Shown: in pieces, positions 1-64,000 of the stretch
How the letters are laid out: every line of letters starts with the position of its first letter
How positions within the stretch are numbered: the stretch's first letter is position 1
From: Bradyrhizobium prioriisuperbiae
Lineage (GTDB): Bacteria > Pseudomonadota > Alphaproteobacteria > Rhizobiales > Xanthobacteraceae
NCBI RefSeq assembly: GCF_032397745.1
Contig: NZ_CP135921.1
Span: 6,312,501 to 6,376,500 of the forward strand
Length of the DNA: 64,000 nucleotides
Direction of reading: 5' to 3'
Made by a program: the position numbers and the translations under genes
The notes under the pieces: generated by a model
Databases searched by the model: none
What the model saw: only the letters and a program-made list of their open reading frames with translations
Told to the model about the DNA's origin: nothing

Positions 1-10
1 GGGGAAGACG

Positions 11-655
11 ATGCTGCGTTGGTTCAAGGCTTTGCTGCCGCATGAAGAGGGCTTCTTCGAGCTGTTCGCGCAACATTCCCAGACCATCGTCAATGGCGCC
101 GAGGCCCTGCAGGGGGTTCTGCGCGGCGGCGATGAGGTGCCGGCCTATTGCCAGAAGGTTAGCCAGTTCGAGCAGCAGGCCGACGAGATCACCCGCAGTG
201 TGCTGACAGCGGTCCGCCGCACCTTCATCACGCCGTTCGACCGCGTGGATATCAAGGACCTGATCACGTCGATGGACGATGCGATCGACCAGATGCATCA
301 GACCGCCAAAGCCGTGACATTGTTCGAGGTGCGCGAGTTCGAGCAGCCGATGCGCGAGATCGGTTCCATTCTGGTCGATTGCTCCAAACTGATCGGGCGG
401 GCGCTGCCGCTGCTGCAGGCGATCGGCGGCAATGTCACGACCTTGACCGCGATCACCGAGGAGGTGACCAAGCTCGAAGGCCGGGTCGACGACCTCCACG
501 ACATCGGGCTCAAGGAGCTGTTTCTCAAACACCGCAACGCCAACACCATGGATTTTATCGTTGGCGCGGAAATCTATGACCACCTTGAAAAGGTTGCCGA
601 CCGCTTCGATGACGTCGCCAACGAGATCAACAGCATCGTGATCGAACAGGTTTAG
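11..655 (+). CDS. DUF47 family (PhoU-like) phosphate transport accessory protein
   Basis: This 214-residue soluble protein is almost entirely helical and belongs by composition and context to the DUF47/PhoU-like family, which accompanies Pit-type phosphate carriers and is thought to modulate them at the membrane. The family traits visible are the N-terminal region with LLPHEEGFFELF (about residues 8-19), the segment FITPFDRVDIKDLITSMDDAID (split here as FITPFDRVD then IKDLITSMDD, about residues 72-93) with its acidic metal-binding character, and the C-terminal EIYDHLEKVADRFDDVANEI. It starts at ATG 11 after a purine-rich GGGGAAGA. The gene ends 14 bases before pit, so the two are surely one operon. 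The family assignment is strong; the exact regulatory role is inferred from the family. Confidence 0.93.
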   Translation: MLRWFKALLPHEEGFFELFAQHSQTIVNGAEALQGVLRGGDEVPAYCQKVSQFEQQADEITRSVLTAVRRTFITPFDRVDIKDLITSMDDAIDQMHQTAKAVTLFEVREFEQPMREIGSILVDCSKLIGRALPLLQAIGGNVTTLTAITEEVTKLEGRVDDLHDIGLKELFLKHRNANTMDFIVGAEIYDHLEKVADRFDDVANEINSIVIEQV

Positions 656-669
656 GGCAGGGCCACCCC

Positions 670-1674
670 GTGGACGCCACTTTAGGTCTTCCGCTCCTTA
701 TCGGCTTGATCGGAGTCGCGCTGCTGTTCGACTTCCTCAATGGCTTGCACGACGCCGCGAATTCGATTGCCACCATTGTCTCGACACGGGTGCTGCGGCC
801 GCAATACGCGGTGTTTTGGGCTGCGTTCTTCAATTTTATCGCGTTTCTGTTTTTCGGGCTGCATGTCGCGCAAACGCTCGGCACCGGGATCATCGATCCC
901 GGTGTGGTCGATCCGCGGGTGATCTTCGCCGCGCTGATCGGGGCGATTGTCTGGAACCTGATCACTTGGGGCCTGGGCATTCCGTCGTCGAGTTCGCATG
1001 CGCTGATCGGCGGCCTGGTTGGGGCCGGCTTTGCCAAAGCGGGCTTCGCGGCCATGGAATGGAGCGGCCTGACCAAGACGGTGCTCGCGATCGTGGCGTC
1101 GCCGGTGCTCGGTTTCCTGCTGGCGCTGGTGCTGGTGGCCGTGGTGTCCTGGCTGTCGGTCCGCTCGACGCCGTTTGCGGTCGATCGGGCCTTCCGCACC
1201 CTGCAGTTCGTCTCCGCGTCGCTTTATTCGCTGGGCCACGGCGGCAACGACGCCCAGAAGACCATGGGCATCATCGCCGTGCTGCTCTACTCACAGGGCT
1301 ATCTCGGTACGACGTTCAGCGTGCCGCTTTGGGTGGTGCTGGCGTGTCAAACCGCCATGGCGCTGGGAACGCTGATGGGCGGCTGGCGGATCGTGCGCAC
1401 CATGGGCAATCGCATTACCAAGCTGACGCCGGTGCAGGGCTTCTGTGCCGAGACCGGCGGAGCGATAACGCTGTTCCTTGCCACCTGGTTCGGTGTGCCG
1501 GTGTCGACCACCCACACCATCACCGGCGCCATTGTCGGCGTCGGCGCGGCCCGGCGGACCTCGGCGGTGCGCTGGAACGTGGCGAGTTCGATCGTGATTG
1601 CCTGGGTCATTACGATCCCGGCGTCGGCTCTCGTTGCCGGGTTGAGCTACTGGATCGTCTCGGTGCTGCGCTGA
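670..1674 (+). CDS. pit: Inorganic phosphate transporter, Pit family
   Basis: This 334-residue polytopic inner-membrane protein is a low-affinity phosphate:H+ (metal-phosphate) symporter of the PiT family. The paired family signatures are visible: GLHDAANSIA near residue 27 and GGNDAQKTMG near residue 192, together with the repeated SSSSHALIGG (about 106) and STTHTITGAIVG (about 280) loops of the inverted internal repeat. The start is GTG at 670, directly downstream of the DUF47 gene, and the length matches short alphaproteobacterial Pit proteins. The DUF47-pit pair is a common arrangement in this class and supports constitutive phosphate uptake rather than a Pho-regulated high-affinity system, although no regulatory site was identified. 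Confidence 0.95.
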   Translation: MDATLGLPLLIGLIGVALLFDFLNGLHDAANSIATIVSTRVLRPQYAVFWAAFFNFIAFLFFGLHVAQTLGTGIIDPGVVDPRVIFAALIGAIVWNLITWGLGIPSSSSHALIGGLVGAGFAKAGFAAMEWSGLTKTVLAIVASPVLGFLLALVLVAVVSWLSVRSTPFAVDRAFRTLQFVSASLYSLGHGGNDAQKTMGIIAVLLYSQGYLGTTFSVPLWVVLACQTAMALGTLMGGWRIVRTMGNRITKLTPVQGFCAETGGAITLFLATWFGVPVSTTHTITGAIVGVGAARRTSAVRWNVASSIVIAWVITIPASALVAGLSYWIVSVLR

Positions 1675-1680
1675 CCCAGG

Positions 1681-1995
1681 CTACGTCGCCAGTTTGAGGC
1701 CGAAAATACCGGCGACGATCAGGCCGATGCAGGCGAGACGGACCGCGGTCGCAGGCTCACCGAACAAGGCGATGCCGAGCAGGGCGGTACCCACGGTGCC
1801 GATGCCGGTCCACACCGCATAACCAGTGCCGACCGGAAGCGTCTTCAGGGCCAGTCCGAGCAGCAGAATGCTGGCCAGCATGCAGCCCAGCGTCAGCACC
1901 GAGGGCACCAGCCGGGTAAAGCCGTCGGTATATTTCAGGCCGACCGCCCAGCCGATTTCCATCAATCCGGCGACAAACAGAATAATCCAGGCCAT
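1681..1995 (-). CDS. sugE: SMR family exporter, SugE/Gdx type (guanidinium exporter)
   Basis: A 104-residue small multidrug resistance protein with four predicted membrane helices. The first helix carries the essential glutamate in [18 protein letters not shown], and the GWAVGLK...GF pattern is that of the SugE/Gdx subfamily rather than EmrE. Gdx proteins exchange guanidinium for protons across the inner membrane. The ATG at 1995 is preceded by an AGGAAGAGG Shine-Dalgarno run; a longer upstream reading frame to 2175 crosses the riboswitch and is not used. The gene is convergent with pit (5-base gap). The guanidine-II riboswitch in its leader supports guanidinium as the substrate. Confidence 0.92.
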
Positions 1996-2062
1996 GACAG
2001 ACCTCTTCCTTCCGTGGACACACGTCTCCGGAACCCGGGGCGGTGTTCCCGGATCGTGTGAT

Positions 2063-2110
2063 GGCAGAGCCGTCCCTGCCGCATGTGGGGAAGTGCGAGG
2101 TCGTCCTCGC
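2063..2110 (-). promoter_or_regulatory. Guanidine-II riboswitch (mini-ykkC) upstream of sugE
   Basis: Read on the minus strand, two hairpins occur in the leader of the SMR exporter. The first (2110-2095) has a perfect 6-bp stem GCGAGG/CCTCGC closing the loop ACGA. The second (2080-2063) has a 7-bp stem GGCAGGG/CTCTGCC (one G-U pair) closing the loop ACGG. The two are separated by 14 nt. Tandem hairpins with ACGR tetraloops are the definition of the guanidine-II class, which activates guanidinium exporters. A further imperfect stem-loop (about 2060-2018) lies between the aptamer and the Shine-Dalgarno sequence and may be part of the expression platform. The aptamer call rests on directly visible structure; the switching mechanism is inferred. 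Confidence 0.88.
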
Positions 2111-2247
2111 AACTCAGATATAGGTACGGTTATCGGTCTGGTCAAAATTGGATGCAAGTGCATCCAATGTCGCACTTGACCGAACCGAAAAGGCCATATT
2201 CGCGGACCCCTTGATCCCGCCGCGTTTCTTTGTCACACGCACGCATC

Positions 2248-3864
2248 ATGTCCGATCTTGCACTCACCACCGACGCCCCGTCGTCGCCGCTCGCCGCTGA
2301 AGTGGCCAGGCGGCGGACCTTTGCGATCATTTCCCACCCCGACGCCGGCAAGACCACGCTGACCGAAAAGCTCTTGCTGTTCGGCGGCGCCATCAATCTG
2401 GCGGGGCAGGTCAAGGCCAAGGGCGAGCGACGCAATACCCGCTCGGACTGGATGAAGATCGAGCGCGAGCGCGGCATCTCGGTCGTGACCTCGGTGATGA
2501 CCTTCGAATTCGACAATCTCGTCTTCAACCTGCTCGACACCCCAGGCCATGAGGACTTCTCGGAGGATACCTACCGGACCCTGACCGCGGTCGATTCGGC
2601 CGTGATGGTGATCGACGCCGCCAAGGGCATCGAAGCGCGCACCCGCAAGCTGTTCGAAGTCTGCCGTCTCCGTGACATTCCGATCATCACCTTCATCAAC
2701 AAGATGGACCGCGAAACCCGCGATCCGTTCGATTTGCTGGACGAGATCGAGAAGACGCTGGCGCTCGACACCACGCCGATGACCTGGCCGGTGGGGCGGG
2801 GGCGAGACTTCCTCGGCACCTACGACATTGCCACCGGTGGCGTCCGTCTGCTGGAAGGCGGCGGTGCCAAGACCGGTGCGGCCGAGAAGATCGAGATTTC
2901 CGAGCTCGCCGGCCGCAACGCCAATCTCGACGCGGAAGCCATCAAGGAAGAGCTCGCGCTGGTCTCGGAGGCCTGCAAACCGTTCGATCTCGATGCGTTC
3001 CGCGAGGGCCATCTGACTCCGGTATTCTTCGGCAGCGCGTTGCGCAATTTCGGCGTCGGCGATCTCCTGGAAGGGCTCGGGCGCTATGCGCCGCCACCGC
3101 GCGCGCAAGAGAGCAACCTGCGCAAGGTGGAAGCCGCCGAATCGCGGATGTCCGCCTTCGTTTTCAAGATCCAGGCCAACATGGATCCGAACCACCGCGA
3201 CCGCATCGCGTTCGCGCGGCTGTGTTCGGGCAAGCTCGTGCGCGGCATGAAGGCGAAGCTGACGCGTACCGGCAAGCCGATGAGTCTGTCGTCGCCGCAG
3301 TTCTTCTTTGCGCAAGACCGCGCGCTGGCGGACGAAGCCTTCGCCGGCGACGTCGTCGGTATTCCCAATCATGGCACCCTGCGGATCGGCGACACCCTGA
3401 CCGAGGGCGAGGACATCACTTTCGTCGGCGTACCCAGCTTCGCGCCGGAAATCCTCCGCCGCGTCAAGCTGACCGACGCCATGAAGGCCAAGAAGCTGAA
3501 GGAAGCCTTGCAGCAGATGTCGGAGGAGGGCGTGGTGCAGGTGTTTCGCCCGCGCGATGGCTCGCCGGCCTTGGTGGGCGTGGTCGGACAACTGCAACTC
3601 GACGTGCTGAAAGCGCGCCTCGACGCCGAGTATGGCTTGCCAGTAGACTTCGAGGTCAGTGAGTTCTCGCTGGCGCGCTGGATTGCCGCCGATGAGCGCA
3701 AGACCTTCGATGCCTTTGTCAACGCTAACGGCTCCAGCATCGCGGAAGATGTCGACAGCGATCTGGTGTTCCTGGCGAAGAACCAGTTCTATCTCGACTA
3801 CACCCGCGAGCGCGCGGAAGGCATTGCGTTTACTAATGTCAAGGACGTGAAGAAGAAGGGGTGA
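2248..3864 (+). CDS. prfC: Peptide chain release factor 3 (RF3)
   Basis: This GTPase recycles RF1/RF2 from the ribosome after peptide release. The 538-residue protein shows the translational GTPase motifs in order: G1 ISHPDAGKTTLTEK (about residue 28), G3 DTPGHEDFSEDTYR (about 94) and G4 NKMDR (about 150), followed by the RF3-specific domains II and III. The start is placed at ATG 2248 (protein MSDLALTTD...), because the reading frame's only earlier candidate is a TTG at 2230. The length is close to the usual 530 residues. A GC-rich hairpin (about 3863-3883) follows the stop codon directly and could be a weak terminator. The gene appears monocistronic. Confidence 0.96.
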   Translation: MSDLALTTDAPSSPLAAEVARRRTFAIISHPDAGKTTLTEKLLLFGGAINLAGQVKAKGERRNTRSDWMKIERERGISVVTSVMTFEFDNLVFNLLDTPGHEDFSEDTYRTLTAVDSAVMVIDAAKGIEARTRKLFEVCRLRDIPIITFINKMDRETRDPFDLLDEIEKTLALDTTPMTWPVGRGRDFLGTYDIATGGVRLLEGGGAKTGAAEKIEISELAGRNANLDAEAIKEELALVSEACKPFDLDAFREGHLTPVFFGSALRNFGVGDLLEGLGRYAPPPRAQESNLRKVEAAESRMSAFVFKIQANMDPNHRDRIAFARLCSGKLVRGMKAKLTRTGKPMSLSSPQFFFAQDRALADEAFAGDVVGIPNHGTLRIGDTLTEGEDITFVGVPSFAPEILRRVKLTDAMKAKKLKEALQQMSEEGVVQVFRPRDGSPALVGVVGQLQLDVLKARLDAEYGLPVDFEVSEFSLARWIAADERKTFDAFVNANGSSIAEDVDSDLVFLAKNQFYLDYTRERAEGIAFTNVKDVKKKG

Positions 3865-3974
3865 GGGCGGTCGCGGCCGCCTCCTTTCGCGTTCCCGGTT
3901 TTATCCAGAACAACCACGATCCCTCTCTTGCGATCGAGCCCATGAGGTCTGATCGAGGGCGGCCGTCCGCTGCG

Positions 3975-4080
3975 AGAGCGTTTTCCAGCGAAGTGGATAC
4001 CGGTTCGCGTCAAGAAAACGCGTTAAAATAAAATGCTAGAGCCCCGTTCCGATTCTATCGGAACGGAAAAGGCTCTGGCC
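3975..4080. repeat. Interspersed two-hairpin repeat of Rhizobiales
   Basis: The 300-base gap between prfC and the next gene holds a compact element with two inverted repeats. The first pairs GCGTTTTC (3978-3985) with GAAAACGC (4014-4021). The second pairs AGAGCC (4038-4043) with GGCTCT (4071-4076) and encloses a perfect CCGTTCCGAT/ATCGGAACGG stem (4044-4053, 4057-4066). I recognise this layout, including the internal GAAGTGGATACCGGTTCGCG segment, as an interspersed intergenic repeat frequent in Bradyrhizobium-like and other Rhizobiales genomes. It contains no gene. Its function is not established, and the recognition is from memory without a search. Confidence 0.7.
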
Positions 4081-4165
4081 GGATCATCTCGTGTGACACG
4101 ACGACACACTTGCATCGGATCCTGCTTGCCCTAATGTATCCATTGGATGCTTTAGGGAGGAACCG

Positions 4166-4891
4166 ATGCTGGATCCGGTGACTTACACGCGCGCAGGTGC
4201 GGTCAGCATCATCGTCATGAACGATGGCAAGGCCAATGTGATGTCGCTCCACATGCTGAACGCACTTCACGCCGCGTTCGACGCAGCGGAGCGGGACAAA
4301 ACGGTGGTGATCCTGACCGCACAGGGACGGCATTTTTCGGGTGGTTTCGACCTCAATGTGTTCGCCAAGGGCAGCGCGACCGAGCAGTATCTCATGGTCC
4401 GGGCAGGTGCGGAGCTTGCGCTGCGCATTCTGTCGTTCCCCACACCGGTTGTCGCTGCGTGCAATGGCAACGCTTTTCCGATGGGAGCATTCCTGATCTT
4501 GTCGTCCGATCATCGGATCGCCGCGGAAGGCGCGTATCGGATCGGCATGAACGAGGTTGCCATCGGACTGACGGTTCCTCGGTTTGCCGTCGAAATTGCG
4601 CGCCAGCGGCTGACCCCGGCCTACTTCAATCGCGTCGTGGTGACGGCGGAAATGTTTGGCCCTGCAGAAGCTGTGACGGCGGGGTTCTTCGATCGCCTGG
4701 TGCCGGCCGACGACCTGGTCCGCGCGGCAGAGGAGGCGGCGCACGCTCTGAGCACACTCAACATGGCGAGCCATGCCGCGACCAAGGCGCGGGCGCGCGG
4801 TGCGGTGATCGCAATGATCCGGGCGATGATCGATGAGGACCTGACCCCACAGTATGGCGAGGATCGGGTGGCCAGCCGCGCCAGTGCCTGA
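4166..4891 (+). CDS. Enoyl-CoA hydratase/isomerase family protein
   Basis: This 241-residue protein has the crotonase fold: an N-terminal beta/alpha core with the oxyanion-hole segment GRHFSGGFDLNVF (about residues 54-66) and the second oxyanion strand around residues 97-104 (CNGNAFPMGA). Of the two catalytic glutamates of hydratases, the first is missing (the segment reads GNAFPMGAFLIL) while the second is kept in RIGMNEVAIGL (about residue 126). One-glutamate crotonases are often isomerases or have other activities, so a plain hydratase function should not be assumed. The ATG at 4166 has a good GGGAGG Shine-Dalgarno sequence 6 bases upstream. A TetR regulator follows 82 bases downstream on the same strand and may control it. 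Confidence 0.88.
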   Translation: MLDPVTYTRAGAVSIIVMNDGKANVMSLHMLNALHAAFDAAERDKTVVILTAQGRHFSGGFDLNVFAKGSATEQYLMVRAGAELALRILSFPTPVVAACNGNAFPMGAFLILSSDHRIAAEGAYRIGMNEVAIGLTVPRFAVEIARQRLTPAYFNRVVVTAEMFGPAEAVTAGFFDRLVPADDLVRAAEEAAHALSTLNMASHAATKARARGAVIAMIRAMIDEDLTPQYGEDRVASRASA

Positions 4892-4973
4892 TCGGCAGGC
4901 CAAGAGACCGCCGGCCGGCCGGTGCTCCCCATCAACGTGGTAATTTGGCGGAGTGCTTTGTAAAAGGGGGCGC

Positions 4974-5531
4974 ATGACGACCAGGCCGCGCCGCACCACC
5001 TATCGCCATGGCAATCTCAAGTCCGAGGCACTTGCGATCGCTTATCGTCTCGTGGCCGACGCCGGCCACGAAGCCCTGAGCATGAGACAAGTGGCTGATG
5101 CGGTCGGGGTCGCGCATCGCTCCCTTTACAATCATTTCGAAGATCGTGAGGCGCTGCTCGATGCGGTCGCCACCGAAGCTTACGAGCGGCTGGCTGCGAT
5201 CCTGGCCGAAACCCAAACCTCCGATGATTATGTCGCGCAATATGTCCGCTTCGCGCTCGCGCACCGGACGATCTACGGCTTGATGGTCAGCCGGCCGCAC
5301 GGGACCATGAAGAACTCGCCGTCGCTTCAAGCCGCCGTCCACAAGGTCATCACCGAAGCGATGCGGATTTTCTGCGGAGATATCGAGGCTCCATCGGAAC
5401 GGCGCCGCGCCGTGATGAAGATCTACATCCTGCTCTATGGTGGCATTTCGCTCTATGGGGCCGGCATTCTGGACCTTCCAAGCGAGACGGCGCTGATTGC
5501 CGAGCTCTCGGCGATGAGCGCAAAAATGTGA
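4974..5531 (+). CDS. TetR/AcrR family transcriptional regulator
   Basis: A 185-residue one-domain regulator with an N-terminal helix-turn-helix: the segment LSMRQVADAVGVAHRSLYNHFEDREALLDAV (given in two parts: LSMRQVADAVGV, AHRSLYNHFEDREALL) spans about residues 33-63 and matches TetR DNA-recognition helices. The C-terminal ligand domain is short and of the type that begins around residue 75; its ligand cannot be read from sequence. ATG 4974 is chosen because it follows AAAAGGGGG and begins the usual basic N-terminus (MTTRPRRTTYRHG); an in-frame start at 4953 lacks such a signal. Its neighbour is the upstream crotonase gene, suggesting control of acyl-CoA metabolism, which is inference. Confidence 0.9.
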   Translation: MTTRPRRTTYRHGNLKSEALAIAYRLVADAGHEALSMRQVADAVGVAHRSLYNHFEDREALLDAVATEAYERLAAILAETQTSDDYVAQYVRFALAHRTIYGLMVSRPHGTMKNSPSLQAAVHKVITEAMRIFCGDIEAPSERRRAVMKIYILLYGGISLYGAGILDLPSETALIAELSAMSAKM

Positions 5532-5600
5532 TGCAGGCTTGATGGCTTTTTGCCATGCGTCCGGGGTTATGTTGAGCATGTCGGACTCGAGAGCTTGATC

Positions 5601-6209
5601 ATGCTGCGGTGCGTTTCTAGTTGGCTGGTTGCCGGGTTGGTGATGCTCGTCACGGCCGGGGTGTCCGTGGCCGCTGAACGCCCTCCCGCCGACCCTTCTC
5701 CTTTCGCGCATGCGCCTTGCAGCGTGCTGGACAGCGGTCCCTGCACACCGTCGGTGTGCAGCCCGCTTGACCATGGTCCCTGCAACCCCGAGATCGATTA
5801 TCCTATCGGAGAGAACCTGCAGGTCACGGTGGAAAGCAAGCCGGCTGAAAAGGACACTGCCAAGTACCAGAAACCCGACCACGACCTCGATACCATCGGC
5901 GACTTGTTCAGGGCATTGCGGTCCTGCTGGACGCCGCCGCCGGAAGATGCGGCGCAGGCGGACATGCAGATGGCTGTGAAGTTCAGTTTCAAACGCGACG
6001 GTGCGTTGATCGCGCCGCCGCAGCTGACATATGCGACGCCCAGCGTGTCCTCGGATACGCGCAATGCCTACCGGCAGGCGATCGACGAGTCCCTGGCGCA
6101 CTGTGCACCGCTGTCGTTCAGTCAGGGATTCGGCGGCGCGATCGCCGGCCGGCCGATCCTGATCCGCTATGTCGATAACCGGACACTGGGGCGCCCGGCG
6201 CAGCCTTGA
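5601..6209 (+). CDS. Secreted hypothetical protein with Cys-rich N-terminal segment
   Basis: I do not recognise a named family. The 202-residue product has a clear signal peptide (MLRCVSSWLVAGLVMLVTAG, cleavage after VSVAA), then a short cysteine-rich stretch with two similar units (VLDSGPCTPSVCS and PLDHGPCNPEID), then a soluble domain from about residue 90 with a strand-rich pattern (MAVKFSFKRDGALIAPPQLTY) that resembles TonB/TolA C-terminal domains found in periplasmic proteins. ATG 5601 is chosen because it begins the signal peptide; the open frame extends to 5550 but adds only polar residues. It is probably periplasmic. The gene ends 25 bases before a bidirectional terminator shared with the convergent gene. 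Confidence 0.75.
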   Translation: MLRCVSSWLVAGLVMLVTAGVSVAAERPPADPSPFAHAPCSVLDSGPCTPSVCSPLDHGPCNPEIDYPIGENLQVTVESKPAEKDTAKYQKPDHDLDTIGDLFRALRSCWTPPPEDAAQADMQMAVKFSFKRDGALIAPPQLTYATPSVSSDTRNAYRQAIDESLAHCAPLSFSQGFGGAIAGRPILIRYVDNRTLGRPAQP

Positions 6210-6234
6210 GAATTTTAAATCGGCTCCGAACGAA

Positions 6235-6264
6235 AAAGTCCCCAGGGATATCCCCGGGGACTTT
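6235..6264. terminator. Bidirectional intrinsic terminator
   Basis: AAAGTCCCC (6235-6243) pairs with GGGGACTTT (6256-6264), with A and T runs at the two outer edges. It lies between the stop of the plus-strand secreted protein (6209) and the stop of the convergent minus-strand esterase-like gene (6285), so it can serve both. Confidence 0.8.
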
Positions 6265-6284
6265 CAAGCATCAGCAAGCAAAAC

Positions 6285-7637
6285 TTACTTCGCCTTGAGC
6301 AGATCGCCGACCTCAAGCAGCATCATCTCGTTGTCGTCGGCCTTGTTGGGCTCACGGCTCGAGGAGAACGGCAGGTTGTTGTCGTTACCGACCACGATAT
6401 GCGTCGCATCGACAACGTCGACATTCTCGATGGTGAAGAATGGGAAGGTCAGCACGCCGTTGGTCAGCGGCTTCCTGGCCTTCTTGTCCGGGTCCTGAAT
6501 CTTCATCAGGTCGATGTAGCCGATCTTGCGCACCGGCTGGCCGGCATTGGCATCGGTCAGCTCGATCTTGTAGACGCGCTTGAACTTGGCGAGATCGCCG
6601 AAGCAATCCGGTCCACGCACGCCGGCGGCGCAAGCCTTGTCCGCCGTGCCTTCGCCGTTGTCGCGCTCGATCACGAGGCCGGTGGTGCCGTCGATCATGT
6701 TGAAGTCGCCGATCGCATTGCCGTTGGCCTCGAAGCGGTAGTACCAGAACCGCCCGGTGAATTTCTGCGCAGCGACATCGAACTCGAGGATGCGGGACGC
6801 CTCGTTGCCGTCGAGCCGTTCCCAGTCTTTCTTCTCGGCATCCCAGAGCGGGCCTTCCAGCAGGCCGTAGAGGAACTTGCCATCCTTGCTGGCGGCAAAG
6901 CCTTCAAAGCCCTTGGAGCGGCGCAGGTTGACGTTGGTGTAGGTGGCGCCTGGCGCGCCAGGCGAGGCGGCGGCATAGTTGTCAGGCGAGCGCACCGGCT
7001 TGCCGTCGGCCGTGGTCTCGAACACCGCCTGCACCTTGCCGGTCATGTCGGCTTTGATGATGTAGGGACCGAACTCGTCGCCGATCCACAGTGTGTCGCC
7101 GATGATCTGGAAGCCTTCGGTGTCGAAGTCTGAACCGGTCAGATAGCGCTTATCGGTGCCCTCATGGACGATGCGGAACGGCACCTTCTTGTCGGGATCG
7201 TGCAGGAACACGGTGCCGAGGTTCTTCCAGTCACCGTTGGCCCAGTCGATGGTCCAGTGATTGAGATACAGCATCGAGTCCGGCGAGTTGGCCTTGGCGC
7301 CCATGCCGTTGTCGGTGATGATCCAGAACGAGCCGTCCGGCATCACCTTGATGCCCGAATGGCCCTGGATCGGCTGTCCCTTGAAGGGCAGCTTCACCCC
7401 GGTGTCACGCTCGTAGGACTTGCCCATCACGGTGCCGAGGTCGTCGACGCGCTTGCCGGTGGTGTATTTGCCCGATGTCTTCAGATCGACCGGCGCATCG
7501 GCCGGGGCCGCGACGAAGGTTTCCGCCGGCAGCACGGCGTGGCCGGCGAGCTTGGCGGGAAACTCCTGTTGTGCGAACGCGGGAAAGATGTGGACGAGAC
7601 AGACGGCAGTGCTCGTCAGCAGTAGCTTGCGGATCAT
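6285..7637 (-). CDS. Esterase-like activity of phytase family protein (secreted)
   Basis: The 450-residue product begins with a signal peptide (MIRKLLLTSTAVCLVHIFPAFA, then QQ) and is therefore periplasmic or secreted. The remainder matches the phytase-like/esterase-like beta-propeller family (Pfam PF13449): conserved segments include SGIKVMPDGSFWIITDNGMGAK (shown in parts: SGIKVMPDGSFW, ITDNGMG), DFDTEGFQIIGDTLWIGDEFGPYI (DTEGFQIIGDTLW, GDEFGPYI) and GFEGFAASKDGKFLYGLLEGPL. Members are often annotated as phytases, but the substrate is unproven for most. The gene stands alone on its strand, flanked by a terminator at its 3' end. Confidence 0.85.
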   Translation of the reverse strand: MIRKLLLTSTAVCLVHIFPAFAQQEFPAKLAGHAVLPAETFVAAPADAPVDLKTSGKYTTGKRVDDLGTVMGKSYERDTGVKLPFKGQPIQGHSGIKVMPDGSFWIITDNGMGAKANSPDSMLYLNHWTIDWANGDWKNLGTVFLHDPDKKVPFRIVHEGTDKRYLTGSDFDTEGFQIIGDTLWIGDEFGPYIIKADMTGKVQAVFETTADGKPVRSPDNYAAASPGAPGATYTNVNLRRSKGFEGFAASKDGKFLYGLLEGPLWDAEKKDWERLDGNEASRILEFDVAAQKFTGRFWYYRFEANGNAIGDFNMIDGTTGLVIERDNGEGTADKACAAGVRGPDCFGDLAKFKRVYKIELTDANAGQPVRKIGYIDLMKIQDPDKKARKPLTNGVLTFPFFTIENVDVVDATHIVVGNDNNLPFSSSREPNKADDNEMMLLEVGDLLKAK

Positions 7638-7757
7638 GGAGGCCCCAATTGGTGGTGAAACCGGGCCTTTGTGGACAGCGACCGTGACGGTGCGGCTACC
7701 CGAATATGACAGACAGATGAAACGCAGCCGTCATCCCGTGGCATGGGGCCGCGGTCG

Positions 7758-8549
7758 CTATTTCTCTGGTGCGACGAACGGATCGAGCCCCGTCTTCTTC
7801 AGCACCGGGGCCGCCTGGGGCGAGGCGAGGAAGGCAATCAGCGCTTTGCCGGCTGCGGGTTCCTTCGCCGCGGCTGCGATGCCGGCGGAAAAGATCGTGA
7901 TCTTCTGCACAGCTCCCGGCAGCGGGCCGACCAGGTCGATGCCGGGCACAGGCAGGAGTTCGCTGATTTGCTGGAAACCCAGTTCGCTGTCGCCCCGGGC
8001 GACGCCTGCGGCCACCGGTTCAGCCGGAATCATCTTCGCCTTGCCCTTCATCTGCTCGACGATGCCAAGTTTCTCAAACAGTTCGCCACCGACATAGACG
8101 CCACTGGCGCTGTCGGAGTAGGCGACCGACTTGGCGTTGAGCAGCGTCTGCTTCAGCGCATCCTGCGTGCTGATGTCCGGCTTCGGCGCGCCCGTTTTCA
8201 CCACCATGCCGATGGGGGAACGCACGAGATCCACGCGACTGCCTTCCATCGCTTTGCCCTGTTCGATCATCTTGCCGAGCGCGTCACCGACCATGATCAG
8301 CACGTCGGCAGCTTCGCCGCGAGCAAGCCGCACGGGAATCGCATTTTCCGTGGTGCCCATCGAGGGGCCATAGGCGGTGACGACGGTATTTCCGGTCGCC
8401 TTTTCGAACTGCGGCACCAGCTCCTTGTAGGCAGCGGAGAGGCCCCCGGAGATCATCACCTTGACCTCGGCTGCGTGGGCCACGCCCTGAAGCAACGCGA
8501 CGGCGAGGGCGGCGCAGGCAAGATTCGCTGCAATGGTTTTGACTTTCAT
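7758..8549 (-). CDS. Periplasmic substrate-binding protein, ModA-like
   Basis: A 263-residue extracytoplasmic binding protein with a signal peptide (MKVKTIAANLACAALAVALL, cleavage after AHA). The mature part starts AEVKVMISGGLSAAYKELVP and continues FEKATGNTVVTAYGPSMGTT, the layout of ModA-type (SBP_bac_11) molybdate/oxyanion-binding proteins. No permease or ATPase gene is adjacent, so the cargo cannot be inferred from context, and the family also includes many non-molybdate binders. ATG 8549 begins the signal peptide; the frame is open to 8639 but overlaps the preceding gene. It is 47 bases downstream of the Bug-type gene and likely co-transcribed with it. Confidence 0.85.
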   Translation of the reverse strand: MKVKTIAANLACAALAVALLQGVAHAAEVKVMISGGLSAAYKELVPQFEKATGNTVVTAYGPSMGTTENAIPVRLARGEAADVLIMVGDALGKMIEQGKAMEGSRVDLVRSPIGMVVKTGAPKPDISTQDALKQTLLNAKSVAYSDSASGVYVGGELFEKLGIVEQMKGKAKMIPAEPVAAGVARGDSELGFQQISELLPVPGIDLVGPLPGAVQKITIFSAGIAAAAKEPAAGKALIAFLASPQAAPVLKKTGLDPFVAPEK

Positions 8550-8596
8550 GGGGTGTTCTCCCGTTCTTGCTATTGGTTGATAGGTCAGGGCGGCGG

Positions 8597-9562
8597 TCAG
8601 TTGATCTTGATGTCGGCGGCCTTGACCACATCGGCCCATAGTTTTTTCTCCGCTGCCATGCGTGCGCTCACCTCTTCGGGTGTCGAAGGCACCGGCGTGA
8701 TCAGCTGCGTGCGCAGCTTTTCGATCACTTCGGGCTTGCGCAGCGCGTCGCCGACCTCGGCGTTGATCCTGGCAATGATCGCCGGCGGTGTGCCGGCCGG
8801 CGCAATCAGCGCGTTCCAGGCATCCGATTCCACGTCGATACCGCTTTCCGTCAGCGTCGGAATGTCCGGCAGGAATGGCGAGCGTTTGGCGGTCGTCACC
8901 GCCAGGATTTTGACTGCGCCCGACGCGAGCTGCGGTGTCACCGCGATGGCGGGCAGGCAGGCGGCCTGCACATCGCTGCGGATCACGGCAGTGACAGCCT
9001 GCGGCGAGCCGCCGAACGGGATATGGACCATTTTGCCCCCGCCGGCCTTCAGTCCGATCGCTTCCATGCAGAGTTGCGACAGAGAGCCGGCGCCGATCGA
9101 GCCGTAACTGATCTTGCCGGCATCACTCTTCAGCAGCGCCACGAAATCCCTGACCGTGCCGACACCGAGGCCCGATGGCACCACCAGCACGCTCGGCAGG
9201 GCGGTCAGCATGGTGATCGGCGCGAGATCCTTGGCCGGATCGTAGGGCAGTTTCGAAAACAGCAGGGTGTTGATCGCGAGCGGTCCGCCCAGGCTGATAC
9301 CGATCGTCGCACCGTCCGGCTCGGATTTGGCGACATAGTCCGTTCCGGTGTTGCCGGAGGCGCCGGGCTTGTTTTCGATGATGAAGCTCGTCCCCGGATG
9401 GCGTGCCTGCAGGTCCTCGGCGATCACCCGGCCGACCATGTCGGGCGTCGATCCCGGCGCGAACGGCACCACGATCTTTACCGGTTTGGTCGGCCAGTCC
9501 TGCGCCGCCAGCGGCGCCGGGGCCAGCAGCAGGGCAAGGACAGCAGTCGTGGATATTTTCAT
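8597..9562 (-). CDS. Tripartite tricarboxylate transporter substrate-binding protein (Bug/TctC family)
   Basis: A 321-residue Bug-family periplasmic binding protein. The signal peptide MKISTTAVLALLLAPAPLAA is followed by QDWPTKPVKIVVPFAPGSTPD, the hallmark opening of TctC/Bug proteins, and GASGNTGTDYVAKSEPDG (about residues 64-81) is the second family signature for carboxylate binding. The TctA/TctB membrane partners are not nearby, as is common for this expanded family, so the ligand (usually a carboxylated small molecule) is unknown. ATG 9562 is used because it begins the signal peptide. It precedes the ModA-like gene in the same direction. Confidence 0.9.
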   Translation of the reverse strand: MKISTTAVLALLLAPAPLAAQDWPTKPVKIVVPFAPGSTPDMVGRVIAEDLQARHPGTSFIIENKPGASGNTGTDYVAKSEPDGATIGISLGGPLAINTLLFSKLPYDPAKDLAPITMLTALPSVLVVPSGLGVGTVRDFVALLKSDAGKISYGSIGAGSLSQLCMEAIGLKAGGGKMVHIPFGGSPQAVTAVIRSDVQAACLPAIAVTPQLASGAVKILAVTTAKRSPFLPDIPTLTESGIDVESDAWNALIAPAGTPPAIIARINAEVGDALRKPEVIEKLRTQLITPVPSTPEEVSARMAAEKKLWADVVKAADIKIN

Positions 9563-9813
9563 GAGATCAACCAATCAATTTCGTTCAGCGAGAAAAGAGA
9601 TTGCAATCCTGGATGCGGGCGTTGCATGGCTGGTCCAGGGAACGGCGAAGTAACGGTGGAAGGCGGGCGGCATTGCGCGCAAGCCCGGAAAAGTGATACC
9701 CGGACTGAACGCGGCGGCATCATATCAAGGCGCCCGCACCGCGGAAATGCTCCGGCGCGGCTTTTCACGGCACAGTGTCCGGTGGGGAACGATTAAAGGG
9801 TGGGATTGAGCCG

Positions 9814-10398
9814 ATGGGCCTCGTGCTGCTCGTTGTGGGGCTGGTGCTGTTTCTCGGCGTTCACACGCTGACCATGCACCGCGATATTCGTTCGGCTTTC
9901 ATCCAGTCGCTGGGCGACGGGACCTACAAAATTCTTTATTCGCTGATCTCTGCCATGGGGATTGCGTTGATTGTGTGGGGTTTCGCCCGGTACCGCGCTG
10001 ATGGCTGGTTCAATGTCTGGTATCCGCCAGTTGCGATGAAGCACCTGGCCGTCGCGCTGATGCTGCCGGCGATCATCATGGTGGTGGCCTCATATCTGCG
10101 GGGAAAAATCTACACCACCCTGAAGCATCCGATGCTTGCTGGTTTCAAGCTCTGGGCGGTGGCGCACCTGCTGGCCAATGGCGATCTCGGATCGATCATC
10201 CTGTTTGGATCGTGCCTTGCCTGGGCGGTCTACGATCGGATCTCGCTGAAATCTCGCGACGACGCCGGCGCCCCGCCCATACCCGTCGGTGGTGTCACCA
10301 ACGATCTGATCGCGATGGCTGTTGGTATCGTCGTCTTCCTCGCCCTCGGCTTCGCCTTCCATCCCGTGGTGATCGGCGTGCCCGTTTTTGGAGTTTGA
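9814..10398 (+). CDS. NnrU family membrane protein
   Basis: A 194-residue integral membrane protein with about five to six hydrophobic helices, matching the NnrU family: the N-terminal [18 protein letters not shown] (about residues 8-25), and [24 protein letters not shown] (in parts: [24 protein letters not shown]) with conserved histidines. NnrU was named from a denitrification locus of Rhodobacter and is related to the plant heme-dependent carotene isomerase Z-ISO; no denitrification genes are near here. ATG 9814 is chosen because it begins the first helix; earlier in-frame codons give a charged extension. It sits 2 bases ahead of panB and is probably co-transcribed. Confidence 0.88.
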
Positions 10399-10400
10399 CC

Positions 10401-11225
10401 ATGTCCGTACAGACCGCTGTGAAGCGCAAGACGGCGCCGGATATCCGCGCCCGCAAGGGGGGCGATCCGATCGTGATGCTGACCTCGTATCATGCTCACA
10501 CCGCGACGCTGGTCGACCGCTATTGCGACGTGATCCTGGTTGGCGATTCGCTCGGCAACGTCATGCACGGGTTTGAGACCACCGTGCCGGTCACGCTGGA
10601 AATGATGATCCTGCAGGGGCATGCGGTGATGCGCGGGTCGAAGCAGTCGCTGGTCGTGGTCGACATGCCGTTCGGCTCCTATGAGGCTTCGAAGGAGCAG
10701 GCGTTCCATTCCGCCGCCCGCATCATGAAGGAGACCCACTGCGGCGCCGTGAAGCTCGAGGGGGGCGCACGCATGGCCGACACCATCGCGTTCCTGTCGG
10801 AGCGCGGCGTGCCCGTGATGGCGCATATCGGCCTGACGCCGCAGTCCATCAACACCCTGGGCTCGTTCCGTGCCCAGGGCCGCGAGGAAGCCGACTGGGC
10901 TCGTATCGAGAACGATGCGCGAGCGATTTCGGAAGCCGGCGCGTTTTCGGTGGTGGTCGAGGCGGTGGCGGAGCCGCTGGCGCGGCGTATCACCGAAAGC
11001 ATCAGCATTCCCACCATCGGCATCGGTGCCAGCGCGGCCTGCGACGGCCAGGTGCTGGTGCTGGAGGATATGCTCGGGCTGTCGGCCAAGGTGCCGAAGT
11101 TCGTCAAGCGCTACGGCAATCTCGCGCCGGCGATCGAAGCCGCCATCGAGGGGTATGCCACCGAGGTCCGCTCTCGCGCCTTTCCCGGACCGGAGCATGT
11201 CTACGGAATGAAGCCCAAAACCTGA
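10401..11225 (+). CDS. panB: 3-methyl-2-oxobutanoate hydroxymethyltransferase (ketopantoate synthesis)
   Basis: PanB transfers the hydroxymethyl group of 5,10-methylene-tetrahydrofolate to 2-oxoisovalerate, the first committed step of pantothenate and CoA synthesis in the cytoplasm. The 274-residue protein is of typical length and shows the TIM-barrel signatures [29 protein letters not shown] (in parts: [25 protein letters not shown]), [16 protein letters not shown] and [20 protein letters not shown] ([20 protein letters not shown]), which hold the Mg2+ and substrate ligands. ATG 10401 lies 2 bases after the NnrU stop. panC is not adjacent. Confidence 0.96.
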
Positions 11226-11296
11226 GCGCAAGACCTGAGCCGCCGGAGGCGGGGGCTGTGTCGGTCGGCACGTCACCCACCGTCGCGTTGGTCCCT

Positions 11297-11560
11297 TTAT
11301 CGCGCCACCCGGCTGCGGCCGGAGCGACGCACCGGGCGATCAGTGTCGGCGCGGGTATCGCTGCTCTCCGCAACTAAACGTGGGTTGCGGGTGCAATCCA
11401 GGCCCAGGCCGGAGATCGCCGCCTGGCACTGCTCGAAGCTCGAATAGAAGCAGTTGATGCTTTCCGCTGAACACCACGGATATTCGATTGCCCGTGCTGG
11501 GGCCGAGAGCGTCAGCATGGGTATCGTCAGGAGGACCGCGGCGAAGAGCAGATGGCGCAT
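11297..11560 (-). CDS. Small secreted DUF3551 family protein
   Basis: An 87-residue protein with a signal peptide (MRHLLFAAVLLTIPMLTLSA, cleavage after ARA) followed by IEYPWCSAESINCFYSSFEQCQAAISGLGLDCTRNP (key parts: YPWC, NCFYSSFEQC, SGLGLDCTRNP). The cysteine pattern YPWC..NC.....FEQC......C is that of DUF3551, a family of small exported proteins strongly expanded in Bradyrhizobium-like bacteria. The tail from about residue 60 is basic and arginine rich. The function is unknown. It is convergent with panB. Confidence 0.85.
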   Translation of the reverse strand: MRHLLFAAVLLTIPMLTLSAPARAIEYPWCSAESINCFYSSFEQCQAAISGLGLDCTRNPRLVAESSDTRADTDRPVRRSGRSRVAR

Positions 11561-11802
11561 GACGTGTCCCTGTAAGTGTCGTTTGGATCTCTGATGTGGT
11601 GTCGTGTCGGTCCACCGCTAAGACCGGCGGACAGGCTCGGGTCTGCGGACGATGGGGCTTCAGCGGCTGGTAACTCGTTGAACAGGCTCACTTTGCCTTG
11701 CCACCGCCATATCGATAGGGTATCGCGCCGTCAGATTGGGGCTGGCGCAGGCCGGCATGTGGTTGCCTGGGCCTGCGGCAGGTTTTGGGGTGGATGACAT
11801 AA

Positions 11803-12456
11803 GTGTCTGAGTTATTTGACGAAGTTGACGAGGAATTGCGCCGCGAGCAGCTCAAGAAGCTGTGGGATCGCTATTCCATCTTTATCATCGGGGCGGTGGT
11901 CCTGATCATTGCCGCCGTCGCCGGCTGGCGCGGCTATCAATATTGGGAAGGCAAGCGGGCCGCTGAGGCCGGCGCGGCCTTCGAGGCTGCCGTGACACTG
12001 GCGGAGCAGAACAAGCAAACCGAGGCCGAGGCGGCCTTCACCAAGCTGGCGGCCGACGCGCCGGCCGGTTATCGGACACTGGCACGCCTGCGCGCTGCGT
12101 CGGAGACAGCCTCGCGCGATCCGCAGGCGGCGATCAAACTGTTCGATGCCATCGCTGCTGACGGCAGCGTGGGGCAGTCGGAGCAGGACCTCGCCAAGAC
12201 GCGGTCAGGTTTGCTGTTGATCGATACCGCGCCCTATGACGAGATTCGTCAGCGCCTGGAACCTGTGACCGCGGGCGGGCGTGCTTTCCGCCACACCGCA
12301 CGGGATCTGCTGGCGCTGTCTGCCTGGCGTGCCAATGACGTGGCTGCGGCGCGGCAGTGGGTGGAGCTGATCATGAACGATGCGGAAAGCCCCGGCAGCA
12401 TCCGCAACCGCGCGGAAGCGCTGCAGGCCTTGCTTCCGCCCGTCGCCAAAAGTTGA
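11803..12456 (+). CDS. YfgM-like membrane-anchored tetratricopeptide protein
   Basis: This 217-residue protein has a cytoplasmic acidic N-terminus (SELFDEVDEELRREQLKKLWDRY), one membrane helix (IFIIGAVVLIIAAVAGW, about residues 26-42) and a periplasmic helical repeat domain. That layout matches the YfgM/TPR_21 family, an ancillary subunit of the SecYEG translocon that works with periplasmic chaperones. The start is GTG at 11803. The gene lies two genes upstream of der; yfgM-bamB-der is a widespread proteobacterial order, and here a low-complexity lipoprotein occupies the middle slot. Confidence 0.87.
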   Translation: MSELFDEVDEELRREQLKKLWDRYSIFIIGAVVLIIAAVAGWRGYQYWEGKRAAEAGAAFEAAVTLAEQNKQTEAEAAFTKLAADAPAGYRTLARLRAASETASRDPQAAIKLFDAIAADGSVGQSEQDLAKTRSGLLLIDTAPYDEIRQRLEPVTAGGRAFRHTARDLLALSAWRANDVAAARQWVELIMNDAESPGSIRNRAEALQALLPPVAKS

Positions 12457-12544
12457 CGGCGGCAACCGAGATCGAAAAACGGCGGCGCTTCGCAACACCG
12501 CGGTGCCTCCGGACCACGACGACAACAAATCGAGTGATACCATC

Positions 12545-13087
12545 ATGCGACGCTCGCAACGTCTGATTACCGCCGGTGTTCTGTTCGCGCTTTGCAGCGT
12601 GCTCGCGGGCTGTGGTGGCGGCGGACTGAGCAGCTTCGATCCGACCGACATGCTCGATTTCCTCGACACCAAGAAGAAGGTGCCGGGCAATCGCCAGCCG
12701 GTATTCCCTGAAGGGGTTCCAGGCCTCGAGCAGGGCGTACCGAAGGACCTTTACAAGGGCGCGGCCGACCAACGGCAGCGCGAAGAGCAGCTCCAGCAGC
12801 AGCAGGCCGCGGCCGCCGCCGAGGAGCAGAAAGCCCAGCCTAAAGCCAAGTCCAGGGCGCGGCGGCACGCCGCGGCGCCGGCCGCAGCACCCGCCGCCCA
12901 GGACGCGCCTGCGGCCGATGGGGCGGCTGCCCCAGCAGCCCCGCCGCCGCCGGCCAAACAGGTGACCAAGCGGACCCGTACGACGGCCCCGCCGCCCGAC
13001 CCGCAGGCCCAGCAGCAGGCGGCGCCGGCCCAGCAGTCACAGTCGGCATTCCCGGCGCCGCTCCCGAGCGGCAGTTTCTCGCGCTGA
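12545..13087 (+). CDS. Proline/alanine/glutamine-rich lipoprotein
   Basis: A 180-residue putative lipoprotein. The signal peptide ends in a lipobox LCSVLAGC (about residues 16-23), after which a short globular or extended region (SSFDPTDMLDFLDTKKKVPG) leads into a long low-complexity tail of Gln, Ala, Pro and basic residues (from about residue 70), probably disordered. ATG 12545 is chosen because it begins the signal peptide. It sits between the YfgM-like gene and der, where many Proteobacteria have bamB, but no beta-propeller repeats are visible, so it is not BamB. The function is unknown. Confidence 0.78.
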   Translation: MRRSQRLITAGVLFALCSVLAGCGGGGLSSFDPTDMLDFLDTKKKVPGNRQPVFPEGVPGLEQGVPKDLYKGAADQRQREEQLQQQQAAAAAEEQKAQPKAKSRARRHAAAPAAAPAAQDAPAADGAAAPAAPPPPAKQVTKRTRTTAPPPDPQAQQQAAPAQQSQSAFPAPLPSGSFSR

Positions 13088-13189
13088 GGCTTGATCCAGG
13101 CTGCGATTTTCGCAGTGTTGCCGTGGTCAGACCTTGTCGATCAACCCCCGTTGTTGACATGTTGTCCGTAACGGGCGAACGGATCAGCC

Positions 13190-14569
13190 ATGCCTTTTAC
13201 GTTTGCGATCATCGGCCGGCCCAATGTCGGCAAATCGACCCTGTTCAACCGTCTGGTCGGGCAGAAGATCGCGCTGGTCGACGATCAGCCGGGGGTGACG
13301 CGCGATCGTCGCGAGGGTGAGGGCCGGCTCGGCGACCTCGAATTCACCATCATCGACACCGCTGGCCTCGATGAGGGGCCGCGTGGCTCACTGACAGCGC
13401 GGATGCAGGAGCAAACCGAGACCGCGATCGGCGACGCCGATGCCCTGCTATTCGTGATCGATGCCCGCCTGGGACTGACGCCCGCCGATCGCACCTTTGC
13501 CGACCTGGCGCGGCGCGCCAACAAGCCCGTGGTCCTCTTGGCCAACAAGAGCGAAGGCAAGCACGGCGAACTGGGGGCGATGGAATCCTACGCGCTCGGG
13601 CTCGGCGATCCCGTGCAGATTTCGGCGGAGCACGGCGAAGGTCTGAGCGAATTTTACGACGCGCTGCGGGTGCTGATGCCTGAGCCGGAGCAGGATGACG
13701 ACGGCGCCACAGATGATGTGGAGACCTGGGACTCCCATGCCAATCGTCCGATCCGGGTGGCCATTGTCGGCCGGCCCAATGCCGGGAAGTCGACGCTCAT
13801 CAATCACCTGCTCGGCGAAGAGCGGCTATTGACCAGCGATCAGGCCGGCACCACCCGCGATTCCATCTCGGTCGACCTGGACTGGAAGGGACAGCGTTTT
13901 CGCCTGTTCGACACCGCCGGAATGCGACGGCGCTCGCGGATCGAGGAGAAGCTGGAAAAACTGTCGGTCGCCGATTCGCTCCGCGCCATTCGTTTCGCCG
14001 AAGTCGTGGTGTTGATGATGGATGCGCAGAACCGGTTCGAGGAACAGGACCTGCGGATCGCGGATCTGATCGAGCGCGAAGGGCGCGCGCTGGTGATTGC
14101 GGTCAACAAGTCGGATCTGCTCGGCAAGCAGGCCAATCTGATCTCGTCGCTGCGGCAGGATGCCGATCATCTGCTGCCCCAGGTCAGAGGCGTGCCGGTC
14201 ATTCCCGTCTCGGGACTGATGGGCGAGGGCATCGACAAGCTGATGAAGGCAATCGAGGACGCTTACGCGATCTGGAACCGCCGCACCTCCACCAGCACGC
14301 TCAATCGCTGGTTTGAGGAGGCGACATCGGCCAATCCGCCGCCCGCGGTATCCGGCCGACGGCTGAGGCTGAATTACGTGACCCAGGCCAAGGCGCGGCC
14401 GCCGAGCTTTGTGGTGTTCTGCTCGCGCGCCGACGCGGTGCCCGAGTCTTATCTGCGCTATCTCACCAACAGCATGCGAACTGCGTTCGATCTGCCGGGA
14501 ACACCGATCCGCATTACACTACGCGAAAAGGCCAACCCGTTCGCCCACAAGGCCAAGCGCAAGTCCTGA
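13190..14569 (+). CDS. der: Ribosome biogenesis GTPase Der (EngA)
   Basis: Der is an essential double GTPase that acts in 50S subunit maturation. The 459-residue protein has two complete GTPase domains: G1 [12 protein letters not shown] (residues 8-19), G3 DTAGL and G4 NKSE in the first; G1 [12 protein letters not shown] (about 194), G3 [19 protein letters not shown] and G4 NKSDLL in the second. The C-terminal KH-like domain ends in a basic HKAKRKS tail. The length and domain order are standard. It is read from ATG 13190 and has a 102-base gap to the preceding lipoprotein gene. Confidence 0.97.
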
Positions 14570-14632
14570 CGTCGGGACTGGCTCCGTCGGAGTTTGCCGT
14601 AGCGGGGGACCGCCCGTCGACCTGAGCGGCCT

Positions 14633-14896
14633 TTAAAGAAATTCGACGCCGAGCAGGAGGCCCTTGCGCCAGGCCACCTTGCAGCGGCGACCATGGTCGG
14701 TTCGCGAAAACTTCAGCCGGAATTGCGGTCGGATGAACTGCGGATCCTCAATTTTCAGTTTGGCGCCGTTCTCGGAGATATCGACCACAGTGCATTTGCG
14801 GGCCGCAAAATCGCCTTCAAGGGACATCCAGGCGTCCTGGTTGACCCTGCGCCGAACCGAACGTGATTTTCTTCCGAACAACAACGCCATCCGCAA
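14633..14896 (-). CDS. PilZ domain protein
   Basis: An 87-residue single-domain protein. The N-terminal RRRVNQDAWMSLEGDFAARKCTVVDISENGAKL (key parts: RRRVNQDAW, CTVVDISENGAKL) corresponds to the RxxxR and DxSxxG motifs that bind cyclic di-GMP in PilZ domains, followed by beta strands (FRLKFSRTDHGRRCKVAWRKG). Such stand-alone PilZ proteins are c-di-GMP receptors; the downstream partner cannot be inferred. The start could be ATG 14896 or ATG 14890, two codons later. Confidence 0.85.
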   Translation of the reverse strand: MRMALLFGRKSRSVRRRVNQDAWMSLEGDFAARKCTVVDISENGAKLKIEDPQFIRPQFRLKFSRTDHGRRCKVAWRKGLLLGVEFL

Positions 14897-15101
14897 ACCT
14901 TTCGAATGAACAACGCAAAAGGTGCTTCATCCGTTTCAGGTCGGCGGCATTTGAACAAATATTTTGGCGGTTCGGTGTCGATCGAACCGCCCGAAAACGC
15001 GGGAAACAAAATTCGTGATCTCTGCGCATGGTTTCGGCAGCGCTGCGGCTTCATCGTACCGCAGTCGCTCGTTTAGTGATGTTTCCGATGCTGCGACCGG
15101 C

Positions 15102-15476
15102 TCAGTTCACCCGCGTCCAGGTGGTCGATTTGCAGATCATGCCGCCCATCACGCAGCCGGATGTCGTCAGTGTATCGCCTGACAGCGACATCTTGCCGGA
15201 ATAGGTTTTACCGTCCTCCGGATTGAAGGCGTTGCCGCTCCAGGAATCCGCGCCGCTCGGCTTCATGTCGAAGAAGATCCGTTGCCCGACCTTGGCGGGT
15301 GTTTCGACGCCGGGTTTCAGCCACACCAGATTTCCGCAGATCGCGCCGCCGCAGGGCGCGAACTTGACCCGCGACGCACCGGTGTCGCGCAGCCAGGTGC
15401 CGGAAACGTCCGCGGCGAAGGCTGGGGACATCGCCATTGCGCTGAGAGCGAGGCCGAAAAGGATCTGTCGGGTCAT
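15102..15476 (-). CDS. DUF2147 family exported protein
   Basis: A 124-residue protein with a signal peptide (MTRQILFGLALSAMAMSPAFA) and a small beta-barrel-like domain that starts ADVSGTWLRDTGASRVKFAPCGGAICGNLVWLK (key parts: GTWLRDTGASRVKFAPCG, ICGNLVWL). This is the DUF2147 pattern, a lipocalin-like secreted family of unknown function. Two pairs of cysteines (CGGAIC and the later CVMGGMIC) could form disulfides. It follows a propeller-protein gene on the same strand after 76 bases. Confidence 0.85.
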   Translation of the reverse strand: MTRQILFGLALSAMAMSPAFAADVSGTWLRDTGASRVKFAPCGGAICGNLVWLKPGVETPAKVGQRIFFDMKPSGADSWSGNAFNPEDGKTYSGKMSLSGDTLTTSGCVMGGMICKSTTWTRVN

Positions 15477-15552
15477 GCATGATCTCCCTGATGGTGTTCT
15501 GTATGTCGATGTTGGTCGCGGTGGAAGGCGGTCGGTTCACGGCAAGAAACTG

Positions 15553-16728
15553 TCAGCGCAGCGCATCCGAAGTCAGCTTGAATTTCTGGATGCGCTTTCC
15601 GGTGTCCACTTCGGCGGTATAGACATTGCCTTTCTGGTCGACAGCGAGGGCGTGAACCCAGTGGAATTGGCCGGCATTGCGTCCGTTGCGGCCGAAACTG
15701 CCGACTACGCTGCCATCGTCGCGTTTCAGGATACGTACTTCGTTATTCTCGCCGTCGGCACTGAGCAGATAGCTCTGCGCCGGATTGGGCCAGATCGCGA
15801 TATCCCAGATAGCGCCGTTGCCGAGGGTGTTCTTCTCGTAGAACCACTCCTTCACGAAGGTGCCGTCCTTCTTGAACACCTGAACCCGATTGTTGATGCG
15901 GTCGCAGACATAGACCAGTCCGTCGGCTGCGATCTTCACGCAATGCACCGGATTGCCGAATTGTTGCGATACCGGCGCCTTGGGATCATAGGCCGCCTGC
16001 TTGTCGTCGTTCGGTGGCTTGCCGTAAGCGCCCCAGTGCCGCTTGTAGGTTCCCGTGGTGGCGTCAAACACGATGACACGGCGATTGCCGTAACCATCGG
16101 CGACGTAGATCTCGTTGGCATCCTTGTCGATGGCGGTCTCCGCCGGTTTGCCGAGCTGAGCGGTGTCGTTGCTGCCCTTGCTCGGCGCGATGCTGCCGAT
16201 CTGCATCACGAACTTGCCGTCCAGCGTGAATTTGAGGATGGCATTGTCGTTGTCAGCGTTGCCGCCGATCCAGACAAAGCCTTTCTCGTCGACCTCGATG
16301 CCATGTTCGCGTCCGACCCATTCATAGCCGGTCCCGGGGCCGCCCCAGGCGCGCAGCATATTGCCCTCGACATCGAACTCGAGCACCGGCGGCGCCGACA
16401 CGCAGCATTTCGAACGCGGCGGAGTGAGTGCTGCGCCTTTTTCATCATCGGTCAGCGAGCGCGGGCGGTGGATCAGCCAAATGTGTCCCTGGGAATCCAC
16501 CGTGATGCCGCCGACCTGGCCGAGGATCCAGTTGTTCGGCAGGGGTTTTGGCCATGATGCGTCGACCTCGAAGCGAGGGATGTCGCTCGCAAAAGCGTCG
16601 CGCGACGTCGCAGCCGAGAGCAGCGCAACGGCTGCGAGGAGACAGCAGGCGGCACCAGAGAGAATTCTGCGGATGCGACGCTCAGCGTTCGCGCGTCGTG
16701 CTCGCCCGCTATTCGGCCTTGGCGTCAT
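15553..16728 (-). CDS. Secreted six-bladed beta-propeller (NHL repeat) protein, copy 1
   Basis: The 391-residue product has a long, arginine-rich signal sequence (RRIRRILSGAACCLLAAVAL, cleavage probably after AFA) and an NHL-type propeller. Blade motifs include GGITVDSQGHIWLIHRP, HGIEVDEKGFVWIGGN, IYVADGYGNRRVIVFDA and LVYVCDRINNRVQVF. The best-known relatives are peptidyl-alpha-hydroxyglycine lyase-like propellers, but the bacterial function is unknown. It carries a vicinal cysteine pair in RSKCCVSAPPVLEFD that is also present in the paralogue at 23912-24988, with which it is clearly homologous over the whole mature length. ATG 16728 is taken as start. Confidence 0.85.
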   Translation of the reverse strand: MTPRPNSGRARRANAERRIRRILSGAACCLLAAVALLSAATSRDAFASDIPRFEVDASWPKPLPNNWILGQVGGITVDSQGHIWLIHRPRSLTDDEKGAALTPPRSKCCVSAPPVLEFDVEGNMLRAWGGPGTGYEWVGREHGIEVDEKGFVWIGGNADNDNAILKFTLDGKFVMQIGSIAPSKGSNDTAQLGKPAETAIDKDANEIYVADGYGNRRVIVFDATTGTYKRHWGAYGKPPNDDKQAAYDPKAPVSQQFGNPVHCVKIAADGLVYVCDRINNRVQVFKKDGTFVKEWFYEKNTLGNGAIWDIAIWPNPAQSYLLSADGENNEVRILKRDDGSVVGSFGRNGRNAGQFHWVHALAVDQKGNVYTAEVDTGKRIQKFKLTSDALR

Positions 16729-16841
16729 GGCGTTCTCTCCCTGGCATTATCGGTGCGGGGTGTTTCCCCGCTTGAATGCCAAGTGAATAGCGCAGACGGC
16801 GGCAAGTCAATCGAGCGGAAATCTCGAAGTGGAGCGGGCGA

Positions 16842-17588
16842 TCAGGGGTGAGCGGGCGCGCGAAAATCCAGGATGGTGCGGGCCGGATAGTCGTAGAACT
16901 TGCCGTTGTCGGTCCATGAGGGCAGGCACATCGGCACAATGAATTCGGCGACCTGCTCCGGCGTGTCGAGGGTCATCGGATCTTCGCCGGGCATGAGGCC
17001 GGCGCGCATCCGGGTGCGGATCGGTCCTGGGTTGAACAGATTGACGCGGAGCAGTGTCGACGCCACTTCGTTGGCCCAGACCCGTGCCAGGGTTTCGACG
17101 GCAGCTTTCGAGGTGGCGTAGGGACCGAGATAGGCGCGCGCTTTGTTGGCCGCGCCCGAGGTGACGAACACGGCGCGTCCGGCATCGGATTGCTTCAGTA
17201 GCGGCTCCATGCAGCGGACTAGCTGGAAGTTCGCGGTGACGTTGATCGCCATCACCTCGTTCCAGCCCTTGAGGTCGATGTGGCCGAGCGGCGAGGACGG
17301 ACCCAGGATGCCCGCATTGCCGATGAGGATGTCGAGCTTACCATGGCGCTCGTTCAGCGCCGCGCCGAGCCGGGCGATGCCGTCGGTATCCGTCATATTG
17401 AGCGGGACTAGTGTCGCACTGCCGCCGTCCTTGCGGATCTCGTCGTCGAGTTCTTCCAGCCCGCCGACGGTCCGGGCAACCGCTACGATATGTGCCCCGG
17501 CTCGCGCCAGGGCGCGGGCGGTGGCATGGCCGATCCCACGCGAGGCGCCTGTGATCAGAGCGATGCGATCCTGAAGCGGTTTTGCCAT
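16842..17588 (-). CDS. Short-chain dehydrogenase/reductase (SDR)
   Basis: A 248-residue classical SDR. The NAD(P)-binding TGASRGIGHATARALA (about residues 14-29), the structural NAGI (NAG at about 91) and the catalytic YATSK (Tyr and Lys about 160-164) with the upstream serine in FVTSGAANKA are all present. The residues ARTVGG after the second strand suggest NADP preference, which is weak evidence. The substrate is unknown. It is downstream of and co-directional with purF after 139 bases, but a functional link to purine synthesis is not implied. Confidence 0.9.
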   Translation of the reverse strand: MAKPLQDRIALITGASRGIGHATARALARAGAHIVAVARTVGGLEELDDEIRKDGGSATLVPLNMTDTDGIARLGAALNERHGKLDILIGNAGILGPSSPLGHIDLKGWNEVMAINVTANFQLVRCMEPLLKQSDAGRAVFVTSGAANKARAYLGPYATSKAAVETLARVWANEVASTLLRVNLFNPGPIRTRMRAGLMPGEDPMTLDTPEQVAEFIVPMCLPSWTDNGKFYDYPARTILDFRAPAHP

Positions 17589-17727
17589 GGCTGTTACTTG
17601 CCCCGTGATATCGAGCGACCGTCATGCCCGGCCTGCGCCGGAGCGTTCTGATGGGGGTTTTATAGACGCAGACGGCCGGGACAAGCCCGGCCGGCACGAA
17701 TATCGGGCCAAAAACGCCCGAAAGATC

Positions 17728-19269
17728 TCAGCTCGCTTCCGCCAGCAGCGACAGCTGCCGTGGGGTCGGCTCGGTCTGGTTCTGGTCGGTCAGCGGTGTC
17801 GGATAATCGCCGGTGAAATAATGATCGGTGAACTTCGGGTGCGCCGGGTCGCGGCCGGGCTCGCCCATGGCGCGGTACAGGCCGTCGACCGAGAGGAAGG
17901 CCAGGGTGTCGCAGCCGATCAACTCGCGCATTTCTTCGATGGTGTGGGTGGCCGCCAGCAGGTTGGCGCGGTCCGGCATGTCGATGCCGTAATAGTCCGG
18001 GTGCGTGATCGGCGGCGAGGCGATGCGGAAGTGCACTTCACGGGCGCCGGCGTCGCGCATCATCTTCACGATTTTCTTCGATGTGGTGCCGCGCACCAGC
18101 GAGTCGTCGATCAGGATGATGCGCTTGCCTTCGATCGCTGCGCGATTGGCGGAGTGCTTCATCCGTACGCCCAGTTCGCGGATGCTCTGGGTCGGCTGAA
18201 TGAAAGTACGCCCGACATAGTGGTTGCGGATGATGCCGAGTTCAAACGGCACCCCGGAATGCTGGCTGTAGCCGATCGCTGCCGGCACGCCGGAGTCCGG
18301 CACCGGGACGATGACGTCGCAATCGATGTGGCTTTCGCGCGCGAGCTCGGCGCCGATCGATTTGCGCACGTCGTAGACCGAGCGGCCACCGACGATCGAA
18401 TCCGGGCGCGAGAAATAAATGTACTCGAACATGCAGGGGCGGGCCGCCTGCGGCGGGAATGGCTTGTGGCTCTGCACGCCCTTCTCGTCGAACACGATCA
18501 CTTCGCCGTTTTCGATGTCGCGGATGTACTTGGCACCGATAATGTCGAGTGCGCAGGTTTCCGAGGCGAGGATAGGACAGCCGTCGAGCTCACCCAGCAC
18601 CAGCGGACGGATGCCAAGCGGGTCGCGCGCGCCGACCAGCTTCTTGTTGGTCAGCGCCACCAGGGAGTAGGCGCCTTCGATGGCGCGCAGCGACTCGATG
18701 AAACGATCGATGAAATGATTTCGCTTGGACTGTGCCACCAGATGCAGGATCACCTCGGTGTCGGTTGTCGACTGCATCATGGCACCGGCGCGCACCAGTT
18801 CGCGGCGCAGCGTCAGGCCATTTGTGAGGTTGCCATTGTGTCCAACGGCGAAACCGCCAGCATTCAGTTCGGCGAACAGCGGCTGTACATTGCGCAGGAT
18901 GGTTTCACCGGTGGTGGAATAACGCACATGGCCGACGGCGGACGTGCCGGGCAAGCGCTCGATGACTTCGCGGCGGGAAAACGTATCGCCGACCAGGCCG
19001 AGCCGGCGCTCGGAATGAAAGCGTGTGCCGTCGAATGCCACGATGCCTGCAGCTTCCTGGCCGCGGTGCTGGAGCGCGTGAAGGCCCAGCGCGGTGATTG
19101 CAGCGGCATCCGGATGCCCGAAAATGCCAAACACCCCGCATTCTTCGCGGAGCGTGTCGCCATCAAGATCCTTGTCGATGAGATCGGTCTGCAGGTCGGC
19201 TTGGTGAAGATCGGGCCTGTTGCGGCCTTTCAGGTGGGAGTCGCTGGAAGGGCCCTGCATCTCGTCCAT
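17728..19269 (-). CDS. purF: Amidophosphoribosyltransferase
   Basis: PurF makes 5-phosphoribosylamine from PRPP and glutamine, the first step of de novo purine synthesis. The 513-residue protein has an N-terminal Ntn glutaminase domain: the nucleophile is Cys44 in EECGVFGIFGHPDAA after a propeptide of 43 residues that would be removed. The C-terminal phosphoribosyltransferase domain shows the PRPP loop IILIDDSLVRGTTSKK. A propeptide and a conserved iron-sulfur-type cysteine arrangement are known from Bacillus-type enzymes. cvpA lies 20 bases upstream on the same strand, the conserved cvpA-purF arrangement. Confidence 0.96.
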   Translation of the reverse strand: MDEMQGPSSDSHLKGRNRPDLHQADLQTDLIDKDLDGDTLREECGVFGIFGHPDAAAITALGLHALQHRGQEAAGIVAFDGTRFHSERRLGLVGDTFSRREVIERLPGTSAVGHVRYSTTGETILRNVQPLFAELNAGGFAVGHNGNLTNGLTLRRELVRAGAMMQSTTDTEVILHLVAQSKRNHFIDRFIESLRAIEGAYSLVALTNKKLVGARDPLGIRPLVLGELDGCPILASETCALDIIGAKYIRDIENGEVIVFDEKGVQSHKPFPPQAARPCMFEYIYFSRPDSIVGGRSVYDVRKSIGAELARESHIDCDVIVPVPDSGVPAAIGYSQHSGVPFELGIIRNHYVGRTFIQPTQSIRELGVRMKHSANRAAIEGKRIILIDDSLVRGTTSKKIVKMMRDAGAREVHFRIASPPITHPDYYGIDMPDRANLLAATHTIEEMRELIGCDTLAFLSVDGLYRAMGEPGRDPAHPKFTDHYFTGDYPTPLTDQNQTEPTPRQLSLLAEAS

Positions 19270-19289
19270 TGCGCCACTCCTTGCTGGAC

Positions 19290-19943
19290 CTAGCGTCCAG
19301 CAGCTTTGCCGTCGATTAACTGTTTGAGCCCGTCGCGGGCAGATTTCGCGTAGCCACCGTCTGCTGCACCGGTGGACTTCGGGTCCGATTTGGGATCGGG
19401 AGCAGCATCGGTCTGCTGATCGTCGTCCGTTTTCTTCTTGAACCTCTTCAAGATGGTGTTTTCAGGGTCATCCGGCAAGAGCGACTTTACCCATTCCCCA
19501 GCGCCCTCCAGGACCGTCCGTGACTTTGCTGACCGGACCCAGTCCGGCTGCTGCTTTTCGGGAACCAGCCATGCGAAAAACAGGAACGCCACCACGATAA
19601 TCAACAGGCCGCGAGCCAGACCGAACAGGAAGCCGAGGGTGCGGTCCAGGGCGCCGATTCGCGAATCCAGGATCATGTCGGAGATGCGGACCGTGATGAT
19701 CGACACCACGATCAGGGTGCCTATGAACACGCCGGCGATCACGGCAATGGTCGCGACCGTATCGTTATTGAAATAGGTCTTGGCGGTGGGGAGCAGCTTG
19801 TTGAAGGTGTAGAGCGTGGTCACGGCAGCCGCGCCCCAGGCTGCGATGGAGAGGATTTCGCGCATGAAACCGCGAATCATCGCCAGCAGGCCCGACAACA
19901 GCATCACGGCGAGCACAATAATATCGAGAAGCGTTATCGGCAT
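19290..19943 (-). CDS. cvpA: CvpA family inner-membrane protein
   Basis: A 217-residue protein with four hydrophobic helices in the first 125 residues (ITLLDIIVLAVMLLSGLLAM, ILSIAAWGAAAVTTLY, ATIAVIAGVFIGTLIVVSII, GFLFGLARGLLIIVVAFLFF), matching the CvpA/colicin V production family, and a polar acidic and lysine-rich C-terminal tail. CvpA affects envelope homeostasis in several bacteria but its molecular function is unresolved. It directly precedes purF, as in many Proteobacteria, and probably shares its transcript. The 215 bases between it and radA contain no gene. Confidence 0.9.
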   Translation of the reverse strand: MPITLLDIIVLAVMLLSGLLAMIRGFMREILSIAAWGAAAVTTLYTFNKLLPTAKTYFNNDTVATIAVIAGVFIGTLIVVSIITVRISDMILDSRIGALDRTLGFLFGLARGLLIIVVAFLFFAWLVPEKQQPDWVRSAKSRTVLEGAGEWVKSLLPDDPENTILKRFKKKTDDDQQTDAAPDPKSDPKSTGAADGGYAKSARDGLKQLIDGKAAGR

Positions 19944-20158
19944 CGGCTGGTCAGGTCCGCTCTTCCATTCATCGTCAGCGAATCGGCTCCATGATCCCCA
20001 TCAGGAGACGGCGATATGGCATGCCCCGCAAGGCCGGGGAACCATCCCGGGCGCGCGATCCCAAGCATTTCGATCGAATGACGTTAATCGATCGTATTGG
20101 GGCGGCGTCCGTCCGCGCGGGTTGTATAGCCGCGTCGAACGCCAGCGTCATCCGTGGT

Positions 20159-21607
20159 CTATCCCTCGTCGCGGCGGAATTTGGCCGGTGTGGCATTTTT
20201 CCCAGCCGCTCCCGCGGGGCGCGGGGTGCCGCGGGACGCAATATCCGCGACCAGGCTGGTCAACGATCCGACCGCGTTCAGGATCAAGCCGGCATCATTG
20301 CCGTTAGCCTCGCCACGGCCGGTTTCCGGCACCACGGCGCGGCCGAAGCCCAGTTTGGCGGCTTCTTTTAGGCGGGCGGAGGCCTGGGCGACCGGCCGTA
20401 CCGCGCCGGAGAGCGAAATCTCGCCGAAATAAACAGCGTCCGTTGGCAGCGGCGCATTGGCCAACGAGGACACCAGGGCGGCGGCTGCGGCGAGATCGGC
20501 GGCAGGTTCCTGGATCCGCAGTCCGCCGGCGACATTGAGGTAGACGTCATAGCCGCCAAGCTTGACCCCGCAATGGGCCTCCAGCACCGCGAGCACCATG
20601 GAGAGCCGGCTCTGGTCCCAGCCGACCACGGCGCGGCGTGGGGTGCCGAGCGAGGTCGGCGCCACCAGCGCCTGCAATTCCACCAGCACCGGCCGGGTAC
20701 CCTCGATGCCCGCGAATACCGCAGTGCCCGGGCTGCCGAGATCGCGCTCCGACAGGAACAATTCAGACGGGTTGATCACCTCGCGCAGACCGAGCCCAGT
20801 CATCTCGAACACACCGATTTCGTCGGTCGGTCCAAAGCGATTTTTGACGGCGCGCAGGATGCGAAACTGCTGCGAGCCCTCGCCCTCGAACGACAGCACC
20901 GCATCGACCATGTGTTCGACCACGCGGGGGCCCGCGATCTGGCCATCCTTGGTGACATGGCCGACCAGGATCAGCGCGGCGCCGGATTTCTTCGCAAATC
21001 GAATCAGCGCCTGCGCCGACGCGCGGACCTGGGTCACAGTACCGGGCGCGGATTCCACAGTGTCGGTCCACATGGTCTGGATCGAATCGATCACGACAAG
21101 TCGGGGTGTTGCGCCCTCCGACAGCGTCGCGATAATGTCCTCGACCGAAGTCTCGGCCGCGAGCTGCACCGGCGCATCCGCAAGCTCCAGCCGTGCGGCG
21201 CGTAGCCGTACCTGGGCAACAGCTTCTTCGCCCGAGATATAGACCGAGCGATGGCCGGCGCGCGCCATCAGACTGGAGGCCTGGGTCAACAGCGTCGATT
21301 TGCCGATCCCGGGATCGCCGCCGACCAGCAACACCGAGCCGCGCACAAAACCGCCGCCGGTGACGCGATCGAGTTCGGTCAGGCCGGAGGGCAGGCGGGG
21401 GGCGTCGCGACTTTCGCCGGTCAGGCTTTCCAGCGCAAAGGCACGGCCCTTGCGCTTGGGGCGAATGCTGGCCGGCATGGTGGTGACGCCGGTAGTGTCC
21501 TCCTCGACCAGTGTGTTCCACTCGCCGCACGACTCGCACTTGCCCTGCCAGCGGTTGTAGGCCGTGCCGCAGTTCTGGCAGACGAAAGAGAGCGTGTTCT
21601 TGGCCAT
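20159..21607 (-). CDS. radA: DNA repair protein RadA (Sms)
   Basis: RadA is a RecA-like hexameric helicase that drives branch migration in recombination. The 482-residue protein has the N-terminal C4 zinc finger CQNCGTAYNRWQGKCESCG (residues 10-28), a Walker A GDPGIGKSTL (about 97), the RadA-specific KNRFG motif (in AVKNRFGPTDEIG), and a C-terminal Lon-like domain. The length is about 20 residues above the E. coli protein, mainly at the C-terminus (GTPRPAGAAGKNATPAKF). It follows the TauE-like gene by 19 bases on the same strand. Confidence 0.95.
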   Translation of the reverse strand: MAKNTLSFVCQNCGTAYNRWQGKCESCGEWNTLVEEDTTGVTTMPASIRPKRKGRAFALESLTGESRDAPRLPSGLTELDRVTGGGFVRGSVLLVGGDPGIGKSTLLTQASSLMARAGHRSVYISGEEAVAQVRLRAARLELADAPVQLAAETSVEDIIATLSEGATPRLVVIDSIQTMWTDTVESAPGTVTQVRASAQALIRFAKKSGAALILVGHVTKDGQIAGPRVVEHMVDAVLSFEGEGSQQFRILRAVKNRFGPTDEIGVFEMTGLGLREVINPSELFLSERDLGSPGTAVFAGIEGTRPVLVELQALVAPTSLGTPRRAVVGWDQSRLSMVLAVLEAHCGVKLGGYDVYLNVAGGLRIQEPAADLAAAAALVSSLANAPLPTDAVYFGEISLSGAVRPVAQASARLKEAAKLGFGRAVVPETGRGEANGNDAGLILNAVGSLTSLVADIASRGTPRPAGAAGKNATPAKFRRDEG

Positions 21608-21626
21608 CGGGGAGCAGGACTCGAAG

Positions 21627-22358
21627 TTAGGCGTGTGTCGCGTTCCATAGCATGGAAAGGCCGGACAGGATCATCAAACCGTCCATCACCAGCTGGAACG
21701 ATCCCGGGTCTATTTTCAGCACGAAGCGTTTTGCGATGAACGCGCCAGCCATCAGCGAGGAGCCCGCGATCAGGCCCTTCACCAGCGTATCGGTCGGCAG
21801 CGCGCCGAAGCGCTGGAAGGTCAGCGTCTTGCTGACATAGATCACGAGAGAACTCGCGGCTTCGGTGGCGAGGAAAGGCCCCTTCGCAAGGCCGTAAGCG
21901 AGAAACAGCGGCACGCTCAATGGTCCGGTGGAGACCACGATCCCGGTCAGGTAGCCGATGATCGCTCCGCCAATGGCCAGATGAATCAGCGACGCCTTGA
22001 GCTCGTGCCGCGCCATCCAGTGCCGCACCGGGACCATTGCGATCAGGAACAGTCCGATGCTGATATCGACAAGATGCGAGGGCAGCACCAGCAACGTCCG
22101 CGCCCCCAGAACGGCCGCAGGAATCGCCGGCAGCGCATAGGCCGCGCAAGCGCGCCAGTCGACGTCTCGCCACCACGCCAGAATGCGCGAGAGATTGGCC
22201 ATGATGGCGGCGACCGCCATGATCGGCACCGCTTCCTTCGGTCCGAATTCGTAGACGAGCACCGGCACCAGCATGATCGACGAGCCGGTGCCGACAATGC
22301 CGCTGATGGTGCCGGCCACAAGGCCGACTGCCAGCACGAACAGGAAAGCGAGGAGCAT
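21627..22358 (-). CDS. TauE/SafE family sulfite/anion exporter-like permease
   Basis: A 243-residue inner-membrane protein with about eight hydrophobic helices. The opening AVGLVAGTISGIVGTGSSIMLVPVLVYEFGP (in parts: GTISGIVGTGSSIMLVP) is the TauE/SafE (DUF81) signature, and a second copy of the repeat starts near IGYLTGIVVSTGPLSVPLFL. Members export sulfoacetate, sulfite or other organosulfur anions, but many have unknown substrates. It is between the DAHP synthase and radA genes with short gaps (101 and 19 bases). Confidence 0.88.
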   Translation of the reverse strand: MLLAFLFVLAVGLVAGTISGIVGTGSSIMLVPVLVYEFGPKEAVPIMAVAAIMANLSRILAWWRDVDWRACAAYALPAIPAAVLGARTLLVLPSHLVDISIGLFLIAMVPVRHWMARHELKASLIHLAIGGAIIGYLTGIVVSTGPLSVPLFLAYGLAKGPFLATEAASSLVIYVSKTLTFQRFGALPTDTLVKGLIAGSSLMAGAFIAKRFVLKIDPGSFQLVMDGLMILSGLSMLWNATHA

Positions 22359-22459
22359 GGCCGATCGTGATGTGATGGAGAGCTAGTGGCTGCAGAAAAT
22401 CGTCAACGCGGCTGATTCTCAAGCAGAGAACCGCCGCGTCAACCGATCGGTGCCCGGCC

Positions 22460-23542
22460 TCAGGCTCCGACCTTCACCGCATTGCGATTGGCGATCCGGC
22501 GCTGCTCGATGGCAATGGCCAGCCGCTTCAGCACCACGACGGTTTCATCCCAATCGATACAGCCGTCGGTGATGCTCTGGCCGTAGGTGAGGGGTTTACC
22601 ATCTTCCTGGTCCTGACGTCCCGCGACGAGATTGCTCTCGATCATCACGCCGATGATGCGGTTGTCGCCGGCCGCGACTTGTTCGGCGATGTCTTCGACC
22701 ACCAGCGTTTGCCGCTCCGGTTTCTTGGAGCTGTTGGCGTGGCTGGCGTCGATCATCACCAGCGGTGCGAGACCGGACTTGGCGATCTCCGTGCAGGCTG
22801 CAGCAACGCTCTCCGCACCATAGTTCGGTGTCTTGCCGCCGCGCAGGATGACGTGGCAGTCCCCGTTGCCCGTTGTCGAAGCGATGGCTGAGCGGCCATC
22901 CTTGGTCACCGCCATGAAATGATGCGGCTGCGAGGCCGACTTCACGGCGTCCACCGCAATACGGACATTGCCGTCGGTGCCGTTCTTGAATCCGACGGGG
23001 CAACTCAGGCCGGATGCGAGTTCGCGATGGATCTGGCTTTCCGTGGTGCGTGCTCCGATCGCGCCCCAGGCGACGAGGTCGGCGATGTATTGCGGCGTCG
23101 TCATGTCGAGGAATTCGCAGGCTGCCGGCAGACCGAGGTTGTTGATATCGAGCAGCACCTTGCGGGCGACGCGCAGGCCCTTGTCGATCTGGAAGCTGCC
23201 GTCGAGATCGGGGTCGTTGATGAGACCCTTCCAGCCCACCGTGGTGCGCGGCTTCTCGAAATAGACCCGCATGATGATGTCGAGCGAGGAACCGAGGCTT
23301 TGGCGCAGCTCGACCAGGCGCGATGCGTAGTCGAGCGCGGCTGCGGGATCATGGATCGAACAGGGACCAACCACGACCGCGAGACGATCGTCGTGTCCCT
23401 GCAGGATGGCGTGGAAGGCATTGCGGGCGTCGGACACCACGCGGGTGGCCTCCAGCGTGCGCGGATGCTCGTGCACGACCTCCGCCGGGGTGGTCAGTGC
23501 CTTGATTTCACGAATGCGAAGATCGTCGGTGGTGCTTAACAT
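22460..23542 (-). CDS. aroG: 3-deoxy-7-phosphoheptulonate synthase, class I (AroF/G/H type)
   Basis: DAHP synthase condenses phosphoenolpyruvate and erythrose 4-phosphate, the entry to the shikimate pathway. The 360-residue protein is a class I-alpha enzyme: signatures are VVVGPCSIHDPAAALDYA (about residue 56), RVYFEKPRTTVGWKGLINDP (Arg and Lys ligands for PEP), GARTTESQIHRELASGLSCPVG (GARTTESQIHRE, GLSCPVGFKNGTDG) and MIDASHANSSKKPERQ with the metal-binding His. ATG 23542 follows AAGGGA at good spacing. Its leader carries a complete attenuator (23582-23719). That regulation is expected to respond to aromatic amino acids; whether the enzyme itself is also feedback-inhibited cannot be told. 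Confidence 0.96.
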   Translation of the reverse strand: MLSTTDDLRIREIKALTTPAEVVHEHPRTLEATRVVSDARNAFHAILQGHDDRLAVVVGPCSIHDPAAALDYASRLVELRQSLGSSLDIIMRVYFEKPRTTVGWKGLINDPDLDGSFQIDKGLRVARKVLLDINNLGLPAACEFLDMTTPQYIADLVAWGAIGARTTESQIHRELASGLSCPVGFKNGTDGNVRIAVDAVKSASQPHHFMAVTKDGRSAIASTTGNGDCHVILRGGKTPNYGAESVAAACTEIAKSGLAPLVMIDASHANSSKKPERQTLVVEDIAEQVAAGDNRIIGVMIESNLVAGRQDQEDGKPLTYGQSITDGCIDWDETVVVLKRLAIAIEQRRIANRNAVKVGA

Positions 23543-23581
23543 GGCCTGGGTTCCCTTGATGGGTTTCCCGGCTGACGGCAC

Positions 23582-23609
23582 AAAAAAACCGCCAGTCGGA
23601 CTGGCGGTT
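23582..23609 (-). terminator. Attenuator terminator in the aroG leader
   Basis: On the minus strand AACCGCCAGT (23609-23600) and ACTGGCGGTT (23596-23587) form a perfect 10-bp stem with a 3-base CCG loop, followed by a U run (23588-23582). It sits inside the 5' leader, 40 bases before the aroG start, so it would prevent expression unless disrupted. Its 5' arm CCGCCAG (23607-23601) is exactly complementary to CTGGCGG (23665-23659) inside the leader ORF, giving an alternative antiterminator. Confidence 0.9.
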
Positions 23610-23635
23610 GTTCGGGACTTGATTTGCTTCAATCT

Positions 23636-23719
23636 TCAGATCGAGCGCACCCCTACCTCCGCCAGCAGCCTGGGAAAGCTAAAATACCAATAAAAGCTGG
23701 GGGCGGATGCGAAGGTCAT
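23636..23719 (-). CDS. Aromatic-rich leader peptide of aroG
   Basis: A 27-codon ORF (ATG 23719 to TGA 23636) lies directly upstream of the terminator. Codons 8-15 read Ser-Phe-Tyr-Trp-Tyr-Phe-Ser-Phe (23698-23675), so six of eight consecutive codons are aromatic and all three aromatic amino acids are represented. Just upstream, CCAGC (23700-23696) can pair with GCTGG (23666-23662), which overlaps the antiterminator segment CTGGCGG. A ribosome stalled in the run would mask the first partner and free the second to block the terminator. An in-frame ATG at 23728 exists but overlaps the predicted -10 box, so ATG 23719 is preferred. No Shine-Dalgarno is visible, consistent with a leaderless start. 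Confidence 0.85.
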   Translation of the reverse strand: MTFASAPSFYWYFSFPRLLAEVGVRSI

Positions 23720-23725
23720 GGCGTG

Positions 23726-23754
23726 CATATAGTCGCGCGGTGGCCGTTTGTCAC
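23726..23754 (-). promoter_or_regulatory. Putative promoter of the aroG attenuator transcript
   Basis: On the minus strand GTGACA (23754-23749) resembles a -35 box and TATATG (23731-23726) a -10 box, with a 17-base spacer. The expected transcription start is six or seven bases beyond the -10 box, at or next to A23719, the first base of the leader ORF. This would make the leader peptide leaderless. The assignment is by consensus only. Confidence 0.55.
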
Positions 23755-23911
23755 GGGTCTTTTGCGCCTCGTGCGGGGATTGCGTGCGAGCGTGACCGGG
23801 GCGCCACGCCGGGCGTTCCCGCGGCGGCTGCAATAGCTTAGGCTGACTGGATTAACAACGACCGCGCGGCACGGCCTTGGCCGGCTCAGCGCGGCAAAGG
23901 GAGTGATATCG

Positions 23912-24988
23912 ATGAGATGGATTGCCACGTTGTCCGGGCTGCTGTTCGTAACCACGGCCTATGCGGCCGATGTGCCGAAATTCAAGGTCGACCCGTTCTG
24001 GCCGAAACCGCTTCCCAACAACTGGATCATGGGGCAGGCCGCCGGTGTCGCGGTGGACGGACAGGACCACATCTGGGTGGTGCAGCGTCCGCGCACGCTG
24101 ACGGATGACGAGAAGGCGGCCTCGCTCAAGCCGCCAACCAGCAAGTGCTGCGTGGCCGCGCCGCCGGTGATGGAGTTCGACCAGGACGGCAACCTGCTGA
24201 AGGCCTGGGGCGGGAAGGGCGATGGTTATGACTGGCCTGAAAACGAGCACGGCATCTACATCGACGCGAAGGGATTTGTCTGGCTGGCCGGCAATGGTGC
24301 GCGCGATGGGCAGATCCTCAAATTTACCAAAGACGGCAAGTTCGTGATGCAGATCGGCAAGCTCGGTGATCAGACCAACAGTGTGGACACTGCGAGGCTT
24401 GGCAAGCCGGCGAACATCACGGTCGACGCCGCGGCAAACGAACTCTACGTCGCCGACGGGTATTACAACCACCGTGTCATCGTGTTCGATGCAGACACCG
24501 GTGCGTTCAAACGGATGTGGGGCGCCTACGGCAAGCCGCCGACCGATGAGAAAGTGCCCGCTTACGATCCCGCGGCTGCGCCCTCGCAGCAGTTCGGCAA
24601 CCCGGTGCATTGCGTGCGCATCGCCAAGGACGGCCTGGTCTATGTCTGCGACCGCATGAACGATCGCATCCAGGTATTCCGCAAGGACGGCACGTTCGTG
24701 AAGGAGATGTTCGTCGAGAAGAATACGCTCGCCAACGGATCGGTCTGGGATCTGGAGATCTGGAATGATGCCAACCAGACCTTCCTGATCAATGCCGATG
24801 GCGCCAACAACGAGGTACGGACGTTGCTGCGCGACAATGGCGAGATCGTCGGGCGTTTCGGCCGCAATGGCCGCATGGCGGGCGAGTTCCACTGGGTGCA
24901 CAATCTGGCGATGGACTCCAAGGGCAATCTCTTCACCACGGAGGTCGATACCGGCAAGCGCGCGCAGAAATTTGTGGTTCAGCCCTGA
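23912..24988 (+). CDS. Secreted six-bladed beta-propeller (NHL repeat) protein, copy 2
   Basis: A 358-residue secreted NHL propeller, paralogous to the product of 15553-16728. The signal peptide is MRWIATLSGLLFVTTAYA, cleaved before ADVPKFKVDPFWPKPLPNNW; the same WPKPLPNNWI..GQ opening occurs in copy 1. Blades include GVAVDGQDHIWVVQRP, HGIYIDAKGFVWLAGN, ELYVADGYYNHRVIVFDA and LVYVCDRMNDRIQVF, with the shared vicinal cysteines in TSKCCVAAPPVMEFD. ATG 23912 is chosen over GTG 23903 because AAGGGAG lies 8 bases before it. It is transcribed divergently from the aroG leader. The function is unknown. Confidence 0.86.
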   Translation: MRWIATLSGLLFVTTAYAADVPKFKVDPFWPKPLPNNWIMGQAAGVAVDGQDHIWVVQRPRTLTDDEKAASLKPPTSKCCVAAPPVMEFDQDGNLLKAWGGKGDGYDWPENEHGIYIDAKGFVWLAGNGARDGQILKFTKDGKFVMQIGKLGDQTNSVDTARLGKPANITVDAAANELYVADGYYNHRVIVFDADTGAFKRMWGAYGKPPTDEKVPAYDPAAAPSQQFGNPVHCVRIAKDGLVYVCDRMNDRIQVFRKDGTFVKEMFVEKNTLANGSVWDLEIWNDANQTFLINADGANNEVRTLLRDNGEIVGRFGRNGRMAGEFHWVHNLAMDSKGNLFTTEVDTGKRAQKFVVQP

Positions 24989-25025
24989 AGGGCCGATGAT
25001 GATTGCGTGATTTATCGCGGTGGCG

Positions 25026-26207
25026 TTAGGCCTTGCCGCCGCGATAGACCCGCGCGTAGCGTCGGCCAAGGCTGGTCAGCACCTCATAGCCGATGGTGCC
25101 AGCGTGATGGGCGAGTTCGTCGACAGTGACGCCTTCGCCGATCAGCGTGACGAGATGGCCGCGGCGTACGGCATTGGGCGGCAGTTCCGTAATGTCGATC
25201 GCGATCAGGTCCATGGAAATCCGGCCGGCAACCGGGCAGCGCTGGCCGGCGACCACAGCCTCCGCGCTACGCACGCCGTCGACGCCGCCTGCGGCACGGA
25301 AATAGCCATCGGCATAACCTGCCGCAACAATGGCCAGCCGGGTGGGGCGGCGCGCGGTCCAGGTTGCGCCGTATCCCACCGTGTCGCCGCGCTCGACATT
25401 GCGAACCTGCACGATGCGGGCTTTGAGATTGACGACCGGTTGCATAGGGTTGTCGGCTTCCGGCGTCGGATTGACGCCGTAGAGGGCGGCCCCCGGACGC
25501 ACCAAGTCGAACTGGAATTGCGGTCCGAGAAAAACACCGGAGGAATTGGCCAGCGATGCCGGGATGCCGGAAAACGCATGGGCGATTTCCCGAAAAGCCG
25601 CGATCTGCCGGGCGTTCATCGGGTGGCCGAGCGTCTCCGCGCAGGCGAGATGGCTGATCACCAGCGTGAAGCCGTGGCTGCCGCCCTGAATGCGCGGCAA
25701 CAATCCCTGCGCTTCGGTCATGCTGAGGCCAAGCCGGTTCATACCGGTGTCGACGTGGATCGCGGCGCCGCCGGCCCAGCCGGTGCGGCGGCAGAACGCA
25801 TCCCATTCCGCGAGTTCAGCGAGATCACCAATCACCGGACGTGCGTCAATGTCGGCAAACACCTCGGCCGTGCCCACCAGGCAGCCGTCCAGCACATAGA
25901 TCGCTGCCGATTTCGTTGCTGCGCGCGCCGCGCGAGCTTCATTCAGCGTGGCGACGAAGAAGGTCTTGCAACCTGCCGATGCCAGTGCGGTCACCACGGC
26001 GGGGAGGCCGCAGCCATAAGCATCCGCCTTCACCACGCCAGCGCATTCCGCCGGGATCGAACGGCTCTCCAGCTTGCGCCAGTTGGCGACCAGGGCATCC
26101 AGGTCGATAGTCAGGATGCCCGTCAAAGCGGACAGCGACACGCTATCGACGCTCTCGAGTGCGATACTTCGGTGTGAAGCGGTGGAGGGGAGGTCGGGCG
26201 CGTTCAT
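25026..26207 (-). CDS. alr: Alanine racemase
   Basis: Alr interconverts L- and D-alanine for peptidoglycan synthesis, using pyridoxal phosphate. The 393-residue protein shows the PLP lysine in AGVVKADAYGCGLPAV and the C-terminal domain signature with the catalytic tyrosine in VGYGATWTARRPTRLAI, followed by GRISMDLIAIDITELP. The start chosen is ATG 26207 (protein MNAPDLPSTASHRS); an earlier in-frame codon at 26243 is possible. dnaB is 150 bases upstream on the same strand, and dnaB-alr adjacency is conserved in alphaproteobacteria. Confidence 0.94.
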   Translation of the reverse strand: MNAPDLPSTASHRSIALESVDSVSLSALTGILTIDLDALVANWRKLESRSIPAECAGVVKADAYGCGLPAVVTALASAGCKTFFVATLNEARAARAATKSAAIYVLDGCLVGTAEVFADIDARPVIGDLAELAEWDAFCRRTGWAGGAAIHVDTGMNRLGLSMTEAQGLLPRIQGGSHGFTLVISHLACAETLGHPMNARQIAAFREIAHAFSGIPASLANSSGVFLGPQFQFDLVRPGAALYGVNPTPEADNPMQPVVNLKARIVQVRNVERGDTVGYGATWTARRPTRLAIVAAGYADGYFRAAGGVDGVRSAEAVVAGQRCPVAGRISMDLIAIDITELPPNAVRRGHLVTLIGEGVTVDELAHHAGTIGYEVLTSLGRRYARVYRGGKA

Positions 26208-26357
26208 CGGGCTGATGTATCCTGGCGCGAACACGTCGAACAATGACGCGCCGCAACCGCCGGAGCATACGCGTACGGACGCCGCGGTTCAACCGCAGGC
26301 GACTATCGTGTGTTGTTCGACTGCTGCGGCAAGTCGTCTGATTGCCGCGCCAGCTCG

Positions 26358-27851
26358 CTATTCGCGCGTGGGAATATAGCCGTCCTGAGCCAAATCGCCG
26401 AACTTGGTGATGTTGGCGTCGAAATGCAGTTCCACGCTCCCGGTCGGGCCGTGGCGCTGCTTGCCAATGATGACTTCAGCCTTGCCATGAGCCAGATCCA
26501 TTTCGACCTGCCACTTCTCGTACTCCGGCGTACCGGGGCGCGGCTCCTTGTTCTGCAGATAGTACTCTTCGCGATACACGAAGATGACGACGTCGGCGTC
26601 CTGCTCGATCGAGCCGGATTCACGCAGATCCGACAGTTGCGGACGCTTGTCCTCGCGATTTTCGACCTGACGCGACAACTGCGACAGGGCAATGATCGGA
26701 ACGCTCAGTTCCTTCGCCAGTGCTTTCAGGTTGGTGGTGATTTCGGTCACCTCCTGCACGCGGTTGTCGGATCGCTTGCCGGAGCCCTGCAGCAGCTGGA
26801 TATAGTCGATGATCAGCAGATCGAGGCCTTTTTGGCGCTTCAGCCGTCGTGCCCGCGCGGTCAGCTGCGAAATCGAGATGCCGCCGGTTTCGTCGACATA
26901 GAACGGCAGGGTCTGCAGTTCGATGGCATGGTCGCGAATGACGTCGAAGTCGGTCTCGGATATGCCACCGCGGCGGATCGAGCTTGATGAAATCCCGGTG
27001 ACTTCGGAAATGATACGGGTGGCGAGCTGGTCGGCCGACATTTCGCAGGAGAAGAAGCCGACAATGCCGCCATTGACGGTTTTGTGGGTGCCGTCCGGGG
27101 CCAACTCGTAACTGTAGGCGCGGGCGACATTGTAGGCGATGTTGGTGGCGAGCGACGTCTTGCCCATGCCGGGGCGGCCGGCGAGAACGATGAGGTCGGA
27201 GCGCTGCAGGCCGCCCATCCGGGTGTCGAGATCACGCAGGCCCGTGGAGATGCCCGACAGTTTTCCGTCGCGGTTGTAGGCCGCCGCCGCCATATCGATG
27301 GCGATGGTGAGGGCTTGCGAGAACTTCTGGAAGCCGCCGTCATAGCGACCCTGCTCGGCGAGCTCGTAGAGCCTGCGTTCGGCGTCTTCGATCTGGGCGC
27401 GCGGCGCGAAGTCGACCGGCGCATCGTAGGCGACGTTCACCATGTCCTCGCCGATGCCGATCAGGTCGCGGCGCAACGCCAGTTCATAGACCGTGCGGCC
27501 GTAATCCTGGGCGTTGATGATGGTGGTCGCCTCGGCGGCGAGACGGGCGAGGTACTGCCCAACGGTCATGCCGCCAATGTCGGTGTCGGCCGGAACAAAG
27601 GTCTTCAGGGTGACCGGGGTGGCGATCTTGCCGGCGCGCACCAGACTCCCCGCGGTCTCGAAGATCAACTGATGAATCGGCTCGAAGAAGTGTTTGGCTT
27701 CAAGGAAGTCCGAGACGCGATAAAATGCATCGTTGTTGACCAGGATCGCGCCGAGAAGGCTCTGTTCCGCCTCGATATTATGCGGAGCCGTCCGGTAGGC
27801 CGGCGTTCCGGCGTCAGGCGCCAGTTTCAGAACATTCGAATCAGGGGGCAT
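26358..27851 (-). CDS. dnaB: Replicative DNA helicase DnaB
   Basis: DnaB is the hexameric helicase that unwinds DNA at the replication fork. The 497-residue protein has the N-terminal helical domain (YRTAPHNIEAEQSLLGAIL, about residue 18), the linker, and the RecA-like domain with Walker A AGRPGMGKTSLATN (about 220) and Walker B-type LDLLIIDYIQLLQGSG (about 350). It ends in an arginine-containing region HGPTGSVELHFD typical of the family. The length is standard. It lies between the cfa-like and alr genes, all on the minus strand. Confidence 0.96.
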   Translation of the reverse strand: MPPDSNVLKLAPDAGTPAYRTAPHNIEAEQSLLGAILVNNDAFYRVSDFLEAKHFFEPIHQLIFETAGSLVRAGKIATPVTLKTFVPADTDIGGMTVGQYLARLAAEATTIINAQDYGRTVYELALRRDLIGIGEDMVNVAYDAPVDFAPRAQIEDAERRLYELAEQGRYDGGFQKFSQALTIAIDMAAAAYNRDGKLSGISTGLRDLDTRMGGLQRSDLIVLAGRPGMGKTSLATNIAYNVARAYSYELAPDGTHKTVNGGIVGFFSCEMSADQLATRIISEVTGISSSSIRRGGISETDFDVIRDHAIELQTLPFYVDETGGISISQLTARARRLKRQKGLDLLIIDYIQLLQGSGKRSDNRVQEVTEITTNLKALAKELSVPIIALSQLSRQVENREDKRPQLSDLRESGSIEQDADVVIFVYREEYYLQNKEPRPGTPEYEKWQVEMDLAHGKAEVIIGKQRHGPTGSVELHFDANITKFGDLAQDGYIPTRE

Positions 27852-27970
27852 GGGGCGAGATTAGCCGCTTATGTCGACAAATGCAGGGCGCGTATGAAGC
27901 ACCCCGCATCGTCGCCGCGAAAGCACCATGTGATCTTATGCCCGATTCCCACACGCAGCGAACAATGACC

Positions 27971-27990
27971 GCGTTGGCTCAAGCCAACGC
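27971..27990. terminator. Short hairpin between the cfa-like gene and dnaB
   Basis: GCGTTGGCT and AGCCAACGC form a perfect 9-bp stem with a 2-base loop (27971-27990), 43 bases beyond the stop codon of the minus-strand methyltransferase and 120 bases before dnaB. There is no U run, so it is only a possible terminator or a regulatory palindrome. Confidence 0.35.
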
Positions 27991-28032
27991 TTGACCGTGG
28001 CTTGAACCTGATCTTTCAACGGCTTGCGCCGA

Positions 28033-29283
28033 TCATTCGCCGGCGAGCTGCAGTTTCGGTCCCCTGACGCCCTCGACGCCACGCAATCGGGCTTCCTCGC
28101 GCGGGATGTAGTCACGGGTCATCGGCACGACGTCCTGCCGCTTGGTGATCTGGATCTGGAAGTTCATGGTGGCCTGCTTGCGGAACGACATTTCCGAAGA
28201 CGCCAGATAGAATTCCCACATCCGGACAAAGCGGGCATCGTACAGCTGCTCGGCCTCCTCGCGGCGGGCGAGGAAACGTTCGCGCCAGGCTTTGAGCGTT
28301 TCCGCATAATGCAGCCGCAGGATTTCGATGTCGGTCACCAGCAATCCGGCTTTCTCGATCGCGGGCAATACCTCCGAGAGCGCGGGGATGTAGCCCCCCG
28401 GGAAAATGTACTTGGCGATCCAGGGATTGGTAATGCCCGGTCCTTCGGAGCGGCCGATGGAATGCAGCAACATCACGCCGTCGTCGGCCAGCAGTTCGGC
28501 ACACCGCTCGAAAAAGCGGTCATAGTAATCGACACCCACATGCTCGAACATGCCGACCGACACGATGCGGTCGAACGGGCCGGGAACATCGCGATAGTCC
28601 TGCAGCAGGAATTTGGTCGACTGGGAGAGTTTTTTCTCGGCGGCGCGGGCATTCGACACGCCGAGTTGTTCTTCCGACAGCGTGACGCCGGTCACCTTGG
28701 CTCCGGTCATCTCGGCGAGATAGATGCCGAGGCCGCCCCAGCCCGAGCCGATATCCAGCACCCTCTGGCCGCGCGTGATCAGCATTTTGGCTGCAAGATG
28801 TCGCTTCTTGGCCAGCTGCGCATCGTCGAGCGTGGTGTCCGGGGTGTCGAAGTAGGCGCAGCTATACTGTTTGTCGGCATCGAGGAAGAGAGAATACAGC
28901 CGCCCGTCGAGGTCATAATGATGGGCGATATTGCGTTTCGATCGTCCCCGCGGATTGAACTGCTGCAGATGTCGCAACAGATAGCGGAGCAGCCATTGCA
29001 GCTTGGCCCAGCGCGGCAGCATGTCGGGCTGATCGAGGGCGATCGCCAGGAGATCGGCAATCGATCCCCGCTCGACCACGAAGGTCCCGTCCATGTAAAT
29101 TTCGCCAAAGGCGAGTTCGGGATCGAGGATCAGGCGGCGCTCCGCCTCGGCGGTCAGGAAGCGGACGGCGACCGGCGGTCCGCTATCGTCGCCGCAGGTA
29201 AACCGACTGCCATCCGCCGTCGTCACGGTCAGGGAACCGCGTCGGATGAATTTATCTAGAACGAACTTTAGCAAGCTGGTCAT
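28033..29283 (-). CDS. Cyclopropane-fatty-acyl-phospholipid synthase family SAM methyltransferase
   Basis: The 416-residue protein matches the CFA synthase family that methylenates unsaturated phospholipid acyl chains at the membrane. It has a family-specific N-terminal domain, then the SAM-binding VLDIGSGWGGLGIYLAEMTG (about residue 178), the post-motif VTGVTLSEEQL, VSVGMFEHVG with the bicarbonate/active-site region, and the late FPGGYIPAL motif. The ATG at 29283 gives the usual N-terminus MTSLLKFVLDKFIRRG; an earlier codon at 29313 adds ten residues. This gene sits between rplI and dnaB, which are neighbours in many relatives. The substrate is expected to be phospholipid but related enzymes modify other lipids. 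Confidence 0.9.
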   Translation of the reverse strand: MTSLLKFVLDKFIRRGSLTVTTADGSRFTCGDDSGPPVAVRFLTAEAERRLILDPELAFGEIYMDGTFVVERGSIADLLAIALDQPDMLPRWAKLQWLLRYLLRHLQQFNPRGRSKRNIAHHYDLDGRLYSLFLDADKQYSCAYFDTPDTTLDDAQLAKKRHLAAKMLITRGQRVLDIGSGWGGLGIYLAEMTGAKVTGVTLSEEQLGVSNARAAEKKLSQSTKFLLQDYRDVPGPFDRIVSVGMFEHVGVDYYDRFFERCAELLADDGVMLLHSIGRSEGPGITNPWIAKYIFPGGYIPALSEVLPAIEKAGLLVTDIEILRLHYAETLKAWRERFLARREEAEQLYDARFVRMWEFYLASSEMSFRKQATMNFQIQITKRQDVVPMTRDYIPREEARLRGVEGVRGPKLQLAGE

Positions 29284-29618
29284 TGTCGCCACCCAATGAT
29301 TCAACCAGCGCAAGCGGGCATTTCAGCTCCCGCGATTGCGCGGAATTAAAGCCTTTCCTCAGTCCCCGGGGTCCTCCAAGGCGATATGTAAGCATGGCTT
29401 CCGGGGAAGACCAATGCGTGGGGAACAGGGCGGATAGAACTTGGCAGAGTTTGCAAGTGCTTGCCGGGAGCCTGGCGACCGGGATTTGACCACTGGGGGG
29501 TGGGGATCGGGAGCCTGATGATAGCGTGGTTGTGTCAATCGAAGTGCTTCCATTCGCCGGATAATCAGCTAAATCTGTCGGTCGAAACGAAGGTAATTTC
29601 CGTATCTGGAGAATTTGA
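29284..29618. other. Intergenic region, no gene seen
   Basis: This 335-base gap separates two divergent genes (the cfa-like gene and the CXXCH protein) and so must hold both promoters. I see no RNA gene, no strong repeat and no convincing ORF; a purine-rich GGAGAATTTGAATG precedes the downstream start at 29619. Confidence 0.5.
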
Positions 29619-30581
29619 ATGTTGGGCCGAGCGCTCAATTTGGCGGCGGCGAGTCTGGTCGGCTGTCTTGTTGCAACCGCCGCTCAGGCGCAGAACCTGG
29701 ATGCGGGCAAAAGTCCTGGGCAGATCTTCAACAGCAACTGCGCGGCCTGCCATAAGAGTGCGCGCGGACTGCTGAAGACGGTGTCACCGTCGTCCCTGTC
29801 CGGCTTCCTGCGCCAGCACTACACGACCGGCAGCGACATGGCGCAGATGCTGAGCGGCTACCTGATGGCGAATGGCGCGACAGCGGCTGATTCGCGCCAG
29901 GGTGGTGCCAGGCGAGGGCGGCCGGAGGCAGGCACGAACCTGCGCCCGGATGCACCGATCGGCAGTGCTGCCCCCGAAGGCGATCGGGCCAGGGAGCAGG
30001 CTCAACGGCCCGACTCGGGGCCGGCCGGCCGCAGACAGCGCCAAAACCCGGACGCTGCCGTGCAGCCTGATGGCACCCAGGTGTCTGGCGCACCGGCTGA
30101 ACCGGCCGGGATGAAGGCCAAGCAGAAGCTCGCCAAAAAGAATCGGAAGGGCGAGCCGCCCAAGACCGAAACCAAGACCGAGCCGGCGGCAACCGAGCCA
30201 ACCCCTGACGTCGCTGCCAAGCCCGAGGCTGCCCCGGAGGCAGCAACGAGTGCTGCCGTCAAGGACGTCGCGAAAGAGCGGGCCATTGATGCCGCGGTCC
30301 CGGTCCCCGAGCCGGTCGATCTGCCGCCACCGACGGCGGCCGACATCAAACCGTCGGCGGTCGAGGCCCCCAAAGCATCCGCAGACAAAGCTCCCGCGGA
30401 CAAGGGGCCAACGGAGAAGGCCGATACCGAGAAGGCCGGAACCGAGAAGAGCGGTGCCGAAAAAGCAGCCGCCGATCCCCCTAAACCGCCACCGCCTGCA
30501 TCCCCGCCGGCCCATGGCGCACCGCCATCGGCTTCGGCGTCGGCTGTGGGAGGTCCACCGGCGCCGCCTATTTCTCAGTAA
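29619..30581 (+). CDS. Exported CXXCH (cytochrome c-like) protein with long disordered tail
   Basis: A 320-residue exported protein with signal peptide (LNLAAASLVGCLVATAAQA). Immediately after it, FNSNCAACHKSARG contains a single heme c binding motif CAACH (about residues 41-45), and the globular part ends near residue 85. The remaining two thirds is a low-complexity Ala, Pro, Lys, Glu tail with short repeats (PADKGPTEKADTEKAGTEKS), probably disordered. A usual class I cytochrome c has a distal Met after about 60 residues; here MAQMLSGYLM could supply it. The start is ATG 29619. I infer a small c-type cytochrome domain anchored or spaced by a linker; electron transfer partners are unknown. 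Confidence 0.7.
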   Translation: MLGRALNLAAASLVGCLVATAAQAQNLDAGKSPGQIFNSNCAACHKSARGLLKTVSPSSLSGFLRQHYTTGSDMAQMLSGYLMANGATAADSRQGGARRGRPEAGTNLRPDAPIGSAAPEGDRAREQAQRPDSGPAGRRQRQNPDAAVQPDGTQVSGAPAEPAGMKAKQKLAKKNRKGEPPKTETKTEPAATEPTPDVAAKPEAAPEAATSAAVKDVAKERAIDAAVPVPEPVDLPPPTAADIKPSAVEAPKASADKAPADKGPTEKADTEKAGTEKSGAEKAAADPPKPPPPASPPAHGAPPSASASAVGGPPAPPISQ

Positions 30582-30665
30582 GACCTCCATTGTCACGGCC
30601 ATTGGTCATGCTGCCTGAGTGCAGTGCTCGGCCGGGCGCGTTGATACGGAAGAACAATCCAAAAG

Positions 30666-30698
30666 AAAAACCCGGCCTGCTCCAGCAGGCCGGGTTTT
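30666..30698. terminator. Bidirectional intrinsic terminator
   Basis: AACCCGGCCTGCT (30669-30681) and AGCAGGCCGGGTT (30684-30696) form a perfect 13-bp stem with a 2-base loop, flanked by A and T runs on the two sides. It lies between the convergent ends of the CXXCH gene (30581) and rplI (30732) and can stop both transcripts. Confidence 0.92.
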
Positions 30699-30731
30699 CG
30701 CGTTTAATAATTTGGTCGTGTCTTTGACCGC

Positions 30732-31325
30732 TTACTTCTCGGTCTCGGCAACCGGCTCGTCGTCGTGCTGAGCTTCCGGATCGAAGAACTCGCCGGCGGC
30801 GGCCAGCGCTTCGGCAGCAGCGTCCTGGTCTTCCTTGCGGCTGTTGACGTCTTCGCCGCGGTTGATGCGATCGGCTTCATCGGCGCTGCGGGCCACCGTC
30901 ACGGTGACGCCGGCTTCGACTTCCGGATGCACGGCAATCGCAACCTTATGCTGGCCGATGACCTTGATCGGCGCATCGAGCAGGACCTGCGAGCGGTTGA
31001 TGCTGACGCTATCGGCGGCGAACGCCGCGATGATGTCGCGCACCGACACCGAGCCGAACAGCTGGCCGGTTTCAGAGGCCTGGCGCAGGATGACGACGTT
31101 CTTGCCGTTGATCTTCTCGGCCACCGTGGTGGCTTCGCCCTTGGCTTCAAGATTGCGAGCCTCGAGGTCGGCCTTCATGCCCTCGAACTTCTCGCGGTTG
31201 TCCTTGGTGGCGCGCAGCGCCTTGCCGCGCGGCAGCAGGAAATTGCGGGCGAACCCGTCCTTGACGCGAACCACTTCGCCCATCTGGCCGAGTTTGGCGA
31301 CGCGCTCCAAAAGAATGACTTCCAT
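30732..31325 (-). CDS. rplI: 50S ribosomal protein L9
   Basis: L9 of the large ribosomal subunit. The 197-residue protein has the N-terminal globular domain [36 protein letters not shown] (in parts: [29 protein letters not shown]), the long connecting helix and the C-terminal domain ([11 protein letters not shown]). A C-terminal acidic tail beyond about residue 160 ([14 protein letters not shown], ending [11 protein letters not shown]) makes it longer than the usual 150 residues, as in other Rhizobiales. ATG 31325 begins the conserved domain. It closes the rpsF-rpsR-DUF2232-rplI operon. Confidence 0.96.
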
Positions 31326-31362
31326 GTTGTAATCTCCTTGTGAGTTTTGATGCAGTTGAACG

Positions 31363-32325
31363 TCAGGATGAAATCGTTGGTGGCTTGAGTTGCTGGATCT
31401 TGCGCTGGCGGAAACCAAAAATCGCATCGGCAATGCCGATCAGTGCGACGACCAGGAGCGGCCAGCCGAACACCATGACCACCGCGTAGCTGCTGCCGAG
31501 CCAGAGGCCGCGCATCGCGGTCGCCTGCGTCAGGGTGTGGAGTACGGCAAAGCCGACAAAGGCGTAGCCCATCACCAGCGCGGCGGTGATGATCTGCGAA
31601 AACAGCGCGAGCAGGCCGCCGGTAAAGCACAGCGCGATCGCCAGCGACAGCGCGGCCAGCGTCATCGGCGGAAGCTCGACGGCCGCCAGCGCGGGCCATG
31701 GCCGCGGCAATCGGCCGGATGTCCTGGTGATCTTGCCGGCAAGCCAGAGATTGAGGGTCAGTGTCACCATGGCGACGATGGTGGCCGCGGCCGGCGCGAT
31801 TGCGACCAGCATGGTGATGACCTTGTCGGCATCCGCGGCGTCGATGCCGCTGGAGTCGCGCATGCCGAGCATCCGCGTCAGGCCTCGCTTGAGAACGTCG
31901 GTGATGCTGGTGGCGTCGTAGCCGAGCGAGAGCAGCGCGGTGATCGTGGTCAGCGAGGCAAACGCCGCGAGCCACGCCAGCAGGCGGCCCGGCGGATACC
32001 ATTCGAGAATCGGCTGCGCTGCCTCTGGGGAACCATCGGCCGGCTTCGCCAGCAGGGCGAGATGGCCGAGCCACCAGGCCGGCAGCGCCACGGTGACAAT
32101 AAACGCCAGCATATAGGGCAGACCGATCATTGCGCCGATCACGGCGCTGGCGGCCAGGCCGCCGATCAGGGCGGAGCCGGCGCCCCATCCCAGGGCCGCG
32201 ACCATCAGCGGCAAGGGCGCGAGATAGAACAGGACGAGCGAAATCAGCGCGCCTGAGATGATGGACACGAACATCAGCGCCGAGGCAGCGCCGGCGGCGA
32301 GGGCGATGAGAATTTGTACCATCAT
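31363..32325 (-). CDS. DUF2232 family membrane protein
   Basis: A 320-residue polytopic inner-membrane protein with about eight hydrophobic helices, placed between rpsR and rplI. A DUF2232 gene in this exact position is conserved in alphaproteobacteria, which supports the assignment. The first segment [20 protein letters not shown] and the repeated long hydrophobic stretches fit the family. The function is unknown; related proteins are distantly similar to ECF-type or YybS-like membrane proteins. It starts 37 bases upstream of rplI. Confidence 0.85.
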
Positions 32326-32399
32326 CAGCTGTCCCGCTCCTTTCGAGCGGTTAGAGGTCGCCTGACCCCAGCCATCGACTGCAGGCGCGATCCCGCAGT

Positions 32400-32424
32400 C
32401 TTATGAAAACGCCTTATGAAAACG
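32400..32424. repeat. Tandem 13-bp duplication upstream of DUF2232 gene
   Basis: CTTATGAAAACG occurs twice (32400-32411 and 32413-32424) in direct tandem with a 13-base period, in the gap between rpsR and the DUF2232 gene. It is one of several short tandem duplications in gaps of this window. Confidence 0.85.
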
Positions 32425-32466
32425 AAATCGGCACTGGCGGTGCAATCCGCCGGTGCCGTTGCCGCG

Positions 32467-32706
32467 TTAGCGGATCACGTAGGGAAGCAGACCAAGAAAG
32501 CGCGAGCGCTTGATGGCGCGGGCGAGTTCGCGTTGCTTCTTGGCGGAGACGGCCGTGATACGGCTCGGCACGATCTTGCCGCGCTCGGAGACGTAACGCA
32601 TCAGCAGCTTGGAATCCTTGTAGTCGATCTTCGGCGCGTTATCGCCCGTGAACGGGCAGGACTTGCGGCGGCGAAAGAACGGGCGGCGTGCACCAGCTTC
32701 AGCCAT
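32467..32706 (-). CDS. rpsR: 30S ribosomal protein S18
   Basis: S18 forms a heterodimer with S6 on the platform of the small subunit. The 79-residue protein is normal in length and contains [16 protein letters not shown] at the N-terminus and the conserved core [49 protein letters not shown] (in parts: [27 protein letters not shown]). It is 5 bases after rpsF on the same strand. Confidence 0.97.
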
Positions 32707-32711
32707 GATTC

Positions 32712-33191
32712 TTACTCCTCGGTCTCGGCAACGACTGCGACGTCTTCACGGGGGCGACGCGGGCCGCGGTCGCCACGGAAACCGCCACCTTCGCGGTCGC
32801 CACGGAAGCCACCGCCTTCGCGGTCGCCGCGGAAGCCGCCGCCACGATCATCACGATCGCGGTCGCGCTCGGCCTTGCGCATCATCGCCGAGGGACCTTC
32901 CTCGAGCTCGTCGACGCGCACGGTCAGATAACGAATGACGTCTTCGTTGATCCGCTCCTGGCGCTCGATCTCAGTCACCACCGCGGCCGGGCCGTCGATG
33001 TTGAACATGACAAAGTGGGCCTTGCGATTCTTGTTCATGCGATAGGTGAGGGAGCGAATGCCCCACGACTCGGTCTTGGTGACCTTGCCGCCGAGACCTT
33101 CGATCACACCCGTCAGTTGTGTGGTGAGTTCTTCAACCTGCTGGGCGCTCGCGTCCTGGCGCGCCAGAAATACATGCTCGTAAAACGGCAT
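32712..33191 (-). CDS. rpsF: 30S ribosomal protein S6
   Basis: S6 binds S18 in the 30S platform. The 159-residue protein has the conserved ferredoxin-like fold ([50 protein letters not shown]) in about the first 110 residues. The C-terminal tail holds three near-identical nonapeptides GGGFRGDRE, an RGG-like low-complexity region that is not part of the bacterial core. ATG 33191 begins the conserved domain. The leader (33192-33507) contains a hairpin at 33239-33258; autoregulatory S6:S18 sites are known in other bacteria but I could not recognise one here. Confidence 0.96.
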
Positions 33192-33507
33192 GGTCGTCCT
33201 TTCCTTGTTGCTGTGGCGCCACCGGCGGCAAGCCCTTCGAGCCCTTCGGGAAAGGCTCGATTGCTCAGAAGGCGGGAACACGGGACAACGGGCAACAAGG
33301 CCCTACCGCATCAATCGACCAAAAGAAGATTGCTGAGATCGTCCGTTCAGCTCCCGGCCGGAAGCCCACGAATGGCGCGGGTTATAAGCGATATTTCCCG
33401 GATGGCAAGCCGGAACCAGGGTTTTGGGAGCTTTCTTGGGCGGGTAGGGGGAAGCTATCGGCAGTAATCCAGCGGGTTTGGCACATTGAAACCGCTTGTA
33501 TTATTTG
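33192..33507. other. Leader/promoter region of the rpsF operon
   Basis: No gene is visible. The stretch holds the leader of rpsF (minus strand), including an imperfect hairpin GAGCCCTT/AAAGGCTC (33239-33258), and the beginning of the region that precedes the divergent TetR gene. Confidence 0.45.
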
Positions 33508-33524
33508 TTTGTATATCATACAAA
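33508..33524. promoter_or_regulatory. Palindromic operator candidate upstream of the TetR-desaturase pair
   Basis: TTTGTAT (33508-33514) and ATACAAA (33518-33524) form a perfect inverted repeat with a 3-base centre in an AT-rich patch, 170 bases before the TetR start. TetR-type regulators bind such palindromes near their own promoters, so autoregulation is a reasonable inference. Confidence 0.55.
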
Positions 33525-33562
33525 TACTAAGAAGGCAGGCCACATGGTGGAGGGCCGTTCAG

Positions 33563-33676
33563 GGCAAGGCATTCAAGCCCAGGCATTCAAGCCCAAGCGT
33601 TTAGGCCCGGGCGTTTAGGCCCAGGCATTCAGACCCCAAGCGTTCAGGGCCAAGCACTCAGGCCCAGGGCAGACAG
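33563..33676 (+). repeat. Array of eight degenerate 14-bp tandem repeats
   Basis: Eight consecutive units of 14-15 bases with consensus GCCCARGCRTTCAG run from 33563 to 33676, directly before the Shine-Dalgarno region and start (33694) of the TetR gene. Units 2 and 5 and units 3 and 4 differ at one or two positions. There are no spacers, so it is not a CRISPR array, and stop codons interrupt all relevant reading of it from upstream ATGs. It lies inside the probable 5' untranslated region. Confidence 0.9.
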
Positions 33677-33693
33677 GCCCCGAGGAAGATCGA

Positions 33694-34395
33694 ATGGCAT
33701 CCAAGCCGGTCCGCAGCGAGCCGAAGCATACCGCCCGCGCCACCCGCACGGCGGGCCAGCGGACGCGCTCGCGGCTGCTGGACGCGGCGAGCCGTCTGTT
33801 CAAGCAGCAGGGCCTGAGCGCGGTTTCGATCGCGGACATCGCGGCTGCCGCCGACACCTTTCCCAGCCAGATCACCTACTATTTCAAGACCAAGGAGGCG
33901 CTGTTTGTGGAGGCGGCCTGTCGCGACGTGCTGCATCTGGCGCGCGCCGCGGAAGAGGCCGCGCACAGCGCCGCGATGCCGGCCGACTACACCCGCACGC
34001 TGGTCGACAGCGTCATGCGCGCCGATGCGGTCGGCTTCCTTGTCGAGGCGATGACATTGACGCGCCGTCGCCCCGATCTGGCACCGCTGATCGAGCGCAC
34101 CGTCGAACGGCTGCATCAGGAGGGCGAACGGGCCTATGCCGGCGAAGTGCAAGCGCGCGGGTGGCGCTCACGGCGCGATCCGGCGATCAGTGCGCGCAAG
34201 TTCTGGACGATTGCGGTCGGCGTCACCCTCGAAGGCCACGCGATGCGACGCTCGCCGGACGAGCTTGTCGCGGACATGCTGCGGTTGCTGGAGACGCAGG
34301 CGGATGCCGCCGCCTCGGGCCGGGTCGCGCTGCGGCTGATCGACAACGACGATTCAACGAACAGTTTGGACTCGGCGGAGGAGGACACCCCATGA
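33694..34395 (+). CDS. TetR family regulator coupled to a fatty acid desaturase
   Basis: A 233-residue regulator with a TetR helix-turn-helix (LLDAASRLFKQQGLSAVSIAD, then IAAAADTFPSQITYYFKTKEALF, about residues 28-72) after a basic 25-residue extension. The C-terminal ligand-binding domain has long helices to about residue 205 and a polar end (DNDDSTNSLDSAEEDTP). Its stop overlaps the start of the desaturase gene (ATGA at 34392-34395), so they are translationally coupled, and it probably controls that gene and itself through 33508-33524. The ligand might be an acyl-CoA, as for DesT-type regulators; this is inference. Confidence 0.88.
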   Translation: MASKPVRSEPKHTARATRTAGQRTRSRLLDAASRLFKQQGLSAVSIADIAAAADTFPSQITYYFKTKEALFVEAACRDVLHLARAAEEAAHSAAMPADYTRTLVDSVMRADAVGFLVEAMTLTRRRPDLAPLIERTVERLHQEGERAYAGEVQARGWRSRRDPAISARKFWTIAVGVTLEGHAMRRSPDELVADMLRLLETQADAAASGRVALRLIDNDDSTNSLDSAEEDTP

Positions 34396-35417
34396 CGGCG
34401 CTCCGGATTCGGGCCCGCGACCTGATGAGCGATGCCGAACTGATCGAGGTGCGCACCCGCTCGTCCTGGAAGGGCGTGGCGCTGATCGCTCACGCCTGGA
34501 CGCTGATCTTTGCCGCCATCGCGCTGGTCGCCTGGTGGCCCAATCCGCTGACCTATCTGCTCGCGGTCGCCATCATCGGATCGCGGCAGCTTGGGCTCGC
34601 CATCCTGATGCATGACGGTGCGCACGGCAGCCTCGCCAACGGCGACAGGCTCAACATGGGACTGAGCCAGTGGCTGTGCGCCTATCCGGTGTTCGCGGAG
34701 ACGCGGGCCTATCGCCGCTATCATCTGCAGCATCATGCCCACACCCAGCAGGACAACGATCCCGATCTGGTGCTGTCAGCACCGTTTCCGATCACCGACA
34801 AGAGTTATCGGCGCAAGTTCATCCGCGACATCACCGGACAGACCGCCTACCAGCAGCGCAAGGCGCAGTTGCTGAATGCACTGGGAGAGCCGGAGTGGCC
34901 GTTCAAGCAGCGCCTGATGCATTTTTGGGACAAGCTCGGACCGCAACTTGTTGTCAATGCCGTGCTGTTCTCCGGCCTGGCGCTTGCCGGCGTATGGTGG
35001 GCTTATCCGCTGTTGTGGCTGGTGCCCTTCGTCACCTGGATGATGGTCATCACGCGCATCCGCAATATCGCCGAACACGCGGTGGTGCCCGACAGCAACG
35101 ACCCGCTGCGCAACACGCGAACCACCAGGGCCGGCGTCTTCGAACGGCTGTTCGTCGCGCCATACTATGTGAACTATCATCTCGAGCATCATCTGCTGTT
35201 CTATGTTCCTTGCTACAACCTGCCGCGCGTGCACGCGATCCTGTCGCGCGGGCCGCATGTCGGCCGCATGGAAGTGCAGCCCGGTTATCTGGCCGTGCTG
35301 CGGCTAGCGACAGCGAAGCCAAGGGATCAGGACCGGCCGGGGAAAATCGTCAGCAATGCGCGGCGGGCGCGAGCCGGGACCAGCATGGGCGGTGATCAGG
35401 CAGCCTCCGGTTTCTGA
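34392..35417 (+). CDS. Membrane fatty acid desaturase
   Basis: A 341-residue integral membrane di-iron desaturase. The histidine boxes are present: HDGAH (in LMHDGAHGSL, about residue 75), HLQHH (in RYHLQHHAHTQQ, about 113) and HLEHH (in VNYHLEHHLLFYVP, about 262), together with two hydrophobic hairpins. It may introduce a double bond in acyl chains or modify another lipid; the regiospecificity cannot be read. The ATG at 34392 overlaps the TetR stop codon. The longer upstream frame is within the TetR gene and is not used. It is convergent with the enoyl-CoA hydratase gene. Confidence 0.9.
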   Translation: MTALRIRARDLMSDAELIEVRTRSSWKGVALIAHAWTLIFAAIALVAWWPNPLTYLLAVAIIGSRQLGLAILMHDGAHGSLANGDRLNMGLSQWLCAYPVFAETRAYRRYHLQHHAHTQQDNDPDLVLSAPFPITDKSYRRKFIRDITGQTAYQQRKAQLLNALGEPEWPFKQRLMHFWDKLGPQLVVNAVLFSGLALAGVWWAYPLLWLVPFVTWMMVITRIRNIAEHAVVPDSNDPLRNTRTTRAGVFERLFVAPYYVNYHLEHHLLFYVPCYNLPRVHAILSRGPHVGRMEVQPGYLAVLRLATAKPRDQDRPGKIVSNARRARAGTSMGGDQAASGF

Positions 35418-35422
35418 CTGCG

Positions 35423-36214
35423 CTATTCGCCGGTGTAGACCGGCTGCCGCCGTGCCATCCATGCCGCAAGACCTTCACGCAGGTCGTGGGTCGGTACCAT
35501 GCGCGCGAACTGTTCGCTCTCCATCTGCAGCCCTTCACCGATGCTCACATTCAGTCCGCGGGTCACCGCGGTGATGATACGGCCGGTTGCCAGTGGCGAA
35601 TGGCGCAGGATGCGTTGCGCCAAATCGAGGGCGCTCGGCAGTAACTCGTCGTGGGGTACCACGCGATTGACCAGGCCGATCTCGCGGGCATGAGCCGGCG
35701 AAAACGGATCGCCCGTCAGCAACAGTTCGAGCGCGCGCTTGCGCCCGGCCAGCCGCGGCAGCCGCTGTGTTCCACCGAAGGTCGGCGGCATCCCGAGGTT
35801 GATTTCCGGCTTGGCGAACAGTGCGCTCTCGCTGGCGATGGCCAGATGAACCGCCTCGGTGATCTCGCAGCCGTCGCCGAACGCAAGCCCGTTGATGGCG
35901 GCGATCACTGGCTTCGGAAACGCCTCCAGCCGCGCCGTCATCGCCTGGCCGCGCCGAACGAAGTCGCGTACGGCCGTATCAGTGCCGCGCTGCACGCTTG
36001 CGGAGAACTCGTGGATATCGGCCCCTGCGGAAAAGGCGCGTTCGCCCGCGCCGGTCAGGATCACGGCATGCACGTCGGGGGCGGCCTCGATTGCGTCGAG
36101 GTGTGCTATCAGCGCGTCCACCATGGCGTAGTTCAGGGCGTTGAGCTTGTGCGGCCGGTTCAGGGTCAGCAGCGCGATGCGGTCTTTAACCTCGATGAGG
36201 ACGGGTTCGGACAT
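35423..36214 (-). CDS. Enoyl-CoA hydratase
   Basis: A 263-residue crotonase. Both catalytic glutamates typical of hydratases can be seen: one in FGDGCEITEAVHLAI (about residue 112) and one in FAKPEINLGMPPTFGG (about 132), and the oxyanion segment GAGERAFSAGADIHEF (about 57-72) is conserved. This contrasts with the one-glutamate protein at 4166-4891. ATG 36214 is preferred; an in-frame ATG at 36226 adds four residues. It is divergent from a TetR-type regulator whose palindromic operator lies between them, so that regulator likely controls it. Confidence 0.92.
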   Translation of the reverse strand: MSEPVLIEVKDRIALLTLNRPHKLNALNYAMVDALIAHLDAIEAAPDVHAVILTGAGERAFSAGADIHEFSASVQRGTDTAVRDFVRRGQAMTARLEAFPKPVIAAINGLAFGDGCEITEAVHLAIASESALFAKPEINLGMPPTFGGTQRLPRLAGRKRALELLLTGDPFSPAHAREIGLVNRVVPHDELLPSALDLAQRILRHSPLATGRIITAVTRGLNVSIGEGLQMESEQFARMVPTHDLREGLAAWMARRQPVYTGE

Positions 36215-36268
36215 TGGATCTTCCATGCTTGGTGCGTTGACATCCAGGCTAGGTTGACCGGAGCATTG

Positions 36269-36292
36269 TGTATACTCACTGACCGGTATACA
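36269..36292. promoter_or_regulatory. TetR-type operator between enoyl-CoA hydratase and its regulator
   Basis: TGTATAC (36269-36275) and GTATACA (36286-36292) form a perfect 7-bp inverted repeat with a 10-base centre in the 86-base gap between two divergent genes. The right arm ends 8 bases before the TetR start, so binding would block that promoter and probably both. Confidence 0.7.
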
Positions 36293-36300
36293 TCGGGCTC

Positions 36301-36881
36301 ATGCCTCGATCCGCTCAACCGACCCGCGACCGCATTGTCGCAACAGCCTCCAGGTTGTTCTATAGCGAAGGTATCCGCGGCGTGAGCGTGGATGCGGTCG
36401 CCGACGCAGCCGGTCTCACCAAGCGCACGCTGTATTATCATTTCAAGAGCAAGGACGATCTGGTGGCGGCCTACCTCGAGGCCCGCGACCAGCCGAACCT
36501 CGCGCTGTTCAAGCGCTGGTTTACCGAGACCAAAGGCAGTTCGGCGGCGAAGGTGCAGGGCATCTTCCGCAATCTGGCCCGTTCGGCGCGGCATCCGAAA
36601 TGGAAGGGCTGCGGCTTCCTGCGCACCTCGGCGGAGCTCGCCAACATGCCGGGACATCCGGCGATCAAGATCGGTGCCGCGCACAAGAAGAAGTTCGAGG
36701 CTTGGCTGCGGATGTGTTCGAGGCGGAGAAGACGGGAAGCGGCGCACAACTGGCCCGGCAGATTGTCCTGCTGCTCGACGGATCGTTCGCGGTTGTTTTG
36801 TTGCACCGCGATGCGTCCTACATGGAGACCGCGGGTGAGGCTGCGTTTTCGCTGGTCAGCGCGGCCTTGAAGGGGCGGTAG
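36301..36881 (+). pseudogene. TetR family regulator with a one-base frameshift
   Basis: The first part (36301 to about 36710) encodes a complete TetR N-terminus with the helix-turn-helix GIRGVSVDAVADAAGLTKRT and LYYHFKSKDDLVAAY, and a typical AefR-like C-terminal start (KWKGCGFLRTSAELAN, GHPAIKIGAAHKKKFEAWL). At CTGCGGATG (around 36706-36714) the frame is lost by the equivalent of one missing base. Beyond it the other frame continues to 36881 with the expected family C-terminus (ADVFEAEKTGSGAQLARQIV, LLLDGSFAVVLLHRDASYME). The uninterrupted frame instead runs on with an unrelated basic tail to 36870. It is either a real frameshift or a single sequencing error. Confidence 0.8.
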
Positions 36882-36981
36882 TGCTGATGCCGGCGGCGGC
36901 GGTTCGGTTTTGCGATGTCAGGCGGCTTGACAGGACCGCCTCGACCGGTGTCTTACGGCCCAAATCTTGAGGGACACCAGC

Positions 36982-37941
36982 ATGACGGCAGCATTTACAT
37001 TCCCCGGGCAGGGCTCGCAGGCGGTTGGCATGGGCAAGGCGCTGGCCGATGCGTTTCCGGCCGCGCGTGCGGTTTTCGACGAGGTCGATGCCGCGCTCGG
37101 CGAGAAACTGACCGCCATCATCTGGGACGGTCCGGCGGAGACGTTGCAGCTCACAGAGAATGCCCAGCCCGCCCTGATGGCGGTGTCGCTGGCGACGCTG
37201 CGCGTGCTGGAAAGCGAGGCCGGAGTTTCGGTCGCCCGCGATGCAGCGTTCGTCGCGGGACATTCGCTCGGGGAGTATTCCGCGCTGGCGGCGGCGGGCG
37301 CACTGTCGATCAGCGACACCGCGCGACTGTTGCGCACCCGCGGGCGTGCGATGCAGAAGGCTGTTCCTGTCGGCGTCGGTGCCATGGCCGCATTGCTCGG
37401 CCTCGATTACGACACCGCGGTCGCGATCGCAGCGGAAGCGGCGCAGGGGCAGGTGTGCGGCGCGGCCAATGACAATGGTGGTGGCCAGGTTGTTGTTTCC
37501 GGCAACACCGAAGCGGTCGATCGGGCGGTGGAGATCGCCAAGGGCAGGGGCGCCAAACGTGCGATGCTGTTGCCGGTGTCCGCGCCATTTCATTGCGCGC
37601 TGATGCAGCCGGCCGCCGATGCCATGGCGGAGGCGCTTGCCGGCGTGACTATCAATGCACCGCTGGTGCCGCTGGTTGCCAACGTGCTGGCCGCGCCGAT
37701 CATCAGTCCGGATGAGATCCGCCGGCGCCTTGTCGAGCAGGTGACGGGAACGGTGCGCTGGCGTGAGTCCGTGACGTTCATGGCTGGACAGGGCGTGAAG
37801 CTGTTCGTCGAGATCGGCGCCGGCAAGGTGCTGTCGGGCCTGGTCAGGCGCATCGCGGACGGTGCGATCGGCACCGCGGTCGGCTCGCCCAACGATATCG
37901 CCGGCGTGAAGGATGCCATTGCGGCCGCGCGCGCAGGTTGA
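36982..37941 (+). CDS. fabD: Malonyl-CoA:ACP transacylase
   Basis: FabD charges acyl carrier protein with malonyl groups for fatty acid synthesis. The 319-residue enzyme has the GQGSQ motif near the N-terminus (TFPGQGSQAVGM), the catalytic serine in GHSLGEYSALAAAG (about residue 93), and the catalytic histidine in SAPFHCALMQPA (about 200). ATG 36982 begins the conserved core; the frame extends five codons further to 36967. The rest of the fab cluster (fabG, acpP, fabF) follows on the same strand, but only after a 3.6-kb block on the opposite strand. Confidence 0.96.
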   Translation: MTAAFTFPGQGSQAVGMGKALADAFPAARAVFDEVDAALGEKLTAIIWDGPAETLQLTENAQPALMAVSLATLRVLESEAGVSVARDAAFVAGHSLGEYSALAAAGALSISDTARLLRTRGRAMQKAVPVGVGAMAALLGLDYDTAVAIAAEAAQGQVCGAANDNGGGQVVVSGNTEAVDRAVEIAKGRGAKRAMLLPVSAPFHCALMQPAADAMAEALAGVTINAPLVPLVANVLAAPIISPDEIRRRLVEQVTGTVRWRESVTFMAGQGVKLFVEIGAGKVLSGLVRRIADGAIGTAVGSPNDIAGVKDAIAAARAG

Positions 37942-37955
37942 TCTTGAGGGGAAGG

Positions 37956-38747
37956 CTATGGTCGCGGCAGGGTTTTGCTGCCGCTACCGGGAGCCATCAG
38001 CGCCAGATCGCTTTCGTCCTTGAGATCGACCCCGGTGACGGCGCGGCGCAGCGCCTCGCGGATCAGCCAGTTCAGTTTGAACGCAGCCATCGCATAGCTC
38101 AGGCCTTCAGGGCGCACGTTGGAGATGCAGTTGCGGCCCGCATCGTTGCGGCCGCGATAGGGCGCATGGGTGATGTAGATGCCGAGGCTGTCGGGTGAAC
38201 TGAGGCCCGGTCGCTCGCCGATCAGCATGATCGAGAGTTTCGTGTTCATGATGTCAGCCACTTCGTCGGCGAGGGCGACCCGCGCCTGCGTCGCAATGAC
38301 GACCGCGGGCGCGCAGCGGACGTGGTCGGCGAGCAGTGGCTGCAGCGCTGCCAGCAGCGGCGCGGCATGGCGGTCGATCGCCAGTGACGACAGGCCGTCA
38401 CCGATCACGATGCAGACGTCCGATGGCGACGCTTTCATCGCCTGCAGTTTCCTGACATCCTCGGGGTCGAGCACCCGGCCGAGATCGGGGCGTCGCAGAT
38501 AGGTCATGCGGTCGGACGCCTGGCTGCGCACCTCGATGACATCACGTCCCTGCTGTCGCAATGCCGCATCCAGTGCCGGCACGTCGAGCGCGGCATGAAT
38601 GGCGTCGCGGGCCATGGCGTGCGCCCAGCCAAAACGCAGCACCTCGTCGGTCGGCATGCCGGCGCCAGCGCGTCCCAGCGCGAGGCGCGCCGGCGTGACG
38701 CTGCGCCAGTCGGTCCACGGACTTTCCGTGACGACATCGTCGGTCAT
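37956..38747 (-). CDS. eutC: Ethanolamine ammonia-lyase small subunit
   Basis: EutC is the small subunit of the adenosylcobalamin-dependent lyase that converts ethanolamine to acetaldehyde and ammonia. The 263-residue protein shows the family's VCIVIGDGLSSLAIDRHA (about residue 109), GERPGLSSPDSLGIYITH and RNDAGRNCISNVRPEGLSY motifs; the latter hold residues that contact the cofactor. It overlaps eutB by four bases (ATGA), so the subunits are translationally coupled. It is convergent with fabD, 14 bases apart. Confidence 0.95.
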   Translation of the reverse strand: MTDDVVTESPWTDWRSVTPARLALGRAGAGMPTDEVLRFGWAHAMARDAIHAALDVPALDAALRQQGRDVIEVRSQASDRMTYLRRPDLGRVLDPEDVRKLQAMKASPSDVCIVIGDGLSSLAIDRHAAPLLAALQPLLADHVRCAPAVVIATQARVALADEVADIMNTKLSIMLIGERPGLSSPDSLGIYITHAPYRGRNDAGRNCISNVRPEGLSYAMAAFKLNWLIREALRRAVTGVDLKDESDLALMAPGSGSKTLPRP

Positions 38748-40138
38748 GCGACCAATGCCTTGAGTGCGGCCATGCCGCCAATCAGCGGATTGGGCGAGGG
38801 CGGACGCAGCCGCCCTCCGACATCGGTGATCTGCATCCGCTGCAACCAGGCTTCGAACTCGGGAGCGCGCTTGAGGCCGAGGGTATCGCGCAGAAACAGC
38901 GCGTCATGAAACGATGTGCTCTGGTAGTTCAGCATCACGTCGTCGGCACCGGGGATGCCCATGATGAAGCTGATGCCGGCGGCGCCGAGCAACACCAGCA
39001 GAGTGTCCATGTCGTCCTGATCGGCTTCGGCGTGATTGGTGTAACAGATGTCGCAGCCGAGCGGCAGTCCCAGCAGCTTGCCGCAGAAATGATCCTCCAG
39101 GCCGGCGCGAATGATCTGCTTGCCGTCGTAGAGATATTCGGGGCCGATGAAGCCCACTACGGTGTTGATCAGGAGCGGCTTGTAGCGCCGCGCCAGCGCG
39201 TAGGCGCGCGCTTCGCAGGTCTGCTGGTCGACGCCGAAATTGGCATCGGCCGACAGTGCGCTGCCTTGTCCGGTCTCGAAATACATCACGTTGTCGCCGA
39301 CGGTGCCGCGTTTCAGGGCAAGCGCGGCGTCGCGGGCTTCATCCAGCAATTCCGGCGTGACACCGAACGAGCGATTGGTTTTCTCGGTGCCGCCGATCGA
39401 TTGAAACACGAGGTCGATCGGCGCGCCGCCCTCGGCGAGCTTCAGCGTGTTGGTGACATGGGTGAGCACACAGCTCTGGGTCGGAATTTCGAACCGCTCG
39501 ATCACCTCGTCCAGCATGCGCAAGAGATCACCCAGCACCGGCATGCTGTCGGACGCTGGATTCAGCCCGATCACCGCGTCCCCCGATCCCATCAGGAGGC
39601 CGTCCAGCGTCGAGGCTGCGACGCCGCGCAGATCGTCGGTTGGATGATTGGGCTGCAGCCGCACCGCGAGATGGCCGGGAAGACCGATGGTATTGCGAAA
39701 GCGTGTGACCACCCGGCATTTGCGGGCGACCGCGACCAGATCCTGGTTGCGCATCAGTTTGGAAACCGCAGCCACCATTTCGGGCGTCAGCCCCGGCGCT
39801 AGCGCGGCGAGCGCCTCGGTCGTCGCCTTGTCCGACAGCAGCCAGTTGCGGAAATCGCCAACGGTCAGGTGCGAAACCTGTGCGAAGGCCGCCGCGTCGT
39901 GCTCGTCGATGATCAGCCGGGTGATGTTGTCGTCTTCGTAGGGAATCAGCGCCTCGACCAGGAACTGCTTCAATGGCGTCTCGGCCAGCACATGACGGGC
40001 CGCCATCCGCTCTTGCGCGGTGGCGGCGCCGATGCCTGCGAGATAATCCCCCGAGCGCGCTGGGCTCGCAAACGCCATCACCTGCTTCAGGTCGTCGAAG
40101 ACGAAGAGCTGCGATTCGATGGCGGTTCGATAACGCAT
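38744..40138 (-). CDS. eutB: Ethanolamine ammonia-lyase large subunit
   Basis: The catalytic subunit of ethanolamine ammonia-lyase, a TIM barrel that binds substrate and adenosylcobalamin. The 464-residue protein matches EutB in length and in AVIGLNPASDSMPVLGDLLR, YFETGQGSALSADANFG (with the substrate-binding Glu), GFIGPEYLYDGKQIIRAGLEDHFCGKLLGLPLGCDICYTNHAEAD (in parts: GFIGPEYLYDGKQII, GLEDHFCGKLLGLPLG, CDICYTNHAEADQDD) and GIPGADDVMLNYQSTSFHD. No eutA reactivase, acetaldehyde dehydrogenase or microcompartment shell genes are in the window, so this is the short, compartment-free form of the pathway. The permease gene is 13 bases upstream. Confidence 0.96.
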   Translation of the reverse strand: MRYRTAIESQLFVFDDLKQVMAFASPARSGDYLAGIGAATAQERMAARHVLAETPLKQFLVEALIPYEDDNITRLIIDEHDAAAFAQVSHLTVGDFRNWLLSDKATTEALAALAPGLTPEMVAAVSKLMRNQDLVAVARKCRVVTRFRNTIGLPGHLAVRLQPNHPTDDLRGVAASTLDGLLMGSGDAVIGLNPASDSMPVLGDLLRMLDEVIERFEIPTQSCVLTHVTNTLKLAEGGAPIDLVFQSIGGTEKTNRSFGVTPELLDEARDAALALKRGTVGDNVMYFETGQGSALSADANFGVDQQTCEARAYALARRYKPLLINTVVGFIGPEYLYDGKQIIRAGLEDHFCGKLLGLPLGCDICYTNHAEADQDDMDTLLVLLGAAGISFIMGIPGADDVMLNYQSTSFHDALFLRDTLGLKRAPEFEAWLQRMQITDVGGRLRPPSPNPLIGGMAALKALVA

Positions 40139-40151
40139 CGGCGGCTACCAC

Positions 40152-41543
40152 TTAGACGGTGACGGAAAGCATCTCGTCGGGCGCAGCGGTCCTGCGTTGT
40201 TCGGCCGTGAGCCTGAAGTATCCATAAGCAAGGGCCATCAGCACCAGGAAAAGCAGCGTCAGCATACCATTAAACCAGACCATGGCGCCAAGACAAACCA
40301 GACCCAGTACGAATGCAATAGCGGGGAACACCGGATAGAATGGGGCGCGATAGGTGCGCAGCATATCCGGCTCACTGCGGCGAAGCTTGAAGAGGGCGGC
40401 CATCGAGATCAGGTACATGATGATGGCGCCCAGCACCGACATGGTCACGATATTGGCAGTCAATGTCTGACCGCCGAACTGCACCCACTCATCGCTGAAG
40501 ATTGCGACAATACCGATGATGCCGCCCGCAAGCAGCGCCCGATGCGGCGTGTTGAAGCGTGGGCTCAGGGCGGCGAAGGTTGCAGGCAGATAGCCGGCGC
40601 GGGCCAGCGCGAAAATCTGGCGCGAATAGCCCATGATGATGCCGTGGAACGAGGCGATCAGTCCGAACAGGCCGATCCACACCAGCATGTGCAGCCAGCC
40701 GCTGTTTTCTCCGACCACCACCTTCATCGCCTGCGGCAGCGGATCATTGATGTTGGCGAGCGTGCGCCAGTCGCCGACACCGCCGGCGAAAATCATGACG
40801 CCGAACGCCAGCACGACCAGCGTGAGAATGCCGACAGTGTAGGCGATCGGAATGGTCCGGTGTGGATCGCGGGCCTCCTCGGCGGCCATAGCGGCGCCTT
40901 CGATCGCCAGGAAGAACCAGATGGCGAACGGAATGGATGCGAAAATGCCTGATATCGCCGCACCATTGAGCGAGTTTCCGCCAGCCCAGCCATTGGCCAT
41001 GAAGTTCGACAGCGTCCAGCCCGGCGCCACTACACCCATGAACACCAGAAGCTCGGCGATCGCGAGAATTGTCACGAACAGCTCGAAGGTCGCGGCGATG
41101 CCTACGCCGATCCAGTTCAGGCCGATGAAGATCACGTACGATCCGAGCGCGAACCACTTCGGATTGATTCCCGGAAACTGCACATTGAGATAGGCGCCGA
41201 TCGCCAGCGCGATGGCCGGCGGCGCGAACACGAATTCCACCAAAGTGGCGAAGCCGGCGATGAAGCCGCCGTTTGGTCCGAAGGCGCGACGGGCATAGGC
41301 GAACGGCCCGCCGGCATGCGGGATGGCGGTCGAGAGTTCGGTGAAACTGAAAATGAAGGTTGTGTACATCGTCGCGACCAGCACGGTGGCAACCAGAAAG
41401 CCCAGCGTACCGGCGGTATTCCAGCCGTAGCTCCAGCCGAAATACTCTCCCGAGATCACGAGGCCGACCGCGATGCCCCAGAGCTGGAACGGGCCCAGAA
41501 CCTTTTGCAGACCGGCCGACGGGGAGTTTTCAGGTTGGGACAT
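40152..41543 (-). CDS. Ethanolamine permease (APC superfamily)
   Basis: A 463-residue amino-acid/polyamine/organocation transporter with 12 likely membrane helices. The opening GPFQLWGIAVGLVISGEYFGWSYGW (in parts: LWGIAVGLVISGEYFGWSYG) and FSFTELSTAIPHAGGPFAYARRAFGP (TELSTAIPHAGGPFAYAR) match the ethanolamine permease branch, and the adjacent eutB-eutC genes make the assignment firm. It imports ethanolamine as carbon or nitrogen source. ATG 41543 is chosen because it begins the conserved N-terminus; the longer frame to 41591 runs into the promoter gap. It is divergent from fabG. Confidence 0.93.
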   Translation of the reverse strand: MSQPENSPSAGLQKVLGPFQLWGIAVGLVISGEYFGWSYGWNTAGTLGFLVATVLVATMYTTFIFSFTELSTAIPHAGGPFAYARRAFGPNGGFIAGFATLVEFVFAPPAIALAIGAYLNVQFPGINPKWFALGSYVIFIGLNWIGVGIAATFELFVTILAIAELLVFMGVVAPGWTLSNFMANGWAGGNSLNGAAISGIFASIPFAIWFFLAIEGAAMAAEEARDPHRTIPIAYTVGILTLVVLAFGVMIFAGGVGDWRTLANINDPLPQAMKVVVGENSGWLHMLVWIGLFGLIASFHGIIMGYSRQIFALARAGYLPATFAALSPRFNTPHRALLAGGIIGIVAIFSDEWVQFGGQTLTANIVTMSVLGAIIMYLISMAALFKLRRSEPDMLRTYRAPFYPVFPAIAFVLGLVCLGAMVWFNGMLTLLFLVLMALAYGYFRLTAEQRRTAAPDEMLSVTV

Positions 41544-41690
41544 GTGTTTTCCTCGATGTTGGCGGGTAACAACATGCAAGGGCGGTGCCATATGATTGTC
41601 ATATCTTCATCGCCGGTGGCATTGACGAGAAGCATTTTCTTGCGGCACACCCACGTTCAATTGACCGTATAAGGCTCCGAGGGGAACACA

Positions 41691-42428
41691 ATGTTTGATT
41701 TGACTGGCAGGAGCGCTCTCGTCACCGGCGCGACCGGCGGCATCGGTGGCGCCATTGCAAAGGCGCTGCATGCGCAAGGCGCGACTGTGGCGATTTCCGG
41801 GACCCGCCGCGAGGTGCTCGATACGCTGGCGGCGGAACTGGGCGATCGTGTCCACGTGCTGCCCTGCAATCTGTCCGACGCGGCCGAGGTGGAGGCCCTG
41901 GTGCCATCCGCCGAGAAGGCGATGGGGCAGCTGGACATCCTGGTCAGCAATGCCGGCATCACCCGGGACAATCTGTTCGTGCAACTGCGCGACGAAGATT
42001 TCACCGACGTCATCAATGTCAATCTGACGGCGACCTTCCGGCTGGCCCGTGCCGCCACCAAACTGATGATGCGCAAGCGCTTCGGCCGCATCATCGCGAT
42101 CACGTCGGTGGTCGGCGTCACCGGCAATGCGGGGCAGGGCAATTATGCTGCCTCCAAGGCCGGCCTGATCGGAATGATGAAGTCGCTGGCCCAGGAATAC
42201 GCCAAGCGCAATGTGACCGCCAACTGCATCGCCCCGGGCTTTATTGCGACGCCGATGACCGATGTTCTGAACGAAAAACAGCGCGAAGCGGTGCTGTCGA
42301 AGGTGCCGGCCGCGCGCCTGGGGAGCCCGGACGATATTGCTGCGGCTGCGGTTTATCTGGCCTCGAACGAAGCCGCCTATGTCACCGGCCAGACCCTTCA
42401 TGTCAACGGTGGAATGGCAATGATTTGA
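41691..42428 (+). CDS. fabG: 3-oxoacyl-[acyl-carrier-protein] reductase
   Basis: FabG reduces 3-oxoacyl-ACP with NADPH in the elongation cycle. The 245-residue SDR has TGATGGIGGAIAKALHAQGA for the cofactor, NNAG-type SNAGITRDNL (about residue 87), the catalytic serine in AITSVVGVTGNAGQGNY, YAASK (Tyr and Lys about 151-155) and the C-terminal YVTGQTLHVNGGMAM of FabG. The ATG at 41691 follows CCGAGGGG. It is separated from fabD by the inverted ethanolamine cassette and is followed by acpP after 292 bases. Confidence 0.96.
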   Translation: MFDLTGRSALVTGATGGIGGAIAKALHAQGATVAISGTRREVLDTLAAELGDRVHVLPCNLSDAAEVEALVPSAEKAMGQLDILVSNAGITRDNLFVQLRDEDFTDVINVNLTATFRLARAATKLMMRKRFGRIIAITSVVGVTGNAGQGNYAASKAGLIGMMKSLAQEYAKRNVTANCIAPGFIATPMTDVLNEKQREAVLSKVPAARLGSPDDIAAAAVYLASNEAAYVTGQTLHVNGGMAMI

Positions 42429-42720
42429 AGCCTCTACCGACCCTTTTGAACACTTTTTGCGACTTTCCGTCGGCTGGCTTATGGCCGGGAAGTATGCTAA
42501 CCGGACGGCAATCGGGTGGGGACAAGAACGCCATTGCAGGATTCCAAAACCCTGTATATTGCCGTGGCAGAACCGGTCGCCGTTTCTGGGGCCACGCAGG
42601 CTGCCTTTTGCAGTCTGTATGGGAACGGGCGGAGCTGGCAGCAGGGCTTTAGCGAATTGACGTACCCGATGGCTTTTGCCGCGTTGCGGCTGAGTCCAAT
42701 GGAACAAGCACGAGGTTGAA

Positions 42721-42960
42721 ATGAGCGAGATTGGCGAGCGAGTTAAGAAGATCGTGGTCGAACACCTTGGTGTTGAGCCTGAGAAAGTTGTCGACAACGC
42801 GAGCTTCATCGACGATCTCGGCGCGGACAGCCTCGATACGGTCGAGCTGGTGATGGCGTTCGAGGAAGAGTTCGGCTGCGAAATTCCCGACGATGCCGCG
42901 GAAACGATCCTGACTGTGGGCGACGCCACCAAGTTTCTGGAAAAGAACGCCAAGAGCTGA
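42721..42960 (+). CDS. acpP: Acyl carrier protein
   Basis: The 79-residue acidic carrier holds growing acyl chains on a phosphopantetheine arm attached to the serine of DSL in [20 protein letters not shown] (Ser at about residue 38). The sequence and length are standard for AcpP. The 292 bases upstream probably hold its own strong promoter (a TTGCAG and TATATT pair at about 42536-42562 is suggestive only). A hairpin follows the stop codon. Confidence 0.97.
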
Positions 42961-42979
42961 CGGCCGCATATGGTGTTGC

Positions 42980-43018
42980 AGAAGCCGGACGGACCGCTTG
43001 ACCGGTCCACCGGCTTCT
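42980..43018 (+). terminator. Hairpin between acpP and fabF
   Basis: AGAAGCCGG (42980-42988) and CCGGCTTCT (43010-43018) form a 9-bp stem enclosing a second small GGACCG/CGGTCC stem. There is no long U run, so it could be a partial terminator or a stabilising 3' structure for the abundant acpP mRNA. Confidence 0.6.
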
Positions 43019-43058
43019 TGCCATCTGCCATACGGGCGCCGGGCCGGAGTTTTAGAAA

Positions 43059-44324
43059 ATGAGACGGGTCGTCGTCACAGGCCTCGGCATGTTGTCGCCA
43101 CTCGGCTGCGGCGTCGAGGAGACCTGGAAGCGCATCATCAATGGCGAGTCGGGTGCGCGGAAGATCGACAGTTTCGACGTTTCCGACCTGCCGAGCAAGA
43201 TCGGCTGTGTCATTCCACGTGGTGACGGCAGCAACGGGACCTTCAATGCGGACCAGTGGGTCGATCCGAAGGATCAGCGCAAGGTCGACGCTTTTATCGT
43301 CTACGCGATGTGCGCCGCCAAGCAGGCGCTCGACGATGCGAATTGGCACCCCACCACCGAAGAGGACAAGTGCGCCACCGGCATTGTTGTCGGCTCCGGG
43401 ATCGGTGGAATCGATGGTATCGCCGAGACCGCAATCACGCTGAAGGAGCGTGGGCCGCGCAAAGTGTCGCCATTCTTCATTCCCGGGCGCCTGATTAATC
43501 TCGCATCCGGGTACGTCTCGATTGCGCATGGGCTGAAGGGCCCGAACCATGCAGTGGTCACGGCCTGCTCGACCGGCGCGCATGCGATCGGCGATGCGTC
43601 GCGACTGATTGCGCTGGGTGATGCGGAGGTCATGGTCGCCGGGGGGGCCGAATCTCCTGTTAATCGCATCGCGATGGCTGGCTTCTGCGCGCTTCGGGCG
43701 ATGTCGACCGGTTTTAACGAAACTCCCGAAAAAGCGTCGCGACCATACGATCGCGACCGGGACGGCTTCGTGATGGGCGAGGGGGCCGGCATCGTGGTGC
43801 TCGAGGAGTATGAGCACGCAAAGAAGCGCGGCGCCAAAATTTACGCCGAAGTCGTCGGCTACGGCCTTTCAGGCGATGCCTACCATATCACGGCACCGGC
43901 AGAAGACGGCGATGGCGCTTTCCGCTGCATGACTGCGGCGCTGAAGCGGGCAGGTCTTGCCGCGGCCGATCTCGACTACATCAACGCCCATGGCACATCG
44001 ACCCCGCTCGGCGACGAGATCGAACTCGGCGCGGCGCAGCGGTTGCTCGGCAATGCCGCCTCCAAGGTCTCGATGTCCTCCACCAAATCCTCGACCGGCC
44101 ACTTGCTCGGTGCGGCGGGAGCGATCGAGGCGATTTTCAGCATTCTGGCGATTCGCGACAATATCGCGCCGCCGACCATCAATCTGGAGAACCCGTCGGT
44201 TGAAACCACAATCGACCTCGTGCCGCAGAAAGCGCGGGAGCGGGAGATCAACATTGCGCTGTCCAACTCGTTCGGCTTTGGAGGAACGAACGCATCGTTG
44301 ATTGTGCGGCGTGTGGCCAATTAA
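43059..44324 (+). CDS. fabF: 3-oxoacyl-[acyl-carrier-protein] synthase II
   Basis: FabF extends acyl-ACP chains by two carbons. The 421-residue ketosynthase has the Cys-His-His catalytic set: VTACSTGAHAIGDASRLI (Cys about residue 170), YINAHGTSTPLGDEIEL (His about 310) and STKSSTGHLLGAAGAIEA (His about 347), and ends with the thiolase-fold SNSFGFGGTNASLIV. The length is standard. It is preceded by the acpP hairpin and followed by mltG on the same strand after 234 bases. Confidence 0.96.
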   Translation: MRRVVVTGLGMLSPLGCGVEETWKRIINGESGARKIDSFDVSDLPSKIGCVIPRGDGSNGTFNADQWVDPKDQRKVDAFIVYAMCAAKQALDDANWHPTTEEDKCATGIVVGSGIGGIDGIAETAITLKERGPRKVSPFFIPGRLINLASGYVSIAHGLKGPNHAVVTACSTGAHAIGDASRLIALGDAEVMVAGGAESPVNRIAMAGFCALRAMSTGFNETPEKASRPYDRDRDGFVMGEGAGIVVLEEYEHAKKRGAKIYAEVVGYGLSGDAYHITAPAEDGDGAFRCMTAALKRAGLAAADLDYINAHGTSTPLGDEIELGAAQRLLGNAASKVSMSSTKSSTGHLLGAAGAIEAIFSILAIRDNIAPPTINLENPSVETTIDLVPQKAREREINIALSNSFGFGGTNASLIVRRVAN

Positions 44325-44558
44325 CTGGATTTTCGAAGTAATTCCAATGTTTTGCCATATTCCGCGACGATTGGTTTGAATGGGCGTTTGAAAAGATCGC
44401 GTTCAGCTATAGTCGGGACCGGTTTCGCTTTGGCGTTTTGAAGACACAGGCTGGATGTGGAGTTTTCGCGCAATCGGTTTCCAGTCTGCATAAATGCGGG
44501 TTCGGATGCGGGGGCCGCACCGGACCAAAATTGAATCGACAGGATTCAGGTTGCATCG

Positions 44559-45833
44559 ATGAGTGAAAGACCGCCCATTTCGCCGAGAAGTCCGCGCGCG
44601 GCCTTGGAACCCGAACAGGTCCCGCCGCCGCCGAAGCGCTCCGCGCGTGCGCGTAATCCGTTGGTCATTGCTGGAAACGCAATCATCACCATCATCCTTG
44701 TCGCGATGCTCGGCGCGGGCGGGGCCTATGTGTACGGCAAGCAGAAGATCGAAGCCCCGGGACCGCTCAAGGAAGAGAAGATCGTCAATATTCCGTCGCG
44801 CGCGGGAATGGGCGATATTGCGGATATCCTGCAGCGCGAGGGGGTCATCGACAATAACCGGTGGATGTTCTTCGGCGGCGTCTTCGCCATGAAGGCGCGC
44901 CAGGAGCTGAAGTCGGGCGAATACGCGTTCCAGAAGAATGCGAGCCTGCGCGATGTCATCAACACCATTGTTGATGGCAAGGTCGTGCAGCATGCATTCA
45001 CGATTCCGGAGGGACTGACCTCCGAACAAATCGTGGCACGGCTTTTGGAGAACGATGTGCTTGCCGGGCAGATCAAGGAGATGCCCCGCGAAGGCACGTT
45101 GTTGCCCGAGACCTACAAATTCCCGCGGGGCACCACCCGCGACCAGGTGATCCAGCGCATGCAACAGGCGCAGCGTCGCGTGCTGGCCGAAGTCTGGGAA
45201 CGCCGCAATGCGGATATCCCGATCAAGAGCCCGGAGCAGTTGATTACGCTGGCCTCGATCGTCGAGAAAGAGACCGGCCGCGCCGATGAGCGCAGCCGGG
45301 TCGCCGCAGTGTTCGCCAACCGTATCAGGCAGAAAATCAAGCTGCAGTCCGATCCGACCATCATCTATGGATTGGTCGGCGGCAAGGGCACGCTCGGCCG
45401 TCCGATCAAGCGCAGCGAAATCCAGCAGCCGTCGCCATACAATACCTATGTCATCGATGGATTGCCGCCGGGTCCCATCGCCAATCCGGGCCGTGCGTCG
45501 CTCGAGGCCACCGCCAATCCCGCGCGCACGCGCGATCTGTTCTTCGTCGCCGATGGCACCGGCGGTCACAGCTTCTCGGAGAGCTACGACCAACACCAGA
45601 AGAACGTGGTCAAGCTGCGGGCGATCGAGAAGCAGCAGCAGAATGATACGGTCGAGCCGGCCGACGATCCGCAGCCAGCTGCATCGACGCCCGCGGACAC
45701 GGCACCCGCTGCCGCCGATCCGACCAAGCCTGGCGCCACCAAGCAGAAACAGCGCGCAGCCAATCCGAAGCGGGCGGCTGCCAATGCCAAGGGCGGCGCG
45801 GCTCCGGCGGCACCGGAGCCGGTCGAGCAATAG
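44559..45833 (+). CDS. mltG: Endolytic murein transglycosylase MltG
   Basis: MltG is an inner-membrane lytic transglycosylase that cuts nascent glycan strands. The 424-residue protein has a cytoplasmic basic N-terminus, one membrane helix (LVIAGNAIITIILVAMLGAG, about residues 31-50), a LysM-like region and the YceG domain with the catalytic glutamate in LASIVEKETGRADERSRVAAVFANR (in parts: LASIVEKETG, AAVFANRI), then LQSDPTIIYGL and INNPFNTY-like PSPYNTYVIDGLPPGPI. The C-terminal 80 residues are low complexity (Ala, Pro, Lys, Gln) and not part of the core. It lies between fabF and yicC, a conserved order in the alphaproteobacteria. Confidence 0.94.
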   Translation: MSERPPISPRSPRAALEPEQVPPPPKRSARARNPLVIAGNAIITIILVAMLGAGGAYVYGKQKIEAPGPLKEEKIVNIPSRAGMGDIADILQREGVIDNNRWMFFGGVFAMKARQELKSGEYAFQKNASLRDVINTIVDGKVVQHAFTIPEGLTSEQIVARLLENDVLAGQIKEMPREGTLLPETYKFPRGTTRDQVIQRMQQAQRRVLAEVWERRNADIPIKSPEQLITLASIVEKETGRADERSRVAAVFANRIRQKIKLQSDPTIIYGLVGGKGTLGRPIKRSEIQQPSPYNTYVIDGLPPGPIANPGRASLEATANPARTRDLFFVADGTGGHSFSESYDQHQKNVVKLRAIEKQQQNDTVEPADDPQPAASTPADTAPAAADPTKPGATKQKQRAANPKRAAANAKGGAAPAAPEPVEQ

Positions 45834-46020
45834 GCGAAATGCTGCGCCAGCTTGTGAGCCCGGACGCGCGCGGATAAAGTCCTGATGTCTCGAATCTGAT
45901 GGGCTGGCGCGGTCGCTGGACCGGCTTTCGGACCAGAAGCATGCCTTTATTGTTGAGCTATTTTCCGCGGCGGGCCGAACGGCCTTTGCCGGGAACTGCT
46001 CGAGTTGGAGCGATTTTATA

Positions 46021-46908
46021 ATGGCGTTATCCAGCATGACCGGTTTCGCGCGGAGCCACGGCAGCAGCGGGCCTTATGCGTTTGAATGGGAGCTGAAGTC
46101 GGTCAATGCCAAGGGGTTCGACTTCCGCATGCGATTGCCGCCGGGCTGGGACGACATCGAGCCGTTGATCCGCAAGCGCGCCGCCGATGCATTGTCGCGC
46201 GGGACGGTCTACGCCAATCTCACCGTCAAGCGGGCGATTGCGACATCCGCCGTGCGTGTCAATGAAGACGTGCTGGCCTCGATCCTGAAAGTCGCCGGCG
46301 AACTGTCGGCGAAGACCGGAGCTGCGGCACCTACGGTCGACGGCTTGCTCGGCATCAAGGGCGTGATCGAGGTGGTCGAACCCGAGAACGACGAAACCGA
46401 GGATCAGGCGGCCCGCACCGCGGTGGTCGCCGCCTTCGAGGACGGACTGAAGAATCTTGTCGAGATGCGCCGGCGCGAAGGTGTGGCCCTCGGTCAGATC
46501 CTGGGCCTGCGGCTCGGCGAGATCGAGCAGCTTGCGGCCAAGGCGGATGCCGCACCAGGCCGCAAGCCCGAAGCGGTGCGGGCGCGACTGGCCGAGCAGA
46601 TCACGGCGCTGCTGGAGACGTCGGATCGTTTCGATCCGGATCGGTTGAGCCAGGAAGCGATCATGATCGCGGCGAAAGCCGACATTCGTGAGGAACTTGA
46701 TCGCATTGCTTCCCATGTCACGCAGGCGCGCGAAATGATCGGCAAGGGCGGCGCGATCGGGCGGCGGCTCGATTTCCTCGCGCAGGAATTCAACCGCGAG
46801 GTGAACACCACCTGCTCGAAAGCCAATGATCTGGAATTGACCAACACCGGACTTGAGATGAAGAACGTGGTCGAGCAATTCCGCGAACAGGTGCAGAATC
46901 TGGAGTAG
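46021..46908 (+). CDS. YicC/YloC family endoribonuclease
   Basis: A 295-residue protein of the YicC family, recently shown to be an endoribonuclease in other bacteria. The N-terminal SSMTGFARSHGSSGPYAFEWELKSVNAKGFDFRMRLP (in parts: SMTGFARSHG, WELKSVNAKGFDFRMR) is the family signature, and the C-terminal DUF1732 region shows GRRLDFLAQEFNREVNTTCSKAND. The gene is 3 bases before gmk, and yicC-gmk pairing is widespread. Confidence 0.93.
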   Translation: MALSSMTGFARSHGSSGPYAFEWELKSVNAKGFDFRMRLPPGWDDIEPLIRKRAADALSRGTVYANLTVKRAIATSAVRVNEDVLASILKVAGELSAKTGAAAPTVDGLLGIKGVIEVVEPENDETEDQAARTAVVAAFEDGLKNLVEMRRREGVALGQILGLRLGEIEQLAAKADAAPGRKPEAVRARLAEQITALLETSDRFDPDRLSQEAIMIAAKADIREELDRIASHVTQAREMIGKGGAIGRRLDFLAQEFNREVNTTCSKANDLELTNTGLEMKNVVEQFREQVQNLE

Positions 46909-46911
46909 GAC

Positions 46912-47568
46912 ATGACAAGCGGCCACGGCATCGCAGGTGTGGAGCGGCGCGGACTGATGTTCGTGCTGTCGTCGCCGTCGGGAGCGGGGAAGACGACACT
47001 GTCGCGGTTGCTGCTGGACCGCATGCCCGGATTGAGCATGTCGGTGTCTGCGACCACGCGCGCCAAGCGTCCCGCCGAGCAGGATGGCCGTGACTATCAC
47101 TTCGTCGACAAGGCCCGCTTCGAGGCGATGGTCAAGAACGACGAATTGCTGGAATGGGCGACTGTGTTCGACAATCGCTACGGCACGCCGCGCGCACCGG
47201 TAGAGGCAGCGCTGTCGTCGGGAAGCGACGTGCTGTTCGACATCGACTGGCAGGGCACCCAGCAACTGCGCGAGAAAGCCCGTGCCGATGTCGTCAGCGT
47301 GTTCATCCTGCCGCCGTCAGCCGCCGACCTGGAAAAGCGCTTGCATACCCGTGCGCAGGACTCCGACGAGGTGATCCGCGGACGCATGAGCCGCGCCACC
47401 CATGAACTCAGCCACTGGGCCGAATACGACTACATCGTCATCAACTACGATGTGGAGGACGCGTTTGCCGAAGTGCAATCGATCCTCCAGGCTGAGCGGC
47501 TGAAGCGCGAGCGGCGCACCGGCCTGACCGCATTCGTGCGCGATCTGCAAAAGCAGCTTGGTCAGTGA
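46912..47568 (+). CDS. gmk: Guanylate kinase
   Basis: Gmk phosphorylates GMP to GDP. The 218-residue protein has the P-loop SSPSGAGKTTLSRLL (about residue 19), the GMP-binding SVSATTRAKRPAEQDGRDYHFV (in parts: SVSATTRAKRPAE, DGRDYHFV) and the lid (VFILPPSAADLEKRL). The sequence is standard. Its final codons and stop are inside a perfect 17-bp tandem duplication (47553-47586). Confidence 0.97.
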   Translation: MTSGHGIAGVERRGLMFVLSSPSGAGKTTLSRLLLDRMPGLSMSVSATTRAKRPAEQDGRDYHFVDKARFEAMVKNDELLEWATVFDNRYGTPRAPVEAALSSGSDVLFDIDWQGTQQLREKARADVVSVFILPPSAADLEKRLHTRAQDSDEVIRGRMSRATHELSHWAEYDYIVINYDVEDAFAEVQSILQAERLKRERRTGLTAFVRDLQKQLGQ

Positions 47569-47586
47569 GGCAGCTTGGTCAGTGAG
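47553..47586. repeat. Perfect 17-bp tandem duplication at the gmk stop codon
   Basis: GCAGCTTGGTCAGTGAG occurs twice without any mismatch (47553-47569 and 47570-47586). The first copy contains the last codons and the TGA stop of gmk; the second lies entirely in the gap. Confidence 0.95.
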
Positions 47587-47639
47587 TCAGAAGCGCGGCC
47601 ACGAGGGCGGCCGCGCATCGCTTGTCCGGTGGGATGGCG

Positions 47640-48698
47640 TCAGTTCACCATCATGATGCGACCGACGACTTTTCCGGCGCGCAATTCCTCGATCCACTTC
47701 TGCACATCGGCCATCGGTTCTTCCTTGATCGGCGGCGCGGAAATCTTGCCCGCGCGGGCCAGCGCCATCAGTTCCTTGCCTTCGGCCAGGGTGCCGGTCA
47801 TGAAGCCTTCGATGGTCATGCGCTTGTAGATCCACTGCACCTGCGGAATGCTGAAGGTGCCGCCCATCAGCCCGGACACTGCAATCTTGCCGCCGCGGGC
47901 GAGCACGGAAACCGCGAAGGCCATCGATTTCTCGTTGCCTGCGAAGTCGACGATTTCGTCAAATCCGCCATTGGTCTCTTTCAGAATGCGCTTGACCACG
48001 TCGGGCTCGCTTGGGTCGTAGGCGAACGAGGCACCATTCTTCAGCGCGGTGTCGCGCGCCGCCGGGCTGAGATCTGCGACCGAGATCTTCTGCTTGAACA
48101 TCGCCTGTGCGAATGAAAGGCCCATCATGCCGACGCCGCCCAACCCGATCAGCAGCAGATTGCGCTGCCGCGGGCGATCGACCAGACGCTTGAGCGCGCC
48201 ATAGGCGGTGGCGCCCGAGCACATCAGCGTGGCGGCGAGATTGATCGGCAGCGGATCGTAATCGAGCAGATATTTCTCGTCCGGAACGATTACGTGGCTG
48301 GCGAAGCCGCCGTCGATCGAGACGCCGAGGAAGCGATTCTTGGCACAGAGATTTTCGTCGCCATTCAGGCAGTCCGGACATTGCCCGCAGCCGATCCAGG
48401 GAAACACCGCTTTGCTTTTACCGATCAGCTCGCTGGATCCCTCCGGTCCGACTTCCTCGATCACGCCTGCGATCTCGTGTCCAAGCGTGAAGGGAAGCAC
48501 CATGCCACGCGTGGTATCGAGGCGCTTGCCGCCGCCGATGTCGGCATAGCCGTCCTGAATGTGAAGATCGGAGTGACACAGGCCACAGCGTTCGATGCGC
48601 AGCAGGATCTCGCGGCCCTGAGGCTTTGGTGTATCGATGATGGTTTCGCAGAGCGGAGCATCGAATTTGACCAGTGACTGGCGGCGCATGAGCGGCAT
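47640..48698 (-). CDS. Zinc-dependent alcohol dehydrogenase family protein
   Basis: A 352-residue medium-chain dehydrogenase/reductase. The catalytic zinc site is visible in CGLCHSDLHIQDGY (Cys) and LGHEIAGVIEEVGPEG (His-Glu), and the structural zinc lobe in GCGQCPDCLNGDENLC (four Cys). The Rossmann motif is GLGGVGMMG (about residue 179). The substrate is unknown; the closest patterns are alcohol dehydrogenases acting on primary alcohols. It precedes rsmA on the same strand by 21 bases only in the sense that rsmA ends there; its start is at 48698 and rsmA ends at 48720, so the rsmA transcript could read into it. Confidence 0.9.
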   Translation of the reverse strand: MPLMRRQSLVKFDAPLCETIIDTPKPQGREILLRIERCGLCHSDLHIQDGYADIGGGKRLDTTRGMVLPFTLGHEIAGVIEEVGPEGSSELIGKSKAVFPWIGCGQCPDCLNGDENLCAKNRFLGVSIDGGFASHVIVPDEKYLLDYDPLPINLAATLMCSGATAYGALKRLVDRPRQRNLLLIGLGGVGMMGLSFAQAMFKQKISVADLSPAARDTALKNGASFAYDPSEPDVVKRILKETNGGFDEIVDFAGNEKSMAFAVSVLARGGKIAVSGLMGGTFSIPQVQWIYKRMTIEGFMTGTLAEGKELMALARAGKISAPPIKEEPMADVQKWIEELRAGKVVGRIMMVN

Positions 48699-48719
48699 GA
48701 CGTTTTCCCTGACGATTTT

Positions 48720-49574
48720 TCAGACTGTGGTTTTTATATTGATGAATTCGCGCGCCATGGCAACGAAGCCGTTGACCGGGATGGTCTCGGCACGGCGGGT
48801 CGGATCGACGTCTGCCGCGGCCGCGAGGCGCGCGGGGTCCACGCCCAGCGATTTCAGGCTCTGCCGCAGCATTTTGCGGCGCTGTCCGAACGCTGCCGCC
48901 GTCACGCGCTCGAGGGCCCGGCGGTCGCATGGCTCGGGAGACGGCCGCGGCACCAGCCGCACCACCGACGAGGTCACCTTGGGCGGCGGGACAAAGGCCG
49001 ATGGGGCGATGTCGAACAGCCGTTTGGTTTCGGCCCGCCAGTTGGCGAGCACCGCCAGCCGGCCATAAGCTTCTTCGTCAACGCGCGCGGTAATGCGGTC
49101 GGCGACCTCGCGCTGGAACATCAGCACCAGCATGTCGAACCATGGCGGCCAGGGCTCGACCGTGAGCCACGAGGTCAGCAAGGGCGTCGCGATATTGTAG
49201 GGGAGATTGGCGACGATCTTGGCGCGCTCGCCGTTCAGCAGCGGCCGCGGATCGAAGGTCATGGCGTCGGCCGCGACCACGGTGAGCCGTCCCGGATAGT
49301 GCTGCGCGATTTCCTCGAGCGCCGGCAGTACCCGCTCGTCGCGCTCGATGGCGATCACCCGCCGGGCGCCCAGCGCCAGCAGCGCGCGTGTCAGGCCGCC
49401 GGGGCCGGGGCCGATTTCGATGATCGTGGACTGATCCAGCGGCTCGGCCGCGCGCGCGATGCGCGCCGTCAGATTGAGGTCGAGCAGAAAGTTCTGTCCC
49501 AGCGATTTTCGCGCCGACAACTCATGTCGCCGGATGACGTCACGCAATGGTGGAAGGTCGTCGATACCGCTCAT
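48720..49574 (-). CDS. rsmA: 16S rRNA (adenine1518/1519-N6) dimethyltransferase
   Basis: RsmA (KsgA) dimethylates two adenines near the 3' end of 16S rRNA during 30S maturation. The 284-residue protein has [20 protein letters not shown] at the N-terminus, the SAM-binding [17 protein letters not shown] (about residue 51), and the catalytic [14 protein letters not shown] (about 120). The length is standard. Its ATG overlaps the pdxA stop by four bases, so pdxA-rsmA translation is coupled, as in E. coli. Confidence 0.96.
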
Positions 49575-50575
49575 GCCGCGGCTTGTCCCGCCATCCGCGC
49601 AGCCAGCCGCAGGGCCGCGATCAGGCTCGACGGGTTGGCGCGGCCGGTGCCGGCAATATCGAACGCGGTGCCGTGATCGGGCGAGGTCCGGATGAAGGGC
49701 AGGCCGAGGGTGACATTGACGCCGTCATCGAACGCCAGCGTCTTGATCGGGATCAGGGCCTGATCGTGGTACATGCCGATGGCGCAATCATAGGTGCGGC
49801 GTGCCGCGGCATGAAACATCGTGTCGGCCGGCAGGGGGCCGCGGACGCTAATGCCTTCGCGACGCAGCACCTCGATCGCGGGCGCGACGATGGTCTGGTC
49901 CTCGCTCCCCAGCGAGCCGTCTTCGCCGGCGTGCGGGTTAAGCCCGGCGATGGCGAGGCGCGGGTCGCTCAATCCAAAATGCCGCTTCAGATCCGCAGCC
50001 ACGATCCGGCAGGTGGCGACGATCAGGTCGCTGGTGAGCGTCGTGATGGCGTCGCGCAAAGCGAGGTGGATGGTCACGGGGACGACGGCGAGGTCCGGTG
50101 ACCACAGCATCATCACCGGCATCGGCGTGACGCCATCCCGGGCGGCGAGCTCGGCCAGGAATTCAGTATGGCCGGGATGGGTGAAGCCGGCGCGGTACAG
50201 TACGCTCTTGGCGATCGGATTGGTGACCACAGCGGCGGCCCGTCCGGCGTTCACGTCGGCGACCGCCTGGCGGATCGCCGCGATCGCCGCCGGCGCACTG
50301 GTGGCGTCCGGATGGCCTGGGCGGGCCGTGACAGGGTGGCCGGTCGGAAGCACGGGAAGGACGTCGGCAAACGTTGCGACAGCTTGCTCCGCCGTCACTT
50401 GCGCGAAAGCGACAGTCGCTCCGAGCGCTTTTGCCCGGTCGCGCATGAAGTCCACATCGCCGATCAGGTAGAACGGCGGCAGTCCGTCCGCGCGTCGTCG
50501 CAGCCACGCGGCAATTGCGATATCTGGTCCGATACCCGCCGGTTCACCGATCGTCAGCGCCAGCGGCTTGGTCAC
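49571..50575 (-). CDS. pdxA: 4-hydroxythreonine-4-phosphate dehydrogenase
   Basis: PdxA oxidises 4-phosphohydroxythreonine in pyridoxal phosphate synthesis. The 334-residue protein starts [19 protein letters not shown], the typical opening, and has the metal-binding histidines in [13 protein letters not shown] (about residue 135), [16 protein letters not shown] (about 215) and [19 protein letters not shown] (about 260). It is between the SurA-like gene (4-base gap) and rsmA (4-base overlap), the same surA-pdxA-rsmA order as in E. coli. Confidence 0.96.
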
Positions 50576-50579
50576 GGCA

Positions 50580-51527
50580 CTAGCGTTTCTCGATCATCGC
50601 AGCTTTGCGGAGATCCTGCAGGTAGGACTTCGACTTGGCCTCGAACTTCTGCACGAACATCTTGTCGCGCAGTTCACGCTTTTCCGGCGTATCCGCGGTG
50701 GTCGGTTTGCGCGAACACAGCGCGACCATCTCGACGCCTTGCTTGGTGACTTCCGGCGGGGTGAGGCGGCCGATCTCGATTTTGTCGAGCATCTCTCGCA
50801 GCGGCGCGGGGAGGTCGGCAGAGGTCTTGACGACGTTGTCGCGGATCGCAGCGTCGCGCATGGTGCGGAAGATGTCAGTGGCTTGGTCGCAGCTCTGGAT
50901 GCGACTGCGCAGCGCTTCGGCTTCCTTGCGACGGGCGTCCAGCACGCCGGGGGCTGCGCCGCGCGGCACGACCAGAACGATCGGTCGCATGTTGTATTCG
51001 AAGCTGGTCGCCTTGTCCTTGTTCTCGGGATTCTCGTCGCCTTTGACCAGGATCGCCGAATTCACGTCCTTTTCATTGACGACGAGGGAGTCCTTGTAGC
51101 GCCCGCGGATCAGGCTGGCCCAGACCGAATCGGCCTTCATCTTGGATTTCATAGTTTCGGGGCGCACGCCTTGCCGGCCGAGCACGGCGGTGAGCTGGTC
51201 CGCGTTGAGGCGCATGCGCGCGCCCATCGATGCGTACATCGCGTCGACCTCGGACGCGGTGGGGTCGATGCCGTATTTCTTGGCTTCCTTGAGCTTCACC
51301 TTGTCGTCGATCAGCTCGTTGATGATCTGTTCGCGAGGCGGGGTCTTGTGGGTCGACAGCGCATCGAGCTTGCCGCGCTGCTCGATGTCGAAACCGGTGA
51401 TCGGCTCGCCGTTGACCATGAGGACGACGGACTGGGCCTGCGAGGGCGAGTTCCAGCCACCGACGACCAGCAAGGCGAGGCCTGCTGCCGCACAGCGCAC
51501 CGGGCGAGACAAGGAGATCTCAATCAT
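50580..51527 (-). CDS. SurA-like periplasmic chaperone/peptidyl-prolyl isomerase
   Basis: A 315-residue periplasmic protein. The signal peptide ([20 protein letters not shown], cleavage near SQA) is followed by the SurA N-terminal domain: [21 protein letters not shown] and [23 protein letters not shown] ([20 protein letters not shown]) and then the helical chaperone core. A complete parvulin PPIase domain is not obvious in the C-terminal half, unlike E. coli SurA which has two. Its position between lptD and pdxA is the classic surA position and supports a role in outer-membrane protein folding, including LptD. The gap to lptD holds a 15-bp tandem repeat. Confidence 0.87.
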
Positions 51528-51540
51528 GATGGAAACCCGT

Positions 51541-51570
51541 ATGTTCCAAGTCTGAATGTTCCAAGCCTGA
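51541..51570. repeat. 15-bp tandem duplication upstream of the SurA-like gene
   Basis: ATGTTCCAAGTCTGA (51541-51555) and ATGTTCCAAGCCTGA (51556-51570) are adjacent and differ at one position. They are 13 bases ahead of the SurA-like start (51527) in the 5' direction of that gene. Confidence 0.92.
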
Positions 51571-51647
51571 ACTTGATTAGCGTCTGAATTTCATCAGATC
51601 TCACGCAATCGGAAAACTTTGTGTTCCGGCCATGGCGTCGCCGCGGA

Positions 51648-54155
51648 TTACTGCGCGGAACCGACGTTCTGGTTGAACGAGGTCGTGCCGATGGTCCGCA
51701 GACCGATTTGCAGCATGACGCGGTGATCGAGCGTCGGCGTCGTCGTCGTCAGCGAGGTATACGAGTAGTCGGTGATGTAGTTCACCGCCAAAACGAAGCA
51801 GTCGTCGACGTAACCGGCACCGATAATATACTGATTGACCTTGTTTTTCTGAAGGTCATAACGCACGCCGCCGGACGCCACCCAGTTCGCGGCGAGCTTG
51901 ATCGAGCCGGTGGTCAGGATGCCTTCGCGGCGGGTCAGGAACCCGAGATCGGGCTGGGCAGCGTAATTGCCGTAGATCAAGTTGACCGACCAGCGGTCGA
52001 ATGCAGCTCCGCCCTGGAGTTCCAGGCGCGACACATTCAGCGTGTCCTGATCCAGCCGGGTGCTGGCCGAGAAGGTGAAGGTCCGGTTCGGTTGATAGGT
52101 GAGGCGGCCGACATAGTCGGACGTGGACTTGTCGAGACCGCTTTCGAGGCCGGTATTGGTCAGGCCGCCGACAGCGTACGAGTTCACGCCGAACAGCTGA
52201 TAGGACTGGCCGAACAGCACGTTGACCGTACCGCCCTTGTCGAACTGGGTGGTGGCTTGCACGCCCACATTGGCGCGGCCGCCGCCTTCAACGCGGTCCC
52301 AACCCGAGAATTTGTTGACGCTGAACAGGTTGCTCGCATCGAACGTCAGGCTCTGGGCGTCCTCGTTCGGCAGTTTGCCGGCCTGGGTCTCGTTCGGCCG
52401 GATGATGACCTGCGCGATCGGCTCGATCGTGGTCGTGCCCCACGGCTGCACGTTGATGAACGGATAACGGTACTCCAGGCCAACGGCCGGCATCACCCGC
52501 GCGACCTGGGTATCGCCCGGCGCGACGTAGTTGGAGACACCCGGCTGATTGCTGATCGAGGCGTCGATCAGATCGGCGCGCAGCGAGGCAAACGGGGTCC
52601 AGATCTGTCCGAGCGGGTCGGTGAACGACCGGCGCCAGTCAACCTGCCCCGACAGGCGAGTGTAATCGCCGGCAACGCCGCGCAACACGCAGTTCGCTGA
52701 AGTTCTGTTCGCCGCCGGATCGGCCGAGGTGGGCAAACATAAGCCGTTGACTGCGGCGTTGGTGTTGATGGCTTCGAAGTCGGCCGTCCCTCGGCTCAGG
52801 CTCAGGAAATTGGCCTTGTAGCTGAATTCGCCGCCGAGGATGTTGCGGTTCAGGACGTTGGAGTAATCGACGACGGGCCGGATGATGGGGATCTGGCTCT
52901 GCACGTCATAGCCGGAGAAGCCATAGTAGTAGAGCGTCCGGGCGTCGAAATAGCTGCGATTGCCGATACCGGTCAGATACAGCTGCGAGGTCGCTTCCGT
53001 CGGCGTGGTCAGGAATGCCGACAGCGGGTTGCGGTACACCGACAGGCTGTAATCCGAGAAGAAGGTCTTGTCGCTGATCAGGGTGCCATCCCAGCCCCAG
53101 ACCCATTTGTCGTTCAGGGCGAACTGGCCGCGGGTTTCGATTGCACCACGCAGATCACGATCGCCGGGCTGGCCGGCAAACGCCTCCGGCTTCAGCTGGC
53201 TGATGCCATAGGCGCGGATCTCGTAGGAGCCGTTGATCAGGCGCTGGCGGAACTCACCCTGCATCAGCACGCCTTGGCGGGTGGTGACGCGCGGCGTCAG
53301 CGTCAGGTCGTAGTCGGGTGCGAGCGCCCAGTAATACGGGATCTCGAGGCCGAGGCCGGTCGCGTTGCTCTGCATCGCCCACGGCGTCAGGAAGCCGGAC
53401 TTGCGCTTCACGGTCGGGTCGGGGGTCGAGAAGTAGGGCAGGTAGGCCAGCGGCACGCCGAAGAACTCCAGCCGCGCATCCTCGAAATACAGCATCTTGT
53501 CCTGCTGATCGTGGATGATGCGCGCGCCCTTGACCTGCCACAGCGGCGGCTTCTTCGGGTTGTCCCGGCACTCGGCGCAGGCGGTGTACACGCCGTTCTG
53601 GAATACGGTGTAGCGGCCGTCGGTGCGATCGGCGCGGGTCGCTGCCATGCGCGTCGCATCGGCCGAATCAAGCCGCAGCGAATCGACGAAGCCGTCACGG
53701 TAGTCGTCGCTGAGGTCCATGATGTTGGCATAGGTGATGCGGCCGTCCGCATCGGTCATGCGCACATTGCCCTCGGCGCGCAGGCGCTTGGACTTCTGGT
53801 CGTAAATCACCTTGTCGGCCTCGACGGTCGACGAGTTGTGATAAATCTGGACGTTGCCGACCGCCGAAACCCGCTGGTTGTTGTAGTCGTAGTCGACCTC
53901 GGTCGCCTGCACGAGCATCTGGCCGTCATTCGGCCGCGGCGGCGGTTTGGGGCGGGGCGGCTGCGGATTGAAGGTGAAACTCTGGGCGGCCGCGGGCTTA
54001 ACCGCCGCAATCTGCACCAGACCCCCCAAGATCAAGGAGGTGGTCAGGACAGCGGCGACAGTCATCATCGCGGACATGACAGACCGATAGCCGCGCGCAG
54101 CCGTGCGCCGCCGGTGATCGGACGTCAGTCTCTGTCGGGCGGCGACAACGGCCAC
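51648..54155 (-). CDS. lptD: LPS-assembly protein LptD (outer-membrane beta-barrel)
   Basis: LptD inserts lipopolysaccharide into the outer leaflet of the outer membrane. The 835-residue protein has an export segment (MMTVAAVLTTSLILGGLVQI, ending near PAAAQ), an N-terminal LptA-like jellyroll (GQMLVQATEVDYDYNNQRVSAVGNVQIYHN, in parts: QMLVQATEVDYDYNNQ, VSAVGNVQIYHN) and a C-terminal barrel with alternating aromatic strands. The cysteines in YTACAECRDNP may form the disulfides known from LptD. The start is GTG 54155, because it has a perfect AGGAGG seven bases upstream and its first base is the last base of the lptG stop codon (sequence GTAGTG); the open frame runs on to 54491 inside lptG and is not used. 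Confidence 0.93.
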   Translation of the reverse strand: MAVVAARQRLTSDHRRRTAARGYRSVMSAMMTVAAVLTTSLILGGLVQIAAVKPAAAQSFTFNPQPPRPKPPPRPNDGQMLVQATEVDYDYNNQRVSAVGNVQIYHNSSTVEADKVIYDQKSKRLRAEGNVRMTDADGRITYANIMDLSDDYRDGFVDSLRLDSADATRMAATRADRTDGRYTVFQNGVYTACAECRDNPKKPPLWQVKGARIIHDQQDKMLYFEDARLEFFGVPLAYLPYFSTPDPTVKRKSGFLTPWAMQSNATGLGLEIPYYWALAPDYDLTLTPRVTTRQGVLMQGEFRQRLINGSYEIRAYGISQLKPEAFAGQPGDRDLRGAIETRGQFALNDKWVWGWDGTLISDKTFFSDYSLSVYRNPLSAFLTTPTEATSQLYLTGIGNRSYFDARTLYYYGFSGYDVQSQIPIIRPVVDYSNVLNRNILGGEFSYKANFLSLSRGTADFEAINTNAAVNGLCLPTSADPAANRTSANCVLRGVAGDYTRLSGQVDWRRSFTDPLGQIWTPFASLRADLIDASISNQPGVSNYVAPGDTQVARVMPAVGLEYRYPFINVQPWGTTTIEPIAQVIIRPNETQAGKLPNEDAQSLTFDASNLFSVNKFSGWDRVEGGGRANVGVQATTQFDKGGTVNVLFGQSYQLFGVNSYAVGGLTNTGLESGLDKSTSDYVGRLTYQPNRTFTFSASTRLDQDTLNVSRLELQGGAAFDRWSVNLIYGNYAAQPDLGFLTRREGILTTGSIKLAANWVASGGVRYDLQKNKVNQYIIGAGYVDDCFVLAVNYITDYSYTSLTTTTPTLDHRVMLQIGLRTIGTTSFNQNVGSAQ

Positions 54156-55255
54156 TACCCGTCCTCCTGGTACAACAAGGCCAAAAAGCCGGTGAGGCCG
54201 CCCACGCACACGGGCAACCACGCCGCAGCAATGGGATGCATCAACTCGGCCTTGCTCAAATCCGTCGTTACTTTCTGCAAGACGTAGAGCAGAAAGCCTG
54301 CACCCACGCCACTCAAAACCATCTTTTGCACGCCGCCGAACCGGAAGAAGCGAAGGCTGACCGCACCGGCCAGCATCACCATTCCAGCCAGCAGAAACGG
54401 CCGTGACAGCAGCTTTTGATACTGCAGCCGATAGCCGGCGGTGGCCAATCCGGAATTCTCTGAGGACTTGATATACTGAGGTAGTTGCCAAAATGACACA
54501 GTTTCTGGAGTGGAGAAGCTATTCCTGACCTGAGCGGGGGTCAGATTCGTGGTCAGCAGCAGGGTGTCCTGCTCGGTCGGAGGGCTGTCGAGGCTGTATC
54601 GGCGGGCCTGCCGGAAGCGCCATCGTCCGGGCTCCAGGGTGGCTTCACGGGCTTCGATTCGCTCCTTGAACTCACCGGTCTTGGACTCGGTGCCGGGAGC
54701 AAAGCGGAAAACCGTCAGGCCGGTCAGGCGGGCGCCCTGTTCCTGGCTGCTGGCGGCATTGATAATGGTCTGGCCTTCGCTGGTGAGCTGATTGATCCAG
54801 AAGCCGGAGGCGTCCTGCAGGCTCTGCCGTTCGGCGAACAGCTCGGCTTCCAGCTGCTTGGCGCGCTCCTGCATGTCGGCGGACACCGGATTGTAGACCA
54901 TGGTCGCGGCGGCGCCGAGAATCAGCGCGGTGACCAGCGCCGGGGTCAGGAACTGCCAGGCCGAGATGCCGGCGGCGCGGGCCACCACCAGTTCGAGCTT
55001 GCGGGACAGCGAGAGATAACAGGACATCGCGCCGACCAGAATGCAGAACGGCATCAACTGCTCGAGCAATTGCGGCACCTGATACAGCGCGGTCTGCGCC
55101 ACGACCAGCGCCGACGCGGTGGCGATGTTGGCGGTGCGCCGCATCAGCTCGATGTAATTGACGAACACGACAAGCAGGAAAATGCCGGTGAACACCGCGG
55201 TCGTGGCCAGCAGGAAACGGCCGGCAAAATAACGGGCGAGGGTGTTCACGACCAT
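54155..55255 (-). CDS. lptG: LPS export ABC transporter permease LptG
   Basis: LptG with LptF and the ATPase LptB extracts LPS from the inner membrane. The 366-residue protein has helices at about residues 13-35 (FLLATTAVFTGIFLLVVFV), 60-80, 99-118, then a periplasmic jellyroll and three C-terminal helices (LLAGMVMLAGAVSLRFFRFG, LSGVGAGFLLYVLQKVTTDL, AAAWLPVCVGGLTGFLALLY). ATG 55255 begins MVVNTLARYFAGRFLL, the conserved start. Its stop codon TAG overlaps the lptD start by one base. The usual partner lptF should lie immediately upstream but is reduced to a stub (55261-55410). Confidence 0.93.
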   Translation of the reverse strand: MVVNTLARYFAGRFLLATTAVFTGIFLLVVFVNYIELMRRTANIATASALVVAQTALYQVPQLLEQLMPFCILVGAMSCYLSLSRKLELVVARAAGISAWQFLTPALVTALILGAAATMVYNPVSADMQERAKQLEAELFAERQSLQDASGFWINQLTSEGQTIINAASSQEQGARLTGLTVFRFAPGTESKTGEFKERIEAREATLEPGRWRFRQARRYSLDSPPTEQDTLLLTTNLTPAQVRNSFSTPETVSFWQLPQYIKSSENSGLATAGYRLQYQKLLSRPFLLAGMVMLAGAVSLRFFRFGGVQKMVLSGVGAGFLLYVLQKVTTDLSKAELMHPIAAAWLPVCVGGLTGFLALLYQEDG

Positions 55256-55260
55256 CGGCG

Positions 55261-55410
55261 TTACCCCGCCACGCCAACAGCGGTCGTCGCACGGCCGCGG
55301 TGGCGCGTCACGGACACCGCGCGGGCCGGATGTCTCCTGGCCCGGCTGGTCCGGCAGCGCGGCACCGACGCGAGCGTCGTCCGGCAATTATCGGCGTCGA
55401 TGGACCCCAT
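55261..55410 (-). pseudogene. lptF: Remnant of lptF (internal in-frame deletion)
   Basis: Directly before lptG there is a 49-codon frame from ATG 55410 to TAA 55261, five bases before the lptG start. Its first residues MGSIDADNCRTTLAS match, from memory, the start of LptF in this bacterial group (MGSID....RTTLAS, with RYIF in the middle). The rest (CRTSRARRHPARAVSVTRHR) is basic and contains no membrane segment; it is consistent with the C-terminal tail of LptF. About 1 kb of the normal gene, including all helices, is missing, and the gap up to pepA cannot hold it. Whether this is a real deletion or an assembly artefact is open. Confidence 0.6.
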
Positions 55411-55482
55411 CGTCTTTACGCGAACCCCGTTCCCCAAACTGCCTGATCCGGACTGGATCGGGCACTGCCCCAAACACACATT

Positions 55483-55553
55483 CCAAGTACTCGCCAAGTA
55501 CTCGCCAAGTACTCGCTTCCAAGTACCCGCTTCCAAGTCCTCGCCAAGCGCTG
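55483..55553. repeat. 11-bp tandem repeats upstream of the lptF remnant
   Basis: CCAAGTACTCG occurs three times in perfect tandem (55483-55493, 55494-55504, 55505-55515), followed by two imperfect copies separated by CTT and a last partial copy up to 55553. The array lies in the gap between lptF and pepA and so in the probable 5' leader of the lpt operon. Confidence 0.93.
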
Positions 55554-55761
55554 GATCCGGCTCATCTTCCAAGGCCCCCCACGGACCTGGAATGCTTGAC
55601 GCGAGTCGACTCCAACCAGCCTGATATCCCAATAGTATCTATTTGATTGGTCAACAAAATGGCTGAGCCATGGTTGGCTTGAGGAATTGGTTAATTATTC
55701 ATGGCCGTGGCGCTTCGGCCACGCACTGCCCGTGGCCGGGACGCGACTCAGGAGGGCTTGC

Positions 55762-55794
55762 GATTTGCCCCGGATTTGCCCGGGATTCGCCCCT
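55762..55794. repeat. 11-bp tandem repeats upstream of pepA
   Basis: Three adjacent 11-base units GATTTGCCCCG, GATTTGCCCGG and GATTCGCCCCT (55762-55794), followed by three CTGAAC units spaced 10-12 bases apart (55793-55824). They lie in the leader of pepA, 140-200 bases before its start. Confidence 0.85.
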
Positions 55795-55962
55795 GAACTT
55801 CTCTGAACGTGTCTCTGAACTTGACTTGGATTTTGAGGTGCAGGGCGGATGTGCGGGGGCGATGCTTGGCATGGTAACCGTGACCGGTTCATAGTGGGTA
55901 TCCCGCCACGTGGCCCCGCTTCAAGCCGTTCGCTTTTTTTTGCGTTTTTGGAGGATCTGCCT

Positions 55963-57462
55963 ATGTCCGACGCCGTCAAGGTCGGCTTCGTCCCGTTTTC
56001 CGCCGCCCCCAAGGGTGTTCTGGTCGTGTTCTCCGACGAGACGTTGAAATTCGGGCCGGCGACCCGCAAGGCGCTGGGCGCCGCCGTCGAGACCGTGAAG
56101 CGCGCCGCGACCGCCAGCAAATTCAAGGGCAAAAGTGGTTCGGCGCTCGACATCCTGGCCCCGGAAGGCCTCAAGCTCGACCGCCTGATCGTGGCGGGCA
56201 CTGGCAAGAAGGGCGACCTGAAGGACGAAGACTATATCAAGATCGGCGGCGCCACGATCGGGCGGCTGAAATCGAACGTCGAAGCGGTCACGATCATTGC
56301 CGAGCTGCCGGATGGCCCGCTGCAGCCGGGCCAGATCTCGTCGATCGCCTCCGGCATCCGGCTGCGCGCCTATCGGTTCGACCGCTACAAGACCAAGAAG
56401 AAAGACGACGACAAGAAGCTGACCGCGCAGATCTCGCTGGCGGTGGCCGACGTCGCCGCCGCGCGCAAGGATTTTGCCCGCAACGATCAGATCGTCGACG
56501 GCGTGCTGGTGGCGCGCGAGCTCGTCAACGAGCCGCCGAACGTGCTGTTTCCCGCCGAATTCGCCCGCCGCGCGGCGCAACTGCGCAAACTTGGCGTGCA
56601 GGTGGACATCCTCGACGTCAAGGCGATGACCAAGCTCGGGATGGGCGCGCTGCTCGGCGTGTCGCAGGGCTCCGCACAGGACGGCCGCATGGTGGTGATG
56701 CGCTGGAACGGCGGCAAGAAGAGCGACAAGCCGGTGGCGTTCATCGGCAAGGGCGTCTGCTTCGATACCGGCGGCATTTCGATCAAGTCCGCCGGCGGCA
56801 TGGAGGACATGAAGGGCGACATGGCGGGCGCCGCCTGCGTCGTTGGCCTGATGCATGCGCTGGCGGGGCGCAAGGCCAGGGTCAATGTGGTCGGCGCGAT
56901 CGGCCTGGTCGAGAACATGCCTGACGGCAACGCCCAGCGTCCCGGCGACATCGTCACCTCGATGTCCGGGCAGACCATCGAGATCATCAACACCGATGCC
57001 GAGGGACGTTTGGTGCTGGCGGACGTGCTTTGGTATGTCGGCCAGAAGTTCAAGCCGAAATTCATGGTCGACCTGGCGACCCTGACCGGAGCGATCATGG
57101 TGGCGCTCGGCACCGATCACGCCGGGCTGTTCTCCAACAATGACGAATTGTCGGAGCGGCTGACCAAGGCCGGGCGCGCCACCGGCGAGCATGTCTGGCG
57201 GATGCCGCTGGGCCCGGAGTACGACAAGCAGATCGATTCGAAGTTCGCCGACATGAAGAACACCGGCGGCCGCAATGGTGGCTCGATCACGGCGGCGCAG
57301 TTCCTGCAGCGGTTTGTCGACGATATTCCCTGGGCGCATCTCGACATCGCCGGAACCGGCATGGGTGCGCCGTCGACCGACATCAACACCAGCTGGGGGT
57401 CGGGCTTCGGCGTGCGGCTGCTGGATCAACTGGTGGCCGATCATTATGAGGACAAGCGCTGA
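55963..57462 (+). CDS. pepA: Leucyl aminopeptidase (M17 family)
   Basis: PepA is a two-zinc/manganese cytosolic aminopeptidase, and in some bacteria also a DNA-binding protein. The 499-residue protein has the M17 hallmark [16 protein letters not shown] (about residue 343) and the upstream [20 protein letters not shown] (about 265) with metal and catalytic lysine and aspartate ligands. The N-terminal domain (about 1-170) is conserved but longer in basic residues. ATG 55963 follows GGAGG and matches the conserved opening [12 protein letters not shown]. holC follows after 50 bases; pepA-holC is a conserved pair. Confidence 0.95.
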
Positions 57463-57479
57463 TCCCGGCGTTATCGAGC

Positions 57480-57511
57480 GAAGAAGCAAGAATCTGAAGA
57501 AGCAAGAGTCT
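57480..57511. repeat. 16-bp tandem duplication before holC
   Basis: GAAGAAGCAAGAATCT (57480-57495) and GAAGAAGCAAGAGTCT (57496-57511) are adjacent and differ at one base. The second copy ends one base before the holC ATG (57513), so each copy carries a purine-rich stretch that could act as ribosome binding site. Confidence 0.93.
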
Positions 57512-57512
57512 G

Positions 57513-57968
57513 ATGACGGACGTGCTGTTCTACCATCTGCAGGACATGACGCTGGAAAGCGTGCTGCCGTCCCTGCTCGAGAAATCGCTCGAGCGGGGGT
57601 GGCGCGTGGTTGTGCAGACCGCGTCGGAGGAACGCGCCGACGCGCTCGATGCGCATCTGTGGACCTACCGGGACGATTCGTTTCTCCCGCATGGCACGTG
57701 GCGTGACGGCGATGCACGCGATCAGCCCATCGTGCTTGCCGTGGAGGGAGGCAACCTGAACGCGGCTAACGTCCGCTTCCTGGTCGACAACGCCGTGCTG
57801 CCGGAGGACGCGGCGAGCTATGAGCGGCTGGTGCTGATTTTCGACGGCAATGACGACGACGCGCTGTCCGCCGCGCGCGCGGCCTGGACCGACAGCAAGG
57901 CGAGGGGATTCGAGGCGACTTACTGGCAGGCGGACGAGCGCGGCCGGTGGCAGAAGCGCTCGTCCTGA
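57513..57968 (+). CDS. holC: DNA polymerase III subunit chi
   Basis: HolC links the clamp loader to single-stranded DNA binding protein. The 151-residue protein has the family pattern VLFYHLQDMTLESVLPSLLEKSLERGWRVVVQTAS (in parts: FYHLQDMTLESVLPSLLE, LERGWRVVVQTAS), then ALDAHLWTYRDDSFLPHG (about residue 45) with the conserved LW.Y.DDSF.PHG and LVLIFDGND. The length is normal. It is downstream of pepA in the same direction. Confidence 0.94.
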   Translation: MTDVLFYHLQDMTLESVLPSLLEKSLERGWRVVVQTASEERADALDAHLWTYRDDSFLPHGTWRDGDARDQPIVLAVEGGNLNAANVRFLVDNAVLPEDAASYERLVLIFDGNDDDALSAARAAWTDSKARGFEATYWQADERGRWQKRSS

Positions 57969-58323
57969 TGAGAGCCATTCCATCGACCTGATCGTGGAAA
58001 CGTCCGGTCACAAAACATGCACAAGATGGCCGCTGCGAGAGCCTGTTCTGCGGGGAATCGTTTGCCGCGTTGCGGGGCCGCGGAGCCTCATAGCCGCCGG
58101 GCGCAGGCATTTTGACACTGCTGCGGCCGGGTTTTGGTTCCCGTCAACATTAATCTTGTTGAAGAATTTCCGGGCTATAGCTTGCGCAAGGCCATGGTGG
58201 TGCCTCAAATGGATGGTGGGAACGGGACATCGAGCATCATCCAAGGTGGGGGTTGCACCGGGAAATGCTCTGCTTCAATGAGGACGCGGCGTCCGCAGCG
58301 AGACGGGCACCTGTTTTGCAGAC

Positions 58324-58368
58324 GAAACGTACAGGGTTGAGCGTACCTGGTTTGAACGTACCTGAGTG
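58324..58368. repeat. Three 15-bp tandem repeats before the lipoprotein gene
   Basis: Three adjacent units of 15 bases (58324-58338, 58339-58353, 58354-58368) share the core GA.CGTAC..G; the second and third share GCGTACCTG/ACGTACCTG. The array ends 14 bases before the start of the following gene (58383). Confidence 0.8.
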
Positions 58369-58382
58369 GGAACAGACTGATC

Positions 58383-58898
58383 GTGAAACGAAACATCGTG
58401 TTGCGAAATGGAGTGGCGTTGCTGCTCGTCGCGGCTCCCGCGCTCGCAGGGTGCGGCGCCAGCCTGTCGGACTATTCGCTGAAGGATCAGGAATGGTTTT
58501 CGCGGCCGGCCAAGATGTTCAACCGTTCGGTGTCGATTGAAACGCCGCCGCTCTCTCCGACTGCAGCCATCACGCCGGCCGACCTGATCACCGCCGAGGG
58601 CGCCTGCGCCGGCATGGCGCCGTCGGATGCGAACGCGCTTGCCGAGGGCCAGTCGGCGCCCGGCGGATCGGTGGCGCTCGGTCACACCGAGTGCGACGTC
58701 GCGCGTGCCGCCGGCACGCCCGACAACGTCAACATCTCCGCCAACGAGCGGGGCGCCCGGGTGACGGTGCTGACCTACACCCGCGGCCCGCGTCCGGGCA
58801 TCTATCGCTTCACCGCGGGACGGCTGACGGATGTCCAGGGCGTGGCGGCGCCGGAGCCCGTGGCCAAGCCCGCGAAGCGATCCAAGAAGCACGCCTAG
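58383..58898 (+). CDS. Conserved lipoprotein of unknown function
   Basis: A 171-residue putative lipoprotein from GTG 58383. The signal peptide VLRNGVALLLVAAPALAGC ends in a lipobox LAGC (about residues 20-23). The mature domain has SDYSLKDQEWFSRPAKMFNRSVSIETPPLSP (key parts: YSLKDQEWFSRPAKMF) and a later conserved pattern with one cysteine pair (GACAGM and HTECDVARAAGTPDNVNI), where GHTECDVARAAGTPD resembles the start of small SmpA/BamE-like domains (E.....G.P). It ends in a lysine-rich tail (KPAKRSKKHA). The family is not one I can name; an envelope role is likely from the lipobox. Confidence 0.78.
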   Translation: MKRNIVLRNGVALLLVAAPALAGCGASLSDYSLKDQEWFSRPAKMFNRSVSIETPPLSPTAAITPADLITAEGACAGMAPSDANALAEGQSAPGGSVALGHTECDVARAAGTPDNVNISANERGARVTVLTYTRGPRPGIYRFTAGRLTDVQGVAAPEPVAKPAKRSKKHA

Positions 58899-59513
58899 CG
58901 TCGCGGGGCTTAAGCCATCGTTGCGACATGGCCTCGCTTGTTCGTTGTCCTTCACGATGCGCACGCGTTCGCCTCGCGGGCGATCGAACACGGTTGCTTC
59001 CGCGGCGATAACGATACAGTGCAGCGCTGCTGCGATTTTGTCATCGAGCAGTATATTGGGAATTCGATCGTAGTCATTGCAATTGCTCGGTATGTTACGG
59101 TGACACCCATTAGCCGGCCCCTCGTCAAGGGTGCAAAACTACTTTTCAGCAGCGCGAGCTGCTCAATGTTTCGTTCGTCGTTCCAGCGATAGTGTTCGAG
59201 CCGCGCCCGTTTCTTCGGTTTGTGGCTGCGCCGCATCACGGATCGCGCCAGACACCCATGAGGATCAAGCATCGGCCCGATTGAGGCCTGCGCCCTGGCG
59301 GCATAGCCGCCCCAGAAGAACGTTGGTACCGAGCCGCATCCAAAAGAATTTCACAGAACCGTGGCTACCGGCGTGCCGGCGCCAATCTCCGAATGGCTTG
59401 CGGTGCGGGCGATCGTCGTCACTGCAACTGGTGACGGCGATCCGGCGTCCAATTCAGTGCAGCTGGTTGCGACCCCAGTCACCGTACGTGGCTCGCCGGA
59501 TCGTCGTCGTCCT
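58899..59513. other. Gene-poor stretch between lipoprotein and IS110 element
   Basis: This 615-base stretch has lower GC and no convincing gene. A minus-strand frame of 106 codons (58952-59272) has no recognisable domain and probably is a remnant of mobile DNA. The sequence TTACGGTGACACCCATTA (about 59096) resembles but does not equal the ends of the HUH-transposase element at 61075. The left end of the IS110 element must lie in this region but I could not define it. Confidence 0.45.
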
Positions 59514-60527
59514 TCAGGCAAAGCAGCGCGTTACGTCGAACGGTTTGCTCTCCTTCAGGATGTGGTAGCAGGCGCGCGCCAGCTTGTGCGCCAACGCCTT
59601 GGTGGCGACAATGTTGTTGGTCCGGGCCTTCTTGCGCTCGTGGAAACGCTTGGCCTCTGGGCAAAACCGCACGGCAAAATTCGCCGCCTCGACGAACGCC
59701 CAGGCGAGATACTTATTGCCGTTCTTGACGTTGCCTTCGCCTTTCTTCTTGCGATTGCTGGTGTGCACGCTGTTGACGCAGCGCGCGTAGGACGCAAAGT
59801 TGCCGACGCCGGCAAACCGATCGATCGGACCGGTTTCCAGAAGAATGACGGTGGCGAGCGTCGGGCCGATGCCGGGTACGCTAGTCAGGAAGCCGTAGTG
59901 AGGTCGGGGTTTGACGCATTCTTGCAGGCGCTTTTCGAGGACCGAGATCTGTGACTGCAGGGTCGCGATGACCGCGACGTTGGTCTTGATCGCCAGGCCG
60001 ACATCGGCCGCCAGCGGCATATTGTCGATTGCGTCGGCGGTCAGGCGCTTGATCTGATTGCTGGTCATCCGCCCACCCAATTGCCTGGCCATGATGTTCT
60101 CGACCGCGAGGACATGCGTGGTGCAGCAGTGCACCATCTGCATGCGCTTGCGCGCCAGATCGCGGACGACGCGGTGCTCTCGTGGCAGGATCGTGCCCGT
60201 CGGCAGGATACCCAGCCGCAGCAGGTGGGCCAGGTGCTGCGCATCCGTCTCGTCGCCACTGTGCTTGAGTCCGTCGTATTGCTTGATCGCGGCGGTGTTG
60301 GCGAGGTGCACGTGGAGTCCCGCGTCCTGCAACCCGTCGACCAGCCAATACCAGTTGTAAGTCGACTCGACCACGACGCCGGCCAAGTCATCTTGCCATC
60401 GAGTTAGAAATCCGACGATCTTCGTGATGTCGTTCGGCAGGCGCTTCTGCGCCACAACGCGATCGGCATCGTCGATGATCGCGATAACGCTGTTGTTGGA
60501 ATGCAGATCAATCCCGCTGTACATCAT
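59514..60527 (-). CDS. IS110 family transposase
   Basis: A 337-residue DEDD transposase/recombinase. The N-terminal RuvC-like catalytic part has GIDLHSNNSVIAIID (residue 5, first Asp), VVVESTYNWYWLVDGL (Glu) and GDETDAQHLAHLLRLGIL (Asp residues), and the C-terminal domain has LTSVPGIGPTLATVILLE (helix-hairpin-helix) with the serine region SYARCVNSVHTS and NKYLAWAFVEAANFA. IS110 elements use this enzyme with a bridge RNA encoded in their non-coding end. The gene appears intact. Element ends without terminal inverted repeats are expected and were not located. Confidence 0.93.
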   Translation of the reverse strand: MMYSGIDLHSNNSVIAIIDDADRVVAQKRLPNDITKIVGFLTRWQDDLAGVVVESTYNWYWLVDGLQDAGLHVHLANTAAIKQYDGLKHSGDETDAQHLAHLLRLGILPTGTILPREHRVVRDLARKRMQMVHCCTTHVLAVENIMARQLGGRMTSNQIKRLTADAIDNMPLAADVGLAIKTNVAVIATLQSQISVLEKRLQECVKPRPHYGFLTSVPGIGPTLATVILLETGPIDRFAGVGNFASYARCVNSVHTSNRKKKGEGNVKNGNKYLAWAFVEAANFAVRFCPEAKRFHERKKARTNNIVATKALAHKLARACYHILKESKPFDVTRCFA

Positions 60528-60620
60528 CTTCGCCTCCTTGTGGCCTAAAGTGATTCGGTGATGCCGAATTCACATTAGCCCCACCGCCTTCTGTGTTGCG
60601 AAGGCCGGCTAGATGATCTT

Positions 60621-61530
60621 CAGTGCACTAAATTGACATCGCGGCCACCTCGCGTCATTGTCGGGCATGGCCCGTCTCGCCCGCGTCGTCGTTCCCGGTA
60701 TTCCGCACCACGTCACCCAGCGGGGCAACGGCCGCGCGCGGACCTTCTTTGAAGACGCCGACTATGCGCTCTATCGCGATCTCCTGGCGGAGCATTGCGG
60801 CCAGGCCGGGGTCGAGGTGTGGGCCTGGTGCCTGATGCCCAATCACGTGCACCTCATCCTGGTGCCGTCGGATCCCGACGGGCTGCGCCGGGCGCTGGCG
60901 GCGCTACACCGCCGCTATGCCGGCATCATCCATGCGCGGCGCAAGCGCACCGGGCATTTCTGGCAGGGGCGCTTCGGCGCCGTCGCCATGGACGAGGCGC
61001 ATCTTGCCGCCGCGTTGCGCTATGTGTCGCTCAATCCGGTGCGGGCGCGGCTGGTTGCTCGCGCGCAGGAATTACGGTGACAGTGCATTAAATTGACATC
61101 GCGGCCACCTCGCGTCATTGTCGGGCATGGCCCGTCTCGCCCGCGTCGTCGTTCCCGGTATTCCGCACCACGTCACCCAGCGGGGCAACGGCCGCGCGCG
61201 GACCTTTTTCGAAGACGCCGACTATGCGCTCTATCGCGATCTGTTGGCGGAGCATTGCGGCCAGGCCGGGGTCGAGGTGTGGGCCTGGTGCCTGATGCCG
61301 AACCATGTGCACCTGATCCTGGTCCCGTCCGATACCGACGGGCTGCGCCGGGCGCTGGCGGCGCTACACCGCCGCTATGCCGGCATCATCCATGCGCGGC
61401 GCAAGCGCACCGGGCATTTCTGGCAGGGGCGCTTCGGCGCCGTCGCCATGGACGAGGCGCATCTTGCAGCCGCATTGCGCTATGTGTCGCTCAATCCGGT
61501 GCGGGCGCGGCTGGTTGCCCGCGCGCAGGA
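60621..61530 (+). repeat. Direct duplication of a 450-bp segment (offset 460 bp)
   Basis: 60621-61070 and 61081-61530 are nearly identical, with a few substitutions, starting at CAGTGCAYTAAATTGACATC and containing most of the HUH transposase gene. The first copy stops at CAGGA (61070), where the left end of the second element (ATTACGGTGACAGTGCA) begins. The simplest reading is that a second copy of the element inserted into, or duplicated next to, the first and cut off its 3' part. Confidence 0.93.
60667..61080 (+). pseudogene. Truncated HUH (Y1) transposase, first copy
   Basis: The first copy encodes 137 residues (ATG 60667), nearly identical to the N-terminal 130 residues of the second copy. 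It retains PGIPHHVTQRGN, the HUH motif in CLMPNHVHLILVPSD and the tyrosine region LRYVSLNPVRARLV, then ends after ARAQELR at a stop created by the junction with the second element. The C-terminal 90 residues are lost. Because the catalytic core is kept it might still bind DNA. Confidence 0.85.
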
Positions 61531-61825
61531 CTGGCGCTGGGCGAGCACGCGGGCGCACCTGTCGGGTAAGGATGACGGGATCACGGAACGCAAGCCCGTC
61601 CGCGACCGCTTTCCCTGCTTTGCGGATCTGCTCGCGGCGGAAACAGACGTCGAGGCGTTCGACCGGCTGCGCGCCGCCGAGAGCATCGGCCGTCCACTGG
61701 GCGACGACCGCTTCCTGAGCCGCATCGAACGCGCCACCAAGCGCCAGCTCAAGCCGCGCAAGCGTGGACCGAAGCCGCGGACGGACGTGGAGGGGGATGA
61801 TGGATAGTTTTGTGCACTGTCACCG
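61075..61825 (+). mobile_element. HUH-transposase element with terminal CGGTGACAGTGCA inverted repeats
   Basis: The intact second transposase gene is enclosed by a 13-base perfect inverted repeat: CGGTGACAGTGCA at 61075-61087 and its complement TGCACTGTCACCG at 61813-61825. The element is about 750 bp. Y1/REP-associated transposases usually act on imperfect palindromes, not inverted terminal repeats, which makes the symmetric ends notable. A target duplication was not identified. Confidence 0.7.
61127..61807 (+). CDS. Y1_Tnp (REP-associated tyrosine) transposase, full-length copy
   Basis: A 226-residue HUH single-strand transposase of the REP-associated tyrosine transposase (RAYT) group. PGIPHHVTQRGNGR (about residue 11) is the N-terminal signature, the metal-binding HUH motif is in CLMPNHVHLILVPSD (about 61-75), and the catalytic tyrosine is in LRYVSLNPVRARLVARAQDW (about 120-139). 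The C-terminus is basic (KRQLKPRKRGPKPR). ATG 61127 is preferred over the TTG at 61118. RAYTs are usually domesticated single-copy genes that act on REP repeats; here it sits in a duplicated element. Confidence 0.9.
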   Translation: MARLARVVVPGIPHHVTQRGNGRARTFFEDADYALYRDLLAEHCGQAGVEVWAWCLMPNHVHLILVPSDTDGLRRALAALHRRYAGIIHARRKRTGHFWQGRFGAVAMDEAHLAAALRYVSLNPVRARLVARAQDWRWASTRAHLSGKDDGITERKPVRDRFPCFADLLAAETDVEAFDRLRAAESIGRPLGDDRFLSRIERATKRQLKPRKRGPKPRTDVEGDDG

Positions 61826-61839
61826 AAATAAATTGCCGT

Positions 61840-63720
61840 TCAATTCGCCGCGTTCTCGTAATCTGAACTGACCTCCAGCCACGCCTCTTCAGCGCGCTGC
61901 AGCGCCGCTTCCGCGCCGGCGCGGGCCTTGCTGAGCTGGGCGGCTTTCGCCGGCTCCTTGCTGAAGATGTCGGGTAGCGCCAGCGCCGTATCGATCTTGG
62001 CGATGATGTCGCTGATGCGGGCCATCTCGGCTTCGGCCTCGGTGATCTTCTGCTTCAGCGGTGAGCGTTTTTCGGACTTCTTGCGCGCCGCCTCTTCGGT
62101 GCTGCCCTTAAGCTGCTCCTTGCCCCAGCGATCGCGGCCGGAGGTTCGCATGCCGCGTGCGGAGAGCACGGCGCGGCGATAGTCGTCGAGGTCGCCGTCA
62201 TAGGCCGTGACCGCCTGGTCGGCGACCACCCACAACTGGTCGGCGCAGGCTTCGATCAGATAACGGTCGTGCGAGACCATGATGACGGCGCCGGGGAAAT
62301 CGTTGATCGCCTCGGCCAGCGCCGCGCGGCTGTCGATATCCAGATGGTTGGTCGGCTCGTCCAGGATGATCATGTTCGGGCCGAAGAAGGTGGCCAGCCC
62401 GAGCAGCAGGCGGGCTTTCTCGCCGCCGGAGAGGCTGCTGACCTTGGTGTCGCCGGCCTTGCCGGAGAAGCCGATGGCGCCGACGCGGGCGCGCACCTTG
62501 GATTCAGGCGCATCGGGCAGCAGCCGGCGGACGTGCTCGTAGGGCGTGCCGTCCTCGTTCAGTTCGTCGAGCTGGTGCTGGGCGAAATAGGCGATCGACA
62601 GCTTGTCGGCCCGCACGATGCCGCCCGAGAACGGCTTGAGCTTGTTGGCCAGCAATTTGACCAGGGTCGATTTGCCGTTGCCGTTGGAGCCGAGCAACGC
62701 GATGCGATCGTCGCTGTCGATGCGCAAGGTCACGCGGTTGAGCACGGGCTTGCCGGGCTCGTAACCGACCGAGGCGTTGTCGACAGCGATGATCGGCGGC
62801 GACAGCAGTTTCTCGGGCGCGGGGAAGGTGATTTCCCGCACATCCTGCCGCACCAGTGCGTTGATCGGCTTCATTCGCTCCAGCATCTTGACGCGCGACT
62901 GTGCCTGGCGTGCCTTCGAGGCCTTGGCCTTGAAGCGGTCGACGAACGCCTGCAGGCGCTTGCGCTCGTCGTCCTGCCGCTTGACCTGCTTGGCGTCGAG
63001 CATCTCGCGGGTGGCGCGCTGTTCCTCGAACGAGGAATAAGCGCCGCGATAGAGCGTCAGCTTGCCGCGATCGAGATGCAGGATCTGATCGACCGATGTC
63101 TCCAGCAGGTCGCGGTCGTGGCTGATGATGATGACCGTGCGGGGATAGTTCGCAAGGTGATCCTCGAGCCAGAGCGTGCCTTCGAGGTCGAGATAGTTGG
63201 TCGGCTCGTCCAGCAGCAGCAGATCGGGCTCGGCGAACAGCGTCGAGGCCAGCGCCACGCGCATGCGCCAGCCGCCGGAAAATTCGGCGCAGGGCCGGGC
63301 CTGGTCCGCGGTGGAGAAGCCAAGGCCGCTGAGGATCGCGGCCGCGCGGGCAGGGGCGGAGTGGGCGTCGATGTCGACGAGACGGGTCTGGATCTCGGCG
63401 ATCCGGTGCGGATCATGCGCGGTTTCGGCCTCGGTCAGCAGCGCGTCGCGTTCCACGTCGGCCTTGAGCACGACCTCGATCAGGCTTTCCGGTCCGTTCG
63501 GCGCCTCCTGCGCCAGGCTTCCGACCCGCCATCGTGGCGGCAGGGTGATGCTGCCGGTTTCCGTCGGCAATTCGCCGCGAATGGCCTTGAACAGGGTCGA
63601 TTTGCCGGTGCCGTTGCGCCCGACCAGCCCGACCCGGGCCCCCGGCACGATCTGCGCGGTGCCATGGTCGATGAGAAGCCGCCCGGCGATCCGGACCGAG
63701 ATGTCGTTGATGGAAAGCAT
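61840..63720 (-). CDS. ABC-F family ATP-binding protein
   Basis: A 626-residue duplicated ATPase of the ABC-F family, which acts on the ribosome rather than in membrane transport. Domain 1 has Walker A GLVGRNGTGKSTLFKA (about residue 32), signature FSGGWRMRVALAST and Walker B LLLLDEPTNYLD; the interdomain linker (about 240-310) is charged; domain 2 has Walker A LLGSNGNGKSTLVKLL (about 344), signature LSGGEKARLLLGLAT and MIILDEPTNHLD. The C-terminal coiled coil (EAARKKSEKRSPLKQKITEA and following) fits Uup/YheS-type members. No membrane domain is present. The precise subfamily is uncertain. Confidence 0.93.
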   Translation of the reverse strand: MLSINDISVRIAGRLLIDHGTAQIVPGARVGLVGRNGTGKSTLFKAIRGELPTETGSITLPPRWRVGSLAQEAPNGPESLIEVVLKADVERDALLTEAETAHDPHRIAEIQTRLVDIDAHSAPARAAAILSGLGFSTADQARPCAEFSGGWRMRVALASTLFAEPDLLLLDEPTNYLDLEGTLWLEDHLANYPRTVIIISHDRDLLETSVDQILHLDRGKLTLYRGAYSSFEEQRATREMLDAKQVKRQDDERKRLQAFVDRFKAKASKARQAQSRVKMLERMKPINALVRQDVREITFPAPEKLLSPPIIAVDNASVGYEPGKPVLNRVTLRIDSDDRIALLGSNGNGKSTLVKLLANKLKPFSGGIVRADKLSIAYFAQHQLDELNEDGTPYEHVRRLLPDAPESKVRARVGAIGFSGKAGDTKVSSLSGGEKARLLLGLATFFGPNMIILDEPTNHLDIDSRAALAEAINDFPGAVIMVSHDRYLIEACADQLWVVADQAVTAYDGDLDDYRRAVLSARGMRTSGRDRWGKEQLKGSTEEAARKKSEKRSPLKQKITEAEAEMARISDIIAKIDTALALPDIFSKEPAKAAQLSKARAGAEAALQRAEEAWLEVSSDYENAAN

Positions 63721-64000
63721 GCGGGGTTGTCACCGCTGCGCTGCGGAAACGCAACTCGTTTTTCGATCCCGTCATGGGTTTGCGAAGGCGCGCATCGCGG
63801 CATCGTTGTGTTGTGGAACTGCGATATAGCAGTGCAATATCAATAAGTTAAATAAGAGTGGGGCAGCGCGTGCGCCGGCAGCAAAGAAATTCCGCCCAAC
63901 GTTGCAACGAATGCCTGGATGGGTGAGGCGACAATGTCCTGAATTCTGATCGCGACACCGGGTCGATTGTTCGGGAACATGAGGCCGTCACCGTCGTGCG
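63721..64000. other. Intergenic end of window
   Basis: This 280-base end region is upstream of the ABC-F gene and holds its promoter. It is partly AT-rich (63826-63860). I see no RNA gene and no complete ORF of note; a gene may begin beyond the window. Confidence 0.4.

Follow-up and report, generated by a model that had tools for sequence, protein, structure and literature searches.

How does Bradyrhizobium prioriisuperbiae adjust the expression of its class I DAHP synthase, with which the shikimate pathway begins? Within the 64,000-nucleotide stretch of DNA that was analysed here (the window), the gene for this enzyme (23542-22460), for which aroG is used as a shorthand, is preceded by a short ORF with a run of aromatic codons and by a hairpin with a T-run (Table 1). 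The initial annotation had read this arrangement as a ribosome-mediated transcription attenuator of aroG, and the comparisons described below make this reading very likely. The nature of the target gene is clear: its product scores 530.7 bits against TIGR00034 (AroFGH type; cut-off 173.2) and 557.5 against the AroG-specific model NF006723, slightly below the cut-off of 568. Chains of solved Phe-sensitive DAHP synthases, which we take to be the E. coli enzymes, align to residues 5-349 of the 360 residues (E 1e-146). The host encodes, on its single 9.08-Mb contig, one class I DAHP synthase, two class II enzymes and a second PF00793 gene that by its sequence resembles kdsA; no credible leader was found within 600 nt upstream of the two class II genes. 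Among three genomes of the host's own genus the gene was found in one. A recent transfer of aroG from a distant donor was considered and is not needed, because the tree places the gene beside the Bradyrhizobium-Mesorhizobium-Rhodopseudomonas group (SH-aLRT 83, not a starred branch). The leader DNA (179 bases) gave no match at E 1e-5 in a plasmid collection.

Table 1 Features of the aroG locus (window positions)
Feature	Position	Strand	Basis
aroG, class I DAHP synthase (360 aa), regulated gene	22460..23542	-	TIGR00034; solved DAHP synthase chains
-35-like box GTGACA	23749..23754	-	sequence; spacing in relatives
-10-like box TATATG, 17 nt from -35 box, 6 nt to leader ATG	23726..23731	-	sequence; spacing in relatives
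Leader peptide ORF MTFASAPSFYWYFSFPRLLAEVGVRSI, 27 codons + TGA	23636..23719	-	read from sequence; probably leaderless
Sensor codons TTT TAT TGG TAT TTT AGC TTT (F Y W Y F S F)	23675..23695	-	sequence and codon counts
Segment 1, 5' arm of 1:2 stem	23696..23707	-	minimum-energy fold
Segment 2 GCTGGCGGA, partner of segment 1 or segment 3	23658..23666	-	helix 2:3 alignment
Segment 3 AACCGCCAG, common to antiterminator and terminator	23601..23609	-	alignment of both helices
Intrinsic terminator hairpin, perfect 10 bp, loop 3	23587..23609	-	terminator scan; alignment
Terminator T-run	23582..23588	-	sequence

The whole element covers positions 23719-23582 of the minus strand. Direct reading of the sequence confirmed the 27-codon aromatic leader ORF (23719-23636) in front of the class I gene and found its FYWYF run and the terminator exactly where the initial annotation had placed them. 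No other ATG-started ORF of 8-75 codons in the window has at least five F, Y or W among eight consecutive residues; in 20 first-order Markov simulations of the window, six or more of eight never occurred and five of eight occurred in one simulation. A second ATG lies in frame 9 nt upstream of the leader ATG, within the -10 box. The aromatic leader is not a product of chance, because it recurs in front of related aroG genes: of 150 upstream regions from alpha-, beta- and gammaproteobacteria, 148 have both a terminator and an aromatic leader ORF with an ATG start. The two others are L058, with 48 nt of upstream sequence available, and L061, which has no qualifying ATG start and carries a leader with a TTG start. 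Since some genomes were sampled twice, through two collections (L037 and L138 encode the same peptide on contigs of equal length), the number of different leader sequences among the qualifying regions, 139, is the better count. The 150 regions comprise those of 80 named relatives (best-segment identity 66-79% among the matches listed), 78 of which have an aromatic-rich leader ORF upstream, and 70 from the host family. In this family, represented by the upstream regions of the window, L087-L115 and L116-L155, the gene was found in 70 of the 341 genomes searched, and leader and terminator were present at all 70. As judged from these regions, the attenuator is conserved in many proteobacteria.

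The base pairing required for attenuation was assessed in an alignment of 50 leaders, each less than 85% identical to the others. For the antiterminator that had been proposed, CTGGCGG (23665-23659) with CCGCCAG (23607-23601), 89.7% of the cells were paired, compared to 16.6-54.6% for slid versions of the helix and to an equally high value in 3 of 500 shuffles; four of the seven pairs were changed on both sides, in seven cells. These results support the pairing. Its covariation is modest, because the core is nearly invariant and the pair counts depend on the alignment. The two outer pairs fail in 15 and 17 of the 50 leaders, some Devosia-type leaders (L011, L020, L023) have an A-C mismatch, and in L154 and L155 the change of segment 2 is accompanied by one in segment 3 (GC to AU), leaving U-G with segment 4. 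Duplexes of a leader's own segments 2 and 3 are on average more stable than swapped ones (-19.5 vs -17.1 kcal/mol), a difference explained in part by relatedness. The perfect 10-bp terminator with its T-run was verified in the sequence; its helix is paired in 93.1% of the cells, 27 of which are changed on both sides. As segment 3 is common to both helices, antiterminator and terminator are mutually exclusive. Less uniform is the stem between segments 1 and 2. CCAGC (23700-23696) and GCTGG (23666-23662), the initially proposed partners, are both present, but the minimum-energy fold of the window has a different and longer register, with UCCGCC (23707-23702) paired to GGCGGA (23663-23658) and CAGCUU (23699-23694) to AGGCUG (23671-23666). 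The core is predicted to pair upstream with a probability above 0.5 in 28 of 50 leaders, and z is below -1 in 26 of 50 (mean -1.16; window segment -0.72). Thus, conservation as expected by the initial annotation holds for the aromatic run, the antiterminator and the terminator and only partly for the 1:2 stem. A second antiterminator helix (GGG:CCC) that looked good by eye was rejected: 98 of 5000 permutations were as low with all 50 sequences and 304-483 of 5000 in three thinned sets, and a reversed-sequence control scored nearly the same.

The RNA is strongly conserved around GCUGGCGGAGG and CCGCCAG, as would also be expected if the terminator were a standing one that is regulated by a protein or a ligand in the manner of a riboswitch, the aromatic ORF being incidental. 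We consider this highly improbable, given that the aromatic leader recurs in nearly all upstream regions with synonymous codon changes, and that Rfam detects no riboswitch at 23500-23800, while in 16 relatives no Rfam family reaches its threshold at the aroG leader. With Rfam release 15 at the gathering threshold the only match in the window is to Guanidine-II and lies away from the leader; a search of 23500-23800 with E up to 10 gave three chance-level matches and no leader family (Phe_leader, Trp_leader or others). The Guanidine-II (mini-ykkC) riboswitch match is located at 2065-2112 of the minus strand (36.3 bits, threshold 32). Separately, a ZMP/ZTP riboswitch match (63.2 bits) was seen at 5273-5354 of the minus strand in the Rhodopseudomonas infernalis locus L037.

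Peptide and RNA appear to be constrained in different parts of the leader. The aromatic run is kept across leaders with synonymous codon changes, while the reading frame through the core of segment 2 differs in 8 of 50 leaders, which indicates that this stretch is constrained as RNA rather than as peptide and argues against a conserved function of the peptide C-terminus. The latter bears on the idea that the RNA released by termination (about 138 nt), or the peptide that it encodes, acts also in trans. Such functions have been demonstrated for rnTrpL/peTrpL of Sinorhizobium according to the available text (PMC7298713, PMC10117765), and the present leader would be a leaderless small mRNA of the same layout; we regard a trans function as quite unlikely.

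All three aromatic residues are encoded in the leader of the window (FYWYF), as was noted initially, and in 129 of the 148 leaders when the whole ORF is counted; Tyr is present in all 148. In 46 leader-gene pairs the codon choice of the leaders differs from that of aroG, both for Phe (TTT:TTC 117:36 in leaders vs 44:245 in aroG) and for Tyr (TAT:TAC 68:44 vs 89:170). We infer that Phe, Tyr and Trp all act as sensors. Alternatively, the leader could sense mainly one or two of them, the other aromatic codons reflecting drift or RNA shape. The aroR leader of Corynebacterium glutamicum, a Phe-Tyr-Phe attenuator of the aroF operon, would be a precedent, as expression of this operon is changed by Phe limitation and unaffected by Tyr availability according to the available review text (PMC11802643, PMC4046766; originally Neshat et al. 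2014). Nineteen leaders without Trp, 18 of them from records with betaproteobacterial names, point in the same direction, as does L082, in which the only Trp is located outside the aromatic run. However, TGG is the sole Trp codon and is lost by a single change, and still only one of the Trp-less leaders (L078, record named Rhizobiales) is alphaproteobacterial by name; the presence of Tyr in all 148 likewise speaks against this alternative. A response to only one or two amino acids is a serious possibility, to which we give somewhat less than even weight.

The promoter boxes of the window agree with the consensus in five of six (-35) and four of six (-10) positions and do not appear in the list of a consensus promoter scan. 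In 138 leaders with enough upstream DNA, scanned with assumed base frequencies for the -10 box, the end of the best -10-like hexamer falls 6-8 nt upstream of the leader ATG in 78 cases, and [TC]GACA begins 70 times at position -34 or -35 relative to this ATG. A further 11 [TC]GACA are located at -41/-42, which we attribute to scoring from the downstream member of a pair of ATGs. Strings resembling a Shine-Dalgarno site occur before 11 of the 138 leaders, compared to 83 of 101 aroG starts. Promoter spacing and scarcity of Shine-Dalgarno sites support the proposal, made already in the initial annotation, that translation of the leader ORF is leaderless, and we consider this arrangement probable. 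It is a known layout in Bradyrhizobium japonicum, for which 192 transcript starts mapped exactly to start codons are reported in the available text (PMC4842269). Transcription could instead begin further upstream than the leader ATG. This would be in line with the failure of the promoter scan to list the window's boxes, with the 60 of 138 leaders that have no best -10-like hexamer at the 6-8 nt distance, and with the leaders of Burkholderiaceae and Oxalobacteraceae, in which -10-like boxes read by eye lie well upstream of the ATG; because of the latter the leaderless layout is not universal. The sharply peaked spacing of the promoter boxes and the rarity of Shine-Dalgarno-like sites speak against a leadered ORF, which we regard as unlikely.

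From the ORF, its aromatic run, the terminator, the antiterminator pairing and the promoter spacing, all of which can be read in the sequences, we infer ribosome stalling, a response to each amino acid, the transcript start and the mode by which segment 2 is blocked. RNA polymerase presumably starts at or adjoining the leader ATG, and would be followed by a ribosome that needs no Shine-Dalgarno site. When too little tRNA charged with Phe, Tyr or Trp is available, this ribosome should stall in the FYWYF run and cover segment 1. Segment 2 would then be free to pair with segment 3 (CUGGCGG:CCGCCAG), the terminator could not form and aroG would be transcribed. If Phe, Tyr and Trp are all plentiful, the ribosome would reach the stop codon, segment 2 would be occupied by segment 1 or by the ribosome, and the terminator formed by segments 3 and 4 would end transcription about 40 nt before aroG. 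The last aromatic codon is separated from the segment-2 core by 10-20 nt in 46 of 50 leaders. In the window the stop codon is located 20 nt past this core, so that a terminating ribosome may not cover it; blocking would then have to rely on the 1:2 stem. Very probably, the attenuator turns aroG on when aromatic amino acids run short.

The distribution of the element was followed with a covariance model of the leader, which represents the terminator structure only and gives rough E-values. In the host genome the model has one strong match (118.8 bits), in front of aroG, followed by a match of 24.2 bits. At E 0.01 matches were found in 219 of 398 genomes of the phylum; most of the weak ones, among those listed, cover the terminator end alone. 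An aroG relative is located downstream of a match in at least 49 of the 398 genomes searched, namely the window, all 29 of the loci L164-L192 and, out of another 40 places picked from the matches listed, 19 that are nearly all full-length matches. The downstream genes were looked at in four of the other 21 places, and all four matches (37-46 bits) precede genes that we name from their sequences as pheS/pheT (L206) and pheA-type (L210, L212, L221). Among the closest known systems are the gammaproteobacterial pheA and pheST leaders, which share the logic of a Phe-rich leader and a terminator but have other target genes and weaker model scores; an AEVGVRSI-like segment was absent from the four leaders of this type that were looked at. 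These matches are an unplanned positive control for the model. In L210 (1-1830), the Phe-rich leader is followed by a frame that by eye resembles a chorismate mutase/prephenate dehydratase fused to a DAHP-synthase-like domain.

Since 225 of the 398 genomes have a class I DAHP synthase at E 1e-60, the attenuator belongs to a part of this enzyme family. Of the well over a hundred class I genes that lack a strong match to the model, 20 were looked at, one of which (L261) had only 137 nt of upstream sequence. They gave a single leader call, in L275 (TTG start, four of eight residues aromatic), which is weak and was judged to be chance; L275 was accordingly set as lacking the attenuator before the tree was built. 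In the tree of 98 proteins the attenuator label needs five changes compared to 18.6 for shuffles, and one of the five is probably not real because L058, with its 48 nt of upstream sequence, was counted as lacking the attenuator. With so few label changes, we regard the attenuator as old and as rarely gained or lost. L257 (G648) is nested among leader-bearing relatives (branch support 97), but no leader was called in the 443 nt upstream of it, so that a loss is likely; L267 also looks like a loss. Conversely, L195 is alone in having the attenuator among genes without it. The name of the record of locus L005, Mycobacterium sp. KBS0706, is probably wrong: its aroG is of alphaproteobacterial type, and its leader resembles that of Inquilinus (L007).

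The initial annotation could recall no multi-specific leader of a DAHP synthase gene in this group. This stands as far as the available text of open papers goes, in which no aroG attenuator of this kind was found for Alpha- or Betaproteobacteria, an earlier mention being possible (Vitreschak et al. 2004, Neshat et al. 2014). It does not extend to other bacteria, as leader-peptide attenuators of DAHP synthase genes are known in C. glutamicum and have been proposed in Acholeplasma. The C. glutamicum aroR leader also precedes a DAHP synthase gene and has aromatic codons, but it belongs to an actinobacterium and contains Phe-Tyr-Phe, with no Trp named in the available text (PMC11802643, PMC4046766); the two were compared by description only. 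The uORFC-13-1 motif upstream of Acholeplasma aroF likewise combines a Phe-containing uORF with a terminator. In contrast to the present leader it is a prediction only, has a ribosome-binding site and at least one Phe, and it is described only from Acholeplasma and environmental DNA in the text available (PMC8632094). Attenuation with a leader ORF at the 5' end of the transcript is established in Alphaproteobacteria for trpL/rnTrpL of trpE(G) in Sinorhizobium, but the leader peptides of Sinorhizobium (14 aa) and Bradyrhizobium (Bja-peTrpL, 15 aa) concern Trp only and another gene (PMC7298713, PMC10117765, available text). Predicted 5' RNA structures also precede the proteobacterial DAHP synthase genes aroF and aroH in Shewanella, without an aromatic leader peptide being described for them in the accessible part of the source, which also cites a 1980 E. 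coli study for an aroF attenuator sensing Tyr-tRNA (PMC2659441). The aroG attenuator can be regarded as a new family of a known mechanism.

Rfam release 15 recognises the attenuator neither in the window nor in 16 relatives, so that it is an addition to the RNA families. Its natural leaders with and without Trp make it possible to test to which codons a leader for several amino acids actually responds, and control of DAHP synthase is also relevant to the production of aromatic compounds. Tentatively, and with a probability that we put only just below one half, all these leaders, in alpha-, beta- and xanthomonad-type gammaproteobacteria alike, may form one old, mostly leaderless family that makes the first enzyme of the shikimate pathway respond to a shortage of any one of Phe, Tyr and Trp, Trp sensing having been lost or gained by lineage. 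E. coli has separate DAHP synthase isoenzymes together with the repressors TyrR and TrpR; if the any-of-three reading is true, one RNA would do what E. coli does with these. The aroG attenuator offers a testable answer to the question of the means by which many proteobacteria may control entry into aromatic synthesis.
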